64,000 bases of DNA from Clostridia bacterium (lineage in GTDB: Bacteria; Bacillota; Clostridia; Christensenellales; Aristaeellaceae): positions 34,318 to 98,317 of the forward strand of contig JAFVXE010000017.1 in the NCBI GenBank assembly GCA_017501255.1, in the 5' to 3' direction. Each line of letters begins with the position of its first letter. Positions within the stretch are counted from its first letter, which is position 1. Shown piece by piece: positions 1-64,000 of this stretch. The notes under the pieces were generated by a model. It saw only the letters and a program-made list of their open reading frames with translations, searched no databases and had not been told where the DNA came from. A program made the position numbers and the translations under genes.

Positions 1-1
1 C

Positions 2-664
2 GTGCTGGATGGGAAGGTGCATCTGTTTTACCAGACCTACGGCAATGGCAATAAGGATGCCATCTGTCACGCTGTTTCTCAGGATGGTCTGATCTTTGCC
101 AAGAATCCGGAAAACCCGGTGTTCTCTCCCCAAGGGGATTGGTGCTGCGGCAGGGCCATCGATGCGGATGTATGCCTTTGGCAAGGGCGGCTTCATCTGT
201 ACTTTGCCACCCGGGATCATGAAATGCGGGTGCAAAAAGTGGGCGGCGCATGGGCTTCGCTGGATTCTGGATTCGGCAAAGCAGCGTGGCATATGCTGGC
301 GAAGCAATCCCTGCTGATGCCTGAGCTGACATGGGAAGGGGAATGTATCGAAGCACCAGCAACGCTGGTGGAAGATGGCAGGATGTATCTGTTCTATGGC
401 GGTTCCTATAACTGTACGCCCCAGCAGATCGGTTGCGCCGTGTCGGAGGATGGCATCTTCTTTCAGCGGGTGTCGGAGAAACCCTTGATTCCCTGCGGTG
501 AGCCCGGCGCATGGAATAGCAGCGAGTCCGGCCATCCCTACGTGTTCCGGGATGAGGATGGCCGTATCCATCTGTTCAATCAGGGCAGTTCGGATGGCGG
601 CGAAACCTGGTATCTGAGCCGGTGTGAGATCGCTTTCGAAAATGGAAAACCCATCAGGCTTTGA
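2..664 (+). CDS. Beta-propeller glycosidase, GH43/32-like, N-terminus cut by window edge
   Basis: The visible 220 residues read as repeating blades of a five-bladed beta-propeller glycosidase: D-G-x-h-H-L-F/Y-Y patterns recur (near residues 3-10, 60-69, 126-133 and 188-195), each followed by a statement such as CAVSEDG. This is the look of the GH43/GH32/GH68 clan and related DUF families that trim plant or mucin glycans. The true start lies before base 1, so the catalytic aspartate of blade 1 may be missing from view and the exact family cannot be fixed. It sits tail-to-tail with a GH29 fucosidase, with a shared terminator between them, which fits a glycan-utilisation setting. The substrate is not known. 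Confidence 0.6.
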   Translation: MLDGKVHLFYQTYGNGNKDAICHAVSQDGLIFAKNPENPVFSPQGDWCCGRAIDADVCLWQGRLHLYFATRDHEMRVQKVGGAWASLDSGFGKAAWHMLAKQSLLMPELTWEGECIEAPATLVEDGRMYLFYGGSYNCTPQQIGCAVSEDGIFFQRVSEKPLIPCGEPGAWNSSESGHPYVFRDEDGRIHLFNQGSSDGGETWYLSRCEIAFENGKPIRL

Positions 665-674
665 TGGACATAAA

Positions 675-713
675 GAACCCCCGTTCCGGGTCGGTGTACT
701 CGGAACGGGGTTC
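675..713. terminator. Bidirectional hairpin terminator
   Basis: GAACCCC(C)GTTCCG at 675-688 pairs with CGGAACGGGGTTC at 701-713, with a 12-base loop and one bulged C. It lies between the two converging gene ends at 664 and 723, so it probably stops transcription from both sides. Confidence 0.8.
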
Positions 714-722
714 TCTTGTCCG

Positions 723-2186
723 TTATCGAATTTTCAGTGCGTTAGCACAGAGGGAGGGCAGTTTCTCCGGCAGTGAAACCACCAGAACGCCATACTCCTT
801 TGCAAAGGGAACCGGGCCATAGCCCAGCAGCTCTACAGAATGAATGTCCTCCTGGGCAAAGCTGCGCAGGGTGACGGTTTCGCCGCCTTTGGCGCCCATC
901 ATGAAAGCATACACGGCACCATCCTTTTGGGTAAAGCGGAAGTCGCTGCGGTTCCAGTCGGTTTTATCCTCCCGGAACCCCTCAATCTTCACACGGGTCT
1001 CGCCCTCGCCGAATACGCGCCAGGGACGGGTGGCATAAACGGCTTCACTGTTGATGGCAAACCATTGGCCGATCTGATCCAGAATGTAATCTGCGTATTC
1101 GTCAATGGTCCCATCGGGACGCTGGAGGATGTTCAGCAGCATCACGCCATTTTTGGAGATGATGTCCACCAGCATCTCAATGATCTGCTCCGGCTGCTTA
1201 TAGGGGCTGTGTACGTCGTAGAACCAGTTGCCGATGCAGGTATCTGTGTGCCAGGGCTCGGGCATGATGCCGGGCAGCTGGCTCTTTTCAATATCCAGCA
1301 CACCCACGGAATAAATCTCCGGGCGACGATCCTTTTGCAGGTATACGGCTTTGTTTTCGCCGTGCTTGCGGATGGAAGTGTTGTAAAGCCTGGCAACGAT
1401 ATCCAGACCGTGCTGATAGCTGAGGTCTTCGTCCATTACGCCGTCAGGCCGGTTATGCCAGTGGCTGCCAAAGGGCAGGGAACCATCCGTATACAGGAGT
1501 TCCGGCTGGAAACGGTCGATCATCTCACCGATGCACTGCTGCCAGTAGGCACGGAAGCTTTCGTTTTCGGTATACCAGGGGGAAGCATCATGAGGATTTT
1601 CTGTGCCGTGTTCCTGGTTGGCAAAGTAGAAATCCTGATAAGCCGGGTCGTTGCCGTCGTAGGGCACCCCTGTATAGGGCCCCATTTTGTCGCAGCCCTT
1701 GTTGACCCGCCACCAGCTGAACGAAGCACCCAAATGCTCACTGATGCCAAAGGGCATTCCGTATTTGTCAGCAGCTGCTTTCCACATGGCCAGAATATCC
1801 TTGTGGGGGCCTACATTAACGCTGTTCATGCGATTTATTTGGGAGTCGTAGTTGAAGAAATGGTCGTGGTGGGTGCCCTGAGACAAAAAATAGCGAGCCC
1901 CGGCTTTGTGATACTTTGCCATCAAAGCGTTAGGGTCGAAGTTTTCCGCTCTCCACAGAGCACAAAGGTCTTTATAGCCAAACTTGGAGGGATGACCGTA
2001 GTGGCGCAGATGATACTCGTACTGGGGCGTTCCTTCAATATACATATTGCGGGCATACCAGTCGCCGAACATGGGTACGCTTTGAGGACCCCAATGGCTC
2101 CAGATGCCGAATTTGGCATCCCGGAACCATTCTGGTGCGCTGTACTGGCGCAGGGATTCAAAAGTTGGTTCAAAAGGTTTGTTCAT
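723..2186 (-). CDS. Alpha-L-fucosidase, GH29
   Basis: A 487-residue protein that hydrolyses terminal alpha-L-fucose from glycans such as mucin or milk oligosaccharides. GH29 hallmarks are visible: the N-terminal W-F-x-x-A-K-F-G-I-W-S-H-W-G block (about residues 20-33), GARYFLSQGTHHDHF (about 96-110), and ELLYTDGS with the likely nucleophile Asp234. No signal peptide is apparent, so a cytoplasmic enzyme acting on imported oligosaccharides is inferred. The start has a usable purine-rich stretch just upstream. It is divergent from the DMT permease at 2409, and a shared regulatory region of about 220 bases separates them. The family call is firm; the linkage preference is not visible. Confidence 0.9.
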   Translation of the reverse strand: MNKPFEPTFESLRQYSAPEWFRDAKFGIWSHWGPQSVPMFGDWYARNMYIEGTPQYEYHLRHYGHPSKFGYKDLCALWRAENFDPNALMAKYHKAGARYFLSQGTHHDHFFNYDSQINRMNSVNVGPHKDILAMWKAAADKYGMPFGISEHLGASFSWWRVNKGCDKMGPYTGVPYDGNDPAYQDFYFANQEHGTENPHDASPWYTENESFRAYWQQCIGEMIDRFQPELLYTDGSLPFGSHWHNRPDGVMDEDLSYQHGLDIVARLYNTSIRKHGENKAVYLQKDRRPEIYSVGVLDIEKSQLPGIMPEPWHTDTCIGNWFYDVHSPYKQPEQIIEMLVDIISKNGVMLLNILQRPDGTIDEYADYILDQIGQWFAINSEAVYATRPWRVFGEGETRVKIEGFREDKTDWNRSDFRFTQKDGAVYAFMMGAKGGETVTLRSFAQEDIHSVELLGYGPVPFAKEYGVLVVSLPEKLPSLCANALKIR

Positions 2187-2408
2187 ATGGTTTCTCTCCC
2201 TGTATGCATTTGTGGCGACAGCAGTCGCTTCGGTGGTTTGATTATACCATATTTGGATGCTTTATACCAACTTGCTTTTTCATGAAGGATGATGTGAAAC
2301 TCAAGAAAAACAAATGTTTTTTTGATGAAACGTTATGGATTTTTGCATATGAATGTGGTATGATTTTTCAGCTGCCTGTCAGCAAATATACAAAGGAGGA
2401 TCATTTTT

Positions 2409-3338
2409 ATGTGGTTTTTTTTCGCACTGATGTGCACCCTTGCCTGGGGAACGGCTGACCTGTTCTACAAAAAGGGCAACGATTCCGCTGAAACCTCCAC
2501 CCACCTGAGGACGTTGATTACGGTAGGTTTCGCAATGGGTCTGTATGCTACTTACCTGTTGTTTGTACAGAAGATTCAGTTTGACCCTGTGAATTTCCTC
2601 ATCTATCTGCCGGTTTCCCTGTGCTATATTGTTTCCATGGCGGTGGGTTATTTCGGCCTTCGGTATCTGGAACTGTCCATTTCTTCTCCCATCCAGAATT
2701 CTTCCGGCGCTGTGGCTGCCATTCTGTGCATGGTTCTTCTCAAGGAATTCCCGGATTGGCTGTCTGCCATCGGTATTGTGGCGGTCTGTATCGGTGTTGT
2801 CTATCTGGGCGTGATTGAGCGCCGGGAGGCTGCAAGCGAAATCCAGCAGGCTGACAAGCGGTATGTGAGCAGCTTCAAGGCGCTGATCTTCCCGCTGGGC
2901 TACTGTATCATCGACTCTCTGGGCACCTTCCTGGATGCTTACTATCTGGATGATGTGATGACCACTCCGCTGCGCAATGTGACGGAAGCCAACATTGAGG
3001 ACGTGGCCAACATCGCTTATCTGTACACCTTCCTGGTGGTGGGCGTGGTCTGCCTGATCATCCTGCTGGCCCGGAAAGAAAAATTGATTCTGCCCGGCAC
3101 CAAGAGCCGTACCATCGCTGCCATTTTCGAAACCGCCGGTCAGGCTGTGTATGTATATGCCATGAGCGGCAACGGCGTTGTGGCTGCCCCCATGATCTCT
3201 GCTTACTGCATCGTTTCTCTGATCCTGTCCCGTATTTTCCTCAAGGAAAAGTTGGGCTGGCAGAAGTATCTCGCCATCGGTATCGTGGTGGTGGGTATTC
3301 TGCTGATGGGTATTGCAGAAGGCCTGTTGGAAGCCTGA
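2409..3338 (+). CDS. DMT-superfamily (EamA) permease
   Basis: A 309-residue, strongly hydrophobic protein with about ten predicted membrane spans in two similar halves, the typical EamA/drug-metabolite transporter layout (around 300 residues). It opens with the characteristic short first helix carrying an A-W-G-x-x-x-L-F motif, and the second half ends in a helix rich in V-V-V-G-I-L-L-M-G-I. AAAGGAGGA at 2392-2400 is a strong ribosome site 8 bases before the ATG. An extended -10 (TGGTATGAT, about 2355-2363) precedes it. The substrate is unknown; family members export or import amino acids, nucleobases or sugars. Confidence 0.85.
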   Translation: MWFFFALMCTLAWGTADLFYKKGNDSAETSTHLRTLITVGFAMGLYATYLLFVQKIQFDPVNFLIYLPVSLCYIVSMAVGYFGLRYLELSISSPIQNSSGAVAAILCMVLLKEFPDWLSAIGIVAVCIGVVYLGVIERREAASEIQQADKRYVSSFKALIFPLGYCIIDSLGTFLDAYYLDDVMTTPLRNVTEANIEDVANIAYLYTFLVVGVVCLIILLARKEKLILPGTKSRTIAAIFETAGQAVYVYAMSGNGVVAAPMISAYCIVSLILSRIFLKEKLGWQKYLAIGIVVVGILLMGIAEGLLEA

Positions 3339-3366
3339 GGATTCTTTTGAGAATCTGTCCATAAAC

Positions 3367-3408
3367 AAGAAAACAGCGGAAGGATTATGCGCCTTCCGCT
3401 GTTTTCTT
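3367..3408. terminator. Bidirectional hairpin terminator
   Basis: AAGAAAACAGCGGAAGG at 3367-3383 pairs with CCTTCCGCTGTTTTCTT at 3392-3408. The A-rich and T-rich flanks let it work for both the permease (plus) and the kinase-like gene (minus). Confidence 0.9.
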
Positions 3409-3424
3409 GTTTGGATTCCTGTTC

Positions 3425-4498
3425 TTACTGGATAGGAATGGTCAGCGTGCAGCGCTCCTGCACTTTGCAGTGCTCAAAATAACGCATTTCCAGCGGTATC
3501 CACTCGTTCAGGAAACGCTGCTGCATCACAGGGCCATTTCTTTGCAGAATGCGTTCCGCTTGTTTATCCGACTGAATTTGCAAAAAAACAGAAGCATTAT
3601 AGTCATCAGCCAGCGTGGGATGCATACTGTAAGCGCCTTCTACCACACAAAGCTGTTTAGGAAGAACGTGTACCGGCTCATCCAGCGTCATGGTGCTACA
3701 GGAGAAGGGACGGTAGGCAAAAGGCGTGCGGTTGCGCAGGGGAAGCAGCACTTCTTCCTTGAAGCGTTCGTAATCCACATTGCCGCCGGGTTCGCTGAAA
3801 CGTTCCGGTGTGCGTTGGTGGGGCTGAAGAAAAAAGTCATCCATATGGAAAAGAGAACAATCGTATATCTGCATTAGCAGTTGACCCAATGTGGATTTCC
3901 CCGATGCGCTGCCGCCCTCAATGGCAATGGTAATGGGATTGCCGATGGTCATCAGGCGGTCAATGAGGGCAAAAACCGGCAAGAAGGGCGTGTATTCCGA
4001 GCGGATAACACGGTAGGCAGGCGCATATGCCTCCCGAAAGGCAGGGGAGTGGCGTGCAGCAGGGCATCCCTGGGTTTTGTATTCTGCCAGATAAGCCTGC
4101 ACCTTCGGCAATGGGAGGGGAAGCTGGTTGTTTTCTGCCATTTGCTCCAGTAGTTTCAGCTGCTGCTGGAAATCATCCATACGCCCGCTGTTTTCCTGTG
4201 CTGACAGGGCAAAAAGCGCAAACAGAGTATCCGGTGAAAGGCCCTGCGTGCGTGCTGTCTGCAGGTGTACCCGGCTATAGGAACCCAGAGATTCCACCAG
4301 CGGCGGGCAGCTATCGGAGGCTGGCAGGGTACATTGTTCCATTTCATCCCGGAGCCACTTTCGTCCCATTTCGGGATCGGAGATCAGGTGCCCGCAGCCA
4401 AAGGTTGCCTGGTACAGCGCCTTGACCAGATCCTGGGTTTCCAATGCAGGGTACTGCGTGATTTGCTCAGCGCACAGTTGTTCCACTTGCTTTTTCAT
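3425..4498 (-). CDS. Uridine-kinase/PRK-like P-loop kinase with extra N-terminal domain
   Basis: A 357-residue protein. The C-terminal half is a P-loop kinase of the uridine kinase/phosphoribulokinase family: Walker A GGSASGKST, then the acceptor-side F-H-M-D-D-F-F and a N-V-D-Y-E-R-F motif. The N-terminal 150 residues are a separate alpha-helical domain (F-G-C-G-H-L-I, then W-L-R-D-E-M) that is not part of a normal uridine kinase (about 210 residues). The ATG at 4498 is chosen over the upstream in-frame ATG at 4684 because it has a GGAGAG site at good distance and avoids a long overlap with the ECF gene. It follows the ECF S-component on the same strand, suggesting import plus phosphorylation of one metabolite, but a hairpin terminator lies between them. 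The phosphorylated substrate is not known. Confidence 0.75.
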   Translation of the reverse strand: MKKQVEQLCAEQITQYPALETQDLVKALYQATFGCGHLISDPEMGRKWLRDEMEQCTLPASDSCPPLVESLGSYSRVHLQTARTQGLSPDTLFALFALSAQENSGRMDDFQQQLKLLEQMAENNQLPLPLPKVQAYLAEYKTQGCPAARHSPAFREAYAPAYRVIRSEYTPFLPVFALIDRLMTIGNPITIAIEGGSASGKSTLGQLLMQIYDCSLFHMDDFFLQPHQRTPERFSEPGGNVDYERFKEEVLLPLRNRTPFAYRPFSCSTMTLDEPVHVLPKQLCVVEGAYSMHPTLADDYNASVFLQIQSDKQAERILQRNGPVMQQRFLNEWIPLEMRYFEHCKVQERCTLTIPIQ

Positions 4499-4516
4499 AT
4501 TCTGATTCTCTCCGGT

Positions 4517-4552
4517 AAAAACCTGCGGTTCCCCGCTTTGGAGAACCGCAGG
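4517..4552 (-). terminator. Intercistronic terminator/attenuator
   Basis: On the minus strand CCTGCGGTTC (4552-4543) pairs with GAACCGCAGG (4531-4522) and is followed by TTTTTACC. It sits between the ECF S-component stop and the kinase ribosome site, so downstream expression must be read-through, a second promoter, or regulated attenuation. Confidence 0.75.
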
Positions 4553-4557
4553 CTGTA

Positions 4558-5103
4558 TTATTTTCGGGTTTTCAGCCAGGGCAACGCCTTCTGAAGGGCC
4601 AGTACAATCAATGGGATCAGCACGATGTGCAGAATGATACCGGGAATGGCCTGTGTGAATGCGCTGGCAATGAAAGCTGTCCATGTAAAAGAGGAACCCT
4701 GCAGGCCCATCAGAACGACCTGCACGATACCCCAGACAATGCGTCCTGCCAGCATGGCAACGATGAGGCTGATGTAGATGTTAACGGGTTTCTTGGGCAA
4801 CCGCTGGTACAGAATGCCGGATACCGCACCATAGGTGGCCAGTTCCACGCACATGGCAACGCCGGTGGGGAAGAGGGGAGGCATCCCAAAGAGGACGAAG
4901 CGCAATAGCGGCGCTGTTGCACCGACCACAACTGCCCAGGCAGGGCCGCACAGGAAGCCGCACAGCAATACCGGGATGTGCATGGGACACAGCATACTGC
5001 CGATTTCCGGAATCTGACCGGTCAGGAAGGGCAGAACCATACAAAGGGCAAGGCACAATGCGGCAATGGCAAGTTTCTGGATACGAATGGATTGGTGATT
5101 CAT
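4558..5103 (-). CDS. ECF transporter S-component
   Basis: A 181-residue protein with about six membrane helices, the size and layout of substrate-binding S-components of energy-coupling factor vitamin importers. Motifs include L-C-P-M-H-I-P-V-L-L-C-G, a glycine-proline rich loop G-P-A-W-A-V-V-V-G, and a F-G-M-P-P-L-F-P segment. No A, T or A-prime components are nearby, so it probably uses a shared group II energising module. ATG 5103 is preferred over 5136 because GGGAGA lies 6 bases upstream. A stem of GGATGTTT with AAACATCC (5147-5154 and 5122-5129) sits in the leader; no riboswitch class is recognised. The neighbouring kinase suggests a phosphorylatable vitamin or nucleoside, by inference only. 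Confidence 0.75.
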   Translation of the reverse strand: MNHQSIRIQKLAIAALCLALCMVLPFLTGQIPEIGSMLCPMHIPVLLCGFLCGPAWAVVVGATAPLLRFVLFGMPPLFPTGVAMCVELATYGAVSGILYQRLPKKPVNIYISLIVAMLAGRIVWGIVQVVLMGLQGSSFTWTAFIASAFTQAIPGIILHIVLIPLIVLALQKALPWLKTRK

Positions 5104-5214
5104 ATACTTCTCCCTTTCAATTTGGATGTTTTGCACTGATGAGCCGAAACATCCTTTTCATATCCATCTTGGATGGGAGAAGCGCCTTCGTGACGCCATT
5201 CTTTTGGATGGTGG

Positions 5215-5631
5215 TTATTGTTGGCACAGTGCCAGCACTTGAGCCACACAAGCATCGATTTGCTGCTTGCGGGTCATGGGGGAGATGCCGATGATACTGG
5301 TGGAGCATTTTTCCGAGGGGATCAATACCCGGTGCGCATCACTGGCACCTACAGCCACCGCCATCTGGGGGGTAATCTCTCCCAGCATGGCATTTGCAAG
5401 GGTAATGCCGATGGGGCCGATGATCACATCTGCGCTGCGGCATTGCACCATAACAGCATTTTCGCCCGTGGCTCCCTGGTCTGCGCCTGCATTGATCATA
5501 CCACTGGTGGCCAGTGCATTTGTGCCAACAGCAATGATGCTGTGAGCGTTGGACAGACCGGCTTTCCGCAGGCCTTCGATGATCTGTGCGCCAAGGCGGC
5601 CGCTCTGGCCGTCGATGATCAGGAGTTTCAC
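5215..5631 (-). CDS. DUF3842 family protein
   Basis: A 138-residue protein matching the DUF3842 pattern: N-terminal L-L-I-I-D-G-Q-S-G-R-L-G nucleotide-binding-like loop, then A-V-G-T-N-A-L-A-T-S, A-G-A-D-x-G-A-T-G-E-N-A, and I-G-P-I-G-I-x-L-A-N. It is a Rossmann-like small protein conserved in Clostridia with no known function. The GTG at 5631 is chosen because GGGGTGA lies just upstream and because a consensus promoter at 5665-5694 overlaps the alternative start at 5694, which therefore cannot be translated from that promoter. Confidence 0.85.
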   Translation of the reverse strand: MKLLIIDGQSGRLGAQIIEGLRKAGLSNAHSIIAVGTNALATSGMINAGADQGATGENAVMVQCRSADVIIGPIGITLANAMLGEITPQMAVAVGASDAHRVLIPSEKCSTSIIGISPMTRKQQIDACVAQVLALCQQ

Positions 5632-5664
5632 GATGCTTTCACCCCGCTGCTTCTGTACTTGCCT

Positions 5665-5694
5665 ATTATAGTCAAGGGTACAATCCCATGTCAA
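5665..5694 (-). promoter_or_regulatory. Sigma-A promoter of the DUF3842 gene
   Basis: On the minus strand TTGACA (5694-5689) and TATAAT (5670-5665) are both perfect consensus with an 18-base spacer. The GTG start lies about 34 bases downstream of the -10. Confidence 0.9.
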
Positions 5695-5759
5695 GCAATG
5701 GATTGAGGTGAGGGTAGATGGAAGTGTTGAGCTTATTCAAGCTTGGACGGAGATTGTTC

Positions 5760-7610
5760 TCAAAGGTCGATTGGCATCCCCAAATCTTTGATATATCCTG
5801 CCTCCGCCATGGCCACAACGCACAATAGCGCTCCCCAGTGATAGAATTTGTCGCTGTTGCCGGAGTTGCAGCCTTCACCGGTGTTGGCGCAGTAGTTTTC
5901 GTGCACATGCCGGTGCTCGGTCCATTCCTTCATGAACAGCTTGGCAGACTTTTGTGCCAGATCACGGCGTACATCAATCAAATGCGTGTGGGTCAGTGCC
6001 AGATAAGTCAGGAAATTCAGTGGTGCCCAGATGCGTCCCCGCCAGTATTCCTGATCATGATAGGCAGGATCGTTCCGGGCGATGGCTGGCAGCATCCACT
6101 CCCCATAGAACTCATCCGGGTTGAAATAATGGGCGGCAATGCGCCGCTGACGTTCCTCTGTTACATCGGGAGAGAACAGGGCGTAGAAATTGGTGGGGGA
6201 GATGCGGTGGGAAAAGGCGCCGGTATCGGTGCGGCGGTTGCAATAGAAGCCGAAATCTTCATCCCACAGGTTTTCCAGACCAGCCCGGGCAGCATCCATA
6301 CGCTGTTGCAACGGGGCAATATCCTCATCACGTCCGATTACCTTTGCCAGTTCGATCAGGCTTCGGCAGTCCAGAATGTATAATCCTGTCAGGCCCACAT
6401 CCTCCAGTTCCAGCCGGTTGGTCTCCTTGTTGAAAGGAATATCATCATACATGGGCGAATTATCCAGCCCGCTTTCCAGCGCAGCACCATAGGTACTGTG
6501 CACACCCTCAGATTCCCAGCGGTTGCCGTACAGAACAGGTATCGGTTCGCTGCCCCAGCACAGTGCGCCGGAGGGATTCATGCGATGGTCGGCGAACCAG
6601 CGGTTCCAGCGCAGCAGATCATCGTACATTTCTTCCACCAGCCATTGATCCCGGTGGATGCGGTAGGTTTCCAGCAGCATAGCGCTGCCCACCGGCGGCT
6701 GAGAACGGTCAGCGCTCACCTGCCCTGTGGCATAAGCAAAGTTGGGTACAAACCCGGATGCTGTTTGCTCATTCAGGATTTCCCGCAGATTGGCGTAGGC
6801 CAGTTCCTTGCTGCCCAGACTGGCCATAAAACCGGCAAAGAAATTGTCCCAGCAGAAAAGCACATATCCGCCGCTGCCAATGGACCACAAACGGCTGACG
6901 GGCGAAATGACCCGGTTGTGTCTGGCGTCATAGATGGTATCCCACATCAGGGCAGATTCCATGGCCTCATACATGGGCTGCATTTCTCCATAGCGGGCGG
7001 CTTTGGCAGCGTGAGCATCCTTTCCGGCAGTGATAAGCCTCTGGATGTCTTCAAGGGAGCGTTGCTTGCCTGTGGAGAAACCTACGGCACCATCCAACAC
7101 CACCGACAAAAAAGCGGTTTGCACAGGAATGTTGAAATCCTCCGTGGCTACCCCGGTGGTATAAACAGTCTTTTCGCTGCCGGGCAGATGGGCAATTAGT
7201 GTTTCGCCGCATTTTTCCACCCAGCCGGGACGTCCCCACAGAAAACCGCCTTCCAGCACCAGCATGGCGGGCTTCACCTGCTTTTTCACAGGTGTAACAA
7301 GCAGTACAAGCTCATCCTCCACCACGGCGGACTCCACACAAATCTCCATACCGCACCATTGCAGGGACATTTCGGTATAGCTTTCATCAAAGGCGTGAAT
7401 GCCGGGAAAGGCGGTTTCGGCAGGCTCACGGCCGTATTCGTTTACGAAGCGGCCCACCAGCGTTTCTTTCAGATAATGCCCCTCCTGGTATTCCTTGAAG
7501 GCAACATTCAGCGCAAAGCGATCCGGCATATGCACATGAGAAAGCACGCTGCGCACATTCCAGGTGTGCCAGCCGTTCAGATAGGCAGTCTTCATAGCGG
7601 CGTAATTCAT
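5760..7610 (-). CDS. GH63/GH37-clan (alpha/alpha)6-barrel glycosidase
   Basis: A 616-residue protein, cytoplasmic by lack of a signal peptide. The C-terminal two thirds read as an (alpha/alpha)6 barrel of the GH63/MGH1-like group: C-W-D-N-F-F-A-G-F-M-A-S (catalytic-site aspartate region), E-S-G-L-D-N-S-P-M-Y-D-D, and E-Y-W-R-G-R-I-W-A-P-L-N-F-L, the last two being family signatures. The N-terminal 200 residues form a beta-sandwich-like cap. Relatives cleave alpha-glucosides, mannosylglycerate or other alpha-linked sugars; the substrate here is open. ATG 7610 is chosen over 7661 because AAGGGGACAG precedes it. Monocistronic and divergent from the gene at 7845. Confidence 0.8.
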   Translation of the reverse strand: MNYAAMKTAYLNGWHTWNVRSVLSHVHMPDRFALNVAFKEYQEGHYLKETLVGRFVNEYGREPAETAFPGIHAFDESYTEMSLQWCGMEICVESAVVEDELVLLVTPVKKQVKPAMLVLEGGFLWGRPGWVEKCGETLIAHLPGSEKTVYTTGVATEDFNIPVQTAFLSVVLDGAVGFSTGKQRSLEDIQRLITAGKDAHAAKAARYGEMQPMYEAMESALMWDTIYDARHNRVISPVSRLWSIGSGGYVLFCWDNFFAGFMASLGSKELAYANLREILNEQTASGFVPNFAYATGQVSADRSQPPVGSAMLLETYRIHRDQWLVEEMYDDLLRWNRWFADHRMNPSGALCWGSEPIPVLYGNRWESEGVHSTYGAALESGLDNSPMYDDIPFNKETNRLELEDVGLTGLYILDCRSLIELAKVIGRDEDIAPLQQRMDAARAGLENLWDEDFGFYCNRRTDTGAFSHRISPTNFYALFSPDVTEERQRRIAAHYFNPDEFYGEWMLPAIARNDPAYHDQEYWRGRIWAPLNFLTYLALTHTHLIDVRRDLAQKSAKLFMKEWTEHRHVHENYCANTGEGCNSGNSDKFYHWGALLCVVAMAEAGYIKDLGMPIDL

Positions 7611-7760
7611 GTTTCTGTCCCCTTTGGGCAAATTGATTTGACTCAATTGATTGTATACCAAAATGTTGTTTCTGTATAGTGATTTTTTGATAAATGATCA
7701 GCGTGCTGTGATAATGGAAAGGTTGTTTCAGATGAAATGCAGTGCGAAGGCAGCGGCTGC

Positions 7761-7789
7761 TTGCGTCTGCACTGCAAGTTGATTATAAT
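7761..7789 (+). promoter_or_regulatory. Promoter of the ADP-ribosylglycohydrolase gene
   Basis: TTGCGT (7761-7766), a 17-base spacer, and TATAAT (7784-7789). Confidence 0.75.
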
Positions 7790-7844
7790 AAAGTGTACAG
7801 ATAACAGAATGAAGCGATCTGAAAACCGAAAGGAGACCGTGGCA

Positions 7845-8639
7845 ATGATCGGCGCAATCATCGGAGATATCGTTGGTTCCCGTTTTGAATGGAACAATTA
7901 CCGACATAAGGATTTTGAATTGTTTACCCCTGAATGCTTTGCCACGGACGACAGCATTATGACGTTGGCAGTAGCCAAAGCATTGATGACCAGTAAACCG
8001 GATTGGAGTGATCTTGGGAAGCGGGCTGTACAGTGTATGCAGGAGGTGGGCCGTCCCTATCCGGATTGCGGCTATGGCGGCAGTTTCTGGCGCTGGATGT
8101 ACAGCAATGACCCCAAACCCTATAACAGCTTTGGCAATGGCGCAGCCATGCGGGTCAGCGTCTGTGGTTATGTTGCTAAAAGTCTGGAAGAAGCAAAGCA
8201 GCTTTCCAAAGCGGTAACCGAAGTAACCCACAACCACCCGGAAGGCATCAAAGGCGCGGAAGCAACAGTGGTTGCTATTTATATGGCAAGAACAGGAAGT
8301 TCCATCGAAACGATCAGAGAAGTAATCAACCGGGAGTATTATCCCATGAATTTTACGCTGGACGAGATCCGTCCCGGTTACCAGTTCAATGAAACCTGTC
8401 AGGGAACTGTCCCCCAGGCTTTGATGGCGTTCTTTGAGTCCACCAGCTTTGAAGATGCCATCCGGAATGCAATCTCCATCGGCGGTGACAGTGATACGCT
8501 GGCAGCGATCACCGGCGGCGTGGCAGAGGCCTGTTACGGAGTACCTGCTGAACTCAAAGCACGGGCTAAAACGTATCTGGATGCAGAGCTGCTTGAGATT
8601 CTGACCCAATATGAAGCTTTTACTGGTCATCGGGCGTAA
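7845..8639 (+). CDS. ADP-ribosylglycohydrolase (DraG/ARH family)
   Basis: A 264-residue hydrolase that removes ADP-ribose from proteins or nucleic acids using a di-Mg site. The motifs are in order: G-A-I-I-G-D-I-V-G-S (residues 2-11), A-T-D-D-S-I-M-T (metal-binding D-D), G-N-G-A-A-M-R, and S-I-G-G-D-S-D-T-L-A-A-I-T-G-G near the C-terminus, where the aspartates bind the second metal. The start at 7845 follows AAAGGAGA; the longer reading from 7737 has no ribosome site. No ADP-ribosyltransferase partner is seen nearby. It is followed 45 bases later by the 5-FCL gene, possibly the same transcript. Confidence 0.9.
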   Translation: MIGAIIGDIVGSRFEWNNYRHKDFELFTPECFATDDSIMTLAVAKALMTSKPDWSDLGKRAVQCMQEVGRPYPDCGYGGSFWRWMYSNDPKPYNSFGNGAAMRVSVCGYVAKSLEEAKQLSKAVTEVTHNHPEGIKGAEATVVAIYMARTGSSIETIREVINREYYPMNFTLDEIRPGYQFNETCQGTVPQALMAFFESTSFEDAIRNAISIGGDSDTLAAITGGVAEACYGVPAELKARAKTYLDAELLEILTQYEAFTGHRA

Positions 8640-8684
8640 AGAGATGTCCTTTTGGATCATCTGATCATCAAGGAGGGATAGGGA

Positions 8685-9233
8685 ATGAACCTGATACAGG
8701 CAAAACGCATTTTGAGGCAGAAAATACGTGCAGAAATGAAAAGCACCCCTGATGAGTATTTCCATTCAGCCGGTCAGGAAATCTGCCGTCGCCTGTTGGC
8801 AAGCGATGGCTACCGGCAGTCACAGACGATCTTCTGCTTTGTATCCCATGGTAAGGAACCGGATATGTGTCCTCTGCTGGAACAGGCATTAGCGGATGGC
8901 AAAACGCTTTGTGTGCCTTTGTGCAAGGCAGCCGGGCAGATGGAGGTTCGGCAGATTCATTCGCTTGATCAACTCTCACCGGGTGCATATGGTATTCCGG
9001 AACCCCCTGCGGATAGCCGAAGTATCCTACCAGATGAAATCGATTTGGCGTTGATTCCCTGCCTGGCAGCTACCAAGGACGGCAGACGCCTGGGCAAAGG
9101 CGGCGGCTATTATGATCGATTTCTTGCGGTGTATGCCGGTGAAGCTGTTTTGATATGCCCGGCACGGTTTTTGCTGGAAGAGATTCCCGTAGAGGAGCAT
9201 GATATTTGTTTGGAGATGGTTTTGACGGAATGA
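8685..9233 (+). CDS. 5-formyltetrahydrofolate cyclo-ligase
   Basis: A 182-residue enzyme converting 5-formyl-THF plus ATP to 5,10-methenyl-THF. It has the N-terminal K-x-x-L-R-x-x-x-R pattern, C-F-V-S-H-G-K-E-P-D-M, the V-P-L-C-K region, and the diagnostic G-K-G-G-G-Y-Y-D-R-F phosphate-binding loop around residue 140. The length is normal. AAGGAGGGA sits 5-6 bases before the ATG. A hairpin terminator follows at 9261. Confidence 0.95.
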   Translation: MNLIQAKRILRQKIRAEMKSTPDEYFHSAGQEICRRLLASDGYRQSQTIFCFVSHGKEPDMCPLLEQALADGKTLCVPLCKAAGQMEVRQIHSLDQLSPGAYGIPEPPADSRSILPDEIDLALIPCLAATKDGRRLGKGGGYYDRFLAVYAGEAVLICPARFLLEEIPVEEHDICLEMVLTE

Positions 9234-9260
9234 GGGGATGAAATGGTTTTCCGGCAATGC

Positions 9261-9290
9261 AAAAGCGACCGCACACTGGCGGCCGCTTTT
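9261..9290 (+). terminator. Terminator hairpin, also one half of a repeated segment
   Basis: AAAAGCGACCGC (9261-9272) pairs with GCGGCCGCTTTT (9279-9290) with one mismatch. The segment GGCCGCTTTT plus the following recombinase-tail codons recurs at 30410-30480 in the same orientation. Confidence 0.75.
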
Positions 9291-9297
9291 GGTTTCC

Positions 9298-9357
9298 TCA
9301 GTTCTGAGAAGTGCTCATAGTGCGTTCTGCCTGTTTGACGAGGCGATTCGACACTGT
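9298..9357 (-). pseudogene. Remnant 3' end of a serine-recombinase gene
   Basis: The minus strand reads T-V-S-N-R-L-V-K-Q-A-E-R-T-M-S-T-S-Q-N then stop. This closely matches the last residues of the intact recombinase at 30432 (K-R-L-I-E-Q-A-E-R-A-M-S-G-S-Q-K). By eye about 38 of 48 bases agree from the TTCTGAG block onward, mostly differing at third codon positions. No further recombinase sequence is readable upstream, so this is only a scar of a related gene. Confidence 0.6.
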
Positions 9358-9909
9358 ATTGGTTTTGGTTCCTGATTGATTGCTGCATGAGGTATATAGC
9401 AAGCCTTTTTTCTGCAATGATGATCAGGATCAGGAAGAAGGTTGATATACATGATAAAAAGGCTATAGAAAATACCAAGAATTGGAAGTAACATAGGTTG
9501 ACATATATTAATGCGGTGAGTACAATATACGTGGGTATCTGTACCCATGTATCAATATGTAGCCATAGATATCACATGACGCAGATTGGGCATTGCTTAG
9601 GCTTTCCGGGGAATGTCTCCTGCTGATAGACCATTGCTGTGTGTATATACCCACAGCACACCAATAAGCCCATTGAGTTGGGAGGGCGGAGCTTTGCCCT
9701 GACGACTGTAGTGGGTAAAGAGATAGAGTAAGTTGTATGAGAAGCTTATGTGAGCATGGTGGATATGCTTGCGATACTTCGGGAAAGAAGCTGGAGTGTT
9801 TTGGCAAAGTATTAGGGCGATTGAGACTCCGTTTTGCAAAATCAAAAGCAAGACGGAGCTATATACGGGAATAGCCCAGATAAATTTATAGAGGAATGAT
9901 ATAGAGAGT
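9358..9909. other. Gene-free segment upstream of the polysaccharide locus
   Basis: No credible coding region was found. A stem-loop at 9827-9837/9848-9858 (CTCCGTTTTGC with GCAAGACGGAG) lies about 50 bases before the first gene of the cluster and may be a leader structure. No clean promoter was identified. Confidence 0.5.
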
Positions 9910-11178
9910 ATGAGCAATTTCACACGCTTCGAAAATAAAGTCTGGCTGGCTACACCAACAATGCATGGTGATGAAATGAAATATATCCAGCAGGCATATG
10001 AGACCAATTGGATGAGTACCGTTGGCGAGAACATCAACGAAGTTGAAAGAATTGCTGCAGAAAAGGCAGAAATGAAGTATGCAGTCGGCTTGTCTTGCTG
10101 TACTGCGGCTCTTCATCTTGCAGTTAAGCACGCCGGAGAGAGCCTTTATGGCAAACCCGCTGTCAGCCACGGTGCACTGGAAGGCAAGCGCGTGTTCTGC
10201 TCGGATATGACTTTTGATGCTACGCTGAATCCTGTGGTCTACGAGGGAGGCATTCCTGTGTTTATTGACACCGAGGAATCCTCGTGGAATATGGATCCAT
10301 TGGCTCTTGAAAAGGCTTTCGAGATGTATCCGGATGTGAAATTGGTTGTTTCTGCTGAACTCTATGGTTTCCCCGGACGAATGGACTTGATTAAGCAGAT
10401 TTGTCAAAAGCACGGTGCGCTGCTGATCGAGGATGCTGCTGAGGCCATGGGCGCAACTATTCATGGCAAGCAGTGCGGGTCCTTTGGTGATTACTCCGCT
10501 ATCAGTTACAATGGTAATAAGATCATCACCGGCTCTTCTGGTGGATGCCTGCTCACGAATGATTTGGAAGTTGCAAACAAGGCTCGCAAGTGGTCGACGC
10601 AAGCTCGCGAGAATGCGCCTTGGTATCAACATGAAGAAGTGGGCTACAATTATCGTATGAGCAATGTGATTGCTAGCGTTGTGAGAGGGCAATATCCATA
10701 CCTTGAGGAGCATATTGCACAGAAGAAGGCAATTTATGAGCGCTACAAAGAAGGTTTCAGGGATCTGCCGGTACAGATGAATCCGATTACTGATGGAACA
10801 GAGCCGAACTACTGGCTGAGCTGTATGATCATTGACAAGGAGTATATGTGTAAGCAGGTTCGGGACGACAGTACGGCTTTGTTTGTCAAGGTGTCAGGGA
10901 AGACCTGCCCGACAGAGATCTTGGAGAAGCTGGCCGAGTATAATGCGGAGGGTAGGCCGATTTGGAAGCCGATGCATATGCAGCCGATGTACCGGATGCA
11001 TGAATTTGTGACCCGCGAGGGCAGCGGCAGGTGCCGGACGAATGCATATATCGAAGGCAGAGTTACCGATGTCGGTGCAGATATCTTTGACCGGGGCTTG
11101 TGCCTGCCGTCGGATAACAAGATGACGGAGTGGGAGCAGGATGGAGTTATTGAAATTGTGAAGAGCTGCTTTAAGTGA
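9910..11178 (+). CDS. DegT/DnrJ/EryC1 PLP-dependent sugar aminotransferase
   Basis: A 422-residue fold-type I PLP enzyme that transaminates a nucleotide-linked keto-sugar. Seen: V-G-E-N-I-N-E-V-E opening, C-C-T-A-A-L-H-L-A, E-D-A-A-E-A-M-G-A (PLP-binding Asp), and S-Y-N-G-N-K-I-I-T-G-S-S-G-G with the Schiff-base Lys204, all standard for the DegT family. It is the first gene of the AT-richer surface-polysaccharide cluster and overlaps the next reading frame at its stop. With the PglC-type enzyme downstream it suggests a 4-amino-6-deoxy sugar (bacillosamine-like) as first residue. No dehydratase making the 4-keto sugar is in the window. Confidence 0.9.
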   Translation: MSNFTRFENKVWLATPTMHGDEMKYIQQAYETNWMSTVGENINEVERIAAEKAEMKYAVGLSCCTAALHLAVKHAGESLYGKPAVSHGALEGKRVFCSDMTFDATLNPVVYEGGIPVFIDTEESSWNMDPLALEKAFEMYPDVKLVVSAELYGFPGRMDLIKQICQKHGALLIEDAAEAMGATIHGKQCGSFGDYSAISYNGNKIITGSSGGCLLTNDLEVANKARKWSTQARENAPWYQHEEVGYNYRMSNVIASVVRGQYPYLEEHIAQKKAIYERYKEGFRDLPVQMNPITDGTEPNYWLSCMIIDKEYMCKQVRDDSTALFVKVSGKTCPTEILEKLAEYNAEGRPIWKPMHMQPMYRMHEFVTREGSGRCRTNAYIEGRVTDVGADIFDRGLCLPSDNKMTEWEQDGVIEIVKSCFK

Positions 11179-11189
11179 GGATACGAAAG

Positions 11190-11801
11190 ATGTACGCAAA
11201 GTATTTCAAGAGGCTGATTGACTTTGTGCTGTCACTGGCAGTGCTGATTGTGCTCTCTCCGGTGTTGTTGATTTTGATTGTAGCAGGTGCGATTGCTATG
11301 GGTGGGAATCCATTCTTTGTGCAGCCTCGTCCGGGCAAAAACGAGAAAATCTTCAAGCTTATCAAGTTCCGCACCATGGACAACCGCAAGGATCAGAAAG
11401 GCAATCTGCTGCCGGATGATGTGCGACTGAATAAGTATGGACGGATTCTGCGAAGTACTTCTCTGGACGAACTGCCGGAACTGATCAATATTTTGGCGGG
11501 TGATATGAGCATCGTGGGGCCGAGACCTTTGCTGGTTGATTATCTGCCCCTTTACAATGAAGAACAGCGGCATCGTCATGATGTTCGACCGGGGCTGACA
11601 GGATTGGCACAGGTAAATGGTCGAAACGCGATTAGTTGGGAAGATAGATTTATGTTTGATGTGGAATATGTCAGAAATATCACATTTGCTGGCGATATAG
11701 AAATCATCTGGAAGACCGTGATGTCAGTCCTAAAGCGTGAAGGAATTAGTTCTAGAACCAATGCAACAATGGAAGATTTTATGGGGACGAAGGAAAATTG
11801 A
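11190..11801 (+). CDS. Polyprenyl-phosphate sugar-1-phosphate transferase (PglC/WcaJ-type)
   Basis: A 203-residue monotopic phosphoglycosyl transferase that starts glycan assembly on undecaprenyl phosphate. The N-terminal re-entrant membrane helix (about residues 6-30) is followed by F-K-L-I-K-F-R-T-M, S-L-D-E-L-P-E-L-I-N-I-L-x-G-D-M-S-I-V-G-P-R-P-L, and R-P-G-L-T-G-L-A-Q-V-N-G-R-N; D-E and G-P-R-P are the catalytic signatures. The short PglC-like length excludes the long WbaP form. ATG 11190 is chosen because GAGG lies 9 bases upstream; the GTG at 11175 overlaps the previous stop. Confidence 0.93.
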   Translation: MYAKYFKRLIDFVLSLAVLIVLSPVLLILIVAGAIAMGGNPFFVQPRPGKNEKIFKLIKFRTMDNRKDQKGNLLPDDVRLNKYGRILRSTSLDELPELINILAGDMSIVGPRPLLVDYLPLYNEEQRHRHDVRPGLTGLAQVNGRNAISWEDRFMFDVEYVRNITFAGDIEIIWKTVMSVLKREGISSRTNATMEDFMGTKEN

Positions 11802-11823
11802 AAGACATTGAGGGATTACAATC

Positions 11824-12993
11824 ATGATCAGCACACCATACTATGTAATTGAAAAGCATCAATTAGATAAATCTATAGACAGCTTAAAAAACGCACTTGA
11901 AAAGTATTGGAATAACTACATAATCGGATATTCATATAAAACCAATGCTCTTCCTTGGATAATCAAGTATTTTAAAGAACAAGGTTGTTTTGCCGAGGTT
12001 GTATCAGACGATGAATATCTCTTGGCAAAGCACATTGGATATAGTGTTAGTGACTTGATTTATAATGGACCTATCAAAACTAAAGTTACTATGGCTGAGG
12101 CGATTAGAAGCGGAGGCATTGTTAATCTTGATTCTCACCGAGAAATCGACTGGTTGCAAGATTTGAAAAACAATCGTAAGCAATATTCTGTTGGCCTTCG
12201 TGTAAACTTTGATATAGAGAAAATGTGTCCAGGTCAGTCCGCGTGTGGTGATGAGGGCGGTCGTTTTGGATTCTGCTATGAAAATGGCGAATTAGGCAAG
12301 GCGATTAGTAGAGTAAGAGAATCGGGTGTGGAGATTGCTGGACTTCATTTACATACAAGCTCGAAAACGAGAGGTTTGGATATCTATAAAGCAATTGCCC
12401 GAACAGCTTGTCAAATTGTTACTGATTTTGATTTAAAGCTTAAATATATCGATGTTGGAGGAGGCTTTTTTGGCGGAGTGTCCAATAAGCCTCAGTTTGA
12501 TGATTATTTGAGAGAAATATCAGAGTTGTTGAAACAATGCCTTGATCCGATGAAGACAAAATTAATTGTTGAACCGGGTATGTCTGTAATTGGTCCTAAT
12601 ATCAGTTATGTTACTTCGGTTATAGATGTTAAGCAGACTTCATATGGAGTATTTGTTGTAACTGATGGTAGTCGCACGCAAATAGATCCCTTGATGTCAA
12701 AATCAAGTTATTTCCATAACATTGACTATCAAAGTGATGACAATACCAAAGTAAATAAGCAGGTTGTATGCGGATACACCTGTATGGAGCATGACCGGTT
12801 GTTCGAGTTGCGGGAAAAGAGAGCGTTAACAGCTGGGGATTTGATTACTTACCACAAAGTAGGCGCATATACAATGTGCCTTACTCCATTATTTATCAAG
12901 TATTTCCCAGAGGTGTACGTGAAAGATATGGATCAACTGATTCTGGCAAGAGAACACTGGACACCTGAATTCTACTGTCAGGGAACTCGTTAA
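11824..12993 (+). CDS. PLP-dependent decarboxylase-fold protein (DapDC/ODC-like)
   Basis: A 389-residue fold-type III PLP protein. G-Y-S-Y-K-T-N-A carries the Schiff-base Lys39; E-V-V-S-D-D-E-Y, G-L-H-L-H-T-S-S, D-V-G-G-G-F-F-G (phosphate loop) and E-P-G are typical of the diaminopimelate/ornithine decarboxylase group. The C-terminal catalytic block reads C-G-Y-T-C-M-E-H-D. Its place inside a glycan cluster, next to an ATP-grasp ligase, argues against housekeeping lysine synthesis and for making or modifying an amino-acid or polyamine substituent. That role is inferred. Confidence 0.8.
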   Translation: MISTPYYVIEKHQLDKSIDSLKNALEKYWNNYIIGYSYKTNALPWIIKYFKEQGCFAEVVSDDEYLLAKHIGYSVSDLIYNGPIKTKVTMAEAIRSGGIVNLDSHREIDWLQDLKNNRKQYSVGLRVNFDIEKMCPGQSACGDEGGRFGFCYENGELGKAISRVRESGVEIAGLHLHTSSKTRGLDIYKAIARTACQIVTDFDLKLKYIDVGGGFFGGVSNKPQFDDYLREISELLKQCLDPMKTKLIVEPGMSVIGPNISYVTSVIDVKQTSYGVFVVTDGSRTQIDPLMSKSSYFHNIDYQSDDNTKVNKQVVCGYTCMEHDRLFELREKRALTAGDLITYHKVGAYTMCLTPLFIKYFPEVYVKDMDQLILAREHWTPEFYCQGTR

Positions 12994-13009
12994 GTAAGGA
13001 GACGGAGTG

Positions 13010-13972
13010 ATGAATTTTCTGATTTTAGCAGCTGGAACGAGAAATAAGATTGTCCAGTATTTCAAAAAGACTTTTGCAGGTGTTGGAACAGTTGTTGCTA
13101 CGGATGCCAGTAACTTGGGACCGGCAATTTATGATGCGGACAAATATTATGTTGTGCCGTCCATCATGGCTCTCGGCTATATTGATCAGATTTTGGATAT
13201 CTGCAAAAATGAAAAGATAGATGGCGTTCTTAGCCTTATTGATCCAGAACTGTCCCTCTTGGCTGCTAACGTAGAACGGTTCAGGGAAATTGGAACAACC
13301 GTGATTGGCAGTTCCTATGAGCTTTGTGAAATGGCTCTAGATAAGATGCAGATGTACAAGTGGCTGGTCGATCATGATTACAAGTGCGCTCGTTCTTGGA
13401 TTGATAAGGAAAAGTTCTATAAGGCTGTTAACGCAGGGGAAGTGACTTATCCTGTCTTTGTCAAGCCGTATAGAGGCTCTGCAAGCATCAGCATTTCCAA
13501 GGTAAACGATAAGGAGACTATTGAACAGCTCTTTGCACATGAGGACGATTTGATGATTCAGGAATTCCTCGATGGTCAGGAAATCGGCGCGGATGTGTAC
13601 ATTGATATGATTTCCGGTGAAGTGGTATCGATCTTCACGAAGAAGAAGATTAGGATGCGTGCCGGTGAGACTGATAAAGCGGTGAGTTTCAAGGATCCAA
13701 CTCTATTTGAATTGATTGAGAAGTTTGTGCTCGAAGCTGGATACAAGGGTCAGATCGACATTGACATTTTTGAAATCGATGGTCAGTATTATTTTAGCGA
13801 AGTAAATCCGAGATTCGGCGGTGGATATCCACATGCTTATGAATCTGGTTGTGACCATATGAATCTGATTCTGGAAAACCTGAGAGGGAACGCAAATCAG
13901 AAGAATATTGGTGCTTACGACGAAGGCATCTATATGATGAAGTACAACGAAGTGAAGACTGTGAAAATTTGA
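13010..13972 (+). CDS. ATP-grasp ligase, CarB-like
   Basis: A 320-residue ATP-grasp protein: a pre-ATP-grasp Rossmann-like domain (F-L-I-L-A-A-G-T-R-N-K), then Y-P-V-F-V-K-P-Y-R-G-S-A-S-I-S-I (ATP lysine and glycine-rich loop), Q-E-F-L-D-G-Q-E-I-G-A-D-V-Y, and F-S-E-V-N-P-R-F-G-G-G-Y-P-H (Mg-binding Glu/Asn). Such enzymes join a carboxylate to an amine through an acyl phosphate. ATG 13010 has AAGGAG upstream; the GTG at 13007 is in frame but less likely. It follows the PLP protein by 16 bases. Amino-acid decoration of a sugar amine is a reasonable inference but unproven. Confidence 0.85.
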   Translation: MNFLILAAGTRNKIVQYFKKTFAGVGTVVATDASNLGPAIYDADKYYVVPSIMALGYIDQILDICKNEKIDGVLSLIDPELSLLAANVERFREIGTTVIGSSYELCEMALDKMQMYKWLVDHDYKCARSWIDKEKFYKAVNAGEVTYPVFVKPYRGSASISISKVNDKETIEQLFAHEDDLMIQEFLDGQEIGADVYIDMISGEVVSIFTKKKIRMRAGETDKAVSFKDPTLFELIEKFVLEAGYKGQIDIDIFEIDGQYYFSEVNPRFGGGYPHAYESGCDHMNLILENLRGNANQKNIGAYDEGIYMMKYNEVKTVKI

Positions 13973-13982
13973 GAGGTAGATT

Positions 13983-15065
13983 ATGAAAATCGCAATGATC
14001 GCTAATAGTTCGAGTGGACTCTATGAATTTCGTAGAGAACTAATTCTTCGTCTGATAGCTGACGGCTATGAAGTCATTGCGTTAACGCCTTACGATGGCC
14101 GTGAAGAGCAACTTAAAGAAACAGGGATTAAACTCATTAATGTTGCTGTTGATCGTAGAGGGATGAACCCCATTCATGATTTATTCTTGCTCAATACATA
14201 TAGAAAAATAATTAAGGCTGAAAAACCGGATCAGGTTGTAACCTACACAATTAAACCAAATATTTATGGCGGCGCTGTATGTCGTCTTCTGAAAGTGCCT
14301 TATGCAGCCAATATTACTGGATTGGGAACTGCATTCGAAATTCAAGGCTTCCTTCGGAAGATAATTACTACTATGTATAGGTACTCACTAAAAAGAGCAA
14401 AGTCCGTGTTCTTCGAAAATTCAGAAAATTTGCAGATATTCCTTGATAAAACTATTATCAGGAAAAAACAAGCTGTATTGCTTAATGGTGCGGGTGTAAA
14501 TTTAGAACATTTTAGCGTACTGCAATATCCAGAGAATAATGACGAAACACGCTTCTTGTTCATGGGTCGGGTGATGGCAGAAAAAGGTGTTAATGAACTT
14601 TTTGAGGCTATGCGGATGCTGAAAAAAGATGGCTATAACTGTACGCTTGATATGCTTGGTGGATTTGATGAGAATTATGAGCAAAAGATCAAAGAAGCGG
14701 AATTTGAAGGTTGGCTGAAATACCGTGGCTACCAGTCTGATGTCAGACCATTTATTAGAAAATGCCACTGCTTTGTTCTTCCTAGTTACCATGAAGGAAT
14801 GGCAAACACAAATCTTGAATGTGCAAGTTCAGGGCGCCCAGTAATCACAAGCAATATCCCGGGTTGCAAGGAAGCGGTTATTGAAGGGGTGAGTGGTTTG
14901 CTGTGTGAGCCGAAAACTGCTGATAGTTTGTATATTGCGATGAAGCAGATGGCTGAGATGAGCATTGACGAGAGACGTGCTATGGGTCTGGCTGGCCGAA
15001 AACGGATGGAAGATGTGTTTGATAAGAAAAAAGTTGTTGAAGAGACGATTATGCACTTGGTTTGA
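13983..15065 (+). CDS. GT4-family glycosyltransferase (PglA-like)
   Basis: A 360-residue GT-B fold retaining transferase. The N-terminal half opens M-K-I-A-M-I-A-N-S-S-S-G-L-Y-E-F-R and contains V-V-T-Y-T-I-K-P-N-I-Y-G-G; the C-terminal half has F-L-F-M-G-R-V-M-A-E-K-G (donor-binding) and the E-x7-E-type F-V-L-P-S-Y-H-E-G-M-A-N-T-N-L-E. It resembles PglA-type enzymes that add the second sugar to a PglC product, which fits the cluster order. Donor and linkage cannot be read. Confidence 0.9.
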   Translation: MKIAMIANSSSGLYEFRRELILRLIADGYEVIALTPYDGREEQLKETGIKLINVAVDRRGMNPIHDLFLLNTYRKIIKAEKPDQVVTYTIKPNIYGGAVCRLLKVPYAANITGLGTAFEIQGFLRKIITTMYRYSLKRAKSVFFENSENLQIFLDKTIIRKKQAVLLNGAGVNLEHFSVLQYPENNDETRFLFMGRVMAEKGVNELFEAMRMLKKDGYNCTLDMLGGFDENYEQKIKEAEFEGWLKYRGYQSDVRPFIRKCHCFVLPSYHEGMANTNLECASSGRPVITSNIPGCKEAVIEGVSGLLCEPKTADSLYIAMKQMAEMSIDERRAMGLAGRKRMEDVFDKKKVVEETIMHLV

Positions 15066-15079
15066 CGAGGCGTGATAGA

Positions 15080-16090
15080 ATGGCGAAATTAAGCATTATT
15101 ATTCCTGTATACAATGTTGAAGATTATCTTGACGAGTGTGTAGAGAGTATAACATCCCAGATTGGTGACGGAAGAGATGATATTGAGGTTGTCTTAGTTG
15201 ATGACGGCTCCAAAGATAGTTCAGGCATAAAGTGCGATTCTTGGTCAAACAAGAAAAAATACATAAATACAATTCATAAGGTTAACGGTGGGCTTTCTTC
15301 TGCAAGAAATGCCGGGTTAGATGTTGCGATTGGTGAATATATCCTTTTTGTAGACTCTGATGATAAAATCGCTTCAGGGAGCATAGATTCTATATTAAAA
15401 GGAATTACGGAATCAAATGCTGATATGTATTTCCTTTCAGGAATTAAGTTCTATCCGGACGGAAGACGAGAAGCGTTAGATGCTCCTTTTGATCGAAATT
15501 TTGTATATCAAAAAGACAGTATAGAAGTAGTAAAATATATATCCGGCATGACACGTTATCCTGGTAGTGCCTGTACAAAAGCATATAATCGTCATTTTCT
15601 ATATAAAAATGAGCTGCGATTTCCGTCTGATCGTAGAATAGCGGAGGACTTAGGGTTTACGCTCAAATGCCTCCTTACGGCAAACACATTTGATGTTGTT
15701 GAAGGCGATTACTATGAGTACCGTCAAAATAGAGAAGGATCAATCACAAGTAACTCTACGAGCATAAATAAATCATTTTGGAATTTGGCGATCTTTCTAC
15801 ACGAATCGGTTGAAATGTTGAGCCATAATAGACAACCGATAGCGCTTAAGGATGGATATGCTTTGAGTCTTGTTGCGTATGAATATTCGGTTATGCTGGT
15901 TCATTACAGCCGTGTAACAGAACGAGTAGAAGAGGCTAAGGAAATAATGAACAACCATAAATGGCTGCGACATTACTTTACAACGAAACGCGGTAGAGTA
16001 ATTTCGTTAATGATAAGTATGCTGGGCGTGAAAGCTACATCAAAAGTATTGGCCTATGCTTATATGCAACGAGAAAGGGAAAATAGCTAA
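15080..16090 (+). CDS. GT2-family glycosyltransferase
   Basis: A 336-residue GT-A transferase: L-S-I-I-I-P-V-Y-N-V-E-D-Y-L-D-E-C opening, V-L-V-D-D-G-S-K-D-S-S (nucleotide-binding DD), N-G-G-L-S-S-A-R-N-A-G-L-D, and Y-I-L-F-V-D-S-D-D (DXD). ATG 15080 is chosen over the TTG at 15062 because GAGG lies 9 bases upstream. The stop overlaps the next start by one base (TAATG). Confidence 0.93.
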   Translation: MAKLSIIIPVYNVEDYLDECVESITSQIGDGRDDIEVVLVDDGSKDSSGIKCDSWSNKKKYINTIHKVNGGLSSARNAGLDVAIGEYILFVDSDDKIASGSIDSILKGITESNADMYFLSGIKFYPDGRREALDAPFDRNFVYQKDSIEVVKYISGMTRYPGSACTKAYNRHFLYKNELRFPSDRRIAEDLGFTLKCLLTANTFDVVEGDYYEYRQNREGSITSNSTSINKSFWNLAIFLHESVEMLSHNRQPIALKDGYALSLVAYEYSVMLVHYSRVTERVEEAKEIMNNHKWLRHYFTTKRGRVISLMISMLGVKATSKVLAYAYMQRERENS

Positions 16091-17175
16091 TGAAGATCGC
16101 TATTGTTACGCTTCATAGAGTGTATAATTATGGTTCTGCTTTGCAAGCATATGCTACCCAAAAAGTGTTTGAGAATCGTGGATATAGCACTCGAATAATT
16201 GATTATATCACTCCGCAGAGGACAAAGTGGAAGCTTTTTTGGGGAAAAGGTGCAAAGAATCAGAGTGGGATCGCATACCGTATTGCTAAGGTAGGTTCTT
16301 TTTTTCTAAAAGAAAAAACATTCGGTCATTTTGTGAGAACGAAATTGAACCTTACAAAAAAGTACATCACAGTAGAGGATCTTGAAAAAGATATACCAAA
16401 GGCCGATGTATATGTGACTGGCAGCGATCAAACGTGGAACAGCCAGTATAATGAGGGAATTGACAGAGGGTTCTTTCTTGACTTTCTTCCCGAAAATACT
16501 AGACGTATTGCATTCGTTGCAAGTTTCGGAAAAACAAAATTAGATGTGAATGAAGTATCTGAAACTAAGAGACTTCTGTCTAGATATGAAAAGATTTCTG
16601 TACGTGAGGATTCGGCTGTTCATATCGTATCTGGTTTAGGACTTCAAGCACCGGTGCAATTAATTGATCCCACGCTGATGCTTGAGAAGAGCGAATGGGT
16701 AGCGATAGCATCTCCCAGACTTGTAAAGGAGCCCTACCTTATCCTCATGCTTCTTTACAATGAAGATAATCATGCTACTGAATATGCTCGAAAGATAGCA
16801 GATGAAAAAGGCTTGAAACTGGTAAAGGTTTCGTGGGAAACGAAGAAACCGTTCATAGTAGATCAATTGTTTACCCACCGGTCTCCTTCTGATTTTCTCT
16901 CCCTATTCTATTATGCGGATTTTGTTGTGACAAACTCCTTCCATGGCTTGGCTTTCAGTATCAATTTTGAAAAGCAGTTTATTATGGTGCCGAGAAATGA
17001 GTATAATTCCCGGATAGAAAGCCTTCTGAGGTTGACTGGATTGGATAATAGACTTGTTTCGGAGGAAACACAGTTATGTGTGATAAACGAACGGATTGAA
17101 TATCAACCAGTTCGAGAACAGCTTTTGATTGAAAGAAAACGGGCAGAAGAGTTTATTGAAGAAGCACTACCATGA
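16090..17175 (+). CDS. Polysaccharide pyruvyl transferase family protein
   Basis: A 361-residue member of the PS_pyruv_trans family, which adds ketal-pyruvate to sugars using PEP. Seen: N-Y-G-S-A-L-Q-A-Y-A near the start, V-T-G-S-D-Q-T-W-N, F-V-A-S-F-G-K, D-P-T-L-M-L, and V-T-N-S-F-H-G-L-A-F-S (the conserved S-x-H-G block). It is followed by an FrhB-like Fe-S protein, a pair seen in other Firmicute glycan loci. Confidence 0.9.
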   Translation: MKIAIVTLHRVYNYGSALQAYATQKVFENRGYSTRIIDYITPQRTKWKLFWGKGAKNQSGIAYRIAKVGSFFLKEKTFGHFVRTKLNLTKKYITVEDLEKDIPKADVYVTGSDQTWNSQYNEGIDRGFFLDFLPENTRRIAFVASFGKTKLDVNEVSETKRLLSRYEKISVREDSAVHIVSGLGLQAPVQLIDPTLMLEKSEWVAIASPRLVKEPYLILMLLYNEDNHATEYARKIADEKGLKLVKVSWETKKPFIVDQLFTHRSPSDFLSLFYYADFVVTNSFHGLAFSINFEKQFIMVPRNEYNSRIESLLRLTGLDNRLVSEETQLCVINERIEYQPVREQLLIERKRAEEFIEEALP

Positions 17176-17297
17176 TATCCTATGTTTCGGTTAAGGGAAA
17201 AAACTGTTAAGGGCGCTCAGATGTAGCAGTTTTTCTCGTAAACTATTCTTATTGTTTATGGTGCATGTTATTAATGACAACCGGAAAGGAAATAAGT

Positions 17298-18494
17298 ATG
17301 ATTGATTACATCAATTCAAAAGATCAAAGTCGTTGTTGTGGTTGTCGTGCATGTGAGCAGGTTTGCCCCAAGGGTGCACTTGCTATGAAGCCGAATGATG
17401 AGGGATTTTTGTACCCTGATTTGGATACAGTGAAATGCATTCATTGTGGGCTATGTGATAAGGTTTGCCCAATGATGAACCGTCCAGAGGGAGTGACTCC
17501 GAAGAGCATCTATGCGGTACAGCACAACAGAGATGAAGTTTTAGAGAACAGTTCTTCCGGCGGTGTGTTTCGTTTGTTGGCTGATTATGTGATTGAGCAA
17601 GGTGGATGTGTAGTCGGTTGTGTGTGGAGCGAAGGTAACAGCCCAATATTGACCATTGCAGAAACGCATGATGCATTAAAGCCGATGCAGGGGTCTAAGT
17701 ACCTCAGCAGTGATACAACTGTTGTCTATAAGAAGGTTAAGGGATTACTAGAGAATGGCAAATTGGTTTTATTCACGGGTGCACCGTGTCAGTGTGCCGG
17801 TTTGTTAACATACTTGCGTAAGTCTTATGAAAACCTTTATACTGCAGATTTCTTGTGTCACGGTATGCCTTCGCAACAGATATTTGATGCATATCTTGGA
17901 AGTATAGAGAAACGCAGGAAAGGGAAAGTTTCAGATATCAAATTCCGTGATAAGTCACGCAGAGGTTGGGGATATTGTTTCTCATATTTCTGCAACGGAA
18001 AAAAGTATGCCGATGTAGGTATGACGAATCCGTATACATTCGGCTTTGTATCAGGTTATCTGAACCGGTATAGTTGCTATTCATGTCTTTTTACGGGTGA
18101 AAAGAGATTTACAGATTTTACATTCTGTGATTACTGGGGATATTTCGATTACGGAATCGGGGTAGATGGGAGCAAAGGAATTTCAGCGGTTTCCGTTAAT
18201 ACGGAGCGTGCAGTCCGGTTACAGCAGACACTCGCAGATCAGGCTACATGGATTCCAACAAAGATTGATCATGTGGCGGCTGAGAATCCCTCTATTCTGT
18301 ATGAAGAATATTGTGTTCCCCCTGAGATTAGGCGCAAAATATACCGTTTGGTTGATCAGGAGGGGTGGGAGCAGATTGAAAAGCAGTATCTTCGGATGAA
18401 ACATTATCACCTAAAAAAACTGTGGTATATGTTGCCGGTTGATATTGCTAGAGCATTAAAGCAAAAAATTGTTGTGTTTAATAATATAGATTGA
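17298..18494 (+). CDS. FrhB-like 4Fe-4S protein (F420 hydrogenase/dehydrogenase beta-subunit family)
   Basis: A 398-residue protein with two N-terminal 4Fe-4S motifs (C-C-G-C-R-A-C-E-Q-V-C-P and C-I-H-C-G-L-C-D-K-V-C-P, about residues 10-55), then the FrhB N and C domains: S-S-S-G-G-V-F, Q-G-S-K-Y-L-S-S, G-A-P-C-Q-C-A-G-L and a C-H-G-M-P-S segment. Family members bind flavin and move electrons; in polysaccharide clusters their role is unresolved. ATG 17298 follows GAAAGGAAAT; the longer reading from 17265 lacks a site. The preceding 120 bases hold no gene. Confidence 0.88.
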   Translation: MIDYINSKDQSRCCGCRACEQVCPKGALAMKPNDEGFLYPDLDTVKCIHCGLCDKVCPMMNRPEGVTPKSIYAVQHNRDEVLENSSSGGVFRLLADYVIEQGGCVVGCVWSEGNSPILTIAETHDALKPMQGSKYLSSDTTVVYKKVKGLLENGKLVLFTGAPCQCAGLLTYLRKSYENLYTADFLCHGMPSQQIFDAYLGSIEKRRKGKVSDIKFRDKSRRGWGYCFSYFCNGKKYADVGMTNPYTFGFVSGYLNRYSCYSCLFTGEKRFTDFTFCDYWGYFDYGIGVDGSKGISAVSVNTERAVRLQQTLADQATWIPTKIDHVAAENPSILYEEYCVPPEIRRKIYRLVDQEGWEQIEKQYLRMKHYHLKKLWYMLPVDIARALKQKIVVFNNID

Positions 18495-18607
18495 TTCTTG
18501 ACGAATATGTATGGCGATTTTCAGATTGATAGTCACACATTGAGGATGTGGGAAAGGAAGGAGGATGCGGGTTAGTAATTGAAAACAATAAATACCCGTG
18601 ATTTTTA

Positions 18608-19549
18608 ATGAGTAAACAGGTAGATATTATAGTAACAGTATACAATAAGGAGAATACAATTAAGCAATGTATAGATAGTATACTGGCACAAGAATATGAA
18701 AACATCAATGTAATAATCATTGATGATGGATCCACGGATAACTCCTACAGAATTTGTGCCCAATATGGTGATCCGAGAGTAAGACTATTTCATCAGAATA
18801 ATGCTGGAGTTGGAAAAGCACGAAATGCAGGAATAAGCAAAATATCCGGAGATAAGGTTGTGTTTGTTGACGCGGATGACTATGTATCCCCATTATACAT
18901 AAGTGATTTGATGAAATATAGCAAATATGATCTAGTTGTTCAAGGCTATATTTCTTGTTATGAAAATGGAACAGCGTGTAAAACAATGATTCCTCCAATG
19001 TGTCAGGTTGAATACCAGCAATATGGCGAGTTTTTGTTTAGAAAAGAAATTTATAGATACATGACAATGCTTTGGAATAAACTGTTTGACACTAAATTGA
19101 TAAAAGACAATAATTTGTCTTTTAGAGATATTTCTACAGGAGAAGATATATGCTTTATCTTTGATTATTTGGAGTATGCCAAGAAGATTTTTATTTCCGA
19201 AGATACCAATTATCATTATGTCTTAACCAAGGGATCGTTGTCTAGAAAGAGCATGCCAGACATTTGGGAAAGACAAAATGACATAAATAATTATTGTAGA
19301 AAAAATTTTTACCCGAACTATGGAGTAACTTGGGCAAACGTATTTGTAAGAGCTGCAAAGAGGACACTTGGCGAGGCTGCAGACAACAAGGAAAAATTTA
19401 ATCTACAGATTAATAAAATTCGAGATGATGCGAGTTTTAAGAAAGTAAAGATTAGTTATTTGCGAGGACATATTGAAAAACTACTTTTCATCTTGATTTT
19501 AAGTAGAAACAAATATGTTTTGTGGATGGTATTTCGATTTGTCAAATAA
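18608..19549 (+). CDS. GT2-family glycosyltransferase
   Basis: A 313-residue GT-A enzyme with V-D-I-I-V-T-V-Y-N-K-E-N-T-I, I-I-D-D-G-S-T-D-N-S, N-N-A-G-V-G-K-A-R-N-A-G and V-V-F-V-D-A-D-D (DXD). It is strongly AT-rich, like the rest of this half of the cluster. The 113 bases before it carry no gene. Confidence 0.92.
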   Translation: MSKQVDIIVTVYNKENTIKQCIDSILAQEYENINVIIIDDGSTDNSYRICAQYGDPRVRLFHQNNAGVGKARNAGISKISGDKVVFVDADDYVSPLYISDLMKYSKYDLVVQGYISCYENGTACKTMIPPMCQVEYQQYGEFLFRKEIYRYMTMLWNKLFDTKLIKDNNLSFRDISTGEDICFIFDYLEYAKKIFISEDTNYHYVLTKGSLSRKSMPDIWERQNDINNYCRKNFYPNYGVTWANVFVRAAKRTLGEAADNKEKFNLQINKIRDDASFKKVKISYLRGHIEKLLFILILSRNKYVLWMVFRFVK

Positions 19550-19633
19550 ATCTGCGGTAACAATCTAAGATTGTGTGTTGCAAAATAATTCCATGGTGAA
19601 AATCAGAGTTACTAAAAATCAAGAGGATTGCTG

Positions 19634-20830
19634 GTGATATATTCTATGACAAACAACGGAAAGTATTTTTTTTGTTTAGCTTTGCTCTTGCAGCCCTTAC
19701 TGCGACTGTATGGGTTACCCGGTATTGGCGGTACATTCGGTGACTATACTATTATTCTGGTAGTTCTTTATATCATTCTAAAGAAAAACTCACGGATTTC
19801 AAGAATTAATAGTGTGAGTGAAACTATCGAATTGCTACCGATTCTGATTTGTGTTACAGTAAATATTCTGTTCACATGGGATTTTTCGTTTGGTATTGGG
19901 AATCAGTTAATCTGTTGGATGAGAAATCTCCTTTACTATTTCGTACTTGTTTATGGTGTGAAAAGTTTTTATTCGATAGAGCATGGATATAAAGCGTATA
20001 GAATAATAGCATATGCATGTACACTCTTTTCAATGGTACAGACGGTTGCTTCATCTGTATTCAACATCTACATACCTGGACAATTTGGTTCGTTTGCGTT
20101 AACTGATTTAGCGGCACAAAGAGAAAACTATGATATATATTCTCATTATAACCTATTTCGTCCTGACTCATTTTTTACCGAACCTGCACATTATGCTACG
20201 TTCGTATCGGGGTTTATGATACTTTGCAGCTTACGAGAGGTGAATAAGAAAAATATTTTTGCGATGATTTTTTGTTCGTTCGGAGTATTATTATCTGGAT
20301 CAACTACTGGAATAGTTATGGTTACTTTCATTTGGGCTGGATGGCTTTTCCGAACACTAAGAAAGAAAAATAACATAAAATGGGTTTTCCCGACAGTGGT
20401 TTTGGCTATAGTTGCTTTGAGCATAGTTGCTAAATCGGACTCCTTCCAACTTATGATGAGCCGAACTTTTGATACGCAAGATGCACTGAATAGTAGGTTT
20501 AGTTGGATGGAAGAATTTGCAGTTCTTAACACTCCTCTAGATTGGTTGTTTGGAAAAGGAAATTCAAACGATGCAATCAAACTTATGGGATGGCTTCCGG
20601 GTTGGCCAATGATTCTGGTGGAATATGGAATTATTGGACTCTTCTTATTTATTAGTTCGTATTTGTTGATGTTTTTTCATGTTAATAGATTTGGAAAAAA
20701 TATACTATTATTTTTTATCGTATTGGGCATGGGAACAGAAGTTGTTGCGGATATGTATATTCTCGTTATATTGCCATTTGTGATTAATAGCAATTCTGTT
20801 AGTGAGACAAAAAGGATATCGACCACATAG
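19634..20830 (+). CDS. O-antigen polymerase/ligase-like membrane protein (Wzy-like)
   Basis: A 398-residue hydrophobic protein with about ten to twelve membrane spans and one larger external loop in the second half (around F-R-P-D-S-F-F-T-E-P-A-H-Y-A-T-F), the usual pattern of Wzy polymerases, where sequence similarity is low. GTG 19634 is picked because AGAGG lies 7 bases upstream; TTG 19628 and ATG 19646 are alternatives. Together with the flippase at 23369 it gives a Wzx/Wzy-type export route. Confidence 0.75.
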   Translation: MIYSMTNNGKYFFCLALLLQPLLRLYGLPGIGGTFGDYTIILVVLYIILKKNSRISRINSVSETIELLPILICVTVNILFTWDFSFGIGNQLICWMRNLLYYFVLVYGVKSFYSIEHGYKAYRIIAYACTLFSMVQTVASSVFNIYIPGQFGSFALTDLAAQRENYDIYSHYNLFRPDSFFTEPAHYATFVSGFMILCSLREVNKKNIFAMIFCSFGVLLSGSTTGIVMVTFIWAGWLFRTLRKKNNIKWVFPTVVLAIVALSIVAKSDSFQLMMSRTFDTQDALNSRFSWMEEFAVLNTPLDWLFGKGNSNDAIKLMGWLPGWPMILVEYGIIGLFLFISSYLLMFFHVNRFGKNILLFFIVLGMGTEVVADMYILVILPFVINSNSVSETKRISTT

Positions 20831-20880
20831 AAAAGCGAACGTTATTTATGGCCAGAAAGAAGATTGGTGGATAATAGGCG

Positions 20881-21873
20881 ATGTTTGATGTTTTGATCTC
20901 TATTGTTATTGCAACTTATAATGCTGAACAATATATATCGAATTGTATTGACAGCATACTGAAACAAACACACAAGAAATTTGAACTCATTATTGTGAAT
21001 GATGGTAGTGTTGATAGCACAGCAGTTATTTGTAATGAATATGCAGCCAGAGACAGTAGAATTAAGGTCTTTCATCAAGATAATCACGGTGTTGGGTTTG
21101 CACGAAACAAAGGGTTAGCTAACGCTTCTGGAGAATACGTTACATTTATCGATTCCGATGATGAAGTTTCCGATAAATATTTAGAAAGATTGTTGCTACC
21201 ATGTATGAAGAATCATGCGGATATCTCCGTATGCTTGTACCAATATGTAAGCAAGGACGAAGAGTATACTCCGGTAATAACTGGAGAATATTGTATTTTA
21301 AGCGTGGACTATCATATTTTGCAAGCAAAAATCATTGGCAGATGTTGCGGTACGTTGATTAATAAAAAACTACTGAATGAAGTTTTTTTTGATACAGATT
21401 TATTTGTTGGTGAAGATTTGCTTTTTTTCTGCAAAGCATTAAGCCACGCAGAAAAGATTTCTATCACAGAGGATCAACTGTATTGTTACAATATATATGA
21501 TGAGTCATCATATAGTGGAACTTACAATGAAAAAAAATTCACTGAAATAATTTCGTGGAATCGTGTACTTGCGCTTTTCCAAGACAAATCGGAAATATTT
21601 AGAAATACACTATATAGACTGTATGGTTGGATTCTGTTAAATAATATTTTGAGAATGGAAGAATCCAATTACATTAATCAGTCTCATCGGAAATTATGTT
21701 TAAGCCAACTTAGAAAAATGACTAAATATGTCTTTGGTTTTTGCCGCGGAGGTGGAAAAAGAAGTGTTGCTATGTACCCGGTATATCTTGTTACTAGTAT
21801 GTCACCCAAAATGGGATATATTATGTTTAGCCGATTAATGTGGATGAAACATAGCATAAGAAAAAACAAATGA
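20881..21873 (+). CDS. GT2-family glycosyltransferase
   Basis: A 330-residue GT-A enzyme: I-S-I-V-I-A-T-Y-N-A-E-Q-Y-I, I-I-V-N-D-G-S-V-D-S-T, N-H-G-V-G-F-A-R-N-K-G and Y-V-T-F-I-D-S-D-D-E-V. It is the third GT2 in the locus, so with the GT4 a repeat unit of about four or five sugars is suggested. The C-terminal part is long and basic, possibly membrane-associated. Confidence 0.92.
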   Translation: MFDVLISIVIATYNAEQYISNCIDSILKQTHKKFELIIVNDGSVDSTAVICNEYAARDSRIKVFHQDNHGVGFARNKGLANASGEYVTFIDSDDEVSDKYLERLLLPCMKNHADISVCLYQYVSKDEEYTPVITGEYCILSVDYHILQAKIIGRCCGTLINKKLLNEVFFDTDLFVGEDLLFFCKALSHAEKISITEDQLYCYNIYDESSYSGTYNEKKFTEIISWNRVLALFQDKSEIFRNTLYRLYGWILLNNILRMEESNYINQSHRKLCLSQLRKMTKYVFGFCRGGGKRSVAMYPVYLVTSMSPKMGYIMFSRLMWMKHSIRKNK

Positions 21874-21890
21874 TTGCGAGTGATTTATGA

Positions 21891-22799
21891 ATGAATATAA
21901 AAAAATTTTTGATTAAAGCATATGAAGAGATTTATGGCATTCCCCTCATAGTGAAATGCTTTTGGACAAAAGTTATGTTTCCTCAAGAAACAATAGTATT
22001 AAAAGGTTTCTTTATATGGAAAAAATGGAAAATTGCGAATTTCAACTGGGGAGATGATATAAATTTATATTTTTTCAAAGAAGTTACGGGGAAAAGAGTG
22101 GTTCTTCTACCAGATACAAAATTAGCGAAATGTTTTTCTTTGGAGAATTATCTTTGTATTGGCAGTACAATTATGTCTTTTGATATGCGAAATACAGTAG
22201 TATGGGGAACGGGGCTACTAAATGATAAAATGGATTTTAGGCTCAAATCGAAGCCCAAAAAGATTCTGGCTGTTCGTGGTCCATTAACAAGAAGATGGTT
22301 GATGGAACAAGGAGTTGAATGCCCAGAAGTGTACGGAGATCCTGCACTTCTTCTTCCTCTTTTTTATCACCCTACCACATCATCTTGTTACCGAATTGGT
22401 GTTATTCCCCATTACAAAGATTTGAATAATCCTGTTGTGAAGAAAATCTCGAATCAAGATGGCGTAAAACTTATAAGAATTAGTGAGTATAATGACTGGC
22501 ATGATTTTATCAATCAAATCAATTCATGCGATTCTATTGTATCGTCTTCACTTCATGGGATAATAGTATCTGAAGCTTACAAGAAACCTGTTGTTTGGGC
22601 AAAGTTTCGAGGAAGTGAATATGTGCCTGGCTGGGATTTTAAGTTTCATGATTATTTTGAATCTGTAAAAAAAGAAAATGTACTCCCTATAGACATTGAT
22701 GAAGCAACCACTATTGAGGAATTAGAGGAAAGGGCAATGAAATGGAGTCCTGGCAATATCGATATAGAAAAACTTAAAAATTCTTGCCCCTTTTGGTGA
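21891..22799 (+). CDS. Second polysaccharide pyruvyl transferase-family protein
   Basis: A 302-residue protein with the short-form PS_pyruv_trans pattern: F-N-W-G-D-D-I-N (residues about 44-51), C-I-G-S-T-I-M, V-W-G-T-G-L-L, A-V-R-G-P-L-T-R, Y-G-D-P-A-L-L-L-P, and V-S-S-S-L-H-G-I-I-V-S-E-A-Y. It differs clearly from the longer family member at 16090, so the polymer may carry two pyruvyl-type modifications, or one protein may have another role. Confidence 0.85.
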   Translation: MNIKKFLIKAYEEIYGIPLIVKCFWTKVMFPQETIVLKGFFIWKKWKIANFNWGDDINLYFFKEVTGKRVVLLPDTKLAKCFSLENYLCIGSTIMSFDMRNTVVWGTGLLNDKMDFRLKSKPKKILAVRGPLTRRWLMEQGVECPEVYGDPALLLPLFYHPTTSSCYRIGVIPHYKDLNNPVVKKISNQDGVKLIRISEYNDWHDFINQINSCDSIVSSSLHGIIVSEAYKKPVVWAKFRGSEYVPGWDFKFHDYFESVKKENVLPIDIDEATTIEELEERAMKWSPGNIDIEKLKNSCPFW

Positions 22800-22838
22800 T
22801 AAAAGGATTATTATGAACTGATAGGTGGAGATTGGGTA

Positions 22839-23372
22839 ATGCTTTACAGAAAAATAATAAATGAGATAAAAGTTAAGAAGATAAAAAGTAAGCTTATGGC
22901 CTGTGGTTCGCATGTATATATTGATCCAACAAGCATTTTTTCAAATGCAAATGCCATTTCTATTGGTGACTATGTTCATATACAACCAAACTGTTGCTTT
23001 TATGGTGGTGGCAGAATAGAAATTGGGAATGGATGCATATTTGCACATGATGTGCAGGTGTTATCTCAAAACCACCTGTATGATGCAGAAGATTTAGAAT
23101 ATATCCCATACGATACCAGATTCATAGATGGAGCGGTAATGATTGGAGAGTATGTTTGGGTTGGTGCACGGGTTACCATTTTGCCTGGTGTGAATATTGG
23201 AAAAGGAGCCGTAATTGGTGCGGGAGCCGTCGTAACCAAAGATATTCCGGCCTATGCTGTAGCAGCCGGAAATCCATGCAAGATTATTAAGTATAGAAAT
23301 AAGAACAGATTTGATTTGTTATATGAGCAAGATAGAGGATATATCAAAAAGGTGAAATATAGTAATTTATGA
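22839..23372 (+). CDS. Hexapeptide-repeat acyltransferase
   Basis: A 177-residue left-handed beta-helix protein of the LbetaH acyltransferase group. Isoleucine-glycine hexapeptides run from about residue 40 to 150 (I-S-I-G-D-Y-V-H-I, I-E-I-G-N-G-C-I-F, V-N-I-G-K-G-A-V-I-G-A-G-A-V-V), followed by the standard A-A-G-N-P-C-K-I-I-K tail. It probably O- or N-acetylates the glycan. It overlaps the flippase start by four bases. Confidence 0.92.
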   Translation: MLYRKIINEIKVKKIKSKLMACGSHVYIDPTSIFSNANAISIGDYVHIQPNCCFYGGGRIEIGNGCIFAHDVQVLSQNHLYDAEDLEYIPYDTRFIDGAVMIGEYVWVGARVTILPGVNIGKGAVIGAGAVVTKDIPAYAVAAGNPCKIIKYRNKNRFDLLYEQDRGYIKKVKYSNL

Positions 23373-24865
23373 AACAAGTACATCACATAAATAAAAGTTA
23401 TAGAAATCTTATCTCTATTATATTAATGGTTTGTTTCACTTTGATGACACAGATTATTTCTCTTGGAAAATCATCTGTTGTTGCGGGAATGTTTGGTGTG
23501 TCCAGTGAAATGGATGCATACAATTTTTCATCAAGTATTATCACATTTATATTTGGCTTTTTCTCTGCAGGTATAACAACAATTATTATTCCTAGTTATA
23601 TCCATGACAAGGATAGGAGATATGCCGATACATTTATTACGTTTGTATTTGGCGTAGTTTTGTTGTTGTCATCACTATTAGTTATTTCGAAAGATTTTCT
23701 GATAGGAGTTATTAGTGGCAGAGAACAAAAATTTGTTCAAACAGCTGGTAATCTACTGACTATATTGATAATAGGCCAATTATTCGCCACTTTCTCAAGT
23801 GTGACCGCGGCTTTTTTTCAATGTATAGATAGATTTATTATTCCCAAAATAATTGCATTTATTGTTCAGGCGTTTGTTGTAATATTTCTTTTGGTATTTG
23901 CCCATGTCACAATATATCAATATGCTGCTATCATTTGCGGAGGAATGATAGTTGGCTCTATAATTGATATAGTTGCAGCACTGATTTGCGGTTGGAGATA
24001 TAAGCTTCAGACAGGATTCAATACTGTTGAATTCCAAAAAATGCTTAAGGCTTTTTCGCCAATACTAATGAGTACGGGAATATATCAATTATCTTTATTT
24101 ATAGATTCATCAATAGCGTCCCGGTTGGATGCAGGAAACCTGTCCATCTTAAATTATTCTGGCCAAATTTCGGGTATGATAAATTCAGCAGTAATTGGAA
24201 ACCTGTTGGTTTACAGTTATCCCAAAATCGTAGCCAAGGCAGAAACTCCTGAGAAACGCAAGTATTTGTTTGGTAGCATTGCTTTTTTTCATATGATAGT
24301 ATGTTTGATTATTTGTGGCTTTTCAGTGATAGGAAAAGAAGGGGTTTCACTTATTTTTGAACATGGAAAATTTGATGCTACAGCTTCACAATCAGTTTAT
24401 ATGTGTGCGCTTCTATATATAATAGGTCAGCAAACCAATATAGTTAGGGACTTGATGTATAGATTTTTTTATGCCAAAGGTAACACGAGAGTGCCAGCCA
24501 TTAATGGTATGATTGTAAGTATTGTTAACATTGTAATAAGTATGCTGATGGTTCAATTTATTGGCATTTACGGAATTGTTGTTGGAACAATTTTGGCATC
24601 ATCTGTATCACTGATTGTTATTCTATACAAATTCAAGGTAGAGTATGATCCGGAAATTTCATATTTTAAGGAGTTGTTTTCCCTACTGAAGAACATTATT
24701 GTGACAGTTATAACGATTGGCGTAGTTCTCTTTAGTAAAATACTGCTAAGAATAGATAATGATTTGATATCTATCTTGATATTCGGGATAGAGGCGGTTA
24801 TTGTTTTTCTTTCATTAATGTATATGTTTTCTAAAGATACTTTGAAATTTGCTAAGAGCATGTAA
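23369..24865 (+). CDS. MurJ/MviN-type polysaccharide flippase (Wzx-like)
   Basis: A 498-residue integral membrane protein with about 14 spans. G-M-F-G-V-S-S-E-M-D-A-Y-N in helix 1-2 and S-R-L-D-A-G-N-L-S-I-L-N-Y are characteristic of the MurJ branch of the MOP superfamily. As last gene of the cluster it most likely flips the lipid-linked repeat unit rather than lipid II. Translationally coupled to the acyltransferase. Confidence 0.88.
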   Translation: MKQVHHINKSYRNLISIILMVCFTLMTQIISLGKSSVVAGMFGVSSEMDAYNFSSSIITFIFGFFSAGITTIIIPSYIHDKDRRYADTFITFVFGVVLLLSSLLVISKDFLIGVISGREQKFVQTAGNLLTILIIGQLFATFSSVTAAFFQCIDRFIIPKIIAFIVQAFVVIFLLVFAHVTIYQYAAIICGGMIVGSIIDIVAALICGWRYKLQTGFNTVEFQKMLKAFSPILMSTGIYQLSLFIDSSIASRLDAGNLSILNYSGQISGMINSAVIGNLLVYSYPKIVAKAETPEKRKYLFGSIAFFHMIVCLIICGFSVIGKEGVSLIFEHGKFDATASQSVYMCALLYIIGQQTNIVRDLMYRFFYAKGNTRVPAINGMIVSIVNIVISMLMVQFIGIYGIVVGTILASSVSLIVILYKFKVEYDPEISYFKELFSLLKNIIVTVITIGVVLFSKILLRIDNDLISILIFGIEAVIVFLSLMYMFSKDTLKFAKSM

Positions 24866-25113
24866 TTAGCTGTGACCGCTCGTCGAAACTAGAAGTTCAC
24901 AATTCTGCTGGAATTTTTATCAACAACTCTCAATCTGCCTGTAATATGTTACTTAATTGATAACACCTCTGTCTTCTACTGGATTATCGCATTCTTCTGA
25001 TATATATTGTGTGTTACCCAAAATCAAAGACTAAACATATGTTAAATTATGACGGAAGATCTTCGCAAGTGAGAACCAAATCTCACCTGCGGAGGTTGCT
25101 GCTTATTGTTGAA
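24866..25113. other. Gene-free segment between flippase and IS element
   Basis: No coding region seen. A hairpin at 25064-25091 (CGCAAGTGAGA with TCTCACCTGCG) could end the cluster transcript, but there is no clear T-run. Confidence 0.5.
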
Positions 25114-25149
25114 TGTCAAGTAAAATTGACCCACTTTTTCGTTGAATTC

Positions 25150-25197
25150 TGACCCACCCTAGCACCGTGAAACTGGTTTGCTAAGGTGGGTCATTTT
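25150..25197 (+). terminator. Terminal-repeat hairpin acting as terminator
   Basis: TGACCCACCCTAGCA (25150-25164) pairs with TGCTAAGGTGGGTCA (25179-25193) and is followed by TTTTT. It would block transcription entering the element from the polysaccharide side. Confidence 0.7.
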
Positions 25198-25241
25198 TAT
25201 ATGTCAATCCTGATTTTTACACTGTGAATTGACCCACCCCG

Positions 25242-25684
25242 TTAATGAGTTACTATCTGATACCCATCAGCCGACAACGATGTCCGATCGATCAGGATCG
25301 TTCTCGTTGATGAATCTAATGTAATGTACCTGCTTAGTGTTAAAAGCCGGTCGTTAATCAGTTCATGAACCAGTTTTTCCATTGCCGCAGGCCTGTCATC
25401 GGCGGCAGAAATATCACGCCTTGTTCTTGTGATCATAGCTGTACTGCACAATTCGTCCAAATCCATGAAAACATCGTCTGCCGCGCTTGTCACGGGTTCC
25501 ACAAACCGATCTGTATCTGGATCATAAGTATACTGCCCGCATTCCCTGATACGGTTCATCACAAAGTATGGGTGTTTGATGCCATACCTGCTCCGCAGGA
25601 AATCATATGCGATGTCCTGCCGTCGGAATTATACTGCCGGACAATCTCCGGAAACGCGTCCTCGCCAATGATTGTTTTACTCAT
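25242..25684 (-). pseudogene. IS21-associated small gene, frameshifted
   Basis: From ATG 25684, behind a GGAGG site, the minus strand reads M-S-K-T-I-I-G-E-D-A-F-P-E-I-V-R-Q-Y-N-S-D-G, then the frame breaks near 25617. The next frame continues D-I-A-Y-D-F-L-R-S-R-Y-G-I-K-H-P-Y-F-V-M-N-R-I-R to the stop at 25242. One missing base restores a continuous protein of about 147 residues. The function is unknown; the repeated F-L-R-S-R-Y-G-I-K pattern suggests a helical, possibly DNA-binding, protein. It is the last gene of the element. Confidence 0.7.
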
Positions 25685-25694
25685 TCCGCACCTC

Positions 25695-26168
25695 CTATTG
25701 CGCGATGTCCCGGTCGATCAATTCAAAGGGCCATTCTTCATCGATATGTTCGCGCACGTATTCGTACGCCTCGTCCCTCAGGTCATTGGCAACAAGGACT
25801 TCCCAGTAAAGGGAACATGTCCGGTAAAGGCGGTTGGCCTTTTTCATCAGCTCCTCATATGTCGGCGGCTTCGGCGTCATTATCCCGCCCCGGTCGATGC
25901 CGTATTCCTCCAGCAGATATCTGCTTCCCTCTTCGTAAGACATCGTGGCAAGGGCTTTGCGGATCTCTTCATCATGCCTGTAAACATCAAGAAAATCCAT
26001 CGGGCGGCCGCCCTCGTATACAGCCATTGCCCCGTTTTCATGCACGCTGTTCCCATCTTTCACCCACTCACGCAGGGCTGCCCTTTCATCGTCCGTCATC
26101 GGCGTTACTTTTTCGTATTCTTTAAGCTCCTGCTTGAGGAAGCGTTTTCTTTCTTTATCTATCTTCAT
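25695..26168 (-). CDS. Unknown protein carried by the IS21-like element
   Basis: A 157-residue, charged, mostly helical protein of no recognised family. It begins M-K-I-D-K-E-R-K-R-F-L-K-Q-E and has a central E-N-G-A-M-A-V-Y-E-G-G-R-P-M-D-F-L-D-V-Y block. It starts 16 bases after the istB stop with an AAAGGTG site, and its own stop is 11 bases before the start of the next small gene, so it is part of the transposase operon. Many IS21 elements have only istA and istB, so this is cargo or an accessory factor. Confidence 0.7.
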   Translation of the reverse strand: MKIDKERKRFLKQELKEYEKVTPMTDDERAALREWVKDGNSVHENGAMAVYEGGRPMDFLDVYRHDEEIRKALATMSYEEGSRYLLEEYGIDRGGIMTPKPPTYEELMKKANRLYRTCSLYWEVLVANDLRDEAYEYVREHIDEEWPFELIDRDIAQ

Positions 26169-26184
26169 TTTACACACCTTTCAT

Positions 26185-26943
26185 TTAATACTCTTTTGGC
26201 CTTTTGACACGGTAGCTGTCGCCCGTTATACTCAGGATATGGCAGTGATGCACCAGGCGGTCCAGGATCGCCGTGGCTGCAAGCTTGCCGGTAAACAGCT
26301 CGTCCCATCTGCCCATCGGCAGGTTGGTCGTAATAATGAGGGAGTTCTTTTCATACCGCTGTCGGATCACTTGGAAGAAAAGGCTCTCTCTTTCTCTGTC
26401 CATTTTTACATATGACAATTCATCTATTATCAGCAGCGGAACCTTGTTCAGCTCTTCCAGCATTCCGCGCAGTTCCCCTTCCAGCATCTTTTCGTACAGA
26501 CGGTCAACAAGGTCTTTGGCATTGACAAAAAGCACCTTATATCCCGCATCGACGGCGTTCAAGCCGATCCCCGTTGCGATCATGCTTTTTCCGACCCCTG
26601 GCGGTCCGATGATGATGACGTTTTCACCTGCCTCAATGAAATCCAGCCCGCCCAGTTCCGTGATCTTGCCCTTATCCATGGTCTGGTTAAAGCCGTAATC
26701 AATATCCTCCAGCCGTTTCTCGGCCTCAAAACACGCCTCCTTGCGGAGCCTGTCCGTCCTTCTGCCGCGCTTCCCTTCTTCTTCGACGGCAAGGAGCCGG
26801 ATGAGGAAAGATTCATAATCCATGGAAGATGCTTCCGCTTCCAGGATCAGGTCGCGGTACTGCTCCCGCATGTCCACCAGCTTAAACTTCTTCATCATGG
26901 CTTCTATGTATTCAGCCTTTGTCTGATAAACTTGCTGTTTCAT
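26185..26943 (-). CDS. istB: IS21-family helper ATPase IstB
   Basis: A 252-residue AAA+ ATPase that activates the IstA transposase and targets insertion. Walker A is G-P-P-G-V-G-K-S-M and Walker B is L-L-I-I-D-E-L, with I-T-T-N-L-P-M-G-R-W sensor 1 beyond. ATG 26943 overlaps the istA stop (ATGA) and has GGAGGTG upstream. The length is normal and the frame intact. Confidence 0.92.
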   Translation of the reverse strand: MKQQVYQTKAEYIEAMMKKFKLVDMREQYRDLILEAEASSMDYESFLIRLLAVEEEGKRGRRTDRLRKEACFEAEKRLEDIDYGFNQTMDKGKITELGGLDFIEAGENVIIIGPPGVGKSMIATGIGLNAVDAGYKVLFVNAKDLVDRLYEKMLEGELRGMLEELNKVPLLIIDELSYVKMDRERESLFFQVIRQRYEKNSLIITTNLPMGRWDELFTGKLAATAILDRLVHHCHILSITGDSYRVKRPKEY

Positions 26944-28460
26944 CTGCACACCTCCGCCATGGCAATGGATTCATAATAGCTGCATTCGCGCGTCAGGGCG
27001 GGATCATCGTCCCGGTAATCCTTTCCGTCCGCAGGCCCCGCAGTATCATTGCTCCCAATTTCAGGAAGGATCAGCTTTCCTGCGTTGTAATCCCTCAGGA
27101 TCCCCTTGAACGACTTGATATCCATCTTGTTCTGGTCGACACAGTATCCGATAAAACGATCAAGGGTAAGGTCATCATAGATGTCCGACAAAAGCATGAT
27201 CTTTCTGGCGTAATGCGTCGGCTGGTCAAACTTCCTGCCGGCCGCGTCGAGGTAGCGCTGTCCGTTCGTGAAACGAGCCGTGAAGTCCCTGCGGATCTGC
27301 GGAATGGATGTGCTCACCGGCTGTGCAATGGCCTCGTAATGCGACGGATCCGTCCTGACGTCATGCTTTCTTTCAGAGGCTTCCAGCGTCAGCACGCGGT
27401 TTTCCTTCTTATCGTAAATGTCGATGCGGAATCCATAAGTGAGCCTGAACTGGAGTGTCTTGTCTACGTATTTAACAGGCACGCTGTACTTGCTTCCGCC
27501 AACGCTGATATAGCTGTCAGGACTGATGATCCGTTTCTGGAGCTTTTTGATCTGATAGTGCGATTTGGGGAGCGGAAGCAATACGTCCTTTTCTTCCTGC
27601 AGGTAGTGCTGGTTCGGGATCCTTTTCGTGGTCCCGTGCACCTCGTCGCACCATGCGTTGACAAACTCTTTGCCCCTTCGGTTCAGCTCCTCCATGGTCG
27701 CGAACGTATTACCCTTTATTAGCTGTTCCTCCAGATAGTTGAATGGGGATTCGAATTTTCCCTTCTTTCTTGGCCAGTAGCATGGGCATGCGTTCAGCTC
27801 TGTACCGAGATGCTTTGCCAGCAACAGGGCTTTGGGGTTATACCGGATCTCGTCCTCGCTTTTCGGGTTGTTCTCGATCACCAGCGCCTTGGGGTTGTCG
27901 ATAAGAAGTTCCAGCGTTACTCCTCCGAGATCATCGAATAATTCCTGGATCGCCTCGTAAATGGCTGCCGCATCAGCCTTAAGCGAAAAACATACCGCCT
28001 TCTTTCTGGACGCGGCCAGGATCATTGCAAAGCTGTACACATTTCGCTCCGTGCTGCCGATCACCATGGAGTACTCCGACCAGTCGAACTGCGCCTGATC
28101 CCCAGGTGGCGTCTCAACCCTGACGGTTGCCTTGGAACTGATCAGTCCCACATCCTCATCCACCCGCTGCAGGAATCGGTAAACAGGGCCAATGCTTCCC
28201 GTGTACCCCCGGTTCTTAAGCTCCCTGAAGATCCTTGTACCGTTAAACTCATACGGTTCGCATCTCCATACAATAATGAGCTCCTTGTATTCGTCCAGAC
28301 ATGACTTATACACTGTTCGGCTGTAGACAGGTTCTTCTTTCATGTCCAGGAGTTTCCTGACCGTGTTCCGGGAGATCCCCAGGATTTTTGCGGTCTTTCG
28401 TTTTGACTTAGTCTGCTTATAGACCCTCTGGACAGCTGCCCAATCTTGCAATCTGTACAC
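26940..28460 (-). CDS. istA: IS21-family transposase IstA
   Basis: A 506-residue DDE transposase. The N-terminal HTH reads K-R-K-T-A-K-I-L-G-I-S-R-N-T-V-R-K-L-L, the catalytic core has Q-F-D-W-S-E-Y (first D), L-L-I-D-N-P-K (second D) and an F-N-Y-L-E-E-Q region for the glutamate, followed by the C-terminal beta-barrel. The frame is intact, so the element could be active. Confidence 0.93.
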   Translation of the reverse strand: MYRLQDWAAVQRVYKQTKSKRKTAKILGISRNTVRKLLDMKEEPVYSRTVYKSCLDEYKELIIVWRCEPYEFNGTRIFRELKNRGYTGSIGPVYRFLQRVDEDVGLISSKATVRVETPPGDQAQFDWSEYSMVIGSTERNVYSFAMILAASRKKAVCFSLKADAAAIYEAIQELFDDLGGVTLELLIDNPKALVIENNPKSEDEIRYNPKALLLAKHLGTELNACPCYWPRKKGKFESPFNYLEEQLIKGNTFATMEELNRRGKEFVNAWCDEVHGTTKRIPNQHYLQEEKDVLLPLPKSHYQIKKLQKRIISPDSYISVGGSKYSVPVKYVDKTLQFRLTYGFRIDIYDKKENRVLTLEASERKHDVRTDPSHYEAIAQPVSTSIPQIRRDFTARFTNGQRYLDAAGRKFDQPTHYARKIMLLSDIYDDLTLDRFIGYCVDQNKMDIKSFKGILRDYNAGKLILPEIGSNDTAGPADGKDYRDDDPALTRECSYYESIAMAEVCR

Positions 28461-28716
28461 CTTCTTTCACCTCCTCTCCGTGACTGATTGCACACGGAGA
28501 GGATTGTACTTTGCTTTATTGGGTGGGTCAATTCTGAGTATTAAATTTTCAAGGTGCAGTGTATCAGAACTGTGATATATTAGTCATAATCCAACCTTCT
28601 AGGGTGGGTCAGTTTTCAGCGTAAAACCTGGGTCAGTTTTCATTGTAAATCAATACTTATTTGTAAGCGTTAACCCTCCCCTGTGTAGCCAGATAAACCT
28701 ACCCTTTTGTGGGCGG

Positions 28717-28923
28717 GTGGGTAGGAAGATAATCAAGCTAAAATCGGTTTTCCTAACTGATTACAGTCTTTTCAAAATGCTGTATTTAGCCATTCGGGAT
28801 ATTTCGAAAAATGTACTGGCAGCAGGAGCAAATGGAGCAAAATCCATGCATAGTTTACTGTATTCTACGGTGAGCGCATTCCCGAATAACAAAAGCTCTG
28901 AATGGTGGTCAAGGGTAAAATGA
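28717..28923 (+). pseudogene. IS256-family transposase fragment
   Basis: The first part of this short frame (K-S-V-F-L-T-D-Y-S-L-F-K-M-L-Y-L-A-I-R-D-I-S-K) matches the conserved C-terminal region of mutator-type IS256 transposases, where it is normally followed by K-W-T-M-P. Here it runs instead into unrelated sequence. The rest of the transposase is missing. The remaining bases to 29088 hold nothing recognisable. Confidence 0.6.
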
Positions 28924-29147
28924 ACGACAGTTTCCGCTGCCACATTGCTATCCTTCAGGTTCGTACTTCTTTGCAGTTAAGGGTGGTTCTACCACCACCT
29001 TTAGATTTCACTTTTCATTTTGCACGATTTTTGGATTTACACAAAATTTGGGATGAACTATTTTCGTATAAAGCTGCCATGTCTTCTCTGAACTTTATCC
29101 CATTTGTTAGACAGCATGGTATACTGAAAAACAAGTGAGATGATTTT

Positions 29148-29493
29148 ATGTCAAAAGGAGTACCAAACAAAAGGTACACACTGGAATTCAAAAAACAGGT
29201 AGTAGAAACAATGCTGGAAGAAGGGCTGAGTTGCAGCAAAACAGAGAAACGATTTAACTTACCAAGCAAGCGGCCTGCTCATGGGAACGGATCTATTTGA
29301 TGGATGAGCCGGAGGGTTTTACGATTGAAAGGCGTGGTCGGAGCAGCCAAGGACGGACATGAAAACTTGGGAAACAGATAGAAGAAGACTTGCTTGCTGA
29401 GGTGTGCGCCTTTGAGCAGAAAATGACTACCCCAAAATTGCAAGCCTTGGTTTTGGAAAATGAGAGGAGCCTGCACAAAAAACGCAGGAAGTA
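29148..29493 (+). pseudogene. IS3-family orfA, broken
   Basis: ATG 29148 gives M-S-K-G-V-P-N-K-R-Y-T-L-E-F-K-K-Q-V-V-E-T-M-L-E-E-G, a typical IS150 OrfA HTH start. It loses frame after N-L-P-S-K, then continues in another frame as W-E-R-I-Y-L-M-D-E-P-E-G-F-T-I-E-R-R-G-R and L-Q-A-L-V-L-E-N-E-R with at least one stop. Multiple lesions make it non-functional. Confidence 0.75.
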
Positions 29494-30339
29494 ATGAAAC
29501 TGAGGCAGAAACAAAAACTGGAAATACTTCTTTCCGTCGCTCAGTTGGTACGCGCAACCTTCTACTATCATCTCAAACAGATGAAGAAGCAGGACAAATA
29601 TACGCAAGCCAAAGAAGAAATAACTTCAATCTACAACAGAAATAAAGGTCGCTACGGATATCGTCGCATTATAGATGTACTGCGGCAACGAAAAATCCAC
29701 CTGAATCACAAAACGGTTCAGCGCCTCATGAAAGAGCAAGGCATGATTTGCCGGGGTCAGAATGAAGAAATACCGTTCTTACAAAGGCGAAATCGGAAGG
29801 GTTGCGCCAAATTTGCTCAACCGCGATTTCAGCACGACAGAGCCAAACCAGAAATGGGTTACTGCCGTTTCGGAGTTTCCTTGCTTGGTGAAAAGGTCTA
29901 TCTGTCTCCTATTTCGGAACTTCATTCCAGTGATTTGGTCAGTTTCGTGATTTCCGATCAGCCTGTACTTTCGATGGTTATGAATTTGCTGGATGTCGCC
30001 GCACGCCAGCTGCCCCCCGGGGGGAAGCTCCCCTTCTCCATTCGGATCAGGGATGGCAGTATCAGCAAAAGCAATATCAGAAGGCACTTGCTGACTATGG
30101 TATTGTCAGAGCGTGAGCAGAAAAGCCAACTGTCCGGATAGTGCCGTCATTGAAAAATTCTTTGGCTTGCTCAAGAGTGAATTCTTTTATCTGCAGAATT
30201 TCCATTCTATCCGCCATTTTAAACAGGCGCTTCTTGACTATCTGGATCACTATAACAACAAGCGTATCAAGCAAAAGGGCTTGCCGCCTGCTGTTCACAG
30301 ACGTCAAGCCCTTTTGGCAGCCCAAACTATTTTTCTATC
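29494..30339 (+). pseudogene. IS3-family orfB transposase, broken
   Basis: The first part (to about 29770) has the HTH_21-like Y-N-R-N-K-G-R-Y-G-Y-R-R-I block. The middle of the rve integrase core is scrambled by frameshifts (for example N-Q-K-W-V-T-A in one frame at 29850, then another frame). The end from about 30113 reads M-S-R-K-A-N-C-P-D-S-A-V-I-E-K-F-F-G-L-L-K-S-E, the usual catalytic-glutamate region, and Y-Y-N-K-R-I-K-type tail. No full DDE core survives. Confidence 0.8.
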
Positions 30340-30392
30340 TAACTTTTTAGGGTCACTTCATCTCTTTAAAACATGGCGGTTTTCATCGTTTG

Positions 30393-30421
30393 AGCGGCCA
30401 CCCAACAGCGGCCGCTTTTTC
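30393..30421 (+). terminator. Hairpin with T-run beside the recombinase 3' end
   Basis: AGCGGCC (30393-30399) pairs with GGCCGCT (30410-30416), then TTTTTC. It is the counterpart of the hairpin at 9261-9290. Confidence 0.65.
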
Positions 30422-30431
30422 ATTGCTCCCC

Positions 30432-32129
30432 TTACTTCTGAGAACCACTCATAGCGCGCTCAGCCTGCTCGATGAGGCGCTTCCTACTCTGACCCGTAGC
30501 ACTCTTTTTGGGACGACCCCTGGAATGGGCCTGTGCACTCAATTCTTCCACCATGGAGGTGCCGTCGGCAAGGTGAAAATTCATGTGGATCACGTCGCCT
30601 TCGGTGGTCACATCCACCCGCCGGATGACCGCGTCCACCAGCGCAGGGGTGATGTCCTCGGGCGTGGCAAGGGTGTCGAAGGTGGCAAAGGCATCCTGAA
30701 TCACCTTGAGCCGCTTCTGGATATCGCCGCTGCGATCCTGCTTCTCGGTGAGCGTAGCCAGCAGTTCGTGCTGCCGTGCCACCTGAATGGCATTGTTCTT
30801 CATCATGTCGGCAAACTGATCATCCGCCAGATGCCCGTTCATGTTCAGATCCAGCAGCCGTTCCCGGCGGGCGTTCAGCTTGGCGATGGTATCCTCAACG
30901 GTTTCGATGTCCTTGGCTACGGAGGCTTCGGGCTGCATCTCCTCCAGCGTTTTCAGAATGCGCTGAGCCATGTCCTCCTGATTCTGCCGGAAGCCCTTGA
31001 ACAGCTTGAACAGTACGTCCTTGATCTCGGATTCCCAGATGTAGCGGGAGGGGCAGGTGTGGGTGCCTTTCTTCTTCTTGCCGCTGCAAACCCACGAACT
31101 GTTGGGGTTCTTGCTATGGTAGGCGGTGGAACTCTGCCGGTGGTACAGCGCGTCGCAATGGGTGCAGTACATCTTGCAGGAAAGCAGGTTGGCGTGGTTG
31201 TACTGGCCCCGGTGGTTCTTCACATCCGAGCTGCGCTTGGCAAGGATCTCATTGGCCTTTCGCCATACTTCCTCGCTGACCAGCGCCGGGATGTTCTCAT
31301 CTGGGAACATGACCCACTCTTCCTCTGGCAGCCGGATCTGCCGCTGATCAAAGGGATCGGCGATGGTGGTCTTGCCGCCGCAGAACCAGCCCTTGTACTT
31401 GGGGTTGCGGATCACGTTAGCCATGGCGGCGTGGTTGATGCGCCCGCCGCTGGTGCTGCGGTAGCCCTTCTCGTAGAACAGCTTTTCCAGCTGGTTCAGG
31501 CTGTAATTGCCGGTGGCGAAGCTCTCGAACAGGTCACGGACGAACACCGCCTGCTCCTCGTTGATGACCAGATGCTTGTCCACGTAGTCGTAACCGTAGA
31601 TGCGGCTGTTGCCGAACACCCGGCCTTTCTTGATGGCCTCCTTGGAGCCGAACTTCACGCGGGAGGAGATCTTGCGGCTTTCATCCTGCGCGATACCGGA
31701 CATGATGGTGAGCCGCAGCTCACTGTCCGGATCCAAGGTGTTGATGCCGTCGTTCATGAAGAACACGCCCACGCCATAGCGCATCAGATCACGGGTGTAG
31801 GTGAGGGAGTCCACCGTGTTTCTGGCAAAACGGCTGACTTCTTTGGTCAGGATCAGATCAAACTTGCCATCCTTGGCATCGTGGATCATCTGCAAAAAGC
31901 GCTCACGCTTCAGCACGCTGGTGCCGGAGATGCCCTCGTCGATGTAGCCGGGCACGAACTTCCAGCTCTCAACGCCCTTGATTTTTTCGGTGAAGTACGC
32001 TTCCTGATTTTCAAGAGAGTTCAGCTGCTCATCTTTGTCAGTGGAAACACGGGCGTAGAAGGTGACCCGCAGGGGCAGGTCATAAATGCTGCTGTATCGC
32101 AGTTGTTCACGGAGTCTGCGAGCTTCCAT
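30432..32129 (-). CDS. Large serine recombinase (resolvase/invertase family)
   Basis: A 565-residue site-specific recombinase. N-terminal catalytic domain: V-T-F-Y-A-R-V-S-T-D with Ser29, D-E-G-I-S-G-T-S, T-K-E-V-S-R-F-A-R-N and E-S-R-K-I-S-S-R-V. Then the Recombinase domain, the zinc ribbon (C-T-H-C-D-A-L-Y and a paired C-S-G...C-P) and a coiled-coil segment around residues 400-460. AAGGAG sits 7 bases before the ATG. The last 17 residues (R-K-R-L-I-E-Q-A-E-R-A-M-S-G-S-Q-K) resemble both the remnant at 9298 and, at the residue level, the end of the spore protein at 62052. It could mobilise an element in this region; its att sites are not defined. Confidence 0.93.
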   Translation of the reverse strand: MEARRLREQLRYSSIYDLPLRVTFYARVSTDKDEQLNSLENQEAYFTEKIKGVESWKFVPGYIDEGISGTSVLKRERFLQMIHDAKDGKFDLILTKEVSRFARNTVDSLTYTRDLMRYGVGVFFMNDGINTLDPDSELRLTIMSGIAQDESRKISSRVKFGSKEAIKKGRVFGNSRIYGYDYVDKHLVINEEQAVFVRDLFESFATGNYSLNQLEKLFYEKGYRSTSGGRINHAAMANVIRNPKYKGWFCGGKTTIADPFDQRQIRLPEEEWVMFPDENIPALVSEEVWRKANEILAKRSSDVKNHRGQYNHANLLSCKMYCTHCDALYHRQSSTAYHSKNPNSSWVCSGKKKKGTHTCPSRYIWESEIKDVLFKLFKGFRQNQEDMAQRILKTLEEMQPEASVAKDIETVEDTIAKLNARRERLLDLNMNGHLADDQFADMMKNNAIQVARQHELLATLTEKQDRSGDIQKRLKVIQDAFATFDTLATPEDITPALVDAVIRRVDVTTEGDVIHMNFHLADGTSMVEELSAQAHSRGRPKKSATGQSRKRLIEQAERAMSGSQK

Positions 32130-32183
32130 GGGTACGCTCCTTTCAATATACTAAAAACATAATATTCGGTCACGTGAGTGATT

Positions 32184-32345
32184 TCAATGGAAGTTGTTGG
32201 TGAATGAATTTCTTCGGCGGGTACTGTCTAAATCATCCTGATTGTTACGGCTCAAAAGCAACCGATACTCCTTTTCATCGATATATCCTTCCCGAAGCAA
32301 ACGGTTGGCATAGTAATGGAAATAGAAAGTATCAATACTGTTCAT
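32184..32345 (-). CDS. Small SHOCT-like protein upstream of the recombinase
   Basis: A 53-residue protein on the minus strand starting M-N-S-I-D-T-F-Y-F-H-Y-Y-A-N-R and containing L-L-R-E-G-Y-I-D-E-K-E-Y-R-L-L-L. The leucine-rich helix, glycine, then I-D-E-K-E-Y helix is the outline of SHOCT domains. AAGGAG lies 6 bases before the ATG at 32345, and the recombinase starts 54 bases after its stop, so they look co-transcribed. The function is unknown; an accessory role to the recombinase is a guess. Confidence 0.7.
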   Translation of the reverse strand: MNSIDTFYFHYYANRLLREGYIDEKEYRLLLSRNNQDDLDSTRRRNSFTNNFH

Positions 32346-32447
32346 TCATAGCTCCTTGCAAAGATTTTTGTGGGAAAGTCAGACAAACGGTATTTTTTCA
32401 TCTTTTCTGAGGCGTATGCGTCAGGAATTCTCAATTCTGGAACGTTG

Positions 32448-32456
32448 TGCTATAAT
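32448..32456 (+). promoter_or_regulatory. Extended -10 promoter before hsdM
   Basis: TGCTATAAT (32448-32456) is a perfect extended -10; the -35 region is weak. It lies about 105 bases before the hsdM start. Confidence 0.6.
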
Positions 32457-32562
32457 GGATACACAGACAACCCGGCATATGATGCACCTTTTGCCAATCT
32501 CCATTTTGCATCCCGCTGGATTTTCTGCACCACTCACACTTTGAGCAGGGAGACTGATACCG

Positions 32563-34059
32563 ATGATTACCGGCGAACTGAAGAACAAAATTGACAGCCT
32601 GTGGAACACCTTCTGGACGGGCGGCCTGACCAATCCTCTGGAAGTGATCGAGCAGATGACCTATCTGATGTTCATCCGCGATCTGGATGACATGGACAAT
32701 CTGCGCGCCCGCGAGGCTGCCATGCTGGATCTGCCCCACAAGAGCATCTTCGCCGGCGAGGTACAGATCGGCGACCGCACCATCGACGGCAGCCAGCTCA
32801 AGTGGTCTGTGTTCCGGGACTTCCCTGCGGGCAAGATGTACACTGTCATGCAGGAGTGGGTGTTCCCCTTCATCAAGAACCTGCACGCCAGCAAGGACAG
32901 CGCCTACACCAAGTACATGGATGACGCCATCTTCAAGCTGCCCACGCCGCTGTTGCTGGATAAGGTGGTCACCGCCATGGACGAGATCTACCGCATGATG
33001 AACGACATGCAGGCCTCCGATGTGCGGGGTGATGTATACGAATATCTACTGTCCAAGCTGAGCCAGTCCGGTGTGAACGGGCAGTTCCGCACGCCCCGCC
33101 ACATCATCAAAATGATGGTGGAACTGATGCAGCCCCGCCCGGAGGATGTGATCTGCGACCCCGCCTGCGGCACCAGCGGCTTCCTTGTGGCGGCTGGCGA
33201 GTGGCTCAAGGACAACCGTAAGCAGGAGATCTTCTATAACGCCCAGCGCAAGGATCATTTCATGAACGGCATGTTCCACGGCTTTGATATGGACCGCACC
33301 ATGCTGCGCATCGGCGCCATGAACATGATGACCCACGGCATCGACAACCCCGTCATCGAGTACCGGGACAGCCTCTCAGACCAGAACCCGGATCGGGACA
33401 AGTACTCGCTCATTCTGGCCAACCCGCCCTTCAAGGGCAGTCTGGACTACGACACCGTCTCCACCGATCTGCTCAAGGTATGCAAAACCAAAAAGACCGA
33501 GCTGCTCTTCCTCGCCCTGTTCCTCAAGATGCTGGATGTGGGCGGGCGCTGCGCCTGCATCGTGCCCGATGGCGTGCTCTTCGGTTCCTCCACCGCCCAC
33601 AAGGCCATCCGCAAGGAGCTGATCGAGAACCATCGCCTGCAGGCGGTCATCTCCATGCCCTCGGGCGTGTTCAAGCCCTACGCAGGCGTATCCACCGGTA
33701 TCCTCATCTTCACCAAGACCGGCCACGGCGGCACCGACAACGTGTGGTTCTACGATATGCGTGCCGACGGCTTCTCGCTGGATGACAAGCGCACCCCTGT
33801 TTCGGACAGCGACATCCCGGATATCATCGCCCGGTTCCATGCCATGGATGGGGAAGCGGATCGTGCCCGCACCGAGCAGAGCTTCCTTGTGCCCAAGGAG
33901 GAGATCGTGGGCAATGGGTATGATTTGAGCATCAACAAGTACAAGCAGGTGGAGTACAAGGCTGTAGAGTACCCGTCCACCAGCGAGCTTTTGAAGGATT
34001 TGTGGGCTCTGGAGGAGCAGATTCAGCAGGGGCTGAAGGAGTTGGAGGGGATGGTGTGA
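32563..34059 (+). CDS. hsdM: Type I restriction-modification DNA methyltransferase subunit HsdM
   Basis: A 498-residue N6-adenine methyltransferase subunit. The N-terminal helical HsdM_N domain (residues about 1-145) is followed by the methylase core with motif I D-P-A-C-G-T-S-G-F near residue 199 and motif IV N-P-P-F at 287-290. With HsdS it methylates one adenine per half-site and protects host DNA. GC-rich codons. The stop TGA shares its A with the hsdS start. Confidence 0.95.
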   Translation: MITGELKNKIDSLWNTFWTGGLTNPLEVIEQMTYLMFIRDLDDMDNLRAREAAMLDLPHKSIFAGEVQIGDRTIDGSQLKWSVFRDFPAGKMYTVMQEWVFPFIKNLHASKDSAYTKYMDDAIFKLPTPLLLDKVVTAMDEIYRMMNDMQASDVRGDVYEYLLSKLSQSGVNGQFRTPRHIIKMMVELMQPRPEDVICDPACGTSGFLVAAGEWLKDNRKQEIFYNAQRKDHFMNGMFHGFDMDRTMLRIGAMNMMTHGIDNPVIEYRDSLSDQNPDRDKYSLILANPPFKGSLDYDTVSTDLLKVCKTKKTELLFLALFLKMLDVGGRCACIVPDGVLFGSSTAHKAIRKELIENHRLQAVISMPSGVFKPYAGVSTGILIFTKTGHGGTDNVWFYDMRADGFSLDDKRTPVSDSDIPDIIARFHAMDGEADRARTEQSFLVPKEEIVGNGYDLSINKYKQVEYKAVEYPSTSELLKDLWALEEQIQQGLKELEGMV

Positions 34060-35210
34060 TGGCTGTTCTCGGTTCACTGGTTGAACAGATTCGTGGCGTT
34101 TCCTACAAACCCGAAGATTTGCATAGTAACTTGAATGCTAACAGTATCATGCTATTGCGGGCCAACAATATTCGTGATGACATGGTAAACTTTGACGAAG
34201 TGGTCTATGTTGATCGAAAAAAAGTTTCGGACAAGCAATTGCTAAAAGCAGGCGACATTTTGATTTGCACATCGAGCGGAAGCAAGGAACTTGTTGGTAA
34301 GGCAGCATACATTACAGAAGACATCGAAGCTACCTTCGGAGCTTTCTGCAAAGTAGTAAGACCACGCTCGAAATGTGCAAAGTACATCGGTCATTTCTTC
34401 TGTAGTCCAATTTATCGAGAGCGTATTGCAAATGTTGCAGGTGGTGCAAACATCAACAATATTCGTAACGAACACATAGATGAACTAACCATTCCACTTC
34501 CGGCATTAGCAGAGCAAGAGAACATTGCTGCATTGTTGGACTCTGTTACCGCCCTTATCTCCCTCCGCAAGCTGCAAATTGCAAAACTGGATGAACTGGT
34601 CAAATCCCGATTTGTTGAACTGATGGATTCTGCTGAATTGAGTGATGAGTTGACAGTTGAGCAAATTACGGAGCGAGTAAAGGTTGGGTTTGTTGGTACT
34701 TGTGAAAAGTACTATACCGATGAAACAGGTATTCCGATGTTGCGAACAGGTAACATTACTGACCATGGTGTTGATATGCGAGACCTGAAATATGTGACTG
34801 CTGATTTTCATGAGAAAAATAAGAAGTCTCAAATTCGTAGAGGAGACTTGCTGATTGCAAGGCATGGTTCTAATGGACAAGCAAATGTTTATGATGGTCC
34901 AGAAGCACAATGCCTAAATGCGGTGGTTATTGTACCTAATCAGACTGCTGCAAAGTCTGTATTTTTGGCAGGACTGATTAATTCTCCTGCGGTAAAAGAA
35001 CAAATTGACAGAACATTGGTTGGTTCTACACAGCATGTTGTAAATACAAAAAGCATTGCTAACCTTGTTGTAAGAATTCCGTGTTTAGAGGTTCAAGAAC
35101 AATACGAAGCCTTCGTCGAACAGACCGACAAATCAAAATTGGCAGTTCAACAATCACTCGCTCAATTGGAAACCCTCAAAAAGTCCCTTATGCAACGATA
35201 CTTCGGATAA
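34059..35210 (+). CDS. hsdS: Type I RM specificity subunit HsdS
   Basis: A 383-residue subunit with two target-recognition domains. TRD1 covers roughly 1-165, ending in the conserved I-P-L-P-A-L-A-E-Q-E-N-I-A helix region and a coiled coil (S-L-R-K-L-Q-I-A-K-L-D-E-L). TRD2 (about 200-350) has M-L-R-T-G-N-I-T and R-R-G-D-L-L-I-A-R-H-G-S, with a second coiled coil ending S-L-M-Q-R-Y-F-G. ATG 34059 couples to hsdM; the longer reading from 34002 is an overlap artefact. It is visibly more AT-rich than hsdM and hsdR, consistent with TRD exchange. Confidence 0.93.
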   Translation: MAVLGSLVEQIRGVSYKPEDLHSNLNANSIMLLRANNIRDDMVNFDEVVYVDRKKVSDKQLLKAGDILICTSSGSKELVGKAAYITEDIEATFGAFCKVVRPRSKCAKYIGHFFCSPIYRERIANVAGGANINNIRNEHIDELTIPLPALAEQENIAALLDSVTALISLRKLQIAKLDELVKSRFVELMDSAELSDELTVEQITERVKVGFVGTCEKYYTDETGIPMLRTGNITDHGVDMRDLKYVTADFHEKNKKSQIRRGDLLIARHGSNGQANVYDGPEAQCLNAVVIVPNQTAAKSVFLAGLINSPAVKEQIDRTLVGSTQHVVNTKSIANLVVRIPCLEVQEQYEAFVEQTDKSKLAVQQSLAQLETLKKSLMQRYFG

Positions 35211-35277
35211 GGGGAACAACGTTTGCTTCGTATACTTCTGATAGTAATAACGCTGGTGTGAATGTGAGGAAAAAACA

Positions 35278-36222
35278 ATGATAGAACTAAAGATAGTATT
35301 ACCGTTGCAATCAATACGAGAAGATCAACTTGATAAGATACACAAAGTGTTTTCAGGCTTTGTATTGAAATGGAAGTTTGAAGATTTTGGTCTCTGTGTT
35401 TTTCAAACAGAGATTCAAGAACGTAAAGCTAACGCTGTAGATGTAGAGCTTGGTTTAAAGTGCTATAAAGTATCGTTTACATGCAATATGGAGTTAGAAA
35501 CTGATGACGAAAGGCGATTCTTTTGGCCAACTTCCGATACTGAAAATAGATATGAGTGGGAAGAATTTGAGTTCTATGAGTTGAGGAAACTCTATTTGGC
35601 TTTAGTTCTGGCTATTGTATTGTCCCATCCAGAATTCAGCATTGGTAATGCTCCAATTGAATTATTCATTAATGAAAAATTATTCAGCAGGGAACTATAT
35701 ATGGACTATAATATCCATAATGATGCATATGATAGCTTTCCGAATGTATATTCTGCATCAATCACTTTACAAGCTGCATTTGATTGGTTGATAGAAAAAA
35801 CCAGCCAGTTTGATACAAACCAAAAACCGATTAATGCAATATCTGCATTGTCATATGTTTTAAATCGAGAACTGCGCGAAATCTTAATTTATACAAGTAT
35901 TGGTTTGGAGTCTATATATGTTCCCGAAAACCGAAATGAACGTCAAAGGCTAAAAACTAGAATCAAATTACTGTTCCCACATTTAGACATAGAAGCATCG
36001 ATAAATGATATGTATACGTTTCGCTCCAAATTTGTACATGGTGAGATAAGCATGGGGATTTGGTCGCTTATGGAGCCAAATATCAGCAGCGATGAAGCAA
36101 AACTGGAAAAAACAGCGCAGTTTGCAGCTGCAATACTTGTTGAAAGCATAAGAATTCTCATATCTAAAAATGCAACAGGAATAAAGTTTTCAGAAATCAC
36201 GGAATATGCCCTGGAGAATTAG
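35278..36222 (+). CDS. HEPN-like protein inside the RM locus
   Basis: A 314-residue AT-rich protein of no firmly known family. The C-terminal third looks like an Apea/HEPN domain: A-I-S-A-L-S-Y-V-L-N-R, Y-T-S-I-G-L-E-S-I-Y-V, then R-S-K-F-V-H-G, giving the R-x4-H catalytic signature at residues 249-254. HEPN domains of this kind are often RNases in defence and toxin systems. The N-terminal two thirds are unassigned. The gene starts 67 bases after hsdS with no terminator between, so it is probably in the hsdMS transcript. Confidence 0.6.
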   Translation: MIELKIVLPLQSIREDQLDKIHKVFSGFVLKWKFEDFGLCVFQTEIQERKANAVDVELGLKCYKVSFTCNMELETDDERRFFWPTSDTENRYEWEEFEFYELRKLYLALVLAIVLSHPEFSIGNAPIELFINEKLFSRELYMDYNIHNDAYDSFPNVYSASITLQAAFDWLIEKTSQFDTNQKPINAISALSYVLNRELREILIYTSIGLESIYVPENRNERQRLKTRIKLLFPHLDIEASINDMYTFRSKFVHGEISMGIWSLMEPNISSDEAKLEKTAQFAAAILVESIRILISKNATGIKFSEITEYALEN

Positions 36223-36263
36223 TATGTCAACTGTTTTTCATGATATCAAATTGACTTTCACTA

Positions 36264-36272
36264 TGGTATAAT
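36264..36272 (+). promoter_or_regulatory. Extended -10 promoter before the first HipA-like gene
   Basis: TGGTATAAT at 36264-36272 is a perfect extended -10 without a good -35. It would drive the HipA-like gene and hsdR separately from hsdMS. Confidence 0.6.
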
Positions 36273-36343
36273 CTCCCCATCAGCAGGATAAACCAACATC
36301 ATCCCCATCCCTGCTGCCATCCCATCAGAAAGGAGCCCTGCAT

Positions 36344-37483
36344 ATGTTCTGTCTCAAACAATATGATACGCCGCTGGTGTGGTTCGCCATTACAGACGAT
36401 CCCATCGATGGTCAGCAGTGCCGGATCAGCCGGATCGATCAGGAGCAGATCAGCCGGATGCCCCTTGGCCTGCGGTTGGATGATGCCGGGCTGATGGAGT
36501 GGCTGCGTAGGCGCATCATCCCCAAAAACCGGGAGTATGTGGATACGCTGCTGGCAAAGAACGGGCTGTCCCATGGTGATACCCGTGGCATCCTGCGCAT
36601 CTGCCGGGGGCTGTCCCTCAACGATAGCTACTGGGTGGTGGAGGATGACTTTTCCGGTACCTTTGCCGATTTCAACCTCTACCAGCACGATTTTGTCAAA
36701 GTGCTGTCGCTGATCGCCTATACCGGCTACGGCAGCTCCCGGGCCAAAGGCTTTTCCTCCTCGCCGGAGTTTACCACCTCTGGTATGCTGCGCAAGGGCT
36801 GGCGGAGGCTGAATGGGAGCATCTACCTGTTCAAGGGCGGCACCAGCGGCGCAGCCAATACCGGCAATGAGCCCTACAGCGAATACTACGCCTCTCAGAT
36901 CGCAGAGCGTATGGGTCTGCGTCATGTGCACTATGACCTGAGCAAGTGGAAGAAAAACGTCTGCTCTGTCTGCGAGCTTTTCAGCGATATCGACCATTCC
37001 TTTGTGCCCATCTACCGGCTGGTGGAGAACGCCACTTTGCGCACAGTGGCAGAATACCTGCGTTCCTTTGACCCCGGGGTCTACGACGAATTTGTGGATA
37101 TGCTCATTTTTGATGCGGTCATCTATAACGAGGATCGCCACTTTGGCAATTTCGGCATGATGGTGGATAACTGCACCAACAAGCCCTATGCGCTGGCTCC
37201 GATCTTCGATAATGGCCTGTCCCTGTTCAACTATGGCATGCCCGATGATTTTGACGACCTGCCCGCCTACGCCAAAACCCGCCTGACCGCCACCGGCGTT
37301 CCCTTTGAAAACGTGGTCAGGGAGTTCATCACCCCAAGGCAGAAGGAACAGCTACGCAGGTTGATTGGCTTCACCTTCACCCGGCATAAGAACTATAACC
37401 TGCCTGCCAAGCGGCTGAAAGCCATTGAGCAGTTCTTGCAGCAAAGGGTACGGGAATTGATGGAGATTCCTTGTAAGGAGTAA
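36344..37483 (+). CDS. HipA-like kinase-fold protein (first copy)
   Basis: A 379-residue protein with the C-terminal HipA kinase signature: I-Y-N-E-D-R-H-F-G-N-F-G (catalytic loop, residues about 261-270) and A-P-I-F-D-N-G (metal-binding D at about 289). The middle contains G-S-I-Y-L-F-K-G-G-T-S-G, a candidate nucleotide-lysine segment. Unlike classical HipA there is no HipB-type HTH antitoxin beside it. It lies between the HEPN gene and hsdR. Classical HipA phosphorylates glutamyl-tRNA synthetase; whether this one is a toxin, a regulator of the RM enzyme, or something else is unknown. Confidence 0.7.
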   Translation: MFCLKQYDTPLVWFAITDDPIDGQQCRISRIDQEQISRMPLGLRLDDAGLMEWLRRRIIPKNREYVDTLLAKNGLSHGDTRGILRICRGLSLNDSYWVVEDDFSGTFADFNLYQHDFVKVLSLIAYTGYGSSRAKGFSSSPEFTTSGMLRKGWRRLNGSIYLFKGGTSGAANTGNEPYSEYYASQIAERMGLRHVHYDLSKWKKNVCSVCELFSDIDHSFVPIYRLVENATLRTVAEYLRSFDPGVYDEFVDMLIFDAVIYNEDRHFGNFGMMVDNCTNKPYALAPIFDNGLSLFNYGMPDDFDDLPAYAKTRLTATGVPFENVVREFITPRQKEQLRRLIGFTFTRHKNYNLPAKRLKAIEQFLQQRVRELMEIPCKE

Positions 37484-37514
37484 GATATACATATACAGAA
37501 GGGAACATGTAACC

Positions 37515-40500
37515 ATGTCCAACTTCACCTTCCTTGAATCCACCCCCGCCTTTGAGCCCTTCGCCAAGGTGGCGGTGGCAGCGGAAAAGATTCTCCCCAT
37601 CGATCCGTCGGCGTCGGTCATCAACTGCCGCCGGGCCATGGAATTCGCCGTCAAATGGATGTACTCCGTGGACGGCTCTCTTGTGCTGCCGTGGGATGAT
37701 CGCCTGCAGGCCCTGATGGATAACGAGGACTTCCGGGATGTGGTTGGGCAGGATGTGCATCAGCGCATGAAGTTGGTGCGCTTGCTGGGCAATCAGGCAG
37801 CGCACAACAGCCACGCCATCAGCCGGGAGCAGGCCGCGCTGTGTCTGGAAAACCTCCATTGCTTCCTGGATTTTGTGGCCTACTGCTACGGCGACAGCTA
37901 TGAGGAGCATCCCTTTGATCACGCCCTGCTGGATCAGCCGATCCAGACTGCGCCCGTGGTAGATCACACCGCCGAGATCAAGCTGCAGGAGCTGATGGCG
38001 GAGAACGCCGCCCTCCGGGAAGAACTCACCGCCCGCCGCGAGGCCCAGCAGCCCACCTATGTGCCCAAGCCGCTGGATCTGTCCGAATACAAGACCCGCA
38101 AAATCTATATCGATGCCATGCTCATCGATGCAGGCTGGGCGGAGGGACGCGACTGGCTGAACGAGGTGGAGCTGCCCGGTATGCCCAACAAAAGCGAAGT
38201 GGGCTATGCGGATTATGTGCTGTATGATGATATGCAGCGTCCCCTTGCCATCATCGAGGCCAAGCGCATGTGTGTGGATGCCTCCAAGGGTCGCCAGCAG
38301 GCCAAGCTCTATGCGGATATTCTGGAAAAACAGTATGGTCGCCGTCCGGTCATTTTTCTGACCAACGGCTTTGATACCTATATCAACGACGGGCAGTACC
38401 CGGAGCGCCGGGTGTCCTCCATCTATGCCAAACGGGATCTGGAAAAGCTGTTCAATCTGCGCCGTATGCGCATGAGCCTGAGCAATGTGACGGTGAACCC
38501 CGCCATTGCGGGACGGTATTATCAGGAGGGAGCCATCAAGGCCGTCTGCGAGGCTTTTGACAAAAAGAACCGCCGCAAGGCGCTGCTGGTCATGGCTACC
38601 GGCAGCGGCAAGACCCGTACCTGTATCGCCCTGTGCGATGTGCTTTTGCAGCATGGGTGGGTCAAAAACATCCTCTTCCTTGCCGACCGCAACAGTCTGG
38701 TCACGCAGGCCAAGCGCAGCTTTGTCAACCTGCTGCCGGATCTCTCCGTCACCAATCTGTGCGAAGAAAAGGATAACTATACCGCCCACTGCGTCTTCTC
38801 CACCTATCAGACCATGATGAACTGCATCGATACCGTCCGGGACGATCAGGGCAAGCTGTTCACCTGCGGGCATTTCGATCTGATCATCTGCGATGAGGCG
38901 CACCGCTCCATCTACAATAAGTATCGGGACATTTTTGATTATTTCGATGCGCCGCTGGTAGGCCTCACCGCAACCCCGAAGGATGAGATCGACAAGAACA
39001 CCTATGATGTGTTCGATCTGGAAAGCGGCGTGCCCACCTATGGCTACGAGCTGGCGCAGGCCGTCAAGGATGGCTATCTGGTGGACTATCTCTCCGTGGA
39101 AAGCAAGCTGAAATTCCTCGATCAGGGCATTGTGTACGACGAGCTTTCCGATGAGGACAAGTGGGAGTATGAAGATACTTTCACCGATGAGAATGGTGAT
39201 CTGCCGGAGCAAATCGGTTCATCCGCCCTCAACGAGTGGATCTTCAACGAAGATACCATCCGGGAAGTGCTGCATATCCTTATGGAGAAAGGTCTGCGCA
39301 TCGATTACGGCGAAAAGCTGGGCAAGACCATCATCTTTGCCAAGAACCACAATCATGCGAATGTCATCTTTGATATTTTCAATCGGGAATATCCCTATCT
39401 GGCTGGCTATGCCATGGTCATCGACAATTACATGACCTATGCCCAGAGCGCCATTGACGAGTTTTCCGATCCCAAGAAACTGCCCCAGATCGCCATTTCG
39501 GTGGATATGCTGGATACCGGCATCGATGTGCCGGAGGTGCTCAATCTGGTGTTTTTCAAGAAGGTCATGAGTAAGGCCAAGTTCTGGCAGATGATCGGAC
39601 GCGGCACCCGTCTGTGTCCCGGTCTGCTGGATGGCGCAGATAAGGAGAAGTTCTACATCTTCGACTTCTGTGGCAATTTCGAGTTTTTCCGTATGAACAG
39701 CGGTCACGCGACCCCCAACATGATCGCCTTGCAGGGAGCCATTTTCAGCCTGAAAGCGCAGATTGCCTACAAATTGCAGGATCTGGCCTACCAGACTGCG
39801 GAGTTGATTCCGTTCCGGCAGAGCCTTGTCAGCGATATGCTCAGCAAGGTGCAGGAGATGAACCGGGAGAATTTCGCCGTTCGGCTGCATCTCAGATATG
39901 TAGAAAAATTCTCTGATCCCAAGAATTACGAATCCCTTACCTATGAGGATACCCTCATCATGGGTTCCGAGCTTGCGCCCTTGGTGGCTCCCGATCACGA
40001 CGACGCCAAAGCTGTCCGCTTTGATGCCTTGATGTACGGCATCGAGCTGGCCTATCTGATCGGCAAGAAGTACACCCGTGCCCGGAACGATTTGGTTGGC
40101 AAAGTGCGGGCTGTAGCAAAGGTCGGCAACATCCCCGAGATTATGGCGCAATCTGAGCTGATCGATAAGATCGTCAATTCGGATTATCTGGATCATGCAG
40201 GCATCAACGAGTTTGAACACATCCGCGAGAACCTGCGCGATCTGATGAAGTATATTCCGAAGGGCAGAGTTTTGTATCTTACGAGTTTTACCGACGAGCT
40301 ACTTTCCCTCGATTGGCACGATTCTGAGCTGGAGAACGATGATCTGCAAAACTACAAAGCGAAAGCAGAATTCTACATTCGTCAGCATCAGGATCATCTG
40401 GTTATTGCCAAGCTGAAAAAGAATGTACCGCTTACCTCTGTTGATGTGGAAGCGCTGGAGCGCATTCTGTGGAGTGAAGTCGGTACCCGGGAAGATTATG

Positions 40501-40808
40501 AAGCTGAGTATGGCAAAAAGCCGCTGGGCGAATTTGTCCGGGAGATCGTCGGTCTGGATATGAACGCTGCGAAGGAAGCCTTTGCGCAGTATCTCAACAA
40601 TACCAGCCTGGACAGCCGGCAGATCTATTTCGTCAACCAAATCGTGGAGTATATCGTTCACAACGGCCTGATGAAGGATCTCTCTGTTTTGCAAGAGCCG
40701 CCCTTTACCGATCAAGGCAGCATTGTGGAATTGTTTGATGATATGTCCATTTGGCTGGGCATTCGTTCAGTGATTAAGAACATCAATAACAACGCTGTGG
40801 CTTTGTAA
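37515..40808 (+). CDS. hsdR: Type I RM restriction subunit HsdR
   Basis: A 1097-residue ATP-dependent DNA translocase/endonuclease. The N-terminal DUF4145-like helical region (1-130) and a coiled coil precede the nuclease block (Y-A-D-Y-V-L-Y then I-I-E-A-K-R, around residues 235-251). The SF2 motor has Walker A A-T-G-S-G-K-T near 361-367, D-E-A-H near 460, and the M-I-G-R-G-T-R-L motif VI. The C-terminal EcoEI_R_C-like region completes it. The length is normal and the frame intact, so the enzyme is probably active. Confidence 0.95.
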   Translation: MSNFTFLESTPAFEPFAKVAVAAEKILPIDPSASVINCRRAMEFAVKWMYSVDGSLVLPWDDRLQALMDNEDFRDVVGQDVHQRMKLVRLLGNQAAHNSHAISREQAALCLENLHCFLDFVAYCYGDSYEEHPFDHALLDQPIQTAPVVDHTAEIKLQELMAENAALREELTARREAQQPTYVPKPLDLSEYKTRKIYIDAMLIDAGWAEGRDWLNEVELPGMPNKSEVGYADYVLYDDMQRPLAIIEAKRMCVDASKGRQQAKLYADILEKQYGRRPVIFLTNGFDTYINDGQYPERRVSSIYAKRDLEKLFNLRRMRMSLSNVTVNPAIAGRYYQEGAIKAVCEAFDKKNRRKALLVMATGSGKTRTCIALCDVLLQHGWVKNILFLADRNSLVTQAKRSFVNLLPDLSVTNLCEEKDNYTAHCVFSTYQTMMNCIDTVRDDQGKLFTCGHFDLIICDEAHRSIYNKYRDIFDYFDAPLVGLTATPKDEIDKNTYDVFDLESGVPTYGYELAQAVKDGYLVDYLSVESKLKFLDQGIVYDELSDEDKWEYEDTFTDENGDLPEQIGSSALNEWIFNEDTIREVLHILMEKGLRIDYGEKLGKTIIFAKNHNHANVIFDIFNREYPYLAGYAMVIDNYMTYAQSAIDEFSDPKKLPQIAISVDMLDTGIDVPEVLNLVFFKKVMSKAKFWQMIGRGTRLCPGLLDGADKEKFYIFDFCGNFEFFRMNSGHATPNMIALQGAIFSLKAQIAYKLQDLAYQTAELIPFRQSLVSDMLSKVQEMNRENFAVRLHLRYVEKFSDPKNYESLTYEDTLIMGSELAPLVAPDHDDAKAVRFDALMYGIELAYLIGKKYTRARNDLVGKVRAVAKVGNIPEIMAQSELIDKIVNSDYLDHAGINEFEHIRENLRDLMKYIPKGRVLYLTSFTDELLSLDWHDSELENDDLQNYKAKAEFYIRQHQDHLVIAKLKKNVPLTSVDVEALERILWSEVGTREDYEAEYGKKPLGEFVREIVGLDMNAAKEAFAQYLNNTSLDSRQIYFVNQIVEYIVHNGLMKDLSVLQEPPFTDQGSIVELFDDMSIWLGIRSVIKNINNNAVAL

Positions 40809-40822
40809 TAGGAGGGAGACGA

Positions 40823-41575
40823 ATGCAGCCTGCTCAAGCAATTCATATTCTGGAAATGTTGATGGATGGTGTTAATCCAGTGACTGGCGAAGTTCTTTCT
40901 GAAGAACACGTGTGTCTAGAACCACAGGTAATGCGGGCATTGCACATAGCGATTATGTCATTGGATGAACAAGTGTCAAACGAGAATGTGCAGCTTGATG
41001 CAGGGTTGCCCGTCAATAAGAAAAATGGTCGTTTGAACGCTGGTCGTGAATGGACAGACAGCGATAAGCACCAGCTCAAAGAACTATATATGAAAGGGAC
41101 ATCCATAGATGACATATGCGATCTGCTGCAACGCCGATATCGTGGCGTGAAAAAGCAACTGATTGCGATGGGACTGTTTGAGGAAGTACAACCGTCAGGC
41201 TATCCGCCTGCACTTAAGGAGCAATATCCCAATGCAGGTAAGCCTTGGTCAAAAGAAGAAAACCAATGGATGATGGCTGCCTGGCGTAAAGGAGCCTCTG
41301 TTGAAGAAATGGCAGCAGAGTTGGGAAGAACGCCCAAAGCAATTTGTTGCTGCCTGGAGAACAATGGAATTTGGGCAGATTATTCTCCGTCAGAAGATGA
41401 ACCACCTCGCTGGACTGCCACAGACACGCAGAATTTGCTCAAAATGGTGGCAGAAGGGTATAGTATTTCACGAATAGCAGAGCGCTTTCACAGAACAGAA
41501 AAGGCCATTGAAGCAAGGCTGTTTTATCTTGGTCTTACCAAGAAGGCACCAAACTTGTTTGGTAAGGAAAAGTAG
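40823..41575 (+). CDS. Protein with three SANT/Myb-like helical repeats
   Basis: A 250-residue protein that shows one module three times: tryptophan, acidic-polar stretch, leucine helix, G-x-S-x-x-x-I/M, then R-x-x-x-A/V-I with a closing L-x-x-x-G. The modules are at about residues 77-118, 142-183 and 197-238. This is the outline of SANT/Myb-like or resolvase-HTH-like DNA-binding repeats. It begins 14 bases after hsdR behind AGGAGGGAGA, so it belongs to the RM operon. It may be a DNA-binding regulator; the target is unknown. Confidence 0.65.
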   Translation: MQPAQAIHILEMLMDGVNPVTGEVLSEEHVCLEPQVMRALHIAIMSLDEQVSNENVQLDAGLPVNKKNGRLNAGREWTDSDKHQLKELYMKGTSIDDICDLLQRRYRGVKKQLIAMGLFEEVQPSGYPPALKEQYPNAGKPWSKEENQWMMAAWRKGASVEEMAAELGRTPKAICCCLENNGIWADYSPSEDEPPRWTATDTQNLLKMVAEGYSISRIAERFHRTEKAIEARLFYLGLTKKAPNLFGKEK

Positions 41576-41613
41576 ATAGAATAACAGTGGGAAGAGGGCT
41601 GTACTCCATCGCC

Positions 41614-41642
41614 TTGCATCCCACCCCCAAACCAACTATAAT
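41614..41642 (+). promoter_or_regulatory. Promoter of the second HipA-like gene
   Basis: TTGCAT (41614-41619), a 17-base spacer and TATAAT (41637-41642); the gene starts 24 bases later after AAAGGAGG. Confidence 0.8.
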
Positions 41643-41665
41643 AGAAACACAAAGGAGGTGTTCCC

Positions 41666-42691
41666 ATGCTGTATACCCTGTACAATGCCGATCAGCCCGT
41701 AGCCACATTCACCTACGAAAACGGCGTGATCACCGGCTATATCCCGCAGCAGGAACACCTGCTGCCCAAGCAGATCTGCCACGCATCCCATGAAGGCTTC
41801 GCTGGATGGCTTCGGGAACGCGCCATCGATCTGAATACCTTCCTGCACCGCCAGCTGGCAAACGAGCTGATCGGCAGTCGGGATAAAACGGCGGTCGCCA
41901 TCCTGACGCATATGTTCAGCGTGTCCGATACGTTCACCTGTTTTCCGGAGGGCGAGTTTACCCCCCGTAACGAATTGTGCCAATTGGACGAACACAGCAA
42001 GGTCAGCGATTTCATCCTGATTTCCAGTGATACGTCCCTGCGCAAGCAGACCATCATCACGCCCAATGCCTCCACTGATGGCAGCTTCCCCAAAACATGG
42101 AAGCACGAAGCGGGGGAGTGGTGGCTGTATAAGATTCAATCACCCGAAGCCACCCAGAGCGAATATGCCATCAGTCAGGCACTGATTGCTTGCGGCTGGA
42201 GCGCGGCGGAATATCAACTTGTCGGCGATGATCTTACCCGGATCCGTTCCCGTAACTTCGTTGGCAAAAACGAGTTCTTTGAACCGTATGATTCTCTGCG
42301 CTTCATGTTTGAAAACAAGAGCGACGATGACGAGGTGATCTACCGGAACATCGCCTCGCTGGGTGAAACCTTCGAGAAGGATTTCCGTCGCATCCTGCTG
42401 GCTGATGCGCTGTTCATGAATACGGATCGGCACATGCGCAACTTCGGCGTGATTCGTTCGGCGGTTACGGGCGAGATCCTGCGTATGGCCCCGAACTTCG
42501 ATAACAATCAGGCATATCTGGCCAATCCGGGCGGGCATTATTCGGATCAGATGCTGAAGGCCTTTGCTAACGTATATGATATTACAGAAACGGATCTTTC
42601 CGATCTGCGCACCCTGCTGAATGCCTGCGCTCAGCAGCCCTATCTTCAGAAAGCGTTCGAAACAGGCGAAGCTTTCCTGCATAGTATGTAA
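41666..42691 (+). CDS. HipA-like kinase-fold protein (second copy)
   Basis: A 341-residue protein with the same kinase signature as the copy at 36344 but otherwise divergent: L-F-M-N-T-D-R-H-M-R-N-F-G (catalytic loop near 252) and A-P-N-F-D-N-N-Q-A-Y (metal-binding D at 279), with W-W-L-Y-K-I-Q-S-P as a likely ATP-lysine strand. No HipB-like partner is seen. It has its own consensus promoter, so it can be expressed independently of the RM genes. Two unlike HipA-type proteins in one RM locus is unusual. Confidence 0.7.
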   Translation: MLYTLYNADQPVATFTYENGVITGYIPQQEHLLPKQICHASHEGFAGWLRERAIDLNTFLHRQLANELIGSRDKTAVAILTHMFSVSDTFTCFPEGEFTPRNELCQLDEHSKVSDFILISSDTSLRKQTIITPNASTDGSFPKTWKHEAGEWWLYKIQSPEATQSEYAISQALIACGWSAAEYQLVGDDLTRIRSRNFVGKNEFFEPYDSLRFMFENKSDDDEVIYRNIASLGETFEKDFRRILLADALFMNTDRHMRNFGVIRSAVTGEILRMAPNFDNNQAYLANPGGHYSDQMLKAFANVYDITETDLSDLRTLLNACAQQPYLQKAFETGEAFLHSM

Positions 42692-42753
42692 GAATCACAA
42701 CAAGAAGGCGGAGGGGAAGGTCCTTTCGCTTTCTTCATTTGGCGGAGGTAACC

Positions 42754-43443
42754 ATGATTTATCTGACAGGCGATACTCACGGCCTCTTTACACGCATTGA
42801 GAGCTTCTGTGAGAAAATGAATACCACCCACGAAGATCTTCTGATTATTCTGGGGGATGCGGGTATTAATTTCAGCGGCGGCTGGCGGGATGAAAATAAG
42901 AAGCGAATCCTGAGCGAATTGCCGATCACGTTGTTGTGCATCCATGGCAATCACGAAAAGAGACCAGCGACGATTCCCACATACAGGGAACAACAGTGGC
43001 ACGGTGGAGTTGTCTACGCGGAAGAAGAGTATCCCAATATACTCTTTGCCAAAGATGGAGAGGTATATGACCTGAATGGCAAAAAAGCCATCGCGATCGG
43101 CGGCGCTTACAGCATTGATAAATGGCTCCGCACTCCGGGAGTCAGCTGGTGGGAGGATGAACAGCCCTCGCCAGAGATCAAGGCAAAGGTAGAAGAAAAG
43201 CTTCAACAGCTGGATTGGAAAGTGGATATTGTTCTCACTCATACGACGCCATTGAAATATGAACCGGTCGAGACGTTCCTGCCTGGCATTGATCAGTCCA
43301 GCGTGGATCAATCCACGGAAGAATGGCTGGATACCATCGAGGATCGCCTTGCGTATGACCGCTGGTTCTGCGGACATTTTCATACTTGCAAAAAGGTAGA
43401 TAAGATTCAGCTGATGTTTGAAGACTACGAAACACTCGAATAA
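42754..43443 (+). CDS. Calcineurin-like metallophosphoesterase
   Basis: A 229-residue phosphoesterase with all core motifs: G-D-T-H-G near the start, G-D-A-G, G-N-H-E, H-T-T-P and C-G-H-F-H at the end, giving the two-metal site. The substrate could be a phosphoprotein, a nucleotide or nucleic acid. ATG 42754 is chosen because GGAGG is 7 bases upstream. It is 62 bases after the HipA-like gene and is the last gene before a terminator, so a kinase-phosphatase pairing is conceivable but unproven. Confidence 0.85.
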   Translation: MIYLTGDTHGLFTRIESFCEKMNTTHEDLLIILGDAGINFSGGWRDENKKRILSELPITLLCIHGNHEKRPATIPTYREQQWHGGVVYAEEEYPNILFAKDGEVYDLNGKKAIAIGGAYSIDKWLRTPGVSWWEDEQPSPEIKAKVEEKLQQLDWKVDIVLTHTTPLKYEPVETFLPGIDQSSVDQSTEEWLDTIEDRLAYDRWFCGHFHTCKKVDKIQLMFEDYETLE

Positions 43444-43467
43444 TTGCAAACAGCTTCCCCAACAACA

Positions 43468-43504
43468 AACGCCAGACTGCACAAACAGTCTGGCGTTGCT
43501 TTTG
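43468..43504 (+). terminator. Terminator of the RM-linked genes
   Basis: AACGCCAGACTG (43468-43479) pairs perfectly with CAGTCTGGCGTT (43486-43497), followed by GCTTTT. Confidence 0.9.
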
Positions 43505-43514
43505 AATATTGACT

Positions 43515-44873
43515 TTATTCCCCAACAGCCTTATTGGTCAGCATGGTTTTGATCATTTTCAGCACGCTGGGCTTTGCCATGCGGGTTTCGCTTTCGCCGA
43601 TCATCAGTACCTTTTTCTGCTGCGGGGCGGAGGCTTCCCAGTTGGGTAGCTCACCATCACCGTTGGGATTGCCGCTACGGGCAAAATTACACAGGTAGGA
43701 TACCATCTGCCCGCTGACGGCGTAGTCCTTGTCCTCCATGGGCCGCCAGCAGTTGGGCAGCGTGCCGAACCAGTACCACAGGTCGGAGGAATGCCATGCG
43801 CCGTTCTCGTCGCCGGGCAGCTGACGGTTGAAGTACCAAGTGTAGCTGGGCTTGGGCTGTGCCTGACACCACTTCTTCGACATGCCTTGCAGGATGGGCG
43901 GCATCATATCCTCGCTGGTGGAGCCAGCCATGTAGGGGATCTGGTGTTGCTTGCCCTGAGCAAGGATTTCACTGCCATTAGCTACCACCAGTCTGCCGTC
44001 AATGCAGGGGAAGCTGCCGGGGGTGCGCAGTTCCTTCTTGGTCTGGTTCCAGACCTCAAAGAGCTTCTCCGGGGAGATGGCACGGAATTGCTCCAAGGTT
44101 TCGCAACCGGCATTCTCCATGGCTTTCTGCCAGAAGGTGTAGTGCTTTTCCGCAGGTGCCGCATACAGGATCTTGCTGACACCGCCGCCGGAGCACATCA
44201 CAGCCTTGTGGAACAGACCTTCACTCAGGGGACTCATGCTGTGCTGCTGCACGCTCATGCCGCCTGCGCTCTGGCCCATGATGGTCACATTTTCCGGATC
44301 ACCGCCGAAAGCGGAGATGTTGTCATGCACCCACTGGATGGCACACAGTTGGTCGAACAGGCCGTAGTTGCCGGTGAAGCCAGCCTCTTCCTTGAGTTGG
44401 GGCAGACATACGAAACCCATAGGGCCGAGGCGGTAGTTCAGCGTAACACCAATCACGCCTTTGGTAGGCCAAACGGGGCCGTCGAAGTGCTTTTCGTGTC
44501 CGCAGCCGCCGGTGAAGCCGCCGCCGTGGATATAGATGAGTACCGGCAGCTTGTCGCCTTCCTTGGCGCTGTCGGGGGTGAAAACATTCAGGAACAGGCA
44601 GTCCTCGCTGTAGGTGTAAACATCGCCCTTGCGGAACTCATTATAATAGAAGATCTTTTTCAGGTTCTCTTCCTCGTTGTAGAAAGAACGGGGCTGGTAG
44701 GAGCAGGCGCCGTACTCAGTGGCATCATATACGTCATCCCAGTGGGTGACCTGAACGGGATATTCCCAGCGCCCGGCGGTGGCGTAGCGGATACCCTTGT
44801 AGGCCGCCGTGCCGGGAACCCGTCCTGCAACGCCCTGAACAGCGCCGCAGGGGGTATTGACGATGTAGTCCAT
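43515..44873 (-). CDS. Type-B carboxylesterase
   Basis: A 452-residue alpha/beta hydrolase of the carboxylesterase type B family. It has N-T-P-C-G-A-V-Q-G-V at the start, the oxyanion segment Y-I-H-G-G-G-F-T-G-G, E-D-C-L-F-L-N-V, and the nucleophile elbow G-Q-S-A-G-G with Ser202. No signal peptide is visible, so it is probably cytoplasmic. It follows the GPH symporter by 87 bases on the same strand; together with the AraC regulator they look like a module that imports and de-esterifies an acylated glycoside. Confidence 0.92.
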   Translation of the reverse strand: MDYIVNTPCGAVQGVAGRVPGTAAYKGIRYATAGRWEYPVQVTHWDDVYDATEYGACSYQPRSFYNEEENLKKIFYYNEFRKGDVYTYSEDCLFLNVFTPDSAKEGDKLPVLIYIHGGGFTGGCGHEKHFDGPVWPTKGVIGVTLNYRLGPMGFVCLPQLKEEAGFTGNYGLFDQLCAIQWVHDNISAFGGDPENVTIMGQSAGGMSVQQHSMSPLSEGLFHKAVMCSGGGVSKILYAAPAEKHYTFWQKAMENAGCETLEQFRAISPEKLFEVWNQTKKELRTPGSFPCIDGRLVVANGSEILAQGKQHQIPYMAGSTSEDMMPPILQGMSKKWCQAQPKPSYTWYFNRQLPGDENGAWHSSDLWYWFGTLPNCWRPMEDKDYAVSGQMVSYLCNFARSGNPNGDGELPNWEASAPQQKKVLMIGESETRMAKPSVLKMIKTMLTNKAVGE

Positions 44874-44960
44874 ACATTCATTCCCTTCGTTGAAACAGTT
44901 CGATCAGAATAGAAGTCGGAAACAGCGGCGCAGAGATGTGCGCCGCTGAACAGTATACCA

Positions 44961-46403
44961 TTACATCTCTTCGGGAACATCCAGCACTTCAGGCACTTCG
45001 ATCTCGCTGTCAGCCACCACCTTGGCTGCCTTCATGGCAACCATTTCGGCGCGCTTTTCGGGAGTGATGTTCCAGACGAACTTGAAGGCCGCCCAGGAAC
45101 CCAGAATGAACACGGCGGGAACCAGCACGCACAGGGATTTGAGGCCGAAGATGGTGCCGGCGCTCTGAGCTTCCAGCGCAGCGTCGAAGCCGATCCAGCC
45201 CAGCACATAGAAGCCGAAGGAGCTGCCGATGGCCTGACCGATGCGGCGGGACAGGTTGAAGGTGCCGTAGATGGAGCCTTCGGTGCGCTTGCCAGTGATC
45301 AGCTCGTTGTAGTCGATGGCTTCACCCACCAGACCCCACTGCATCTGAATGGAAACCATAGCCATGCCGGAGCCGATGCCCAGCAGCACGCCGTGAACCA
45401 GAGGATGAACATCCATGGTCAGGTGCATCACAAACAGGGCTACGCAGATGGCACCGCCGATCAGCAGGGAGTAGCGGATCAGCTTTTCCAGACCCAGCTT
45501 CTTGCAGATGAAGGGCACGGCGATCATGGAACCGATCATGAAGGGAGAAGAGAGCACGGAGCTGATGGACTGGTAGGTCACATCGTGGTACACCTCAGAG
45601 TACATGTACAGGCTGATGTTGGAAACCAGATACTGCATCGTGCAGATGCAGATACCGTGGATGCACAGCGCCAGGAAGGGACGGTTCTTTTTGATGACGG
45701 TCAGGATGTCGGTGAACTTGATATCGTCAGCCTTGGTATCAGCACACACGGTGGTGCGCTCCTCGGTCCAGAAGTAGTGCATCAGGCAGACCACGAAGCC
45801 GAGCACAGCGCAGGCCACGCCGGTGATCATGTAGCCGGTGGAGGTTCTGTCGCCGAACATGCCGATCACCACAGGGCCGATCATGCCGGGGATCATGTTG
45901 CCGATCATGGAGCCAACGCCGCGGGCAGAGGACAGGGAGGCGCGCTCGGAGTCGTTGGTGGACATGGCGGACAGCAGGGAGCCCATGGGGATGTTGAACA
46001 TGGTGTAGGCGCCCTCGTAGAGGATCTTGAAGGAGAACAGCACAACGATGGTGGTGATGCCTTCAAAGAAGGTGGGCACAGTCCACAGGCCGATGGCGGT
46101 CACAGCCAGCAGAGGAGTGGCGCGCAGCAGCCAGGGACGGAACTTGCCGTTCTTGTTCTGCTTCTTGGCGAATGCCTTGTCCATCAGAGCGCCCATCATG
46201 GGATCGTTGATGGCATCCCAGATGGTCCAGATCAGCACCAGCGTGCCCATCAGGGCGGGGTTGATGCCCAGTACATTGGTGCAGTACATGGAGAAGATGC
46301 TGGCCATCAGGGCGAAGGTCATGCATCCGCCCCAGTCGCCGAACATGTAGCCAAGCCAGTGTTTCGTGGTCAGGCTGCCGGGAATTTTGGTTTTCTTTGC
46401 CAT
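44961..46403 (-). CDS. GPH-family sugar:cation symporter (MFS)
   Basis: A 480-residue protein with about 12 membrane spans, of the glycoside-pentoside-hexuronide family. W-D-A-I-N-D-P-M-M-G near span 2 and the loop R-P-W-L-L are diagnostic. It probably imports an oligosaccharide or glycoside with Na or H. ATG 46403 is preferred over 46430 because AGGAGGT lies 8-9 bases upstream. Divergent from the AraC gene, with operator-like repeats in between. Confidence 0.9.
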   Translation of the reverse strand: MAKKTKIPGSLTTKHWLGYMFGDWGGCMTFALMASIFSMYCTNVLGINPALMGTLVLIWTIWDAINDPMMGALMDKAFAKKQNKNGKFRPWLLRATPLLAVTAIGLWTVPTFFEGITTIVVLFSFKILYEGAYTMFNIPMGSLLSAMSTNDSERASLSSARGVGSMIGNMIPGMIGPVVIGMFGDRTSTGYMITGVACAVLGFVVCLMHYFWTEERTTVCADTKADDIKFTDILTVIKKNRPFLALCIHGICICTMQYLVSNISLYMYSEVYHDVTYQSISSVLSSPFMIGSMIAVPFICKKLGLEKLIRYSLLIGGAICVALFVMHLTMDVHPLVHGVLLGIGSGMAMVSIQMQWGLVGEAIDYNELITGKRTEGSIYGTFNLSRRIGQAIGSSFGFYVLGWIGFDAALEAQSAGTIFGLKSLCVLVPAVFILGSWAAFKFVWNITPEKRAEMVAMKAAKVVADSEIEVPEVLDVPEEM

Positions 46404-46483
46404 GGTTGGTACCTCCTGTTGATTGTTCATTTGTCGCGAAGATCATGCCAATATAAGATACTCTTATTGTAACAGAGTGAAAT

Positions 46484-46530
46484 TGCAAAGTGAATTGAAA
46501 TATCTGCAACAAACATTGAAAAACCTGCAA
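46484..46530. promoter_or_regulatory. Three evenly spaced TGCAA repeats, candidate AraC operator
   Basis: TGCAA begins at 46484, 46505 and 46526, exactly 21 bases apart, two helical turns each. They lie between the divergent symporter and AraC genes, next to a TACAAT -10-like box reading toward the symporter. Confidence 0.55.
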
Positions 46531-46577
46531 ATGGATGATATGATGATTTCAGAAGAAACCCCGAAGGAGGGGAATGA

Positions 46578-47534
46578 ATGAAATTATCTGAACTGAAAAC
46601 GATGACCCAGAAGATTCCCGACTTGCAGGGAGAGCAGCTGCAGCAATGGCTGCGCGAGTATCTCACCGAGATCGGCATGGATCCCAATGCTATCTATCAG
46701 GAACTGGAGATGACCTCCCGTTATGTGGATACCCACCGGGACACCAGCTATGTGAACGCCCAGCTGCAACTGCACAGCCATACCTTTTTTGAATTGCTCT
46801 ATTGCATCAATGATTGCGGCGCAGAATATCTGGTAGGGTCTGAGCGGTACCGCATTCAAAAAGGAGATATCATTTTTGTGCCGCCCGGCATCAGCCACAG
46901 GCCGCTGCTTCCAGAAGGCATGCAGGAACCTTACCGGCGTTATGTGCTTTGGCTCAGTCCGGAATTCATGAAGCAATACGCCAGTCTGTTTCCTTATGCG
47001 TTCACCGATAAGCAGCAGAAGGCCAGCATGCTCCGTACCGCCGGAACCCCTTGGGAGTCTCTGGGCGACCTGTTCCGGAACGGGGTCAAGGAAGCGGAGC
47101 AGCAGGCAGACGGCTGGGAGGCAGCGGTGATCGGCAACACCATGCAGCTGCTCACGCAGATCAAGCGGGCAACGGATGCGCAGACCGCAAGGCCGCTCAA
47201 AGTGGAGCAGCCGGAACTGCTGGACAGGATCACCCGCTATGTGGAGGAACACTATTTTCAGCCCATCACCATCGATGAATTGTCGAAGCAATTCTATGTC
47301 AGCAACAGCACCATCAGCCATTTATTCAAACAACGGATGGGTGTCAGTTTTCACCGTTATGTTTTGCAGCGCCGCCTGATCGATGCCAAAACCCGCATTG
47401 AGAACGGTCAGCGTTTGGAAGAAGTGGCTGCCCAGACCGGTTTTTCAGATTACTCAGGATTCTATCGTTCCTTCAAGCATCAGTTCGGCATTTCGCCACG
47501 GCAGTACCGGTCGATGCAGGAAAATGATGCTTAA
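46578..47534 (+). CDS. AraC-family transcriptional regulator
   Basis: A 318-residue regulator. The N-terminal cupin-type sensing domain includes H-S-H-T-F-F-E-L-L-Y and K-G-D-I-I-F-V-P-P-G-I-S-H. The C-terminal pair of HTH motifs reads I-D-E-L-S-K-Q-F-Y-V-S-N-S-T-I-S-H-L-F and L-E-E-V-A-A-Q-T-G-F-S-D-Y-S-G-F-Y-R-S-F-K, ending in the usual I-S-P-R-Q-Y-R. GAAGGAGGGG is upstream of the start. It probably activates the divergent symporter-esterase operon in response to a sugar. Confidence 0.93.
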   Translation: MKLSELKTMTQKIPDLQGEQLQQWLREYLTEIGMDPNAIYQELEMTSRYVDTHRDTSYVNAQLQLHSHTFFELLYCINDCGAEYLVGSERYRIQKGDIIFVPPGISHRPLLPEGMQEPYRRYVLWLSPEFMKQYASLFPYAFTDKQQKASMLRTAGTPWESLGDLFRNGVKEAEQQADGWEAAVIGNTMQLLTQIKRATDAQTARPLKVEQPELLDRITRYVEEHYFQPITIDELSKQFYVSNSTISHLFKQRMGVSFHRYVLQRRLIDAKTRIENGQRLEEVAAQTGFSDYSGFYRSFKHQFGISPRQYRSMQENDA

Positions 47535-47660
47535 TGTTCGGGGATGGGGGAATGAGGTTTTGTTGTTGGTGAATAGAGGAAAAGAGCGTTCTTTGAACGC
47601 GTAGCCGCATGAGTTATCGTGCCAAAAGGGGGATTGGGGCAGGTTGCCCCAACAAGCAAA

Positions 47661-47697
47661 CCCGACAGATAGGGCAGAGTGCCTTCTGTCGGGTTTT
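47661..47697 (+). terminator. Hairpin terminator
   Basis: CCCGACAGA (47661-47669) pairs with TCTGTCGGG (47685-47693), then TTTT. It lies 127 bases after the AraC stop; the interval holds no gene, only a small GGGGCA...TGCCCC hairpin. Confidence 0.75.
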
Positions 47698-47812
47698 GGT
47701 ATGTGTGGCCACACATGCATTGCTTGCTGAAAGTTATGTGTCTACAAAACGTTCACTTGTTTCAATCAAAAAACACCTTCCAGCCCCATTCTTTGTGCCG
47801 GAAGGTGTTCGT

Positions 47813-48199
47813 TCATGCTTGCTTTTCTTCGTGCTCCTGAATCCACGCGGTCATTTCTTCCACATCGGCAGCTCCTTGCGCTACCGCCAGCCCCAACGCA
47901 ATCAGTTCCTCTTGCGTGTAGGAAAGCAGCACGCCGTTTCGGCGCAGAATCAGCAGCATGGTAGCCATGCCAATGCGTTTGTTGCCGTCCAGAAAACCAT
48001 GGTTTTTGGTCAGACCGCAACCGATGGCAGCAGCTTTCTGCTCGATGGCAGGATACAATTCCACGTCTCCGAAAGCAGCCTGACCCCGTGCCAGTGCGCT
48101 TTCAATCAGACCGATTTCGCGAACGCCAGAAGAACCGCCGGATTGCTCAGCCATTTTTTGATGCAGCAGCAGAATGTTATCAATCGTGGGCAGCCACAT
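47813..48199 (-). CDS. Doc-type Fic toxin
   Basis: A 128-residue death-on-curing/Fic protein. The active-site motif H-G-F-L-D-G-N-K-R starts at His67, matching H-x-F-x-D-x-N-K-R of Doc, which phosphorylates EF-Tu. S-G-V-R-E-I-G-L-I-E-S-A-L is the usual preceding helix. ATG 48199 overlaps the antitoxin stop by one base (TAATG), so the two are coupled. Confidence 0.9.
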   Translation of the reverse strand: MWLPTIDNILLLHQKMAEQSGGSSGVREIGLIESALARGQAAFGDVELYPAIEQKAAAIGCGLTKNHGFLDGNKRIGMATMLLILRRNGVLLSYTQEELIALGLAVAQGAADVEEMTAWIQEHEEKQA

Positions 48200-48372
48200 T
48201 ATTTGGCCAGCTCCTTCCATGCGGGAAGGTTTTCGGTAATGATGGCGTCCATATCTGCTTCCAGAGCTTCCTGCTCTTTTTGCTTTAGAAAGGTAACAAA
48301 GTCCAGAACCAGCTGCTGAGTCTTCGGTTGGAGGCTGCTTGCCTCAAGGGCGATTTGTTCAATCAAAGTCAT
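48199..48372 (-). CDS. Small antitoxin of the Doc pair (DUF2281-like)
   Basis: A 57-residue protein: M-T-L-I-E-Q-I-A-L-E-A-S-S-L, then V-L-D-F-V-T-F-L-K-Q-K and a tail ending A-W-K-E-L-A-K. The L-D-F-v-x-F-L-x-x-K core is the DUF2281 pattern found in toxin-antitoxin pairs. GAGGAGGCG lies upstream of ATG 48372. Its position directly before and overlapping the Doc gene supports the antitoxin call; the tail would be expected to wrap the toxin. Confidence 0.8.
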   Translation of the reverse strand: MTLIEQIALEASSLQPKTQQLVLDFVTFLKQKEQEALEADMDAIITENLPAWKELAK

Positions 48373-48430
48373 GGTAACGCCTCCTCTCTATCTGATACTA
48401 TTCTGCGCAGTTGTTTGGTTTTCCTTCTTG

Positions 48431-49132
48431 TTATTCCTTCAGCCGACCATCCGTCGTCACCGTCACCACCCGCCACGGAATAAACTTCCCACTGGCCATC
48501 AGCGCCCGCTTGGCCGCATTCTCGATCCCGCCGCAGCAGGGCACCTCCATGCGCACAATGGTCACACTCTTGATATCATTCCCCGCAATGATTGCCGTCA
48601 GCTTCTCAGCATAATCGCCTTCGTCCAGCTTGGGGCATCCGATCAGCGTGATGCGGTTGCGGATAAACTCCTGATGGAAATTCGCATAGGCATACGCCGT
48701 GCAATCGGCAGCGATCAGCAGATTGGCCCCGTCAAAGTACGGCGCATTCACCGGCACCAGCTTGATCTGCACCGGCCACTGCTGCAGCTGGCTGGTTATG
48801 GGCACACAAGCGGCAACATCGGCCGCAGCATCCCGCTGGATGGCCCGGCTCTGGGTGCCCGGGCAGCCGCAGGGCAGCTTCCCGGCAGCCTTCTTCTTGG
48901 ACTGCGCCTCCTTCACGGCGGCTTCGTCGTAGGCGGGGGCTTCCCGCTCCTCAAAGGAGATGGCATCCACCGGGCAGGCGGGCAGACAATCGCCCAAACC
49001 GTCGCAGTAGTCCTCGCGGGTCAGCTTGGCTTTGCCGTTCACCATTTCGATGGCTCCCTCGTGGCAGGCATCGGCGCACAGACCGCAGCCGATGCATTTT
49101 TCTTCGTCTATCTTGATAATTTTCCGGATCAT
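48431..49132 (-). CDS. Ferredoxin-type 4Fe-4S protein with cysteine-rich C-terminal domain
   Basis: A 233-residue protein. The N-terminal ferredoxin domain has C-I-G-C-G-L-C-A-D-A-C and C-D-G-L-G-D-C-L-P-A-C-P, for two clusters. The C-terminal domain (from about 95) carries C-G-C-P-G-T, A-A-D-C-T-A-Y, G-C-P-K-L-D and V-P-C-C-G-G, further cluster or metal ligands. Such proteins occur beside Crp/Fnr regulators and hybrid-cluster proteins in Clostridia, so a redox or nitrosative-stress role is inferred. ATG 49132 gives the best spacing from GGAGG. Confidence 0.85.
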   Translation of the reverse strand: MIRKIIKIDEEKCIGCGLCADACHEGAIEMVNGKAKLTREDYCDGLGDCLPACPVDAISFEEREAPAYDEAAVKEAQSKKKAAGKLPCGCPGTQSRAIQRDAAADVAACVPITSQLQQWPVQIKLVPVNAPYFDGANLLIAADCTAYAYANFHQEFIRNRITLIGCPKLDEGDYAEKLTAIIAGNDIKSVTIVRMEVPCCGGIENAAKRALMASGKFIPWRVVTVTTDGRLKE

Positions 49133-49193
49133 GTTCATTCCTCCCGGGTTGATTTTTACAGTCACATCATACTATACTATCAGCAACAAGTAT

Positions 49194-49207
49194 GTTGTTA
49201 TAACAAC
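49194..49207. promoter_or_regulatory. 14-base perfect palindrome between divergent genes
   Basis: GTTGTTATAACAAC is its own reverse complement and lies 12 bases before the Crp/Fnr start codon, abutting its ribosome site. It is a likely operator for this regulator acting on both genes. Confidence 0.6.
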
Positions 49208-49218
49208 AAGGAGGTAAA

Positions 49219-49887
49219 ATGGAACCGCTTTTTTTGTCCAAGACCGATCTGTTCCGGGGTATCCCTCCGGAGGATATCCAAAGCATGCTGGGCTGCCTGA
49301 AGGCGGCAACGAAAACCTATCAGCGGGGCGAGTTCATCTGCCGGGAGGGGGAGACCGTCACCGCCATGGGCATGGTGCTCTCCGGCAGCGTATCCATCGA
49401 GAATGATGATATCTGGGGCAACCGCAGCATTCTGGATCAGGTAAGCGCAGGGCAGGTCTTTGCGGAAAACTTCGCCTGCCTGCCCGGCGAGCGGTTGATG
49501 ATCAGCGCCGTCGCCAACGAGCCGACGGAGGTGCTGTTTCTGAGCACTGATTGCATGTTCACCGTCTGCCCCCACGCCTGCGGCTTCCATAACAGGTTGA
49601 TCCGCAATATGCTCACCATCGCCGCCCGGAAAAGCCTGAGCCTGTCCCGGCGCATCATGCACACCAGCTCCAAGAGCATCCGGGGCAGGCTGCTCAGCTA
49701 CCTGTCCTTTCAGGCAACCCAGCACGGCTGCCGGGAATTTGATATCCCCTTCAACCGGCAGCAACTGGCGGATTACCTGAGCGTGGACCGCAGCGCCATG
49801 TCCAATGAGCTGAGCAAGATGCAGCGGGATGGGATCATCACCGTAGACCGAAACCATTTTGTGCTGCTGCAATCGGATCATATGTAA
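49219..49887 (+). CDS. Crp/Fnr-family transcriptional regulator
   Basis: A 222-residue regulator with an N-terminal cyclic-nucleotide-binding-like beta-barrel (G-E-F-I-C-R-E-G-E-T-V, V-L-S-G-S-V-S-I) and a C-terminal winged helix containing F-N-R-Q-Q-L-A-D-Y-L-S-V-D-R-S-A-M-S-N-E-L. The N-terminal Fnr cysteine cluster is absent; cysteines at about 34, 93, 113, 117 and 120 are scattered. The ligand is unknown; haem- or NO-type sensing is one option given the Fe-S neighbour. AAGGAGG is upstream of the start. Confidence 0.9.
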   Translation: MEPLFLSKTDLFRGIPPEDIQSMLGCLKAATKTYQRGEFICREGETVTAMGMVLSGSVSIENDDIWGNRSILDQVSAGQVFAENFACLPGERLMISAVANEPTEVLFLSTDCMFTVCPHACGFHNRLIRNMLTIAARKSLSLSRRIMHTSSKSIRGRLLSYLSFQATQHGCREFDIPFNRQQLADYLSVDRSAMSNELSKMQRDGIITVDRNHFVLLQSDHM

Positions 49888-49934
49888 AGAACAGCGTTCA
49901 TGTGAAAAGCCAACCCTTCTTTTCAGATCACTCC

Positions 49935-49983
49935 TTGACAATGGTGGGTTTTGGTATTATGATTGGTTAGTCATAACTAACCA
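49935..49983 (+). promoter_or_regulatory. Strong promoter with downstream palindromic operator
   Basis: TTGACA (49935-49940), a 17-base spacer, TATGAT (49958-49963), immediately followed by TGGTTAG-TCATAA-CTAACCA (49964-49983). The same GTTAG-N6-CTAAC half-sites occur at 56963 and 57121. Confidence 0.8.
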
Positions 49984-50028
49984 CCAACCAAAGCGAGAAC
50001 CCTCACCTTGCCCAAAGGAGGAACCCAC

Positions 50029-50151
50029 ATGATTTTCCCGATCGAATGCATCGTTGCCTGTATCCTGTTCACGCTCCCGGTTGCATCGGTTACATACCCC
50101 CGCAAACCGGGCAAAAGAGCGTTTCAATATGCGGGAGACATTATCGCTTAG
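50029..50151 (+). CDS. 40-residue hydrophobic peptide
   Basis: The peptide starts M-I-F-P-I-E-C-I-V-A-C-I-L-F-T-L-P-V-A-S (one membrane segment) and ends in a basic tail (P-R-K-P-G-K-R) plus Y-A-G-D-I-I-A. AAAGGAGGA precedes the ATG. It is the only frame behind the strong palindrome-controlled promoter at 49935, and the next genes run the other way. It may be a metal-responsive small membrane protein or the leader of an operon lost by rearrangement. Confidence 0.6.
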   Translation: MIFPIECIVACILFTLPVASVTYPRKPGKRAFQYAGDIIA

Positions 50152-50189
50152 GCTAGCTAATAAGCGAATAAAGGATTGGTGTCTATTGT

Positions 50190-50741
50190 TTATTTCATTT
50201 TAATAAAAAGTTTCTGTCCTTTTCCACAAGCAATAACATAAGTTTCTTTGTTTGCATCTTTATTTTCATCTGAAGTGCTACCATCGGCAAAATAAGGAGT
50301 TTCATTTTTGCACTTTTCGCAGATCAGTCTTCCTGATATTGTAACAAAAGGTCTTCCGCCTCTATCTTCTATGTCCATCTCTTCTTCTTGAAAGGATAGC
50401 TTTCCACCACAGATCTCGCAATTTCGGCTTTGTTCTAGATAGATTCGTGGAGCCTCAAAACATCTTTCTACCATATGTTCCTTGTCACATTTGGGGCAGA
50501 TAACAAACAGTTGTGCCGTTGCTGTATATGCGCCTTTGCCTGCTCTTTTCCATTTGATTTTTCTAACGTCAATTTTTACAGAGAAATCGCTATTAGGTAC
50601 GTTGTTATTCCCGCCAGAAACAGGAACTCTACGAATTAGATTAAGATTTCCCTCAGAAATCTGCTGCATTTTATCAGTTTCGCTACAAGAATCACAAACA
50701 GTTGCACTTATTGGTAGGCCGAGTTTTAAAGCAAATCCCAT
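50190..50741 (-). CDS. Zinc-ribbon protein of an AT-rich four-gene operon
   Basis: A 183-residue protein with four C-x2-C pairs: C-D-S-C (about 17-20), C-P-K-C (about 85-88), C-E-I-C (about 110-113) and C-E-K-C (about 143-146), suggesting two or more structural zinc sites. The rest is beta-rich. ATG 50741 follows GGAGGGACAG and overlaps the end of the upstream gene by 16 bases, so the genes are coupled. No family is recognised. Confidence 0.65.
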   Translation of the reverse strand: MGFALKLGLPISATVCDSCSETDKMQQISEGNLNLIRRVPVSGGNNNVPNSDFSVKIDVRKIKWKRAGKGAYTATAQLFVICPKCDKEHMVERCFEAPRIYLEQSRNCEICGGKLSFQEEEMDIEDRGGRPFVTISGRLICEKCKNETPYFADGSTSDENKDANKETYVIACGKGQKLFIKMK

Positions 50742-51751
50742 GGCTGTCCCTCCTGATTTGTGGCACAAATATATAAGCCATTATTTTCAGCAACAGTCCC
50801 CTCTGAAAGTAATGCTTCAAAGATACTTGAAAAATCATCAAATTTTTTAAGAACTTCCTTTGCTGTATCAATTGTTGAAAAATAGGATTTTATCGGATTG
50901 TTAATTATAAGCCAAAAAGCGTCAGTAATTTCCTTTTTGCTGTGAGGGTTCTTCAAAAAACGGCAAATATCCCTTTTTATATATAAGTTCCAATTTGCAG
51001 TTGAAAAAGGGGCACCATTCTTAAAGCTATATGAAATCGTATGAAGCACTTCGTGAAGATAGGCACTTAGCATCCCAGAGTCGTTACTTGGATATAGTTT
51101 ACGTAGTACATTTCTCCTAATTACTGCGGTATCTCCAATTGCAAATCCAGGAACATTTTCATTGAAGAATGGAGATGTTACCAATTCATCTTCAAAATCA
51201 AAAACCGGGCCACCAACAGATATAGTTGACACACCAATTTCACCGAAAATAAATCTAGCATCAATACTGGTTGACTGATCTTCGAAATTAATGATTTTTT
51301 TAACATAAGAGCTTGCGATCTGCATTGCCCCAGCAAGGAAAAAACGATAATTTGAGCCTAGGATAGCTAATTGTTCATTTATATCAATGACATTCCAAAG
51401 GAATACGTATCTGTTATATATTCTTATTTCAATATCTTTTAAATCATTTAATCCTAAAATAGGCCACTTTTTGGTATAAATACCATTGGAAACAAACTCA
51501 AATATGTTCTCATTTCCTTTTGATATATAATCTTCCGGAAATAACACACTGCAAATTCCTTCTATTTCTTGTAATTCACTATTTCGAAGACTTCTGCCTT
51601 TAATAATCTCTGATGAATATAGTGCTAGCAAGATGGTTTGGAATTGCTGAGAAAGCGCTTTTTCAAGAACCTCACGTGCTCGCTTGACATCATTGCGGTT
51701 TGATTCGGTTAAAATGAGTTCCTGCTCAAAGGCTTTGTTTATAACTTTCAT
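50726..51751 (-). CDS. Putative HExxH metallopeptidase-like protein
   Basis: A 341-residue AT-rich protein. Residues 233-237 read H-E-V-L-H in the context L-S-A-Y-L-H-E-V-L-H-T-I-S, a plausible zinc-protease helix. The N-terminal 100 residues are helical and charged. It starts with ATG 51751 overlapping the stop of the TPR-like gene by four bases. No family is recognised. A protease in a compact operon with a TPR-like protein and a membrane protein is compatible with a sensing/defence module, but this is inference. Confidence 0.6.
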   Translation of the reverse strand: MKVINKAFEQELILTESNRNDVKRAREVLEKALSQQFQTILLALYSSEIIKGRSLRNSELQEIEGICSVLFPEDYISKGNENIFEFVSNGIYTKKWPILGLNDLKDIEIRIYNRYVFLWNVIDINEQLAILGSNYRFFLAGAMQIASSYVKKIINFEDQSTSIDARFIFGEIGVSTISVGGPVFDFEDELVTSPFFNENVPGFAIGDTAVIRRNVLRKLYPSNDSGMLSAYLHEVLHTISYSFKNGAPFSTANWNLYIKRDICRFLKNPHSKKEITDAFWLIINNPIKSYFSTIDTAKEVLKKFDDFSSIFEALLSEGTVAENNGLYICATNQEGQPWDLL

Positions 51752-52509
51752 ATGCGCTCCTCCGAAATCAAACTATGGAGTCGTGACGCTTCTTCACTAA
51801 ACATCATTTGAGGGTTCCTAAGTGAGAATATAATATGTTTTTGAATTGTGATCTCTATTCCTCTGGTATTATTTATGATTTCCTTTGCCTTAACGGATTT
51901 GACAAAATAGTAACCTGCAAGTTCCAACTGACCTGACAACGCATAAGACGTACCAAGCTCATCATAAACTTGTCCAAGCAAATCAAATCGGCTAAAATGT
52001 TGACAAATTGTTTTGGATACTAAAAGAATCTGAATGGATTCTTCTATTTTGTTTTTCGACTGGTAAAGAACACCTAAATGTATCAGCACATTGATAAATG
52101 CTTCCGGACTCTCTTCGACATAAACCATCAACCCAGAAGTACGCTGGACAAGGGAATTGTTGACTGCAACATCAAGAGCAAGTTTGCAGTAATCAACAGA
52201 TTTTTCTAAATCTTTTGGATTTTGACCCTCATTGTAAATGCTAAAATACGATATTGATAACTCATAATATGGAGTAAACAAATTAAATTCTGGACAATGT
52301 TCCTTAGCTATTCTTATGCAATTTTTGAATCTGCTGATTGCCTCGCAAATGGTTGCTGTTTCAAAAAGGGCTACCCCCATCAAGAATTCATACTCGGCTC
52401 TTTCGGCAAACGATAATCGAACAACATTGATTTTTTCCAACTCTTCACGGGCTTTTGAATACATCCGACTATCAAGTAAATTTTTTGCTGTATAAAAAAT
52501 ACTTTCCAT
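51748..52509 (-). CDS. TPR-like helical-repeat protein
   Basis: A 253-residue protein of antiparallel helices with TPR-like spacing: A-R-E-E-L-E-K-I, Y-E-F-L-M-G-V-A-L-F-E-T, L-G-V-L-Y-Q-S-K-N-K-I-E-E-S-I, and L-G-T-S-Y-A-L-S-G-Q-L-E-L-A-G-Y-Y-F. Five to six repeats are likely. Such proteins bind peptides or partner proteins. It lies between the membrane protein and the HExxH gene and overlaps the latter, so it probably works with it. Confidence 0.7.
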   Translation of the reverse strand: MESIFYTAKNLLDSRMYSKAREELEKINVVRLSFAERAEYEFLMGVALFETATICEAISRFKNCIRIAKEHCPEFNLFTPYYELSISYFSIYNEGQNPKDLEKSVDYCKLALDVAVNNSLVQRTSGLMVYVEESPEAFINVLIHLGVLYQSKNKIEESIQILLVSKTICQHFSRFDLLGQVYDELGTSYALSGQLELAGYYFVKSVKAKEIINNTRGIEITIQKHIIFSLRNPQMMFSEEASRLHSLISEERI

Positions 52510-52559
52510 ATTCTTTCGTTCCTTCTGAGACGTTCTTATCTCGACTTGCCCTCAAAGTT

Positions 52560-53285
52560 TTATAACTGCGGAACGCCTGTATTTAATTCATCTTCATTAT
52601 ATTCCATTTTCAATTCTTTGCGAAAACAATTGTATTCAGAGACAATGCAACAAACCATTTCTCGGATAAGCCTAAATTCCTCTTCATTTGCTGCGCCCTC
52701 ACAGGATGAGTTTTTATTATCCGCATTTCCAGAATAAAAGTGGTATGCAAAACGGTAAGACACTGCAATTTTCAACAACCTTTGTGTTGCATATTCAGCA
52801 TTTTCGATTATGTACTCACATAAATGCTGCTTATTGAATTCCGAAATTGGAGTAATTATTTTCTCTTCTTTTCGTTCAAATGAAGCAGACTTGCCATCTT
52901 CCCATTTTGCAGATTGAGTAACTCGACGTGTGGGAGTAATTTCAATAAATGGAGCTTCATCGAAGGAAATCTCTGTGCCATCGTTAAGTTTCGTAAATTG
53001 CCTAACATATTCGGACTGAATTATGATACCATACAATTTGCTATAAAGTTCAGAATACTGTTTGAAATAAAAATCATACTTAAAATGCACATCAGAAGAA
53101 AATAGTTCAAAACCTTCTTTAAACTCTTTTTGAACAGCTTCCGTTTTTCGGGTAATAACTTCTATATCTTCTTTGGTCGCAAGATTTTTTCCTTTTTCGT
53201 CCATGTACGATGGGAGAAAATTTTTAATGAAGAGCCCAAGCAAGAAAAAGAGAACAGCATTAAGAATGATATATACCCATTCCAC
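52560..53285 (-). CDS. Membrane-anchored coiled-coil protein, first gene of the operon
   Basis: A 241-residue protein with one N-terminal membrane helix (about residues 2-22) followed by N-L-A-T-K-E-D-I-E-V-I-T-R-K-T-E-A-V, a coiled-coil linker often seen after a single membrane helix in proteins of defence-type loci, and then a cytoplasmic helical domain. GTG 53285 is preferred (AAAGGGG 8 bases upstream) over TTG 53291. The TPR-like gene follows 50 bases later. The function is unknown. Confidence 0.65.
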   Translation of the reverse strand: MEWVYIILNAVLFFLLGLFIKNFLPSYMDEKGKNLATKEDIEVITRKTEAVQKEFKEGFELFSSDVHFKYDFYFKQYSELYSKLYGIIIQSEYVRQFTKLNDGTEISFDEAPFIEITPTRRVTQSAKWEDGKSASFERKEEKIITPISEFNKQHLCEYIIENAEYATQRLLKIAVSYRFAYHFYSGNADNKNSSCEGAANEEEFRLIREMVCCIVSEYNCFRKELKMEYNEDELNTGVPQL

Positions 53286-53462
53286 AATCAATACCCCTTT
53301 CTGGATTTCAATTAAAGTATTTTTATACTTAAATCATAGCACGAATTCCACTACCTATCAATTATTATTTAACAAATTTGCTTTATCTATTAGAACGCAG
53401 TTCAAATAAGACTATGGGCGGCGTTTCCATATAGATCAAACGGAAGGAGGTTTCCCGTTGCT

Positions 53463-53487
53463 GGCCAGTCTGCTGACTGGTCTTTTT
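53463..53487 (+). terminator. Hairpin terminator before the parB remnant
   Basis: GGCCAGTC (53463-53470) pairs with GACTGGTC (53475-53482), then TTTTT. Confidence 0.75.
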
Positions 53488-53511
53488 ATGCCATGACGAA
53501 GGAGGTTAAAG

Positions 53512-54800
53512 ATGGCAGACGATAAAAAGAACATCGGCCCCGAGGCTGAAAAGCCCGGTGAGGCTCCTCAAGAGAAAAAAGCGGAGCCTGTCAAGACACA
53601 CCCCCTGCGCCGGAGCAGCCGGCTCCCGGTGCGGCGGAGGCACCCGTGGTGGAAACTGCACCGAAAGCGCAGACCGTTCCTGCGGTAGATAGCCAGCCCG
53701 AGGAAAAGGCGGCTCCCGCTCCCAAGGTTCTGGATTTCAGCGCCGTAAAGAATAAGACTCCGGCAAAGGAGGAAACAGCGCCGGAGAAAAAGCCCGTCAA
53801 GGAGCAGACGGAAGAAAAGCCCAAGCGTGGCCGTCCGGCCAAAACAGACAAGGCCCCAGCTGAAAAGCCCAAGCAGCCCCGAGACAAAATGTCCCAAAGT
53901 AAGAAAGCTCCCGGCAAGGAGGCTCCTATTCCACCAAAGCCGGAAGCACCGCCCAAGGAGGCCAAGGCTCCCGAACAGGAACAGCCTGCCGCTCCCCGTG
54001 ATGCTACCCGCTCTGCTGAGCCGGAGCAGATCGTCTATATCAATCTGTCCGAGCTGCATCCTTTCAAAAACCATCCTTTCGGTGTCCGTGACGATTCGGA
54101 AATGAAAGGACTGGTGGAGTCGGTCAAGGCCAGCGGGGTCAATCAGCCCGCCCTTGTCCGTCCCCGTGAGGATGGCGGCTATGAGATCATTGCGGGCCAC
54201 CGCCGCCAAAAAGCAAGTGAGCTGGCAGGATTTGCCAATATGCCCTGTATCGTCCGTAACATGACGGATGATGAGGCTATCCTTGCCATGACGGATGATA
54301 ACCTGCGGCACAGAGAAAAAATCCTGCCCACCGAAAAGGCCAATTCTCTGAAATTGCAGGTGGAGGCCATCAAGCACCAAGGTGGCCCCGGTCTGGGCGA
54401 GGATGCTGGTAAACGCTCCACCGAGATCGTCGGTGAGCGCAACGGCATGAACTACAAGCAGGTGCAGCGGTATATTCGCTTGACCGAGCTTGTGCCGGAA
54501 CTGCAAAAAATGCTGGATGAAAAGGGGTTGGCATTTACCCCCGCTGTGGAGATCTCGTTCATCCGGCCCAAGCATCAGCAGTATATCGCAATTTCCATCG
54601 AGGGCCAGCAGTCCACGCCCTCTCTGTCACAGGCCCAGCAGCTCCGCAAGCTGGATAAGGAGGGCAAGCTCAACCCGGATGTGATCGACGGTATTCTGTC
54701 ACAGGAAAAGAAAAAGGAGGATCGCAACGTGATTATCAATGGCGCAGAACTGGAAAAGTATTTCGGCAACCGACAGTCAATACCGTACTGTGATGTTTGA
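53512..54800 (+). pseudogene. ParB-like partition protein of a conjugative element, frameshifted and 3'-truncated
   Basis: ATG 53512 (GGAGGT upstream) reads M-A-D-D-K-K-N-I-G-P-E-A-E-K-P and fails after about 30 codons at an ACACAC run near 53597-53602. The next frame continues T-P-P-A-P-E-Q-P-A-P-G through a lysine/proline-rich linker to a normal ParB domain: L-S-E-L-H-P-F-K-N-H-P-F, I-A-G-H-R-R-Q-K-A, M-T-D-D-N-L-R-H-R, and an HTH with Y-K-Q-V-Q-R-Y-I-R-L. This is the ParB form carried by Clostridial conjugative transposons. The tail changes to unrelated residues after about 54770, where an oppositely oriented methylase fragment begins. Confidence 0.85.
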
Positions 54801-55033
54801 TTAATTCCACCAATCGGATTTGCTTTAAGGATTCCAGAGAAATTGGTGCGATTAAAAAATAGTCCTGCAAATGCTAATTCAATTAATAGAGCTTGGTCTA
54901 AACGTGTCATTTCTCGGTAGGGTAACTGTTGGTGCCAAGTGTCAATTGTTATAGGCGTAGCTTCAATTAAATTACATAGAGCTTCCGTATCATGAAACAC
55001 GCAATGCCAAAACGCATATAAAGGCAGTTATTA
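54770..55033 (-). pseudogene. D12-class DNA adenine methylase fragment
   Basis: The minus strand from about 55033 reads L-P-L-Y-A-F-W-H-C-V-F-H-D-T-E-A-L, I-T-I-D-T-W-H-Q-Q, then L-A-F-A-G-L-F-F-N-R-T-N-F-S-G-I-L-K and P-I-G-G-I-N-Q, ending in Y-G-I-D-C-R at the junction. This matches the middle of Dam/D12 N6-adenine methylases (N-R-T-N-x-S-G-I-x-K-x-G-P-I-G-G). The N-terminal half is interrupted by stops upstream of 55033 and the C-terminus is cut by the parB remnant, so it cannot be active. Confidence 0.65.
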
Positions 55034-55619
55034 TTCCATCACGCATTTTCTTTGTCCTAAAATATTGATTGCACAGGAAAAAACTAAATTTCCCTTGTGG
55101 AAAAAGCATCAGAAAAGTAATTCAGTCCCCAATGCAGTTTTTGTTGCCTATACCGCAACGCTGACAAACCGTTTGAGTAAGATAACGATTTGAGGTAAAC
55201 GGTACTGTTTGAACGGCGGTTTTGAAAATCAATTATCAAAGCCGCCGTTTTCCTTTTGAAAAATGGATTTACGGAGGTTGTGCTAAAGTCGCCCTTTTTT
55301 GAGGACACGGCGGTGCCTTGGAGGTATTGCCGTGTTCATTTTGCTTTTTCACAGCACCCATGATTTGCACCAGCGAAAAAAGCATAGCTCCCCCCGGCAG
55401 GATCGTCCGGCCTTGGATGTGAAATCTGCCAGTATGCTAACTGCAATATTGTTTCGTGCGCCCGTACAGTTTTATGCTGTGCGGGCGCTTTGTATTTCTC
55501 CCGTTACGACTTCGAGACACTTTGTCCCGAGGTAGGCAAGGGCGGCCCCGGCTGCCGATCCCCACCATCCCCCGTTCAGATCGCTACCAATCACAAAAAT
55601 CTGAATGGAGGAAAATAAA
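55034..55619. other. Conjugative-element leader region without genes
   Basis: A strong stem at 55212-55224/55236-55249 (AACGGCGGTTTTG with CAAAGCCGCCGTT) followed by TTCC can terminate transcription. No coding region is supported. The arrangement resembles the non-coding stretch before the sigma-factor gene of Clostridial conjugative transposons. Confidence 0.5.
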
Positions 55620-55738
55620 ATGACTACCATCAATTTGAAAGACTTTTACCCTTGGTACATGACCGATGAATATATCGAAGTTTCCGATGAAGTGGCCGCT
55701 GAGCTCCGGGCCAGCAAGCTGTATGAGGCTGCCTGCTC
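55620..55738 (+). pseudogene. Sigma-70-like factor of a conjugative element, truncated
   Basis: ATG 55620 behind GGAGG reads M-T-T-I-N-L-K-D-F-Y-P-W-Y-M-T-D-E-Y-I-E-V-S-D-E-V, the usual opening of the sigma-70-like protein in Tn916/CTn-type elements. After K-L-Y-E-A-A the sequence switches abruptly to that of a methyltransferase in another frame. About 40 of some 140 residues remain. Confidence 0.75.
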
Positions 55739-56119
55739 AGCGGCGGCAGGGTGCTGCAGCTGGGGTGGCTCTTCCGGCCCCTTGGCATTGCGCTGATCCT
55801 GATCGGCGTTGTCATGTGGGCGCTGGCCAACTTCCATTCCAAGCTGGATGAGAACATCGTCAGCAACACGCTGGTCACCACCGGTGTGTATGCATGGGTG
55901 CGCAATCCCATCTATTCCGCATTCATGCTGGCCTGCACCGGCGTGCTGCTGCTGGTGTGCAACCTGTGGCTGCTCATCCTGCCGCCCCTTTACTGGCTGC
56001 TGATGACCCTGCTGGTATCCGCCACCGAAGAAAAATGGCTGCGGGATCTGTATGGGCAGCAGTACGTGGACTACTGCGCACGGGTGAACCGCTGCCTTCC
56101 TTGGTTTCCGAAGAAGTAA
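55739..56119 (+). pseudogene. Isoprenylcysteine-type (ICMT/PEMT) methyltransferase, 5' truncated
   Basis: The C-terminal 120 residues of an ICMT-like integral membrane methyltransferase: R-P-L-G-I-A-L-I-L-I-G-V-V-M-W, T-T-G-V-Y-A-W-V-R-N-P-I-Y-S-A, then two membrane helices, A-T-E-E-K-W-L and Y-C-A-R-V-N-R-C-L-P-W. The R-N-P-x-Y and E-E-x-x-L motifs are the SAM/active-site signatures. The first membrane helices and any start codon are missing where the sigma-factor stub begins. A GTG at 55751 could give a short product, but loss of function is likely. Confidence 0.75.
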
Positions 56120-56131
56120 GGAGTAAGAACC

Positions 56132-56914
56132 ATGAAATTCCATGAATCCGGTCTCTGGGATGCGCCTGTGCTGTTGCTACTACCCGGCACCTGCTGCCAT
56201 TGGAAGAAAAACTTCGGGCCGGTGCTGCCTATGCTGAACGAACACTTTCATGTGGTCTGCGCCTCCTACGATGGCTTTGACGAAACGGAAAGCACCCTCT
56301 TCACCACTGTCACCGATCAGGTGGAGAAGATCGAAGCCTTTGTACAAAAGCAGTTCGGGGGCAGCATCCATGCGGTTTATGGTTGCTCTCTGGGCGGCTC
56401 GCTGGCGGGTATGCTGGTGGAGCGGGGCAATATCCGTATCGCCCACGCCATTCTGGGCAGCAGCGATCTGGATCAGGAGGAAGGGCTGCCCGCCCGGTTC
56501 AAGGCATGGCTCATCGGCAGGGTGCTGCACGGCATTATGCAGAAGGGGCGGCTGCCCCGGTGGATGCAGAAACGGCTGGAGCAGAAGCCGCCCGAGCAGC
56601 AGGCCTACATGGAGAAAATGCTTGCCATGATGGGTCTGCTGGATGGCTCCATGGCCTTTGTGAAGCGTGCGAGCATCCAAAGCCAGTTCCATTCCGATCT
56701 CATCACCCCGCTGGGACTGGGCATCCATGCCAAGGGCACCACGGTGCATTGCTTCTATGCCAAAAAGATGGGGGAGGAGTACCTTCGCCGCTACCGGCAG
56801 CATTTTGCAAAGCCCCATATCGTGGAGTACGATCTGCTGCATGAGGAATTGCTGCTTTGCCGGCCGGAACAATGGGTGCAGGAAGTGTGCCGTGCAACGG
56901 AAACCAAAAGTTGA
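56132..56914 (+). CDS. Alpha/beta hydrolase
   Basis: A 260-residue alpha/beta-fold hydrolase: L-L-L-L-P-G-T-C-C-H-W near the start (oxyanion strand), Y-G-C-S-L-G-G-S as nucleophile elbow (Ser near 91), and a C-terminal H-E-E-L-L region for the histidine. The substrate is unknown. It starts 12 bases after the methyltransferase stop with AAGGAG, so it was originally in that gene's operon. The iron-type promoter at 56924 begins just after it. Confidence 0.8.
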   Translation: MKFHESGLWDAPVLLLLPGTCCHWKKNFGPVLPMLNEHFHVVCASYDGFDETESTLFTTVTDQVEKIEAFVQKQFGGSIHAVYGCSLGGSLAGMLVERGNIRIAHAILGSSDLDQEEGLPARFKAWLIGRVLHGIMQKGRLPRWMQKRLEQKPPEQQAYMEKMLAMMGLLDGSMAFVKRASIQSQFHSDLITPLGLGIHAKGTTVHCFYAKKMGEEYLRRYRQHFAKPHIVEYDLLHEELLLCRPEQWVQEVCRATETKS

Positions 56915-56923
56915 AAAAAGTGC

Positions 56924-56982
56924 TTGACAGGGCAGCCGATGGTTTGTATAATAATCATGTAAGTTAGTTATAACTAACTTAC
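56924..56982 (+). promoter_or_regulatory. Consensus promoter with perfect 24-base palindrome
   Basis: TTGACA (56924-56929), a 17-base spacer and TATAAT (56947-56952). The interval 56959-56982 is a perfect inverted repeat with core GTTAGTTATAACTAAC and flanks GTAA/TTAC, placed at the start of transcription where a repressor would block it. An iron-responsive DtxR-type regulator is the best guess because of the downstream genes. Confidence 0.85.
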
Positions 56983-57084
56983 CGGTGGGAATGAAGACCT
57001 CCCTCACCGGTAAAGACCATTGGGCAAAGCATCGCCCCCTCCAAGACAGGGTGCCCGGGATTGGCCTCCCGGGCATTTCTTCTC
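56980..57084 (+). promoter_or_regulatory. Structured leader ending in a terminator hairpin
   Basis: ACCGGTG (56981-56987) can pair with CACCGGT (57006-57012), and GCCCGGGA (57053-57060) pairs with TCCCGGGC (57067-57074), followed by ATTTCTTCT. A longer pairing of AGACCAT with ATGGTCT encloses the terminator. It may be an attenuated leader or a separate small RNA. It matches no riboswitch class that I recognise. Confidence 0.55.
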
Positions 57085-57120
57085 TACAAATGGTCTGAGG
57101 CATTTTCTTTTTCAATACGA

Positions 57121-57136
57121 GTTAGATAAAACTAAC
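57121..57136 (+). promoter_or_regulatory. Second operator-like site before DUF3793
   Basis: GTTAGATAAAACTAAC keeps the GTTAG-N6-CTAAC half-sites of the palindromes at 49966 and 56963 and lies 20 bases before the start codon. Confidence 0.6.
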
Positions 57137-57155
57137 CTTGAAAAGAGGGATTACT

Positions 57156-57722
57156 GTGTCGGAAGAACAAGTCATTCGCCATTGCGCGCCCACGCTGGCC
57201 AGCATCAAAACAGGCAATATCCTTTCCTGCCCCTATGCCACCAGAGAAGAGATGAACAGCAGCGTCCGCGCCTACAACCGGCGGCTGCTGAAGAAGGGGC
57301 TGCGGGTGCTGCCCCTGCGCTACCGCAACGGCATCGGGCTGATCTATGTGTACCGCCCAAACCGCCTTGCCGAGGATCTGAACCACCACATGGCCTGTGA
57401 GCTTTTGCAGGGCTGCGGCTACACATGCGGCAATGCCAACCACTGTATCCGCAGGCTGATCCAGCGGCTGGCCCAGGAGGAATTCCCCCACGAGATCGGG
57501 CTGTTTCTCAGCTATCCCCCGGGGGATGTGCATGGCTTCATCCACCGCAAACAGGAGGCCAAGTGCAGCGGGCTGTGGAAGGTGTACGATGATGTGGATT
57601 CTGCCAGGCGCACCTTCTGCCAGTACAAGAAATGCTCCGCCGTCTACTGGAAACTGTGGAACCAGGGGCGCAGCATCGAGCAACTGACTGTGCCCACCCG
57701 GCCCAAACAGGCTGCGGAGTAA
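57156..57722 (+). CDS. DUF3793 family protein
   Basis: A 188-residue protein with the DUF3793 pattern: C-A-P-T-L-A-S-I-K-T-G-N near the start, R-V-L-P-L-R-Y-R-N-G-I-G-L-I-Y-V-Y-R-P, F-P-H-E-I-G-L-F-L-S-Y-P-P-G-D-V-H-G-F-I, and K-C-S-G-L-W-K-V-Y. In Clostridia this family sits in iron-uptake or flavodoxin loci; its function is unknown. GTG 57156 is chosen because AGAGGG lies 6 bases upstream. The palindromic operators upstream and the FeoB-associated gene downstream support iron regulation. Confidence 0.88.
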   Translation: MSEEQVIRHCAPTLASIKTGNILSCPYATREEMNSSVRAYNRRLLKKGLRVLPLRYRNGIGLIYVYRPNRLAEDLNHHMACELLQGCGYTCGNANHCIRRLIQRLAQEEFPHEIGLFLSYPPGDVHGFIHRKQEAKCSGLWKVYDDVDSARRTFCQYKKCSAVYWKLWNQGRSIEQLTVPTRPKQAAE

Positions 57723-57747
57723 GCGCATCGACACACAGGAGGATACT

Positions 57748-58095
57748 ATGGAAAACATCATTATTATCGGGATCCTTGTTCTGGTGGTGGCGGTCGCCAT
57801 CCATAACACTGTAAAGCACTTTCGGGGCAAGGGCGGCTGCTGCGGAGGCGGCAGCAGCTACAAGCCCAGAAAAAAGAAGCTCCCTTCCATCCTGTACCAA
57901 AAGACCTTCAAGGTGGAAGGGATGCATTGCGACCACTGCAAGAACCGCGTGGAAGAAGCTGTTAACGATATACCCGGTGTTGCCGGGATCGTGGATCTGA
58001 AAAAGGGTCAGGTGACGGTCTCCTATGCGCAGGATGTGTCGGATGAGGTGATCCGGGCAAAGATCGAGAGGGCGGGGTATACCGTGGCGGGGTGA
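57748..58095 (+). CDS. FeoB-associated Cys-rich membrane segment fused to a heavy-metal-associated domain
   Basis: A 115-residue protein. Residues 3-20 are a membrane helix followed by a basic stretch and G-G-C-C-G-G-G, the form of the small FeoB-associated Cys-rich protein. Residues from about 48 form an HMA domain with the copper-type motif G-M-H-C-D-H-C and ending A-G-Y-T-V. The two parts are normally separate proteins. It follows DUF3793 by 25 bases with AGGAGG upstream. A membrane-tethered metal chaperone is inferred. No feoA or feoB lies in the window. Confidence 0.8.
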   Translation: MENIIIIGILVLVVAVAIHNTVKHFRGKGGCCGGGSSYKPRKKKLPSILYQKTFKVEGMHCDHCKNRVEEAVNDIPGVAGIVDLKKGQVTVSYAQDVSDEVIRAKIERAGYTVAG

Positions 58096-58242
58096 TCCCC
58101 GCCTTTTTGATTGTCTTTCACAGCCCCAAATGCATTCGCCCTCGCTGCATACTTCTCCGGCTGCTTGGTCAGCTTGCCTATATGCTTTCCAACAAAATGC
58201 AAGGAGGGTCATCGTCTCCTGTTATCGGGTCGCTTGTGTTCG

Positions 58243-58917
58243 TCAGCCATTGATGGCTGCGCCTGTTTCCTTGCTGTCAGCCTTTGTCAAAAGGAAATAC
58301 AACCCGAAGAACATCAGGCTGCTGCCCACGTTCAAAGCGCCCATGCCCGCAAGCAGGATGCCGGCAACAAATGTAAGGGGCAGCGTGTTGACTACACAAG
58401 CCCACTTGGGCAGGCAGGTCTTCTGCTTGAACACATTGATGAACAGCGAGATGCACACCATGAACACACCCACGTTGCACATGGCGGAGGTGGCGCAGGT
58501 CTCAAAGAAATAGCTGAGCATGATGCTGTGCGCCTGCTCCGTTGCCCCGGCTTTGACGAAATGCCACAGCATGCTGGTGCAGGTAAAGTGCATCACCGCA
58601 CCGGCAACGCAGGTAAGCGCCGTACCCACCTGCACCACCCGGGCGGTCTTTTCCGAAACGGGCTTCAAAAAGTTGGCGATCTGGAAGTATGCAGGCATGA
58701 TGACCATCATGGCGATAACGCCGAACAAACCGCTCAGCGTAAACTGCAGGGTGGAAGCCCCCTCCAGCATGGCAACGGTGGTCTGATAATCAAACAGCCC
58801 CATCACATTCAGCGGGCCGTTGGGCATAAAGTACAGCAGCAAATCGCCGCCCAGCCAGCACAGCAGGTGTCCGAAAGCGCCGAACAGAAACAGCTTGGGG
58901 TTACCATTCTTAGTCAT
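58243..58917 (-). CDS. Six-helix membrane protein, last gene of the riboswitch operon
   Basis: A 224-residue hydrophobic protein with about six spans. It opens F-L-F-G-A-F-G-H-L-L-C-W-L-G-G-D-L-L-L-Y and contains H-F-T-C-T-S-M-L-W-H-F and several membrane-embedded H, C, M and D residues. No well-defined family is recognised. ATG 58917 overlaps the preceding gene by eight bases and has AAGGAGG upstream. Given the Mn2+ riboswitch at the operon start, a metal-transport role is worth testing but is only inferred. Confidence 0.7.
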   Translation of the reverse strand: MTKNGNPKLFLFGAFGHLLCWLGGDLLLYFMPNGPLNVMGLFDYQTTVAMLEGASTLQFTLSGLFGVIAMMVIMPAYFQIANFLKPVSEKTARVVQVGTALTCVAGAVMHFTCTSMLWHFVKAGATEQAHSIMLSYFFETCATSAMCNVGVFMVCISLFINVFKQKTCLPKWACVVNTLPLTFVAGILLAGMGALNVGSSLMFFGLYFLLTKADSKETGAAING

Positions 58918-59566
58918 GGTGGGGTTCCTCCTTGGTCGCATTGCTCCTGCTGCCCACATACCAGTAATCGCAGCTGTCCGCACCCGCAGAAATGGTATGG
59001 TTGCGCAGCAGTTTGGCGTTCATCAGCGCAGCCATGGCGTGGTCAAGCTCGCACAGATGGGGCATAAAGTCCATGTAGCCGTGCTTCTTGGCAAAGTCAA
59101 CCAGCGGGCAGCCCACCAGATGGAAGGAGCAGCCCTCGGTGTAGCCCTCCGGGTTGATGACCACGCCCCAGGTGTTGTTCCATTTGCCGTTTTGCTTGTT
59201 TCCGTTGGCTTTCTTTGCATAGGGGATGTAGATGCGGTACATCAGCTTCGCCATCCATGGTTTGTTATAATCAAAGAGCTTCTTCAGGAAGCCGAGCTTC
59301 TCCGTCATCCATCCGGTTACCTCGAGGAACATCTCTCTGGTAACGCGCCTGCCGGTGGCTTCGTAGAAGGCGAAGAAGGTCATGGCCATATCCAGATTGC
59401 TTGCCAGCAGGTTCTCCCTGCCGCCGATGGAGGGCGTTTCCTTGCGGAAGCCGTCGTAGATGAGATCGGCTTTGCTCAGTAGTGCCTTTTCCTCGCCGGG
59501 GAAGTATTTCTGTGCGCAGCGTTTCAGCAGTTTGCGGTAGCTGCGGGGGATCGTGCAGGTTTTCAT
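58910..59566 (-). CDS. L-2-amino-thiazoline-4-carboxylate hydrolase family protein
   Basis: A 218-residue protein with the ATC-hydrolase family pattern: helical N-terminal half (A-S-N-L-D-M-A-M-T-F-F-A-F-Y-E-A-T-G), G-W-M-T-E-K-L, and the conserved G-C-S-F-H-L-V-G-C-P-L-V-D-F-A and M-P-H-L-C-E-L-D-H segments near the C-terminus. Family members open a thiazoline ring to cysteine; many homologues are uncharacterised. ATG 59566 has AAGGAG at 7 bases and overlaps the SRPBCC stop by four bases. Confidence 0.8.
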   Translation of the reverse strand: MKTCTIPRSYRKLLKRCAQKYFPGEEKALLSKADLIYDGFRKETPSIGGRENLLASNLDMAMTFFAFYEATGRRVTREMFLEVTGWMTEKLGFLKKLFDYNKPWMAKLMYRIYIPYAKKANGNKQNGKWNNTWGVVINPEGYTEGCSFHLVGCPLVDFAKKHGYMDFMPHLCELDHAMAALMNAKLLRNHTISAGADSCDYWYVGSRSNATKEEPHHD

Positions 59567-60051
59567 GAGCATTCTCCTTCCTTTCCTTTGGCTTGCTTGG
59601 ATGCAGCCTCCAGCAGCCGCACCCACTCGCGCTGCCGATGGGCGTAAAACAGCTTTGCCCACAGGCACACGATGGGCGTTTTCCAGCCTGCATGGATCTC
59701 TACCTCATCCGTATACCGGGTATGACCGCTGTCGATCCTCTCCAGCTGGATGGTGTGGTTCCACACCGGCACATAGGGGTTGGATTCCTCTGTGTACACG
59801 ATGCTGTCAGCCCTGTCAAAGCGTTGCACCCGGATGGTATGGATGCCCAGCGGCAGCAGCCCGAACAGGCGGAACCGGAACCGGTACACCGCACTCGGCT
59901 GCCAGTTCAGATCTCCGCTGCCATCCATCGGCTTGAAGGTGGCATAGGGGCTGGCGATGTGCTGCAGCGTGCTGAGCTTTGTGAGCTTTGTCCATATGGT
60001 ATCCGCATCCGCGGGGAAGATAGAGGTTCGTACCACCGACTGATGTTTCAT
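59563..60051 (-). CDS. SRPBCC (START-like) protein
   Basis: A 162-residue helix-grip protein with F-P-A-D-A-D-T-I-W-T-K-L-T-K-L, Y-T-E-E-S-N-P-Y-V-P-V-W-N-H-T-I-Q-L and a long C-terminal helix R-Q-R-E-W-V-R-L-L-E-A-A. It binds a hydrophobic ligand; the function is unknown. It is the first gene of the operon behind the riboswitch, with AAGGAGC before the ATG. Confidence 0.8.
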   Translation of the reverse strand: MKHQSVVRTSIFPADADTIWTKLTKLSTLQHIASPYATFKPMDGSGDLNWQPSAVYRFRFRLFGLLPLGIHTIRVQRFDRADSIVYTEESNPYVPVWNHTIQLERIDSGHTRYTDEVEIHAGWKTPIVCLWAKLFYAHRQREWVRLLEAASKQAKGKEGECS

Positions 60052-60082
60052 GGTTTGGCTCCTTCATCGATCCGCATCTAAG

Positions 60083-60123
60083 CAACAAAAATCCCGGACA
60101 TGGCGCTGAATGCCATGCCCGGG
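60083..60123 (-). terminator. Riboswitch expression-platform terminator
   Basis: On the minus strand CCCGGGCATGGC (60123-60112) pairs with GCCATGTCCGGG (60104-60093) with one mismatch, then ATTTTTGTT. It lies between the aptamer and the SRPBCC start. Confidence 0.85.
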
Positions 60124-60165
60124 TGATGATACGAACACATTTTGACCCACGCATAGCCATTACAG

Positions 60166-60262
60166 CTGTACGATGAGTCTCGCAATTTGAAGCAAGCCAG
60201 GCCGGAGCCAGTATGTTGACTTGCTACGCCATTGGCGCTCGCTACTCCCTCACGGAATGTAC
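60166..60262 (-). promoter_or_regulatory. yybP-ykoY (Mn2+) riboswitch aptamer
   Basis: On the minus strand the RNA reads GTGAGGGAGTAGC, then later AAGTCAACATACTGGC and TGCGAGACTCATCG. The GGGAGUAG...AGUCAACAUACUG...GCGAGAC order and the closing TGAG/CTCA helix match the yybP-ykoY motif, which senses Mn2+ and usually turns on exporters. A promoter lies directly upstream and a terminator directly downstream. The genes it controls here are not a known exporter family. Confidence 0.88.
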
Positions 60263-60268
60263 GTTGTC

Positions 60269-60298
60269 AGTTTACCAAATGGGGGAAGGGGTTGTCAA
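60269..60298 (-). promoter_or_regulatory. Promoter of the riboswitch operon
   Basis: On the minus strand TTGACA (60298-60293), an 18-base spacer and TAAACT (60274-60269). Confidence 0.8.
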
Positions 60299-60416
60299 TC
60301 CAAAAACAGGGATTATACAACGGGGGTTGCAACTCACTCGCTGTCACGTCTGCTTATCAGAATGATGATCAAATAGAATAAACGTATTCTTGTTGCAATA
60401 TGGCAAACCCACCAAC

Positions 60417-60452
60417 AAGCCCCCGTCCTTCCGCATAGAAGAATGGGGGCTT
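60417..60452 (-). terminator. Hairpin after the RelE-type gene
   Basis: AAGCCCCC (60417-60424) pairs with GGGGGCTT (60445-60452) with further internal pairing. The T-run is weak (CTTGTT on the minus strand). The rest of the interval 60299-60416 holds nothing recognised. Confidence 0.6.
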
Positions 60453-60465
60453 ACAAATATTCCAC

Positions 60466-60777
60466 CTAAATCAAATTCAGATAATGCTGCCGTGCATCCA
60501 CGACTGCATACACGATCACTTGCTGGGCTTCCTCATTTACCTTGTAGAAAACCAGATGCCTTTCAACGATCAGCACCCGATAACCCTGTTTTCGCAGGAT
60601 GCTGTACCGGGGATAGCTTCCCATGTGGGGCGAAGTAGCCAGCTTTGAAATTTCTCTTTCCAATATATCCAGATAGCCAAGCGCCACATCGATGCTGCCG
60701 GAGCTTTCCGCAATATACTGAATAATGGCGTATAACTGGTCGCTGGCTTTGTCGGTTCGCAAAATGGCGTAGCTCAT
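60466..60777 (-). CDS. RelE/ParE-family toxin
   Basis: A 103-residue protein with the ParE/RelE shape: N-terminal helices (A-S-D-Q-L-Y-A-I-I-Q-Y-I), L-E-R-E-I-S-K-L-A-T-S-P, then beta strands Y-R-V-L-I-V-E-R-H-L-V-F-Y-K-V and V-I-V-Y-A-V-V-D-A-R-Q-H-Y. RelE members cleave ribosome-bound mRNA, ParE members poison gyrase; ParE-like is suggested by R-x-D-x-x-x-H-like spacing. The start overlaps the antitoxin stop by four bases. Confidence 0.9.
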   Translation of the reverse strand: MSYAILRTDKASDQLYAIIQYIAESSGSIDVALGYLDILEREISKLATSPHMGSYPRYSILRKQGYRVLIVERHLVFYKVNEEAQQVIVYAVVDARQHYLNLI

Positions 60778-61049
60778 TTTGCTTTCCCTGCCAACAAACG
60801 GCTGCGGATATCGCTGAAGGTATCCTCAATAGGAGCCACACGATCTGCACGAACATCCTCCTCGGCATCGGCAAGGGTGCGGAGCAGTTCCAGTTCCGCC
60901 TGCATCTGCTGGAAGTCAGTCATGCCCATCAGTACTGTATCGCCGCGACCGTTGACGGTAATGTAAACAGGCTGGCGGTTTTCCCGGCAAAGCTTTGAAA
61001 TCTCGCTGTAGTGGTTGCGCAGATCGGCAGAAGGACGAATCAGGTCCAT
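60774..61049 (-). CDS. Phd/YefM-type antitoxin
   Basis: A 91-residue antitoxin: M-D-L-I-R-P-S-A-D-L-R-N-H-Y-S-E-I opening and V-Y-I-T-V-N-G-R-G-D-T-V-L-M-G are the usual Phd/YefM DNA-binding half, with an acidic tail that would neutralise the toxin. ATG 61049 has AAAGGAGGTG upstream. Confidence 0.9.
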   Translation of the reverse strand: MDLIRPSADLRNHYSEISKLCRENRQPVYITVNGRGDTVLMGMTDFQQMQAELELLRTLADAEEDVRADRVAPIEDTFSDIRSRLLAGKAK

Positions 61050-61144
61050 GGGAACACCTCCTTTGATAGTCAAATTGTATCTTTGTTTTGCTATGATGTC
61101 AACGGGAAACATTGGCAGTCTATTCATCGCTTGTAAAGTATGTC

Positions 61145-61519
61145 TCATTCGTATACCAACTCCCTGATCACAAATTCGTCCACATGGGCGTGGATGTTGT
61201 AGACGGTGTGGAACCAGCGCATGCAGTCTTTGGCTTTCAGTTCTTCCGAGGTATCGAAGTATTGTTTCATGCGTTCAAAGAGAACATCATAGCGCTCTTT
61301 GCAGCTGTCTTCCACCTGATTCAGGTGGGCGTTCAGCTTGCCGTGGACGATCAGATCATTCAACAGCTCTACCTTGTGTTCTCGGAGGAATTGCAACCGC
61401 AGCTGACCATATTTGCTGTATCGGGGTTCTTCTTCCTGGGGAAGCTTCAGAATGGGGTAGAATAGGCCGTCTTCATGTTCTTCGTATTGGATGCCCCGTT
61501 CATCAAAAAAGGTTTTCAT
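61145..61519 (-). CDS. tnpV: TnpV transposon protein
   Basis: A 124-residue protein with the TnpV pattern: Y-S-K-Y-G-Q-L-R-L-Q-F-L-R-E-H, L-I-V-H-G-K-L-N-A-H-L-N-Q-V-E, and a C-terminal F-V-I-R-E-L-V-Y-E. TnpV is an accessory protein of mobilisable transposons in gut bacteria. Here it stands alone with no recombinase, so it is probably a domesticated or left-over copy. ATG 61519 has AAAGGAG upstream. Confidence 0.85.
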   Translation of the reverse strand: MKTFFDERGIQYEEHEDGLFYPILKLPQEEEPRYSKYGQLRLQFLREHKVELLNDLIVHGKLNAHLNQVEDSCKERYDVLFERMKQYFDTSEELKAKDCMRWFHTVYNIHAHVDEFVIRELVYE

Positions 61520-61679
61520 TGGTAAATCTCCTTTCACATATGCGGTAAATTTGACAGATTTTAGGTCGCCAAAGTTACGAAAACCTTCCAAAAATCACCT
61601 CCTGGGGACTATCTTCCCACCATTGAAACAAACCCAGGTGACACAACAAAAAATGTGTGTTATGATGGTTTCGGAGCCA

Positions 61680-62012
61680 TCAAACGTCGATCCCCGCTGT
61701 CACCCGGTACTCGATGGTCGCCTCGTGCCGCTTTCGCCGCTTAGGCCTCAAAAATCGGATGGGCGGCAGCTCGAAGAATGCACATAAACGTTCTGCTGGT
61801 TGCATCAGGTTGACCATGTAGCCACCAATATAGCCGGCCTGGCGGCTGGGCATATCACCATTATAGCCCTGCTTCAGGTTGATACCCAGCTCGTTGGCGA
61901 TTTCATATTTCATGTTGTTGAGGGCCTGCTTGGCTTCGGGCACAACCACGTTGCTGCTGGAAGAGTTGGAAGAATTGTTGTTGGTGCTGCCATTCTGCTG
62001 ATTCTGATACAT
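61680..62012 (-). CDS. Alpha/beta-type small acid-soluble spore protein with altered C-terminus
   Basis: A 110-residue protein. An Asn/Ser-rich head (residues 1-21) precedes a normal SASP core: P-E-A-K-Q-A-L-N-N-M-K-Y-E-I-A-N-E-L-G-I and Y-I-G-G-Y-M-V. SASPs coat spore DNA and protect it from UV. After G-G-Y-M-V the usual K-R/K-M/L-I-E/R-Q-A-E tail is replaced by N-L-M-Q-P-A-E-R-L and about 35 basic residues, making it longer than the usual 60-85. A frameshift or fusion at the 3' end is possible. Confidence 0.88.
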   Translation of the reverse strand: MYQNQQNGSTNNNSSNSSSSNVVVPEAKQALNNMKYEIANELGINLKQGYNGDMPSRQAGYIGGYMVNLMQPAERLCAFFELPPIRFLRPKRRKRHEATIEYRVTAGIDV

Positions 62013-62051
62013 AAGACATTACTCCTTTTTGTTTGATGCTTGTTTGTCGGC

Positions 62052-62276
62052 TCAGTTGCTGGTGCCGTTCTGGCCAGCCATCTGCTGCTCAGCCTGACGG
62101 ATGAGTCGCTTGACCATATAGCCGCCTACATAACCGTTTTCACGGGCGGTCAGGTCGCCATTGTCACCCTGCTTGAGGTTGATCCCCAACTCCCGGGCGA
62201 TTTCGTACTTCATGTTGTTCAGCGCGGCGCGGGCCTCGGGCACAGTTACCTGGTTGGAACCTTGATTGCTGCTCAT
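62052..62276 (-). CDS. Alpha/beta-type small acid-soluble spore protein
   Basis: A 74-residue protein with the full alpha/beta SASP pattern: P-E-A-R-A-A-L-N-N-M-K-Y-E-I-A-R-E-L-G-I-N-L, then N-G-Y-V-G-G-Y-M-V-K-R-L-I-R-Q-A-E. The normal GPR protease site region K-Y-E-I-A-R-E is present. Paralogous to the neighbour at 61680. Its AGGAGG site is at 62284-62289. It is direct evidence of sporulation ability. Confidence 0.95.
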   Translation of the reverse strand: MSSNQGSNQVTVPEARAALNNMKYEIARELGINLKQGDNGDLTARENGYVGGYMVKRLIRQAEQQMAGQNGTSN

Positions 62277-62435
62277 TCTCGTTCACCTCCTTGTGTGGGT
62301 ACATCGCTATTTTGACCTGCTTAGGCGAAAATACGCTGCCAATTCTTATCTACAGCAGATAAGGAGCGCCAACACAGAAGCAAACGGGCTGATGAAAAAG
62401 GGAAGAAAAAGTTTGGAAAATTGCTGCTAAACCCC

Positions 62436-62463
62436 TTGACAATTCCGCTCAATCCGCTATAAT
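62436..62463 (+). promoter_or_regulatory. rplJ-rplL promoter
   Basis: TTGACA (62436-62441), a 16-base spacer, TATAAT (62458-62463), both perfect consensus. Confidence 0.9.
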
Positions 62464-62469
62464 AATGTT

Positions 62470-62610
62470 CGATTCTTTGGAAACCTATGCCGAAGACAGC
62501 GGGTTGCACCTTCGGGTGCGATAATGAGCAACAGCTTCCCCGCCGAGGTGTAAGGCGGGAGTAATCCCCTTGCGACACGTTCGCCCTTGCGCCTGCAAGG
62601 GTTTTCTTTT
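62470..62610 (+). promoter_or_regulatory. L10 leader with attenuator
   Basis: The leader contains the CCGAAGACAGCGGG segment and following hairpins typical of Firmicute L10(L12)4-binding leaders, and ends in CCCTTGC/GCAAGGG (62583-62589/62594-62600) plus TTTTCTTTTT. L10-L12 binding to it is expected to repress its own operon. Confidence 0.85.
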
Positions 62611-62648
62611 TGGAATCGGACAGATTTCGAAGAAGGAGGTGCACCCCC

Positions 62649-63167
62649 ATGAGCAAGAATCTTGAGATCAAGAAGCAAGTTGTGAGCGACATCGTGAAGA
62701 AGTTCCAGGATGCCCAGAGCGTCGTCATCGTTAAGTACAGCGGCCTGACCGTTGAAGATGCTACCGCCCTGCGCGCCCAGTTCCGTGCCAACGGCGTGGA
62801 TTACGTGGTTCTGAAGAACACCCTGGTTCGTCGTGCTCTCAACGAACTGAACATCGAAGGTCTGGATGAGGTTCTCAACGGCCCCTCTGCTTTTGCCTTT
62901 GGCATGAGCGATCCCGTGAGCCCCGCCAAGATCGTCAGCGACTTCATCGCCAAGAAGAAGAACGATTCTCCCATCGAGATCAAGGCTGGTCTGCTCGGCA
63001 CCGAGCTGATGGACGAAGCCCAGATCAAGGCTCTGGCCAACGTGCCCAGCCGCGAAGTGCTGCTGGCCCGCTTGCTTGGCAGCCTGCAGAGCAGCGTTGC
63101 TGGTTTCGTTCGTGTTCTGGACGCTATCGCCAAGAAGGACACCGAAGCCGCCGCTCCCGAAGCTTAA
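62649..63167 (+). CDS. rplJ: 50S ribosomal protein L10
   Basis: A 172-residue protein forming the base of the ribosomal stalk. K-Y-S-G-L-T-V-E-D-A-T-A-L-R, Y-V-V-L-K-N-T-L-V-R-R-A and F-V-R-V-L-D-A-I-A-K-K are diagnostic. GAAGGAGGTG is upstream of ATG 62649; the earlier ATG at 62610 lies in the attenuator. The L1/L11 genes are not in the window, so rplJ-rplL has its own promoter here. Confidence 0.98.
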   Translation: MSKNLEIKKQVVSDIVKKFQDAQSVVIVKYSGLTVEDATALRAQFRANGVDYVVLKNTLVRRALNELNIEGLDEVLNGPSAFAFGMSDPVSPAKIVSDFIAKKKNDSPIEIKAGLLGTELMDEAQIKALANVPSREVLLARLLGSLQSSVAGFVRVLDAIAKKDTEAAAPEA

Positions 63168-63226
63168 TCGTTAGCTTCAACACAAAACCAGTCCTGTATA
63201 ACACAATTTGAATGGAGGATATTATC

Positions 63227-63601
63227 ATGACTCACGCTGAAATCATTGAGATGATTGAGAAGATGACCGTTCTTGAGCTGAACGATCTGGTTAAGGCTCT
63301 GGAAGAGCATTTTGGCGTTTCCGCCGCTGCTGCTGTTGTGGCCGTTCCCGGTGCTGCTGGCGCTGGCGCTGCTGCTGCTGAAGAAGAGAAGACCGAGTTC
63401 GACGCCATCCTGAAGGATGCCGGCGCCGAGAAGATCAAGGTCATCAAGGTCATCCGCGAGCTGACCGGCCTGGGCCTGAAGGAAGCCAAGGACTTCGTGG
63501 AATCCGCCCCCAAGGCTATCAAGGAAGGCGCTTCCAAGGAAGATTGCGAAAAGATCAAGGAAAAGCTGGCCGAAGTCGGCGCTACCGTCGAAATCAAGTA
63601 A
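63227..63601 (+). CDS. rplL: 50S ribosomal protein L7/L12
   Basis: A 124-residue stalk protein: N-terminal dimerisation helices ([14 protein letters not shown]), an Ala/Gly/Pro hinge ([11 protein letters not shown]), and the C-terminal domain with [18 protein letters not shown] that recruits translational GTPases. ATG 63227 follows GGAGGAT. Confidence 0.98.
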
Positions 63602-63614
63602 GTTTTTCAAACAA

Positions 63615-63648
63615 GAAACCGTCTGCATTCTGCGGACGGTTTCTTTTG
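63615..63648 (+). terminator. Terminator of rplJ-rplL
   Basis: GAAACCGTC (63615-63623) pairs with GACGGTTTC (63635-63643) with additional pairing in the loop, then TTTTG. Confidence 0.9.
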
Positions 63649-63737
63649 TATTGAATGATTCGCAAAACATTCGATTAGCAAAAAGACGAGCCCACTGGGG
63701 GGAGGGTTCTTAAGGAACAATTTATCCTGCAACGAAC

Positions 63738-63768
63738 AAAGGAGCATCCGACGTTTGGATGCTCCTTT
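63738..63768. terminator. Perfect 12-base hairpin
   Basis: AAAGGAGCATCC (63738-63749) pairs with GGATGCTCCTTT (63757-63768). It could terminate in either direction. The remaining bases to 64000 hold no recognised gene. Confidence 0.7.
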
Positions 63769-64000
63769 GCATATATAGGTGTACAAACGCAATGCACGGA
63801 TACCGTGCGCATAATTGCGCCCTCCTCAAATGGTGGGAGAATGAGTTTTTTCGTCTGCTCGACAAATCCAGCTAATGTTTGTCAAGCCCCTTTTTGCAGA
63901 GACACCATCGAAAAAAGGGTGCAGAAAATAAACCCACCAGATTGCGGGCTAGAAAAAATAGATGTACAATCGAAGCGATCTATCTGTAGAGCTCCATTGC

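Follow-up and report, generated by a model that had tools for sequence, protein, structure and literature searches.

The RF00080 (yybP-ykoY) RNAs are Mn2+ riboswitches, with mntP of E. coli and yoaB of L. lactis as examples of the exporter operons concerned. Loop L3 of the X. oryzae aptamer is given as ACA48U49ACU52 in a passage of PMC6754395, and a review of former orphan riboswitches (PMC7266159) treats, in one section, the yybP-linked genes at odds with Mn2+ sensing as a question still open. We analyzed a 64,000-nt stretch of Clostridia bacterium GCA_017501255.1 (contig JAFVXE010000017.1, 34,318-98,317), hereafter the window, within which all coordinates are counted. A predicted riboswitch described here shares with RF00080 riboswitches the L1 strands, the L3 sensing adenosine, covarying P1.1, P1.2, P2 and P3 helices and a terminator-based platform; in relatives, the genes that follow include mntP, P-type ATPase and GDT1. 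It differs in having a three-way rather than a four-way junction, without P4, in lying under the Rfam cut-off, in an additional, separate anti-antiterminator hairpin, and in a target operon without a known exporter. Relative to the E. coli mntP and L. lactis yoaB operons, the sensor type and predicted ON logic are the same and mntP belongs to the regulon of the source genome, whereas the three genes of the window match no Pfam metal transporter family.

Aptamer structure and class

An initial annotation of the window had placed a promoter, an aptamer core and a terminator with T-run ahead of three genes, and all of these leader elements are present on the minus strand at 60298-60087 (Table 1).

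Table 1. Features of the riboswitch leader and operon, with positions in the window.
Feature	Position	Strand	Basis or remark
-35-like box TTGACA	60298-60293	minus	consensus read by eye
-10-like box TAAACT	60274-60269	minus	18 nt past the -35 box; from sequence
yybP-ykoY-type aptamer, compact, 86 nt	60256-60171	minus	clade model R1 87.3 bits; covariation; local RF00080 match
P1.1	60253-60249/60177-60173	minus	part of aptamer
L1	60248-60243 and 60181-60178	minus	strands GGGAGUAG and GAGAC
P1.2	60242-60239/60185-60182	minus	part of aptamer
P2	60238-60226	minus	part of aptamer
P3 with L3	60225-60217/60199-60191	minus	part of aptamer
L3 adenosine (CAAC-A-UAC)	60214	minus	matched by eye to A48 of X. 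oryzae and A41 of L. lactis, Mn2+-sensing there
Anti-antiterminator hairpin GACUCAUCG...CGUGGGUC	60179-60144	minus	minimum-free-energy fold; mutually exclusive with P1.1
Antiterminator strand GCUGUAAUGGCUAUGCGUGGGU	60166-60145	minus	complements terminator 5' arm 60124-60105
Intrinsic terminator hairpin, 12 bp	60123-60093	minus	fold and sequence; followed by TTTTT at 60091-60087
Gene 1, SRPBCC (START/Bet v1-fold), 162 aa	60051-59563	minus	predicted structure, pLDDT 89.6
Gene 2, ATC_hydrolase (PF14196)	59566-58910	minus	ATG at 59566; Pfam 69.4 bits against a cut-off of 28.1
Gene 3, DUF6796 (PF20599) multi-helix membrane protein, 224 aa	58917-58243	minus	Pfam 67.2 bits against a cut-off of 26.9

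The L1 and L3 segments of the conserved core, among them the sensing adenosine, were located at 60249-60242, 60220-60210 and 60183-60177. Across 26 aligned aptamers the five-helix structure keeps 95.3% of its pairs, and 15 of 27 pairs are altered on both sides, a number reached by none of 500 shuffles when kinship among the rows is ignored; P1.1, P1.2, P2 and P3 all covary, as is characteristic of yybP-ykoY helices. Invariance of L1 and L3 in this alignment is partly by construction, because its rows were picked by an L1 and L3 pattern; the motif CAACA was found in 129 of the 144 aptamers detected by the clade model. The joint between P3 and P1.2 is 5 nt long in every one of the 26, leaving no room for P4 and so a three-way junction, and we name this form a compact variant. 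None of the 26, the window aptamer included, possesses the P4-containing four-way junction of the X. oryzae crystal structure. P4 is optional within the yybP-ykoY class. The yybP-ykoY identity proposed at the outset is thus supported by the L1/L3 core, by the covarying helices and by clade-model matches ahead of exporters, and Mn2+ is the predicted ligand.

A change of ligand, such that a yybP-ykoY variant senses another metal or a different molecule, would account for the non-exporter genes, and variants of this kind are suspected in a part of PMC7266159 for yybP RNAs with unusual genes. Consistent with such a change, L3 is altered past the sensing adenosine in three aptamers linked to the window-type gene module (G115, G156 and G143); however, the same alteration occurs in 10 other fetched aptamers, all ahead of exporter families. 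Moreover, the window aptamer retains the sensing adenosine and is identical in L1, L3 and four P1.1 pairs to the mntP-linked aptamer of the source genome, and the module also occurs in shared operons with mntP. We therefore regard a switch of ligand as very unlikely.

Detection by Rfam and by a clade-specific model

A significant Rfam covariance-model match had been proposed as a check, but none was obtained: no Rfam family matches the window at its gathering score, and the best RF00080 match of the aptamer reaches 16.3 bits against a cut-off of 45 (E 0.018, with 481 bases given). RF00080 gave no matches in the source genome. When 15 loci of the same type were submitted to Rfam, ten matched RF00080 at 17.4-33.6 bits, all short of the cut-off, and the other five, including that of the window, gave no match at E <= 1. 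Given that exporter-linked relatives also fail, the missed cut-off points to a weakness of the Rfam model for this clade; the gathering score of 45 bits is a database threshold, not a biological feature.

A clade model, R1, scores the window aptamer at 87.3 bits, this aptamer being among its 26 building sequences. Matches to it occur in 143 of the 308 genomes of the family. In 40 family genomes it lists 24 matches, some of these genomes having supplied aptamers to the model, while RF00080 yields three at E <= 0.001, with none reaching the cut-off. Matches to R1 are biased toward the L1/L3 core, because the model predates recognition of P1.2 and was built on pattern-selected sequences. A search for the L1...L3 motif returned 8 of 17 genus genomes and 22 of 150 family genomes, against none and two, respectively, for a reversed-pattern control; one of the eight genus matches (L058, in G158) lacks GAGAC and was dropped as a chance match. 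These searches show a group of Mn2+-type riboswitches that escapes the Rfam cut-off.

Genes downstream of the aptamer in the clade

To describe aptamer context we classified 144 loci, mainly the best-ranked among the clade-model matches listed, of which 142 had downstream reading frames. Genes were labelled with phmmer, taking the first labelled gene that starts <=700 bases downstream, with a Pfam check on representatives only. In this non-random sample, to which module-linked loci were added deliberately (L176 and L181 through an SRPBCC search), a transporter or pump family comes first behind 132 of the 142 aptamers and a window-type module behind eight, which fits the initial statement that this riboswitch normally controls exporters. 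Of the other two, one is the first of two aptamers in tandem and one precedes OAD_beta, a subunit of a Na+-pumping decarboxylase. The source genome holds three copies of the aptamer, ahead of mntP (PF02659; L061), a P-type ATPase (L119) and the window operon; an exporter gene is thus found downstream in the clade and at the other two copies, but not at the window copy.

Leader and expression platform

The leader segment 60265-60070 folds much better than shuffled sequences (z -5.04, 0 of 200). Folding of a truncated transcript recovers the pairing of the antiterminator with the terminator 5' arm, and this duplex has an energy of -19.0 against a shuffle mean of -10.6, with none of 200 shuffles as good. 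All ten module-linked leaders examined, several of which are near-identical, carry the terminator, and in eight of them the antiterminator complementarity is equalled by <=3 of 200 shuffles; it is not strong in L118 (14 of 200) and L181 (28 of 200). Among all 62 leaders in which a terminator was recognized and the sequence was long enough, 31 have such complementarity at <=10 of 200 shuffles.

From these alternative folds a switching mechanism can be proposed. When Mn2+ is absent, P1.1 would lose its 3' strand to pairing downstream (GACUCAUCG with CGUGGGUC), sequestering the antiterminator strand so that the terminator halts transcription. Binding of Mn2+ between L1 and L3, with the adenosine at 60214, would stabilize P1.1 and release the antiterminator strand to pair with the terminator 5' arm, allowing the operon to be transcribed. 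The term OFF switches, applied to this class in a passage of one review (PMC11477304), counts against the ON reading.

Genes of the operon

The annotated arrangement of three overlapping genes behind the riboswitch is borne out, with overlaps of 4 bases between the SRPBCC and ATC_hydrolase genes and of 8 bases between the ATC_hydrolase and DUF6796 genes; an AAGGAG-like sequence, read by eye, lies ahead of each ATG. The gene 1 product is predicted to have a helix-grip fold: Foldseek gave 3tfz as the best match to its modelled structure (E 6.8e-8), with many START/Bet v1 entries among 351 PDB chains at E <= 0.001. PF28469 is present in nearly all of the 120 gene 1 homologues listed. Hydrolysis of L-2-amino-thiazoline-4-carboxylate is indicated by the family name of PF14196 only, and the activity of gene 2 is putative. 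None of the three proteins matched MntP, P-type ATPase, Na/Ca exchanger or GDT1 families in Pfam at E <= 0.01.

The initial annotation had offered two alternatives, that gene 3 encodes an undescribed Mn-handling protein or that the riboswitch has been coupled to another function. In the former case DUF6796 would be an Mn2+ exporter or Mn2+-handling membrane protein, and the operon an ordinary exporter target with two passengers. Its predicted structure is indeed all helical (pLDDT 89.7), each of 15 diverse aligned members has D or E at position 25 and retains H110, and DUF6796 and MntP never share a riboswitch-led operon among those fetched: seven have DUF6796 without MntP (the window, G153, G156, G115, G240, G241 and G143) and two the reverse (L176 and L181). 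However, the DUF6796 operons sit in one SRPBCC lineage, and this exclusion therefore rests on few independent events. Furthermore, the source genome already has riboswitch-led mntP and P-type ATPase genes, 16 of 17 DUF6796 loci in the family genomes searched lack the aptamer in the stretch examined, comparison with solved structures recognized no transporter, and one operon (G059) contains the ATC part but lacks both DUF6796 and MntP. An Mn2+-handling role for DUF6796 is therefore possible but unlikely, and coupling to a different function, still within the Mn response, is favored.

Conservation of the operon behind the riboswitch

Far from being confined to the window, the SRPBCC, ATC_hydrolase and DUF6796 families are found behind the aptamer across four genus codes, in two gene orders. 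Riboswitch-led operons occur in G153 and G156, of the source genus code, and in G115, G240, G241 and G143, of other genera in the same family; the order is SRPBCC-ATC-DUF6796 except in G143 (ATC-DUF6796-SRPBCC). The riboswitch of G059 leads a hydrolase-ATC-hydrolase operon. In two further genomes the same SRPBCC lineage lies in a riboswitch-led operon with mntP, as riboswitch-mntP-ATC-DUF1232-hydrolase-SRPBCC-hydrolase (L176) and as riboswitch-SRPBCC-mntP (L181, with no ATC gene in the stretch fetched). Phylogenetic analysis placed the nine riboswitch-linked SRPBCC rows in a single clade, with support of 97/77 (SH-aLRT only 77) and long branches for L181 and G143; none of 500 label shuffles scored as low. 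L194 was omitted from the tree because its SRPBCC gene is split between two reading frames.

Homologues of the operon proteins mostly occur without the riboswitch, the aptamer being absent at 73 of 80 SRPBCC loci within the stretch examined and at 37 of 38 further loci (flanks of ~1.5 kb, some genomes being shared with another set); the families as such are therefore not dedicated to Mn2+. At 36 of the 73 riboswitch-less SRPBCC loci, at least one partner family lies <=3 kb away on the same strand. These neighborhoods, like the window operon, bring together SRPBCC, ATC_hydrolase, DUF6796 and alpha-beta hydrolase families, but they have no Mn2+ aptamer in the stretch examined, and one SRPBCC lineage alone carries it.

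An alternative is recent gene replacement, in which foreign genes inserted behind a former mntP riboswitch would be under incidental control. In its favor, the immediate upstream neighbors are a TnpV gene and a Phd/ParE pair, and near-identical operons in G240, G241, G115 and G156, across three genus codes, count roughly as one event, either recent transfer or a binning error. Conversely, the riboswitch-linked SRPBCC lineage is a single deep-branching clade that has kept the switch despite changes of gene order and partners, and the window leader, like most module-linked ones, retains an intact expression platform. Replacement, raised initially as what a lack of conservation would imply, is thus very unlikely given this clade and its recurrence behind the aptamer. 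Membership of the operon in the predicted Mn2+ regulon is well supported by these comparisons.

Proposed role

Taken together, a compact yybP-ykoY-type aptamer predicted to sense Mn2+ is likely to act as a transcriptional ON switch, and the operon is quite probably a non-exporter accessory arm of the response to Mn2+ excess. Computed support comes from the sequence itself, from covariation and alternative folds, from the repeated occurrence of the operon families downstream of the aptamer, and from the mntP co-operons; the ligand, the direction of switching and the roles of the three proteins are what we infer in addition. Most likely the proteins would handle a small molecule or lipid as needed at high Mn2+, alongside MntP. 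If the riboswitch reading is correct, the Mn response would reach beyond metal export. The riboswitch serves as a label linking three protein families, whose role here is unproven, to a defined physiological signal. The window operon, with its conserved lineage and two operons joining the module to mntP, provides a case bearing on the point left open in that section of PMC7266159.

Rather than detoxification, the purpose might be cofactor gating, whereby an ATC_hydrolase-family enzyme that uses Mn2+ is made only when its cofactor is available. Of the operon parts, ATC_hydrolase persists most often, being present in the window-type operons, G143, G059 and L176, and gating would be in keeping with Mn2+ control of operons that mostly lack an exporter. 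Nevertheless, we know of no Mn2+ dependence for PF14196, a literature search likewise gave none, L181 lacks the ATC gene in the stretch fetched, and the mntP co-operons indicate Mn2+ excess rather than sufficiency, making this account unlikely. A further possibility is that the operon is a complete Mn2+-induced small-molecule pathway, in which the ATC_hydrolase-family enzyme synthesizes or degrades a compound, SRPBCC carries it, and DUF6796 moves the compound or its Mn2+ complex across the membrane. Although quite improbable, such a pathway would represent a route to Mn2+ tolerance unlike known exporters that could replace MntP within the same operon.

Divergence of the predicted riboswitch from the Rfam model

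The initial annotation had assigned the RNA to the Mn2+-sensing yybP-ykoY class, which the Rfam covariance model did not bear out. Nothing in the window reached a gathering score, the best match to RF00080 (yybP-ykoY) being 16.3 bits against a gathering score of 45, and RF00080 had no match in the window's own genome. By Rfam taken alone, this RNA would not count as a yybP-ykoY riboswitch. A search for the motif GGAGTAG-N5..35-TCAACATAC returned 8/17 genus and 22/150 family genomes, compared with 0 and 2 for the reversed pattern; one of the eight (G158) proved a chance match. Downstream lay mostly mntP, and also P-type ATPase, Na/Ca exchanger and GDT1 protein genes, as assigned by Pfam on representatives (for the P-type ATPase, locus L119 of the window's own genome). 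When 15 motif loci were compared with Rfam, RF00080 was found in 10 at 17.4-33.6 bits, and none was found at E <= 1 in the other five. Over 40 family genomes RF00080 gave three matches at E <= 0.001 and none at cut-off, while R1, a clade model built from 26 pattern-selected aptamers including the window's, lists 24; among 14 named control genomes RF00080 matched five, two above cut-off.

Because the 26 aligned aptamers were selected by their core loops L1 and L3, only the helices constitute independent evidence. The alignment supports five helices with 95.3% of pairs kept and 15/27 pairs changed on both sides, a result equalled in 0/500 shuffles (a control that ignores relatedness), and sliding the 3' partners left only 28-46% paired. 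Helix P1.2 was recognised only after R1 had been built. Its joint with P3 is 5 nt in all 26 aptamers, leaving no space for a P4 helix, and the aptamer is therefore a three-way junction, unlike the four-way junction of the Xanthomonas oryzae aptamer described in PMC6754395. According to the same paper, A48 of the X. oryzae L3 (ACA48U49ACU52) reads Mn2+ through N7; it corresponds to A60214 of the window. CAACA is present in 129/144 aptamers fetched by the model. Judged from sequence and covariation, the window RNA is almost certainly of yybP-ykoY type, and Mn2+ is, with high probability, its predicted ligand.

Leader architecture and predicted switching

The remaining features described earlier, namely a promoter-like pair, an aptamer, a terminator with T-run and three overlapping genes, are all present on the minus strand, with a hairpin-rich switch region between aptamer and terminator and the genes packed tightly downstream. 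The Pfam version searched gave no hit for gene 1; its earlier name, SRPBCC, is correct, since the predicted structure (pLDDT 89.6) is a START/Bet v1 helix-grip fold, with 351 PDB chains at E <= 0.001 in Foldseek (best E 6.8e-8).

Features of the riboswitch operon and its surroundings in the window
Feature	Position	Strand	Basis
-35-like TTGACA	60298-60293	minus	sequence
-10-like TAAACT	60274-60269	minus	sequence
Aptamer, 86 nt	60256-60171	minus	sequence
P1.1	G60253-G60249 with C60177-U60173	minus	
Terminator hairpin, 12 bp	60123-60093, then TTTTT 60091-60087	minus	sequence
Gene 1, SRPBCC	60051-59563	minus	predicted structure, Foldseek
Gene 2, ATC_hydrolase	59566-58910	minus	Pfam, well over cut-off
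Gene 3, DUF6796	58917-58243	minus	Pfam, well over cut-off
ParE-like toxin and Phd/YefM antitoxin genes	60466-61148	minus	
TnpV gene	61145-61591		
Alpha/beta hydrolase	56132-56914	plus	
Small protein with a heavy-metal-associated domain	57748-58095	plus	

For the region 60265-60070 the predicted folding energy is -81.8 kcal/mol, a z of -5.04 relative to 200 shuffles. In the free-energy minimum of the leader (-72.8 kcal/mol), the 3' strand of P1.1 pairs alternatively with CGUGGGUC downstream (60179-60144) and the terminator also forms; in a transcript ending before the terminator 3' arm, 60166-60145 is predicted to pair with the 5' arm. With P1.1 enforced in the full leader, the terminator (-61.9 kcal/mol) is favoured at equilibrium over an enforced antiterminator (-57.9 kcal/mol), such that switching would have to occur during transcription. 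Switches of this kind usually work in this way. ON logic is reported for the class in PMC6754395 and PMC11087558, in disagreement with a review that terms these OFF switches (PMC11477304); we predict that the window riboswitch is likely an ON switch. All 10 leaders examined in front of the module, among which several are almost identical, have a terminator, and complementarity to its 5' arm was matched by at most 3/200 shuffles in eight, but was not outstanding in L118 (14/200) and L181 (28/200). More broadly, a terminator was recognised in 78/144 leaders tested, and 31 of the 62 with enough sequence passed the complementarity test (<=10/200 shuffles), which means either that not every leader uses this platform or that the test misses some cases.

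Conservation of the operon within the predicted regulon

At E <= 0.001, R1 identified the element in 143/308 Aristaeellaceae genomes and 181/396 of the order, the latter sample including members of the family. The window's own genome carries three copies, preceding mntP (contig 57), a P-type ATPase (contig 10) and the window operon. The first labelled genes behind 142 fetched aptamers with downstream reading frames, not a random sample, encoded MntP (76, counting L176), P-type ATPase (40), Na/Ca exchanger (10), the SRPBCC/ATC/DUF6796-type module (8, excluding the window copy), CitMHS/ArsB-like protein (5), OAD_beta (1) and Na/Pi cotransporter (1); one aptamer was the upstream copy of a tandem. 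Two loci hold paired aptamers: L290 (301-393 and 1095-1188; riboswitch-mntP-riboswitch-P-type ATPase) and L288 (301-395 and 2850-2945), where no long reading frame follows the upstream copy until that of MatE, 979 bases on. At L126, the mntP gene of G261 is split over two reading frames, through decay or assembly error.

The operon itself is conserved behind the riboswitch in relatives, as SRPBCC-ATC-DUF6796 in G153 and G156 (own genus code), G115 (g30), and G240 and G241 (g24), and as ATC-DUF6796-SRPBCC in G143 (g12). In G059 (g15) the aptamer precedes hydrolase-ATC-hydrolase, and in G152 it sits at the end of a contig. In G115, G156, G240 and G241, ATC and DUF6796 differ from the window's in subfamily but not in Pfam family (one protein of each kind scanned). 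The ATC gene of G156 (L112) is split over two reading frames, reflecting decay or assembly error. G115 also has a second ATC-DUF6796 pair ~4.4 kb past its riboswitch operon (L110, 6742-8072), whose DUF6796 shares 86% identity with that of the window.

Searching a database of one genome per species (84,980 species) for SRPBCC relatives, we found an aptamer, always upstream and on the same strand, in 7 of the best 80 of 149 loci. Five were genomes already named; the additional two were L176 (Ruminococcus sp. RGIG2991; riboswitch-mntP-ATC-DUF1232-hydrolase-SRPBCC-hydrolase) and L181 (Ruminiclostridium sp. RGIG8540; riboswitch-SRPBCC-mntP). In a tree of 81 SRPBCC rows, a branch (97/77) separates the nine riboswitch-linked ones from all others; their sister (99/92) is L175, which lies on a contig starting inside the operon. 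One lineage thus retained the switch despite altered gene order and partners, with the reservations of long branches (L111 of G143, and L181) and modest SH-aLRT. The operon is likely a stable member of the riboswitch regulon.

Possible roles of the encoded proteins

Given its co-operons with mntP, the module is probably part of the Mn2+ response. DUF6796 and MntP are mutually exclusive in the riboswitch-led operons fetched (7 vs 2), which hints at replacement of one by the other, albeit from few independent events. Comparison of DUF6796 with solved structures recognised no transporter fold; D/E25 and H110 are kept in an alignment of 15 diverse members. Among riboswitch-less SRPBCC loci, 36/73 carry at least one ATC, DUF6796 or alpha/beta hydrolase gene in the same orientation no more than 3 kb away, indicating that these families are often neighbours and that only one lineage came under the Mn2+-type switch. 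The most likely role would be accessory small-molecule or lipid handling under Mn2+ excess, and our confidence in an accessory rather than an exporter function is about even.

Variant aptamers and neighbouring genes

Six family aptamers (L153, L334, L335, L336, L342, L344) possess a different core, with CGUCAUCACGG or CGUCAGCACGG in place of CAACAUAC in L3, and GGGAGUAAC as L1 in 5/6. Five precede a CitMHS/ArsB-like protein of ~425 aa, with Pfam run on L342 alone, and that of L153 a Na/Pi cotransporter-PhoU protein; they are a candidate yybP variant with a different ligand. The L319 aptamer, whose L3 is also unusual, precedes a Na+-transporting oxaloacetate decarboxylase beta subunit.

Directly upstream of the window riboswitch lies the ParE-like/Phd/YefM pair, followed by TnpV, signs of a mobile neighbourhood. 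The small protein, whose FeoB-associated-like N-terminus falls just under the Pfam cut-off, adjoins a DUF3793 gene. The alpha/beta hydrolase, opposite in strand to the operon and without an aptamer, is related (157-180 bits) to hydrolases of SRPBCC loci L178, L218, L221, L223 and L237, which in L218 and L221 directly adjoin SRPBCC.
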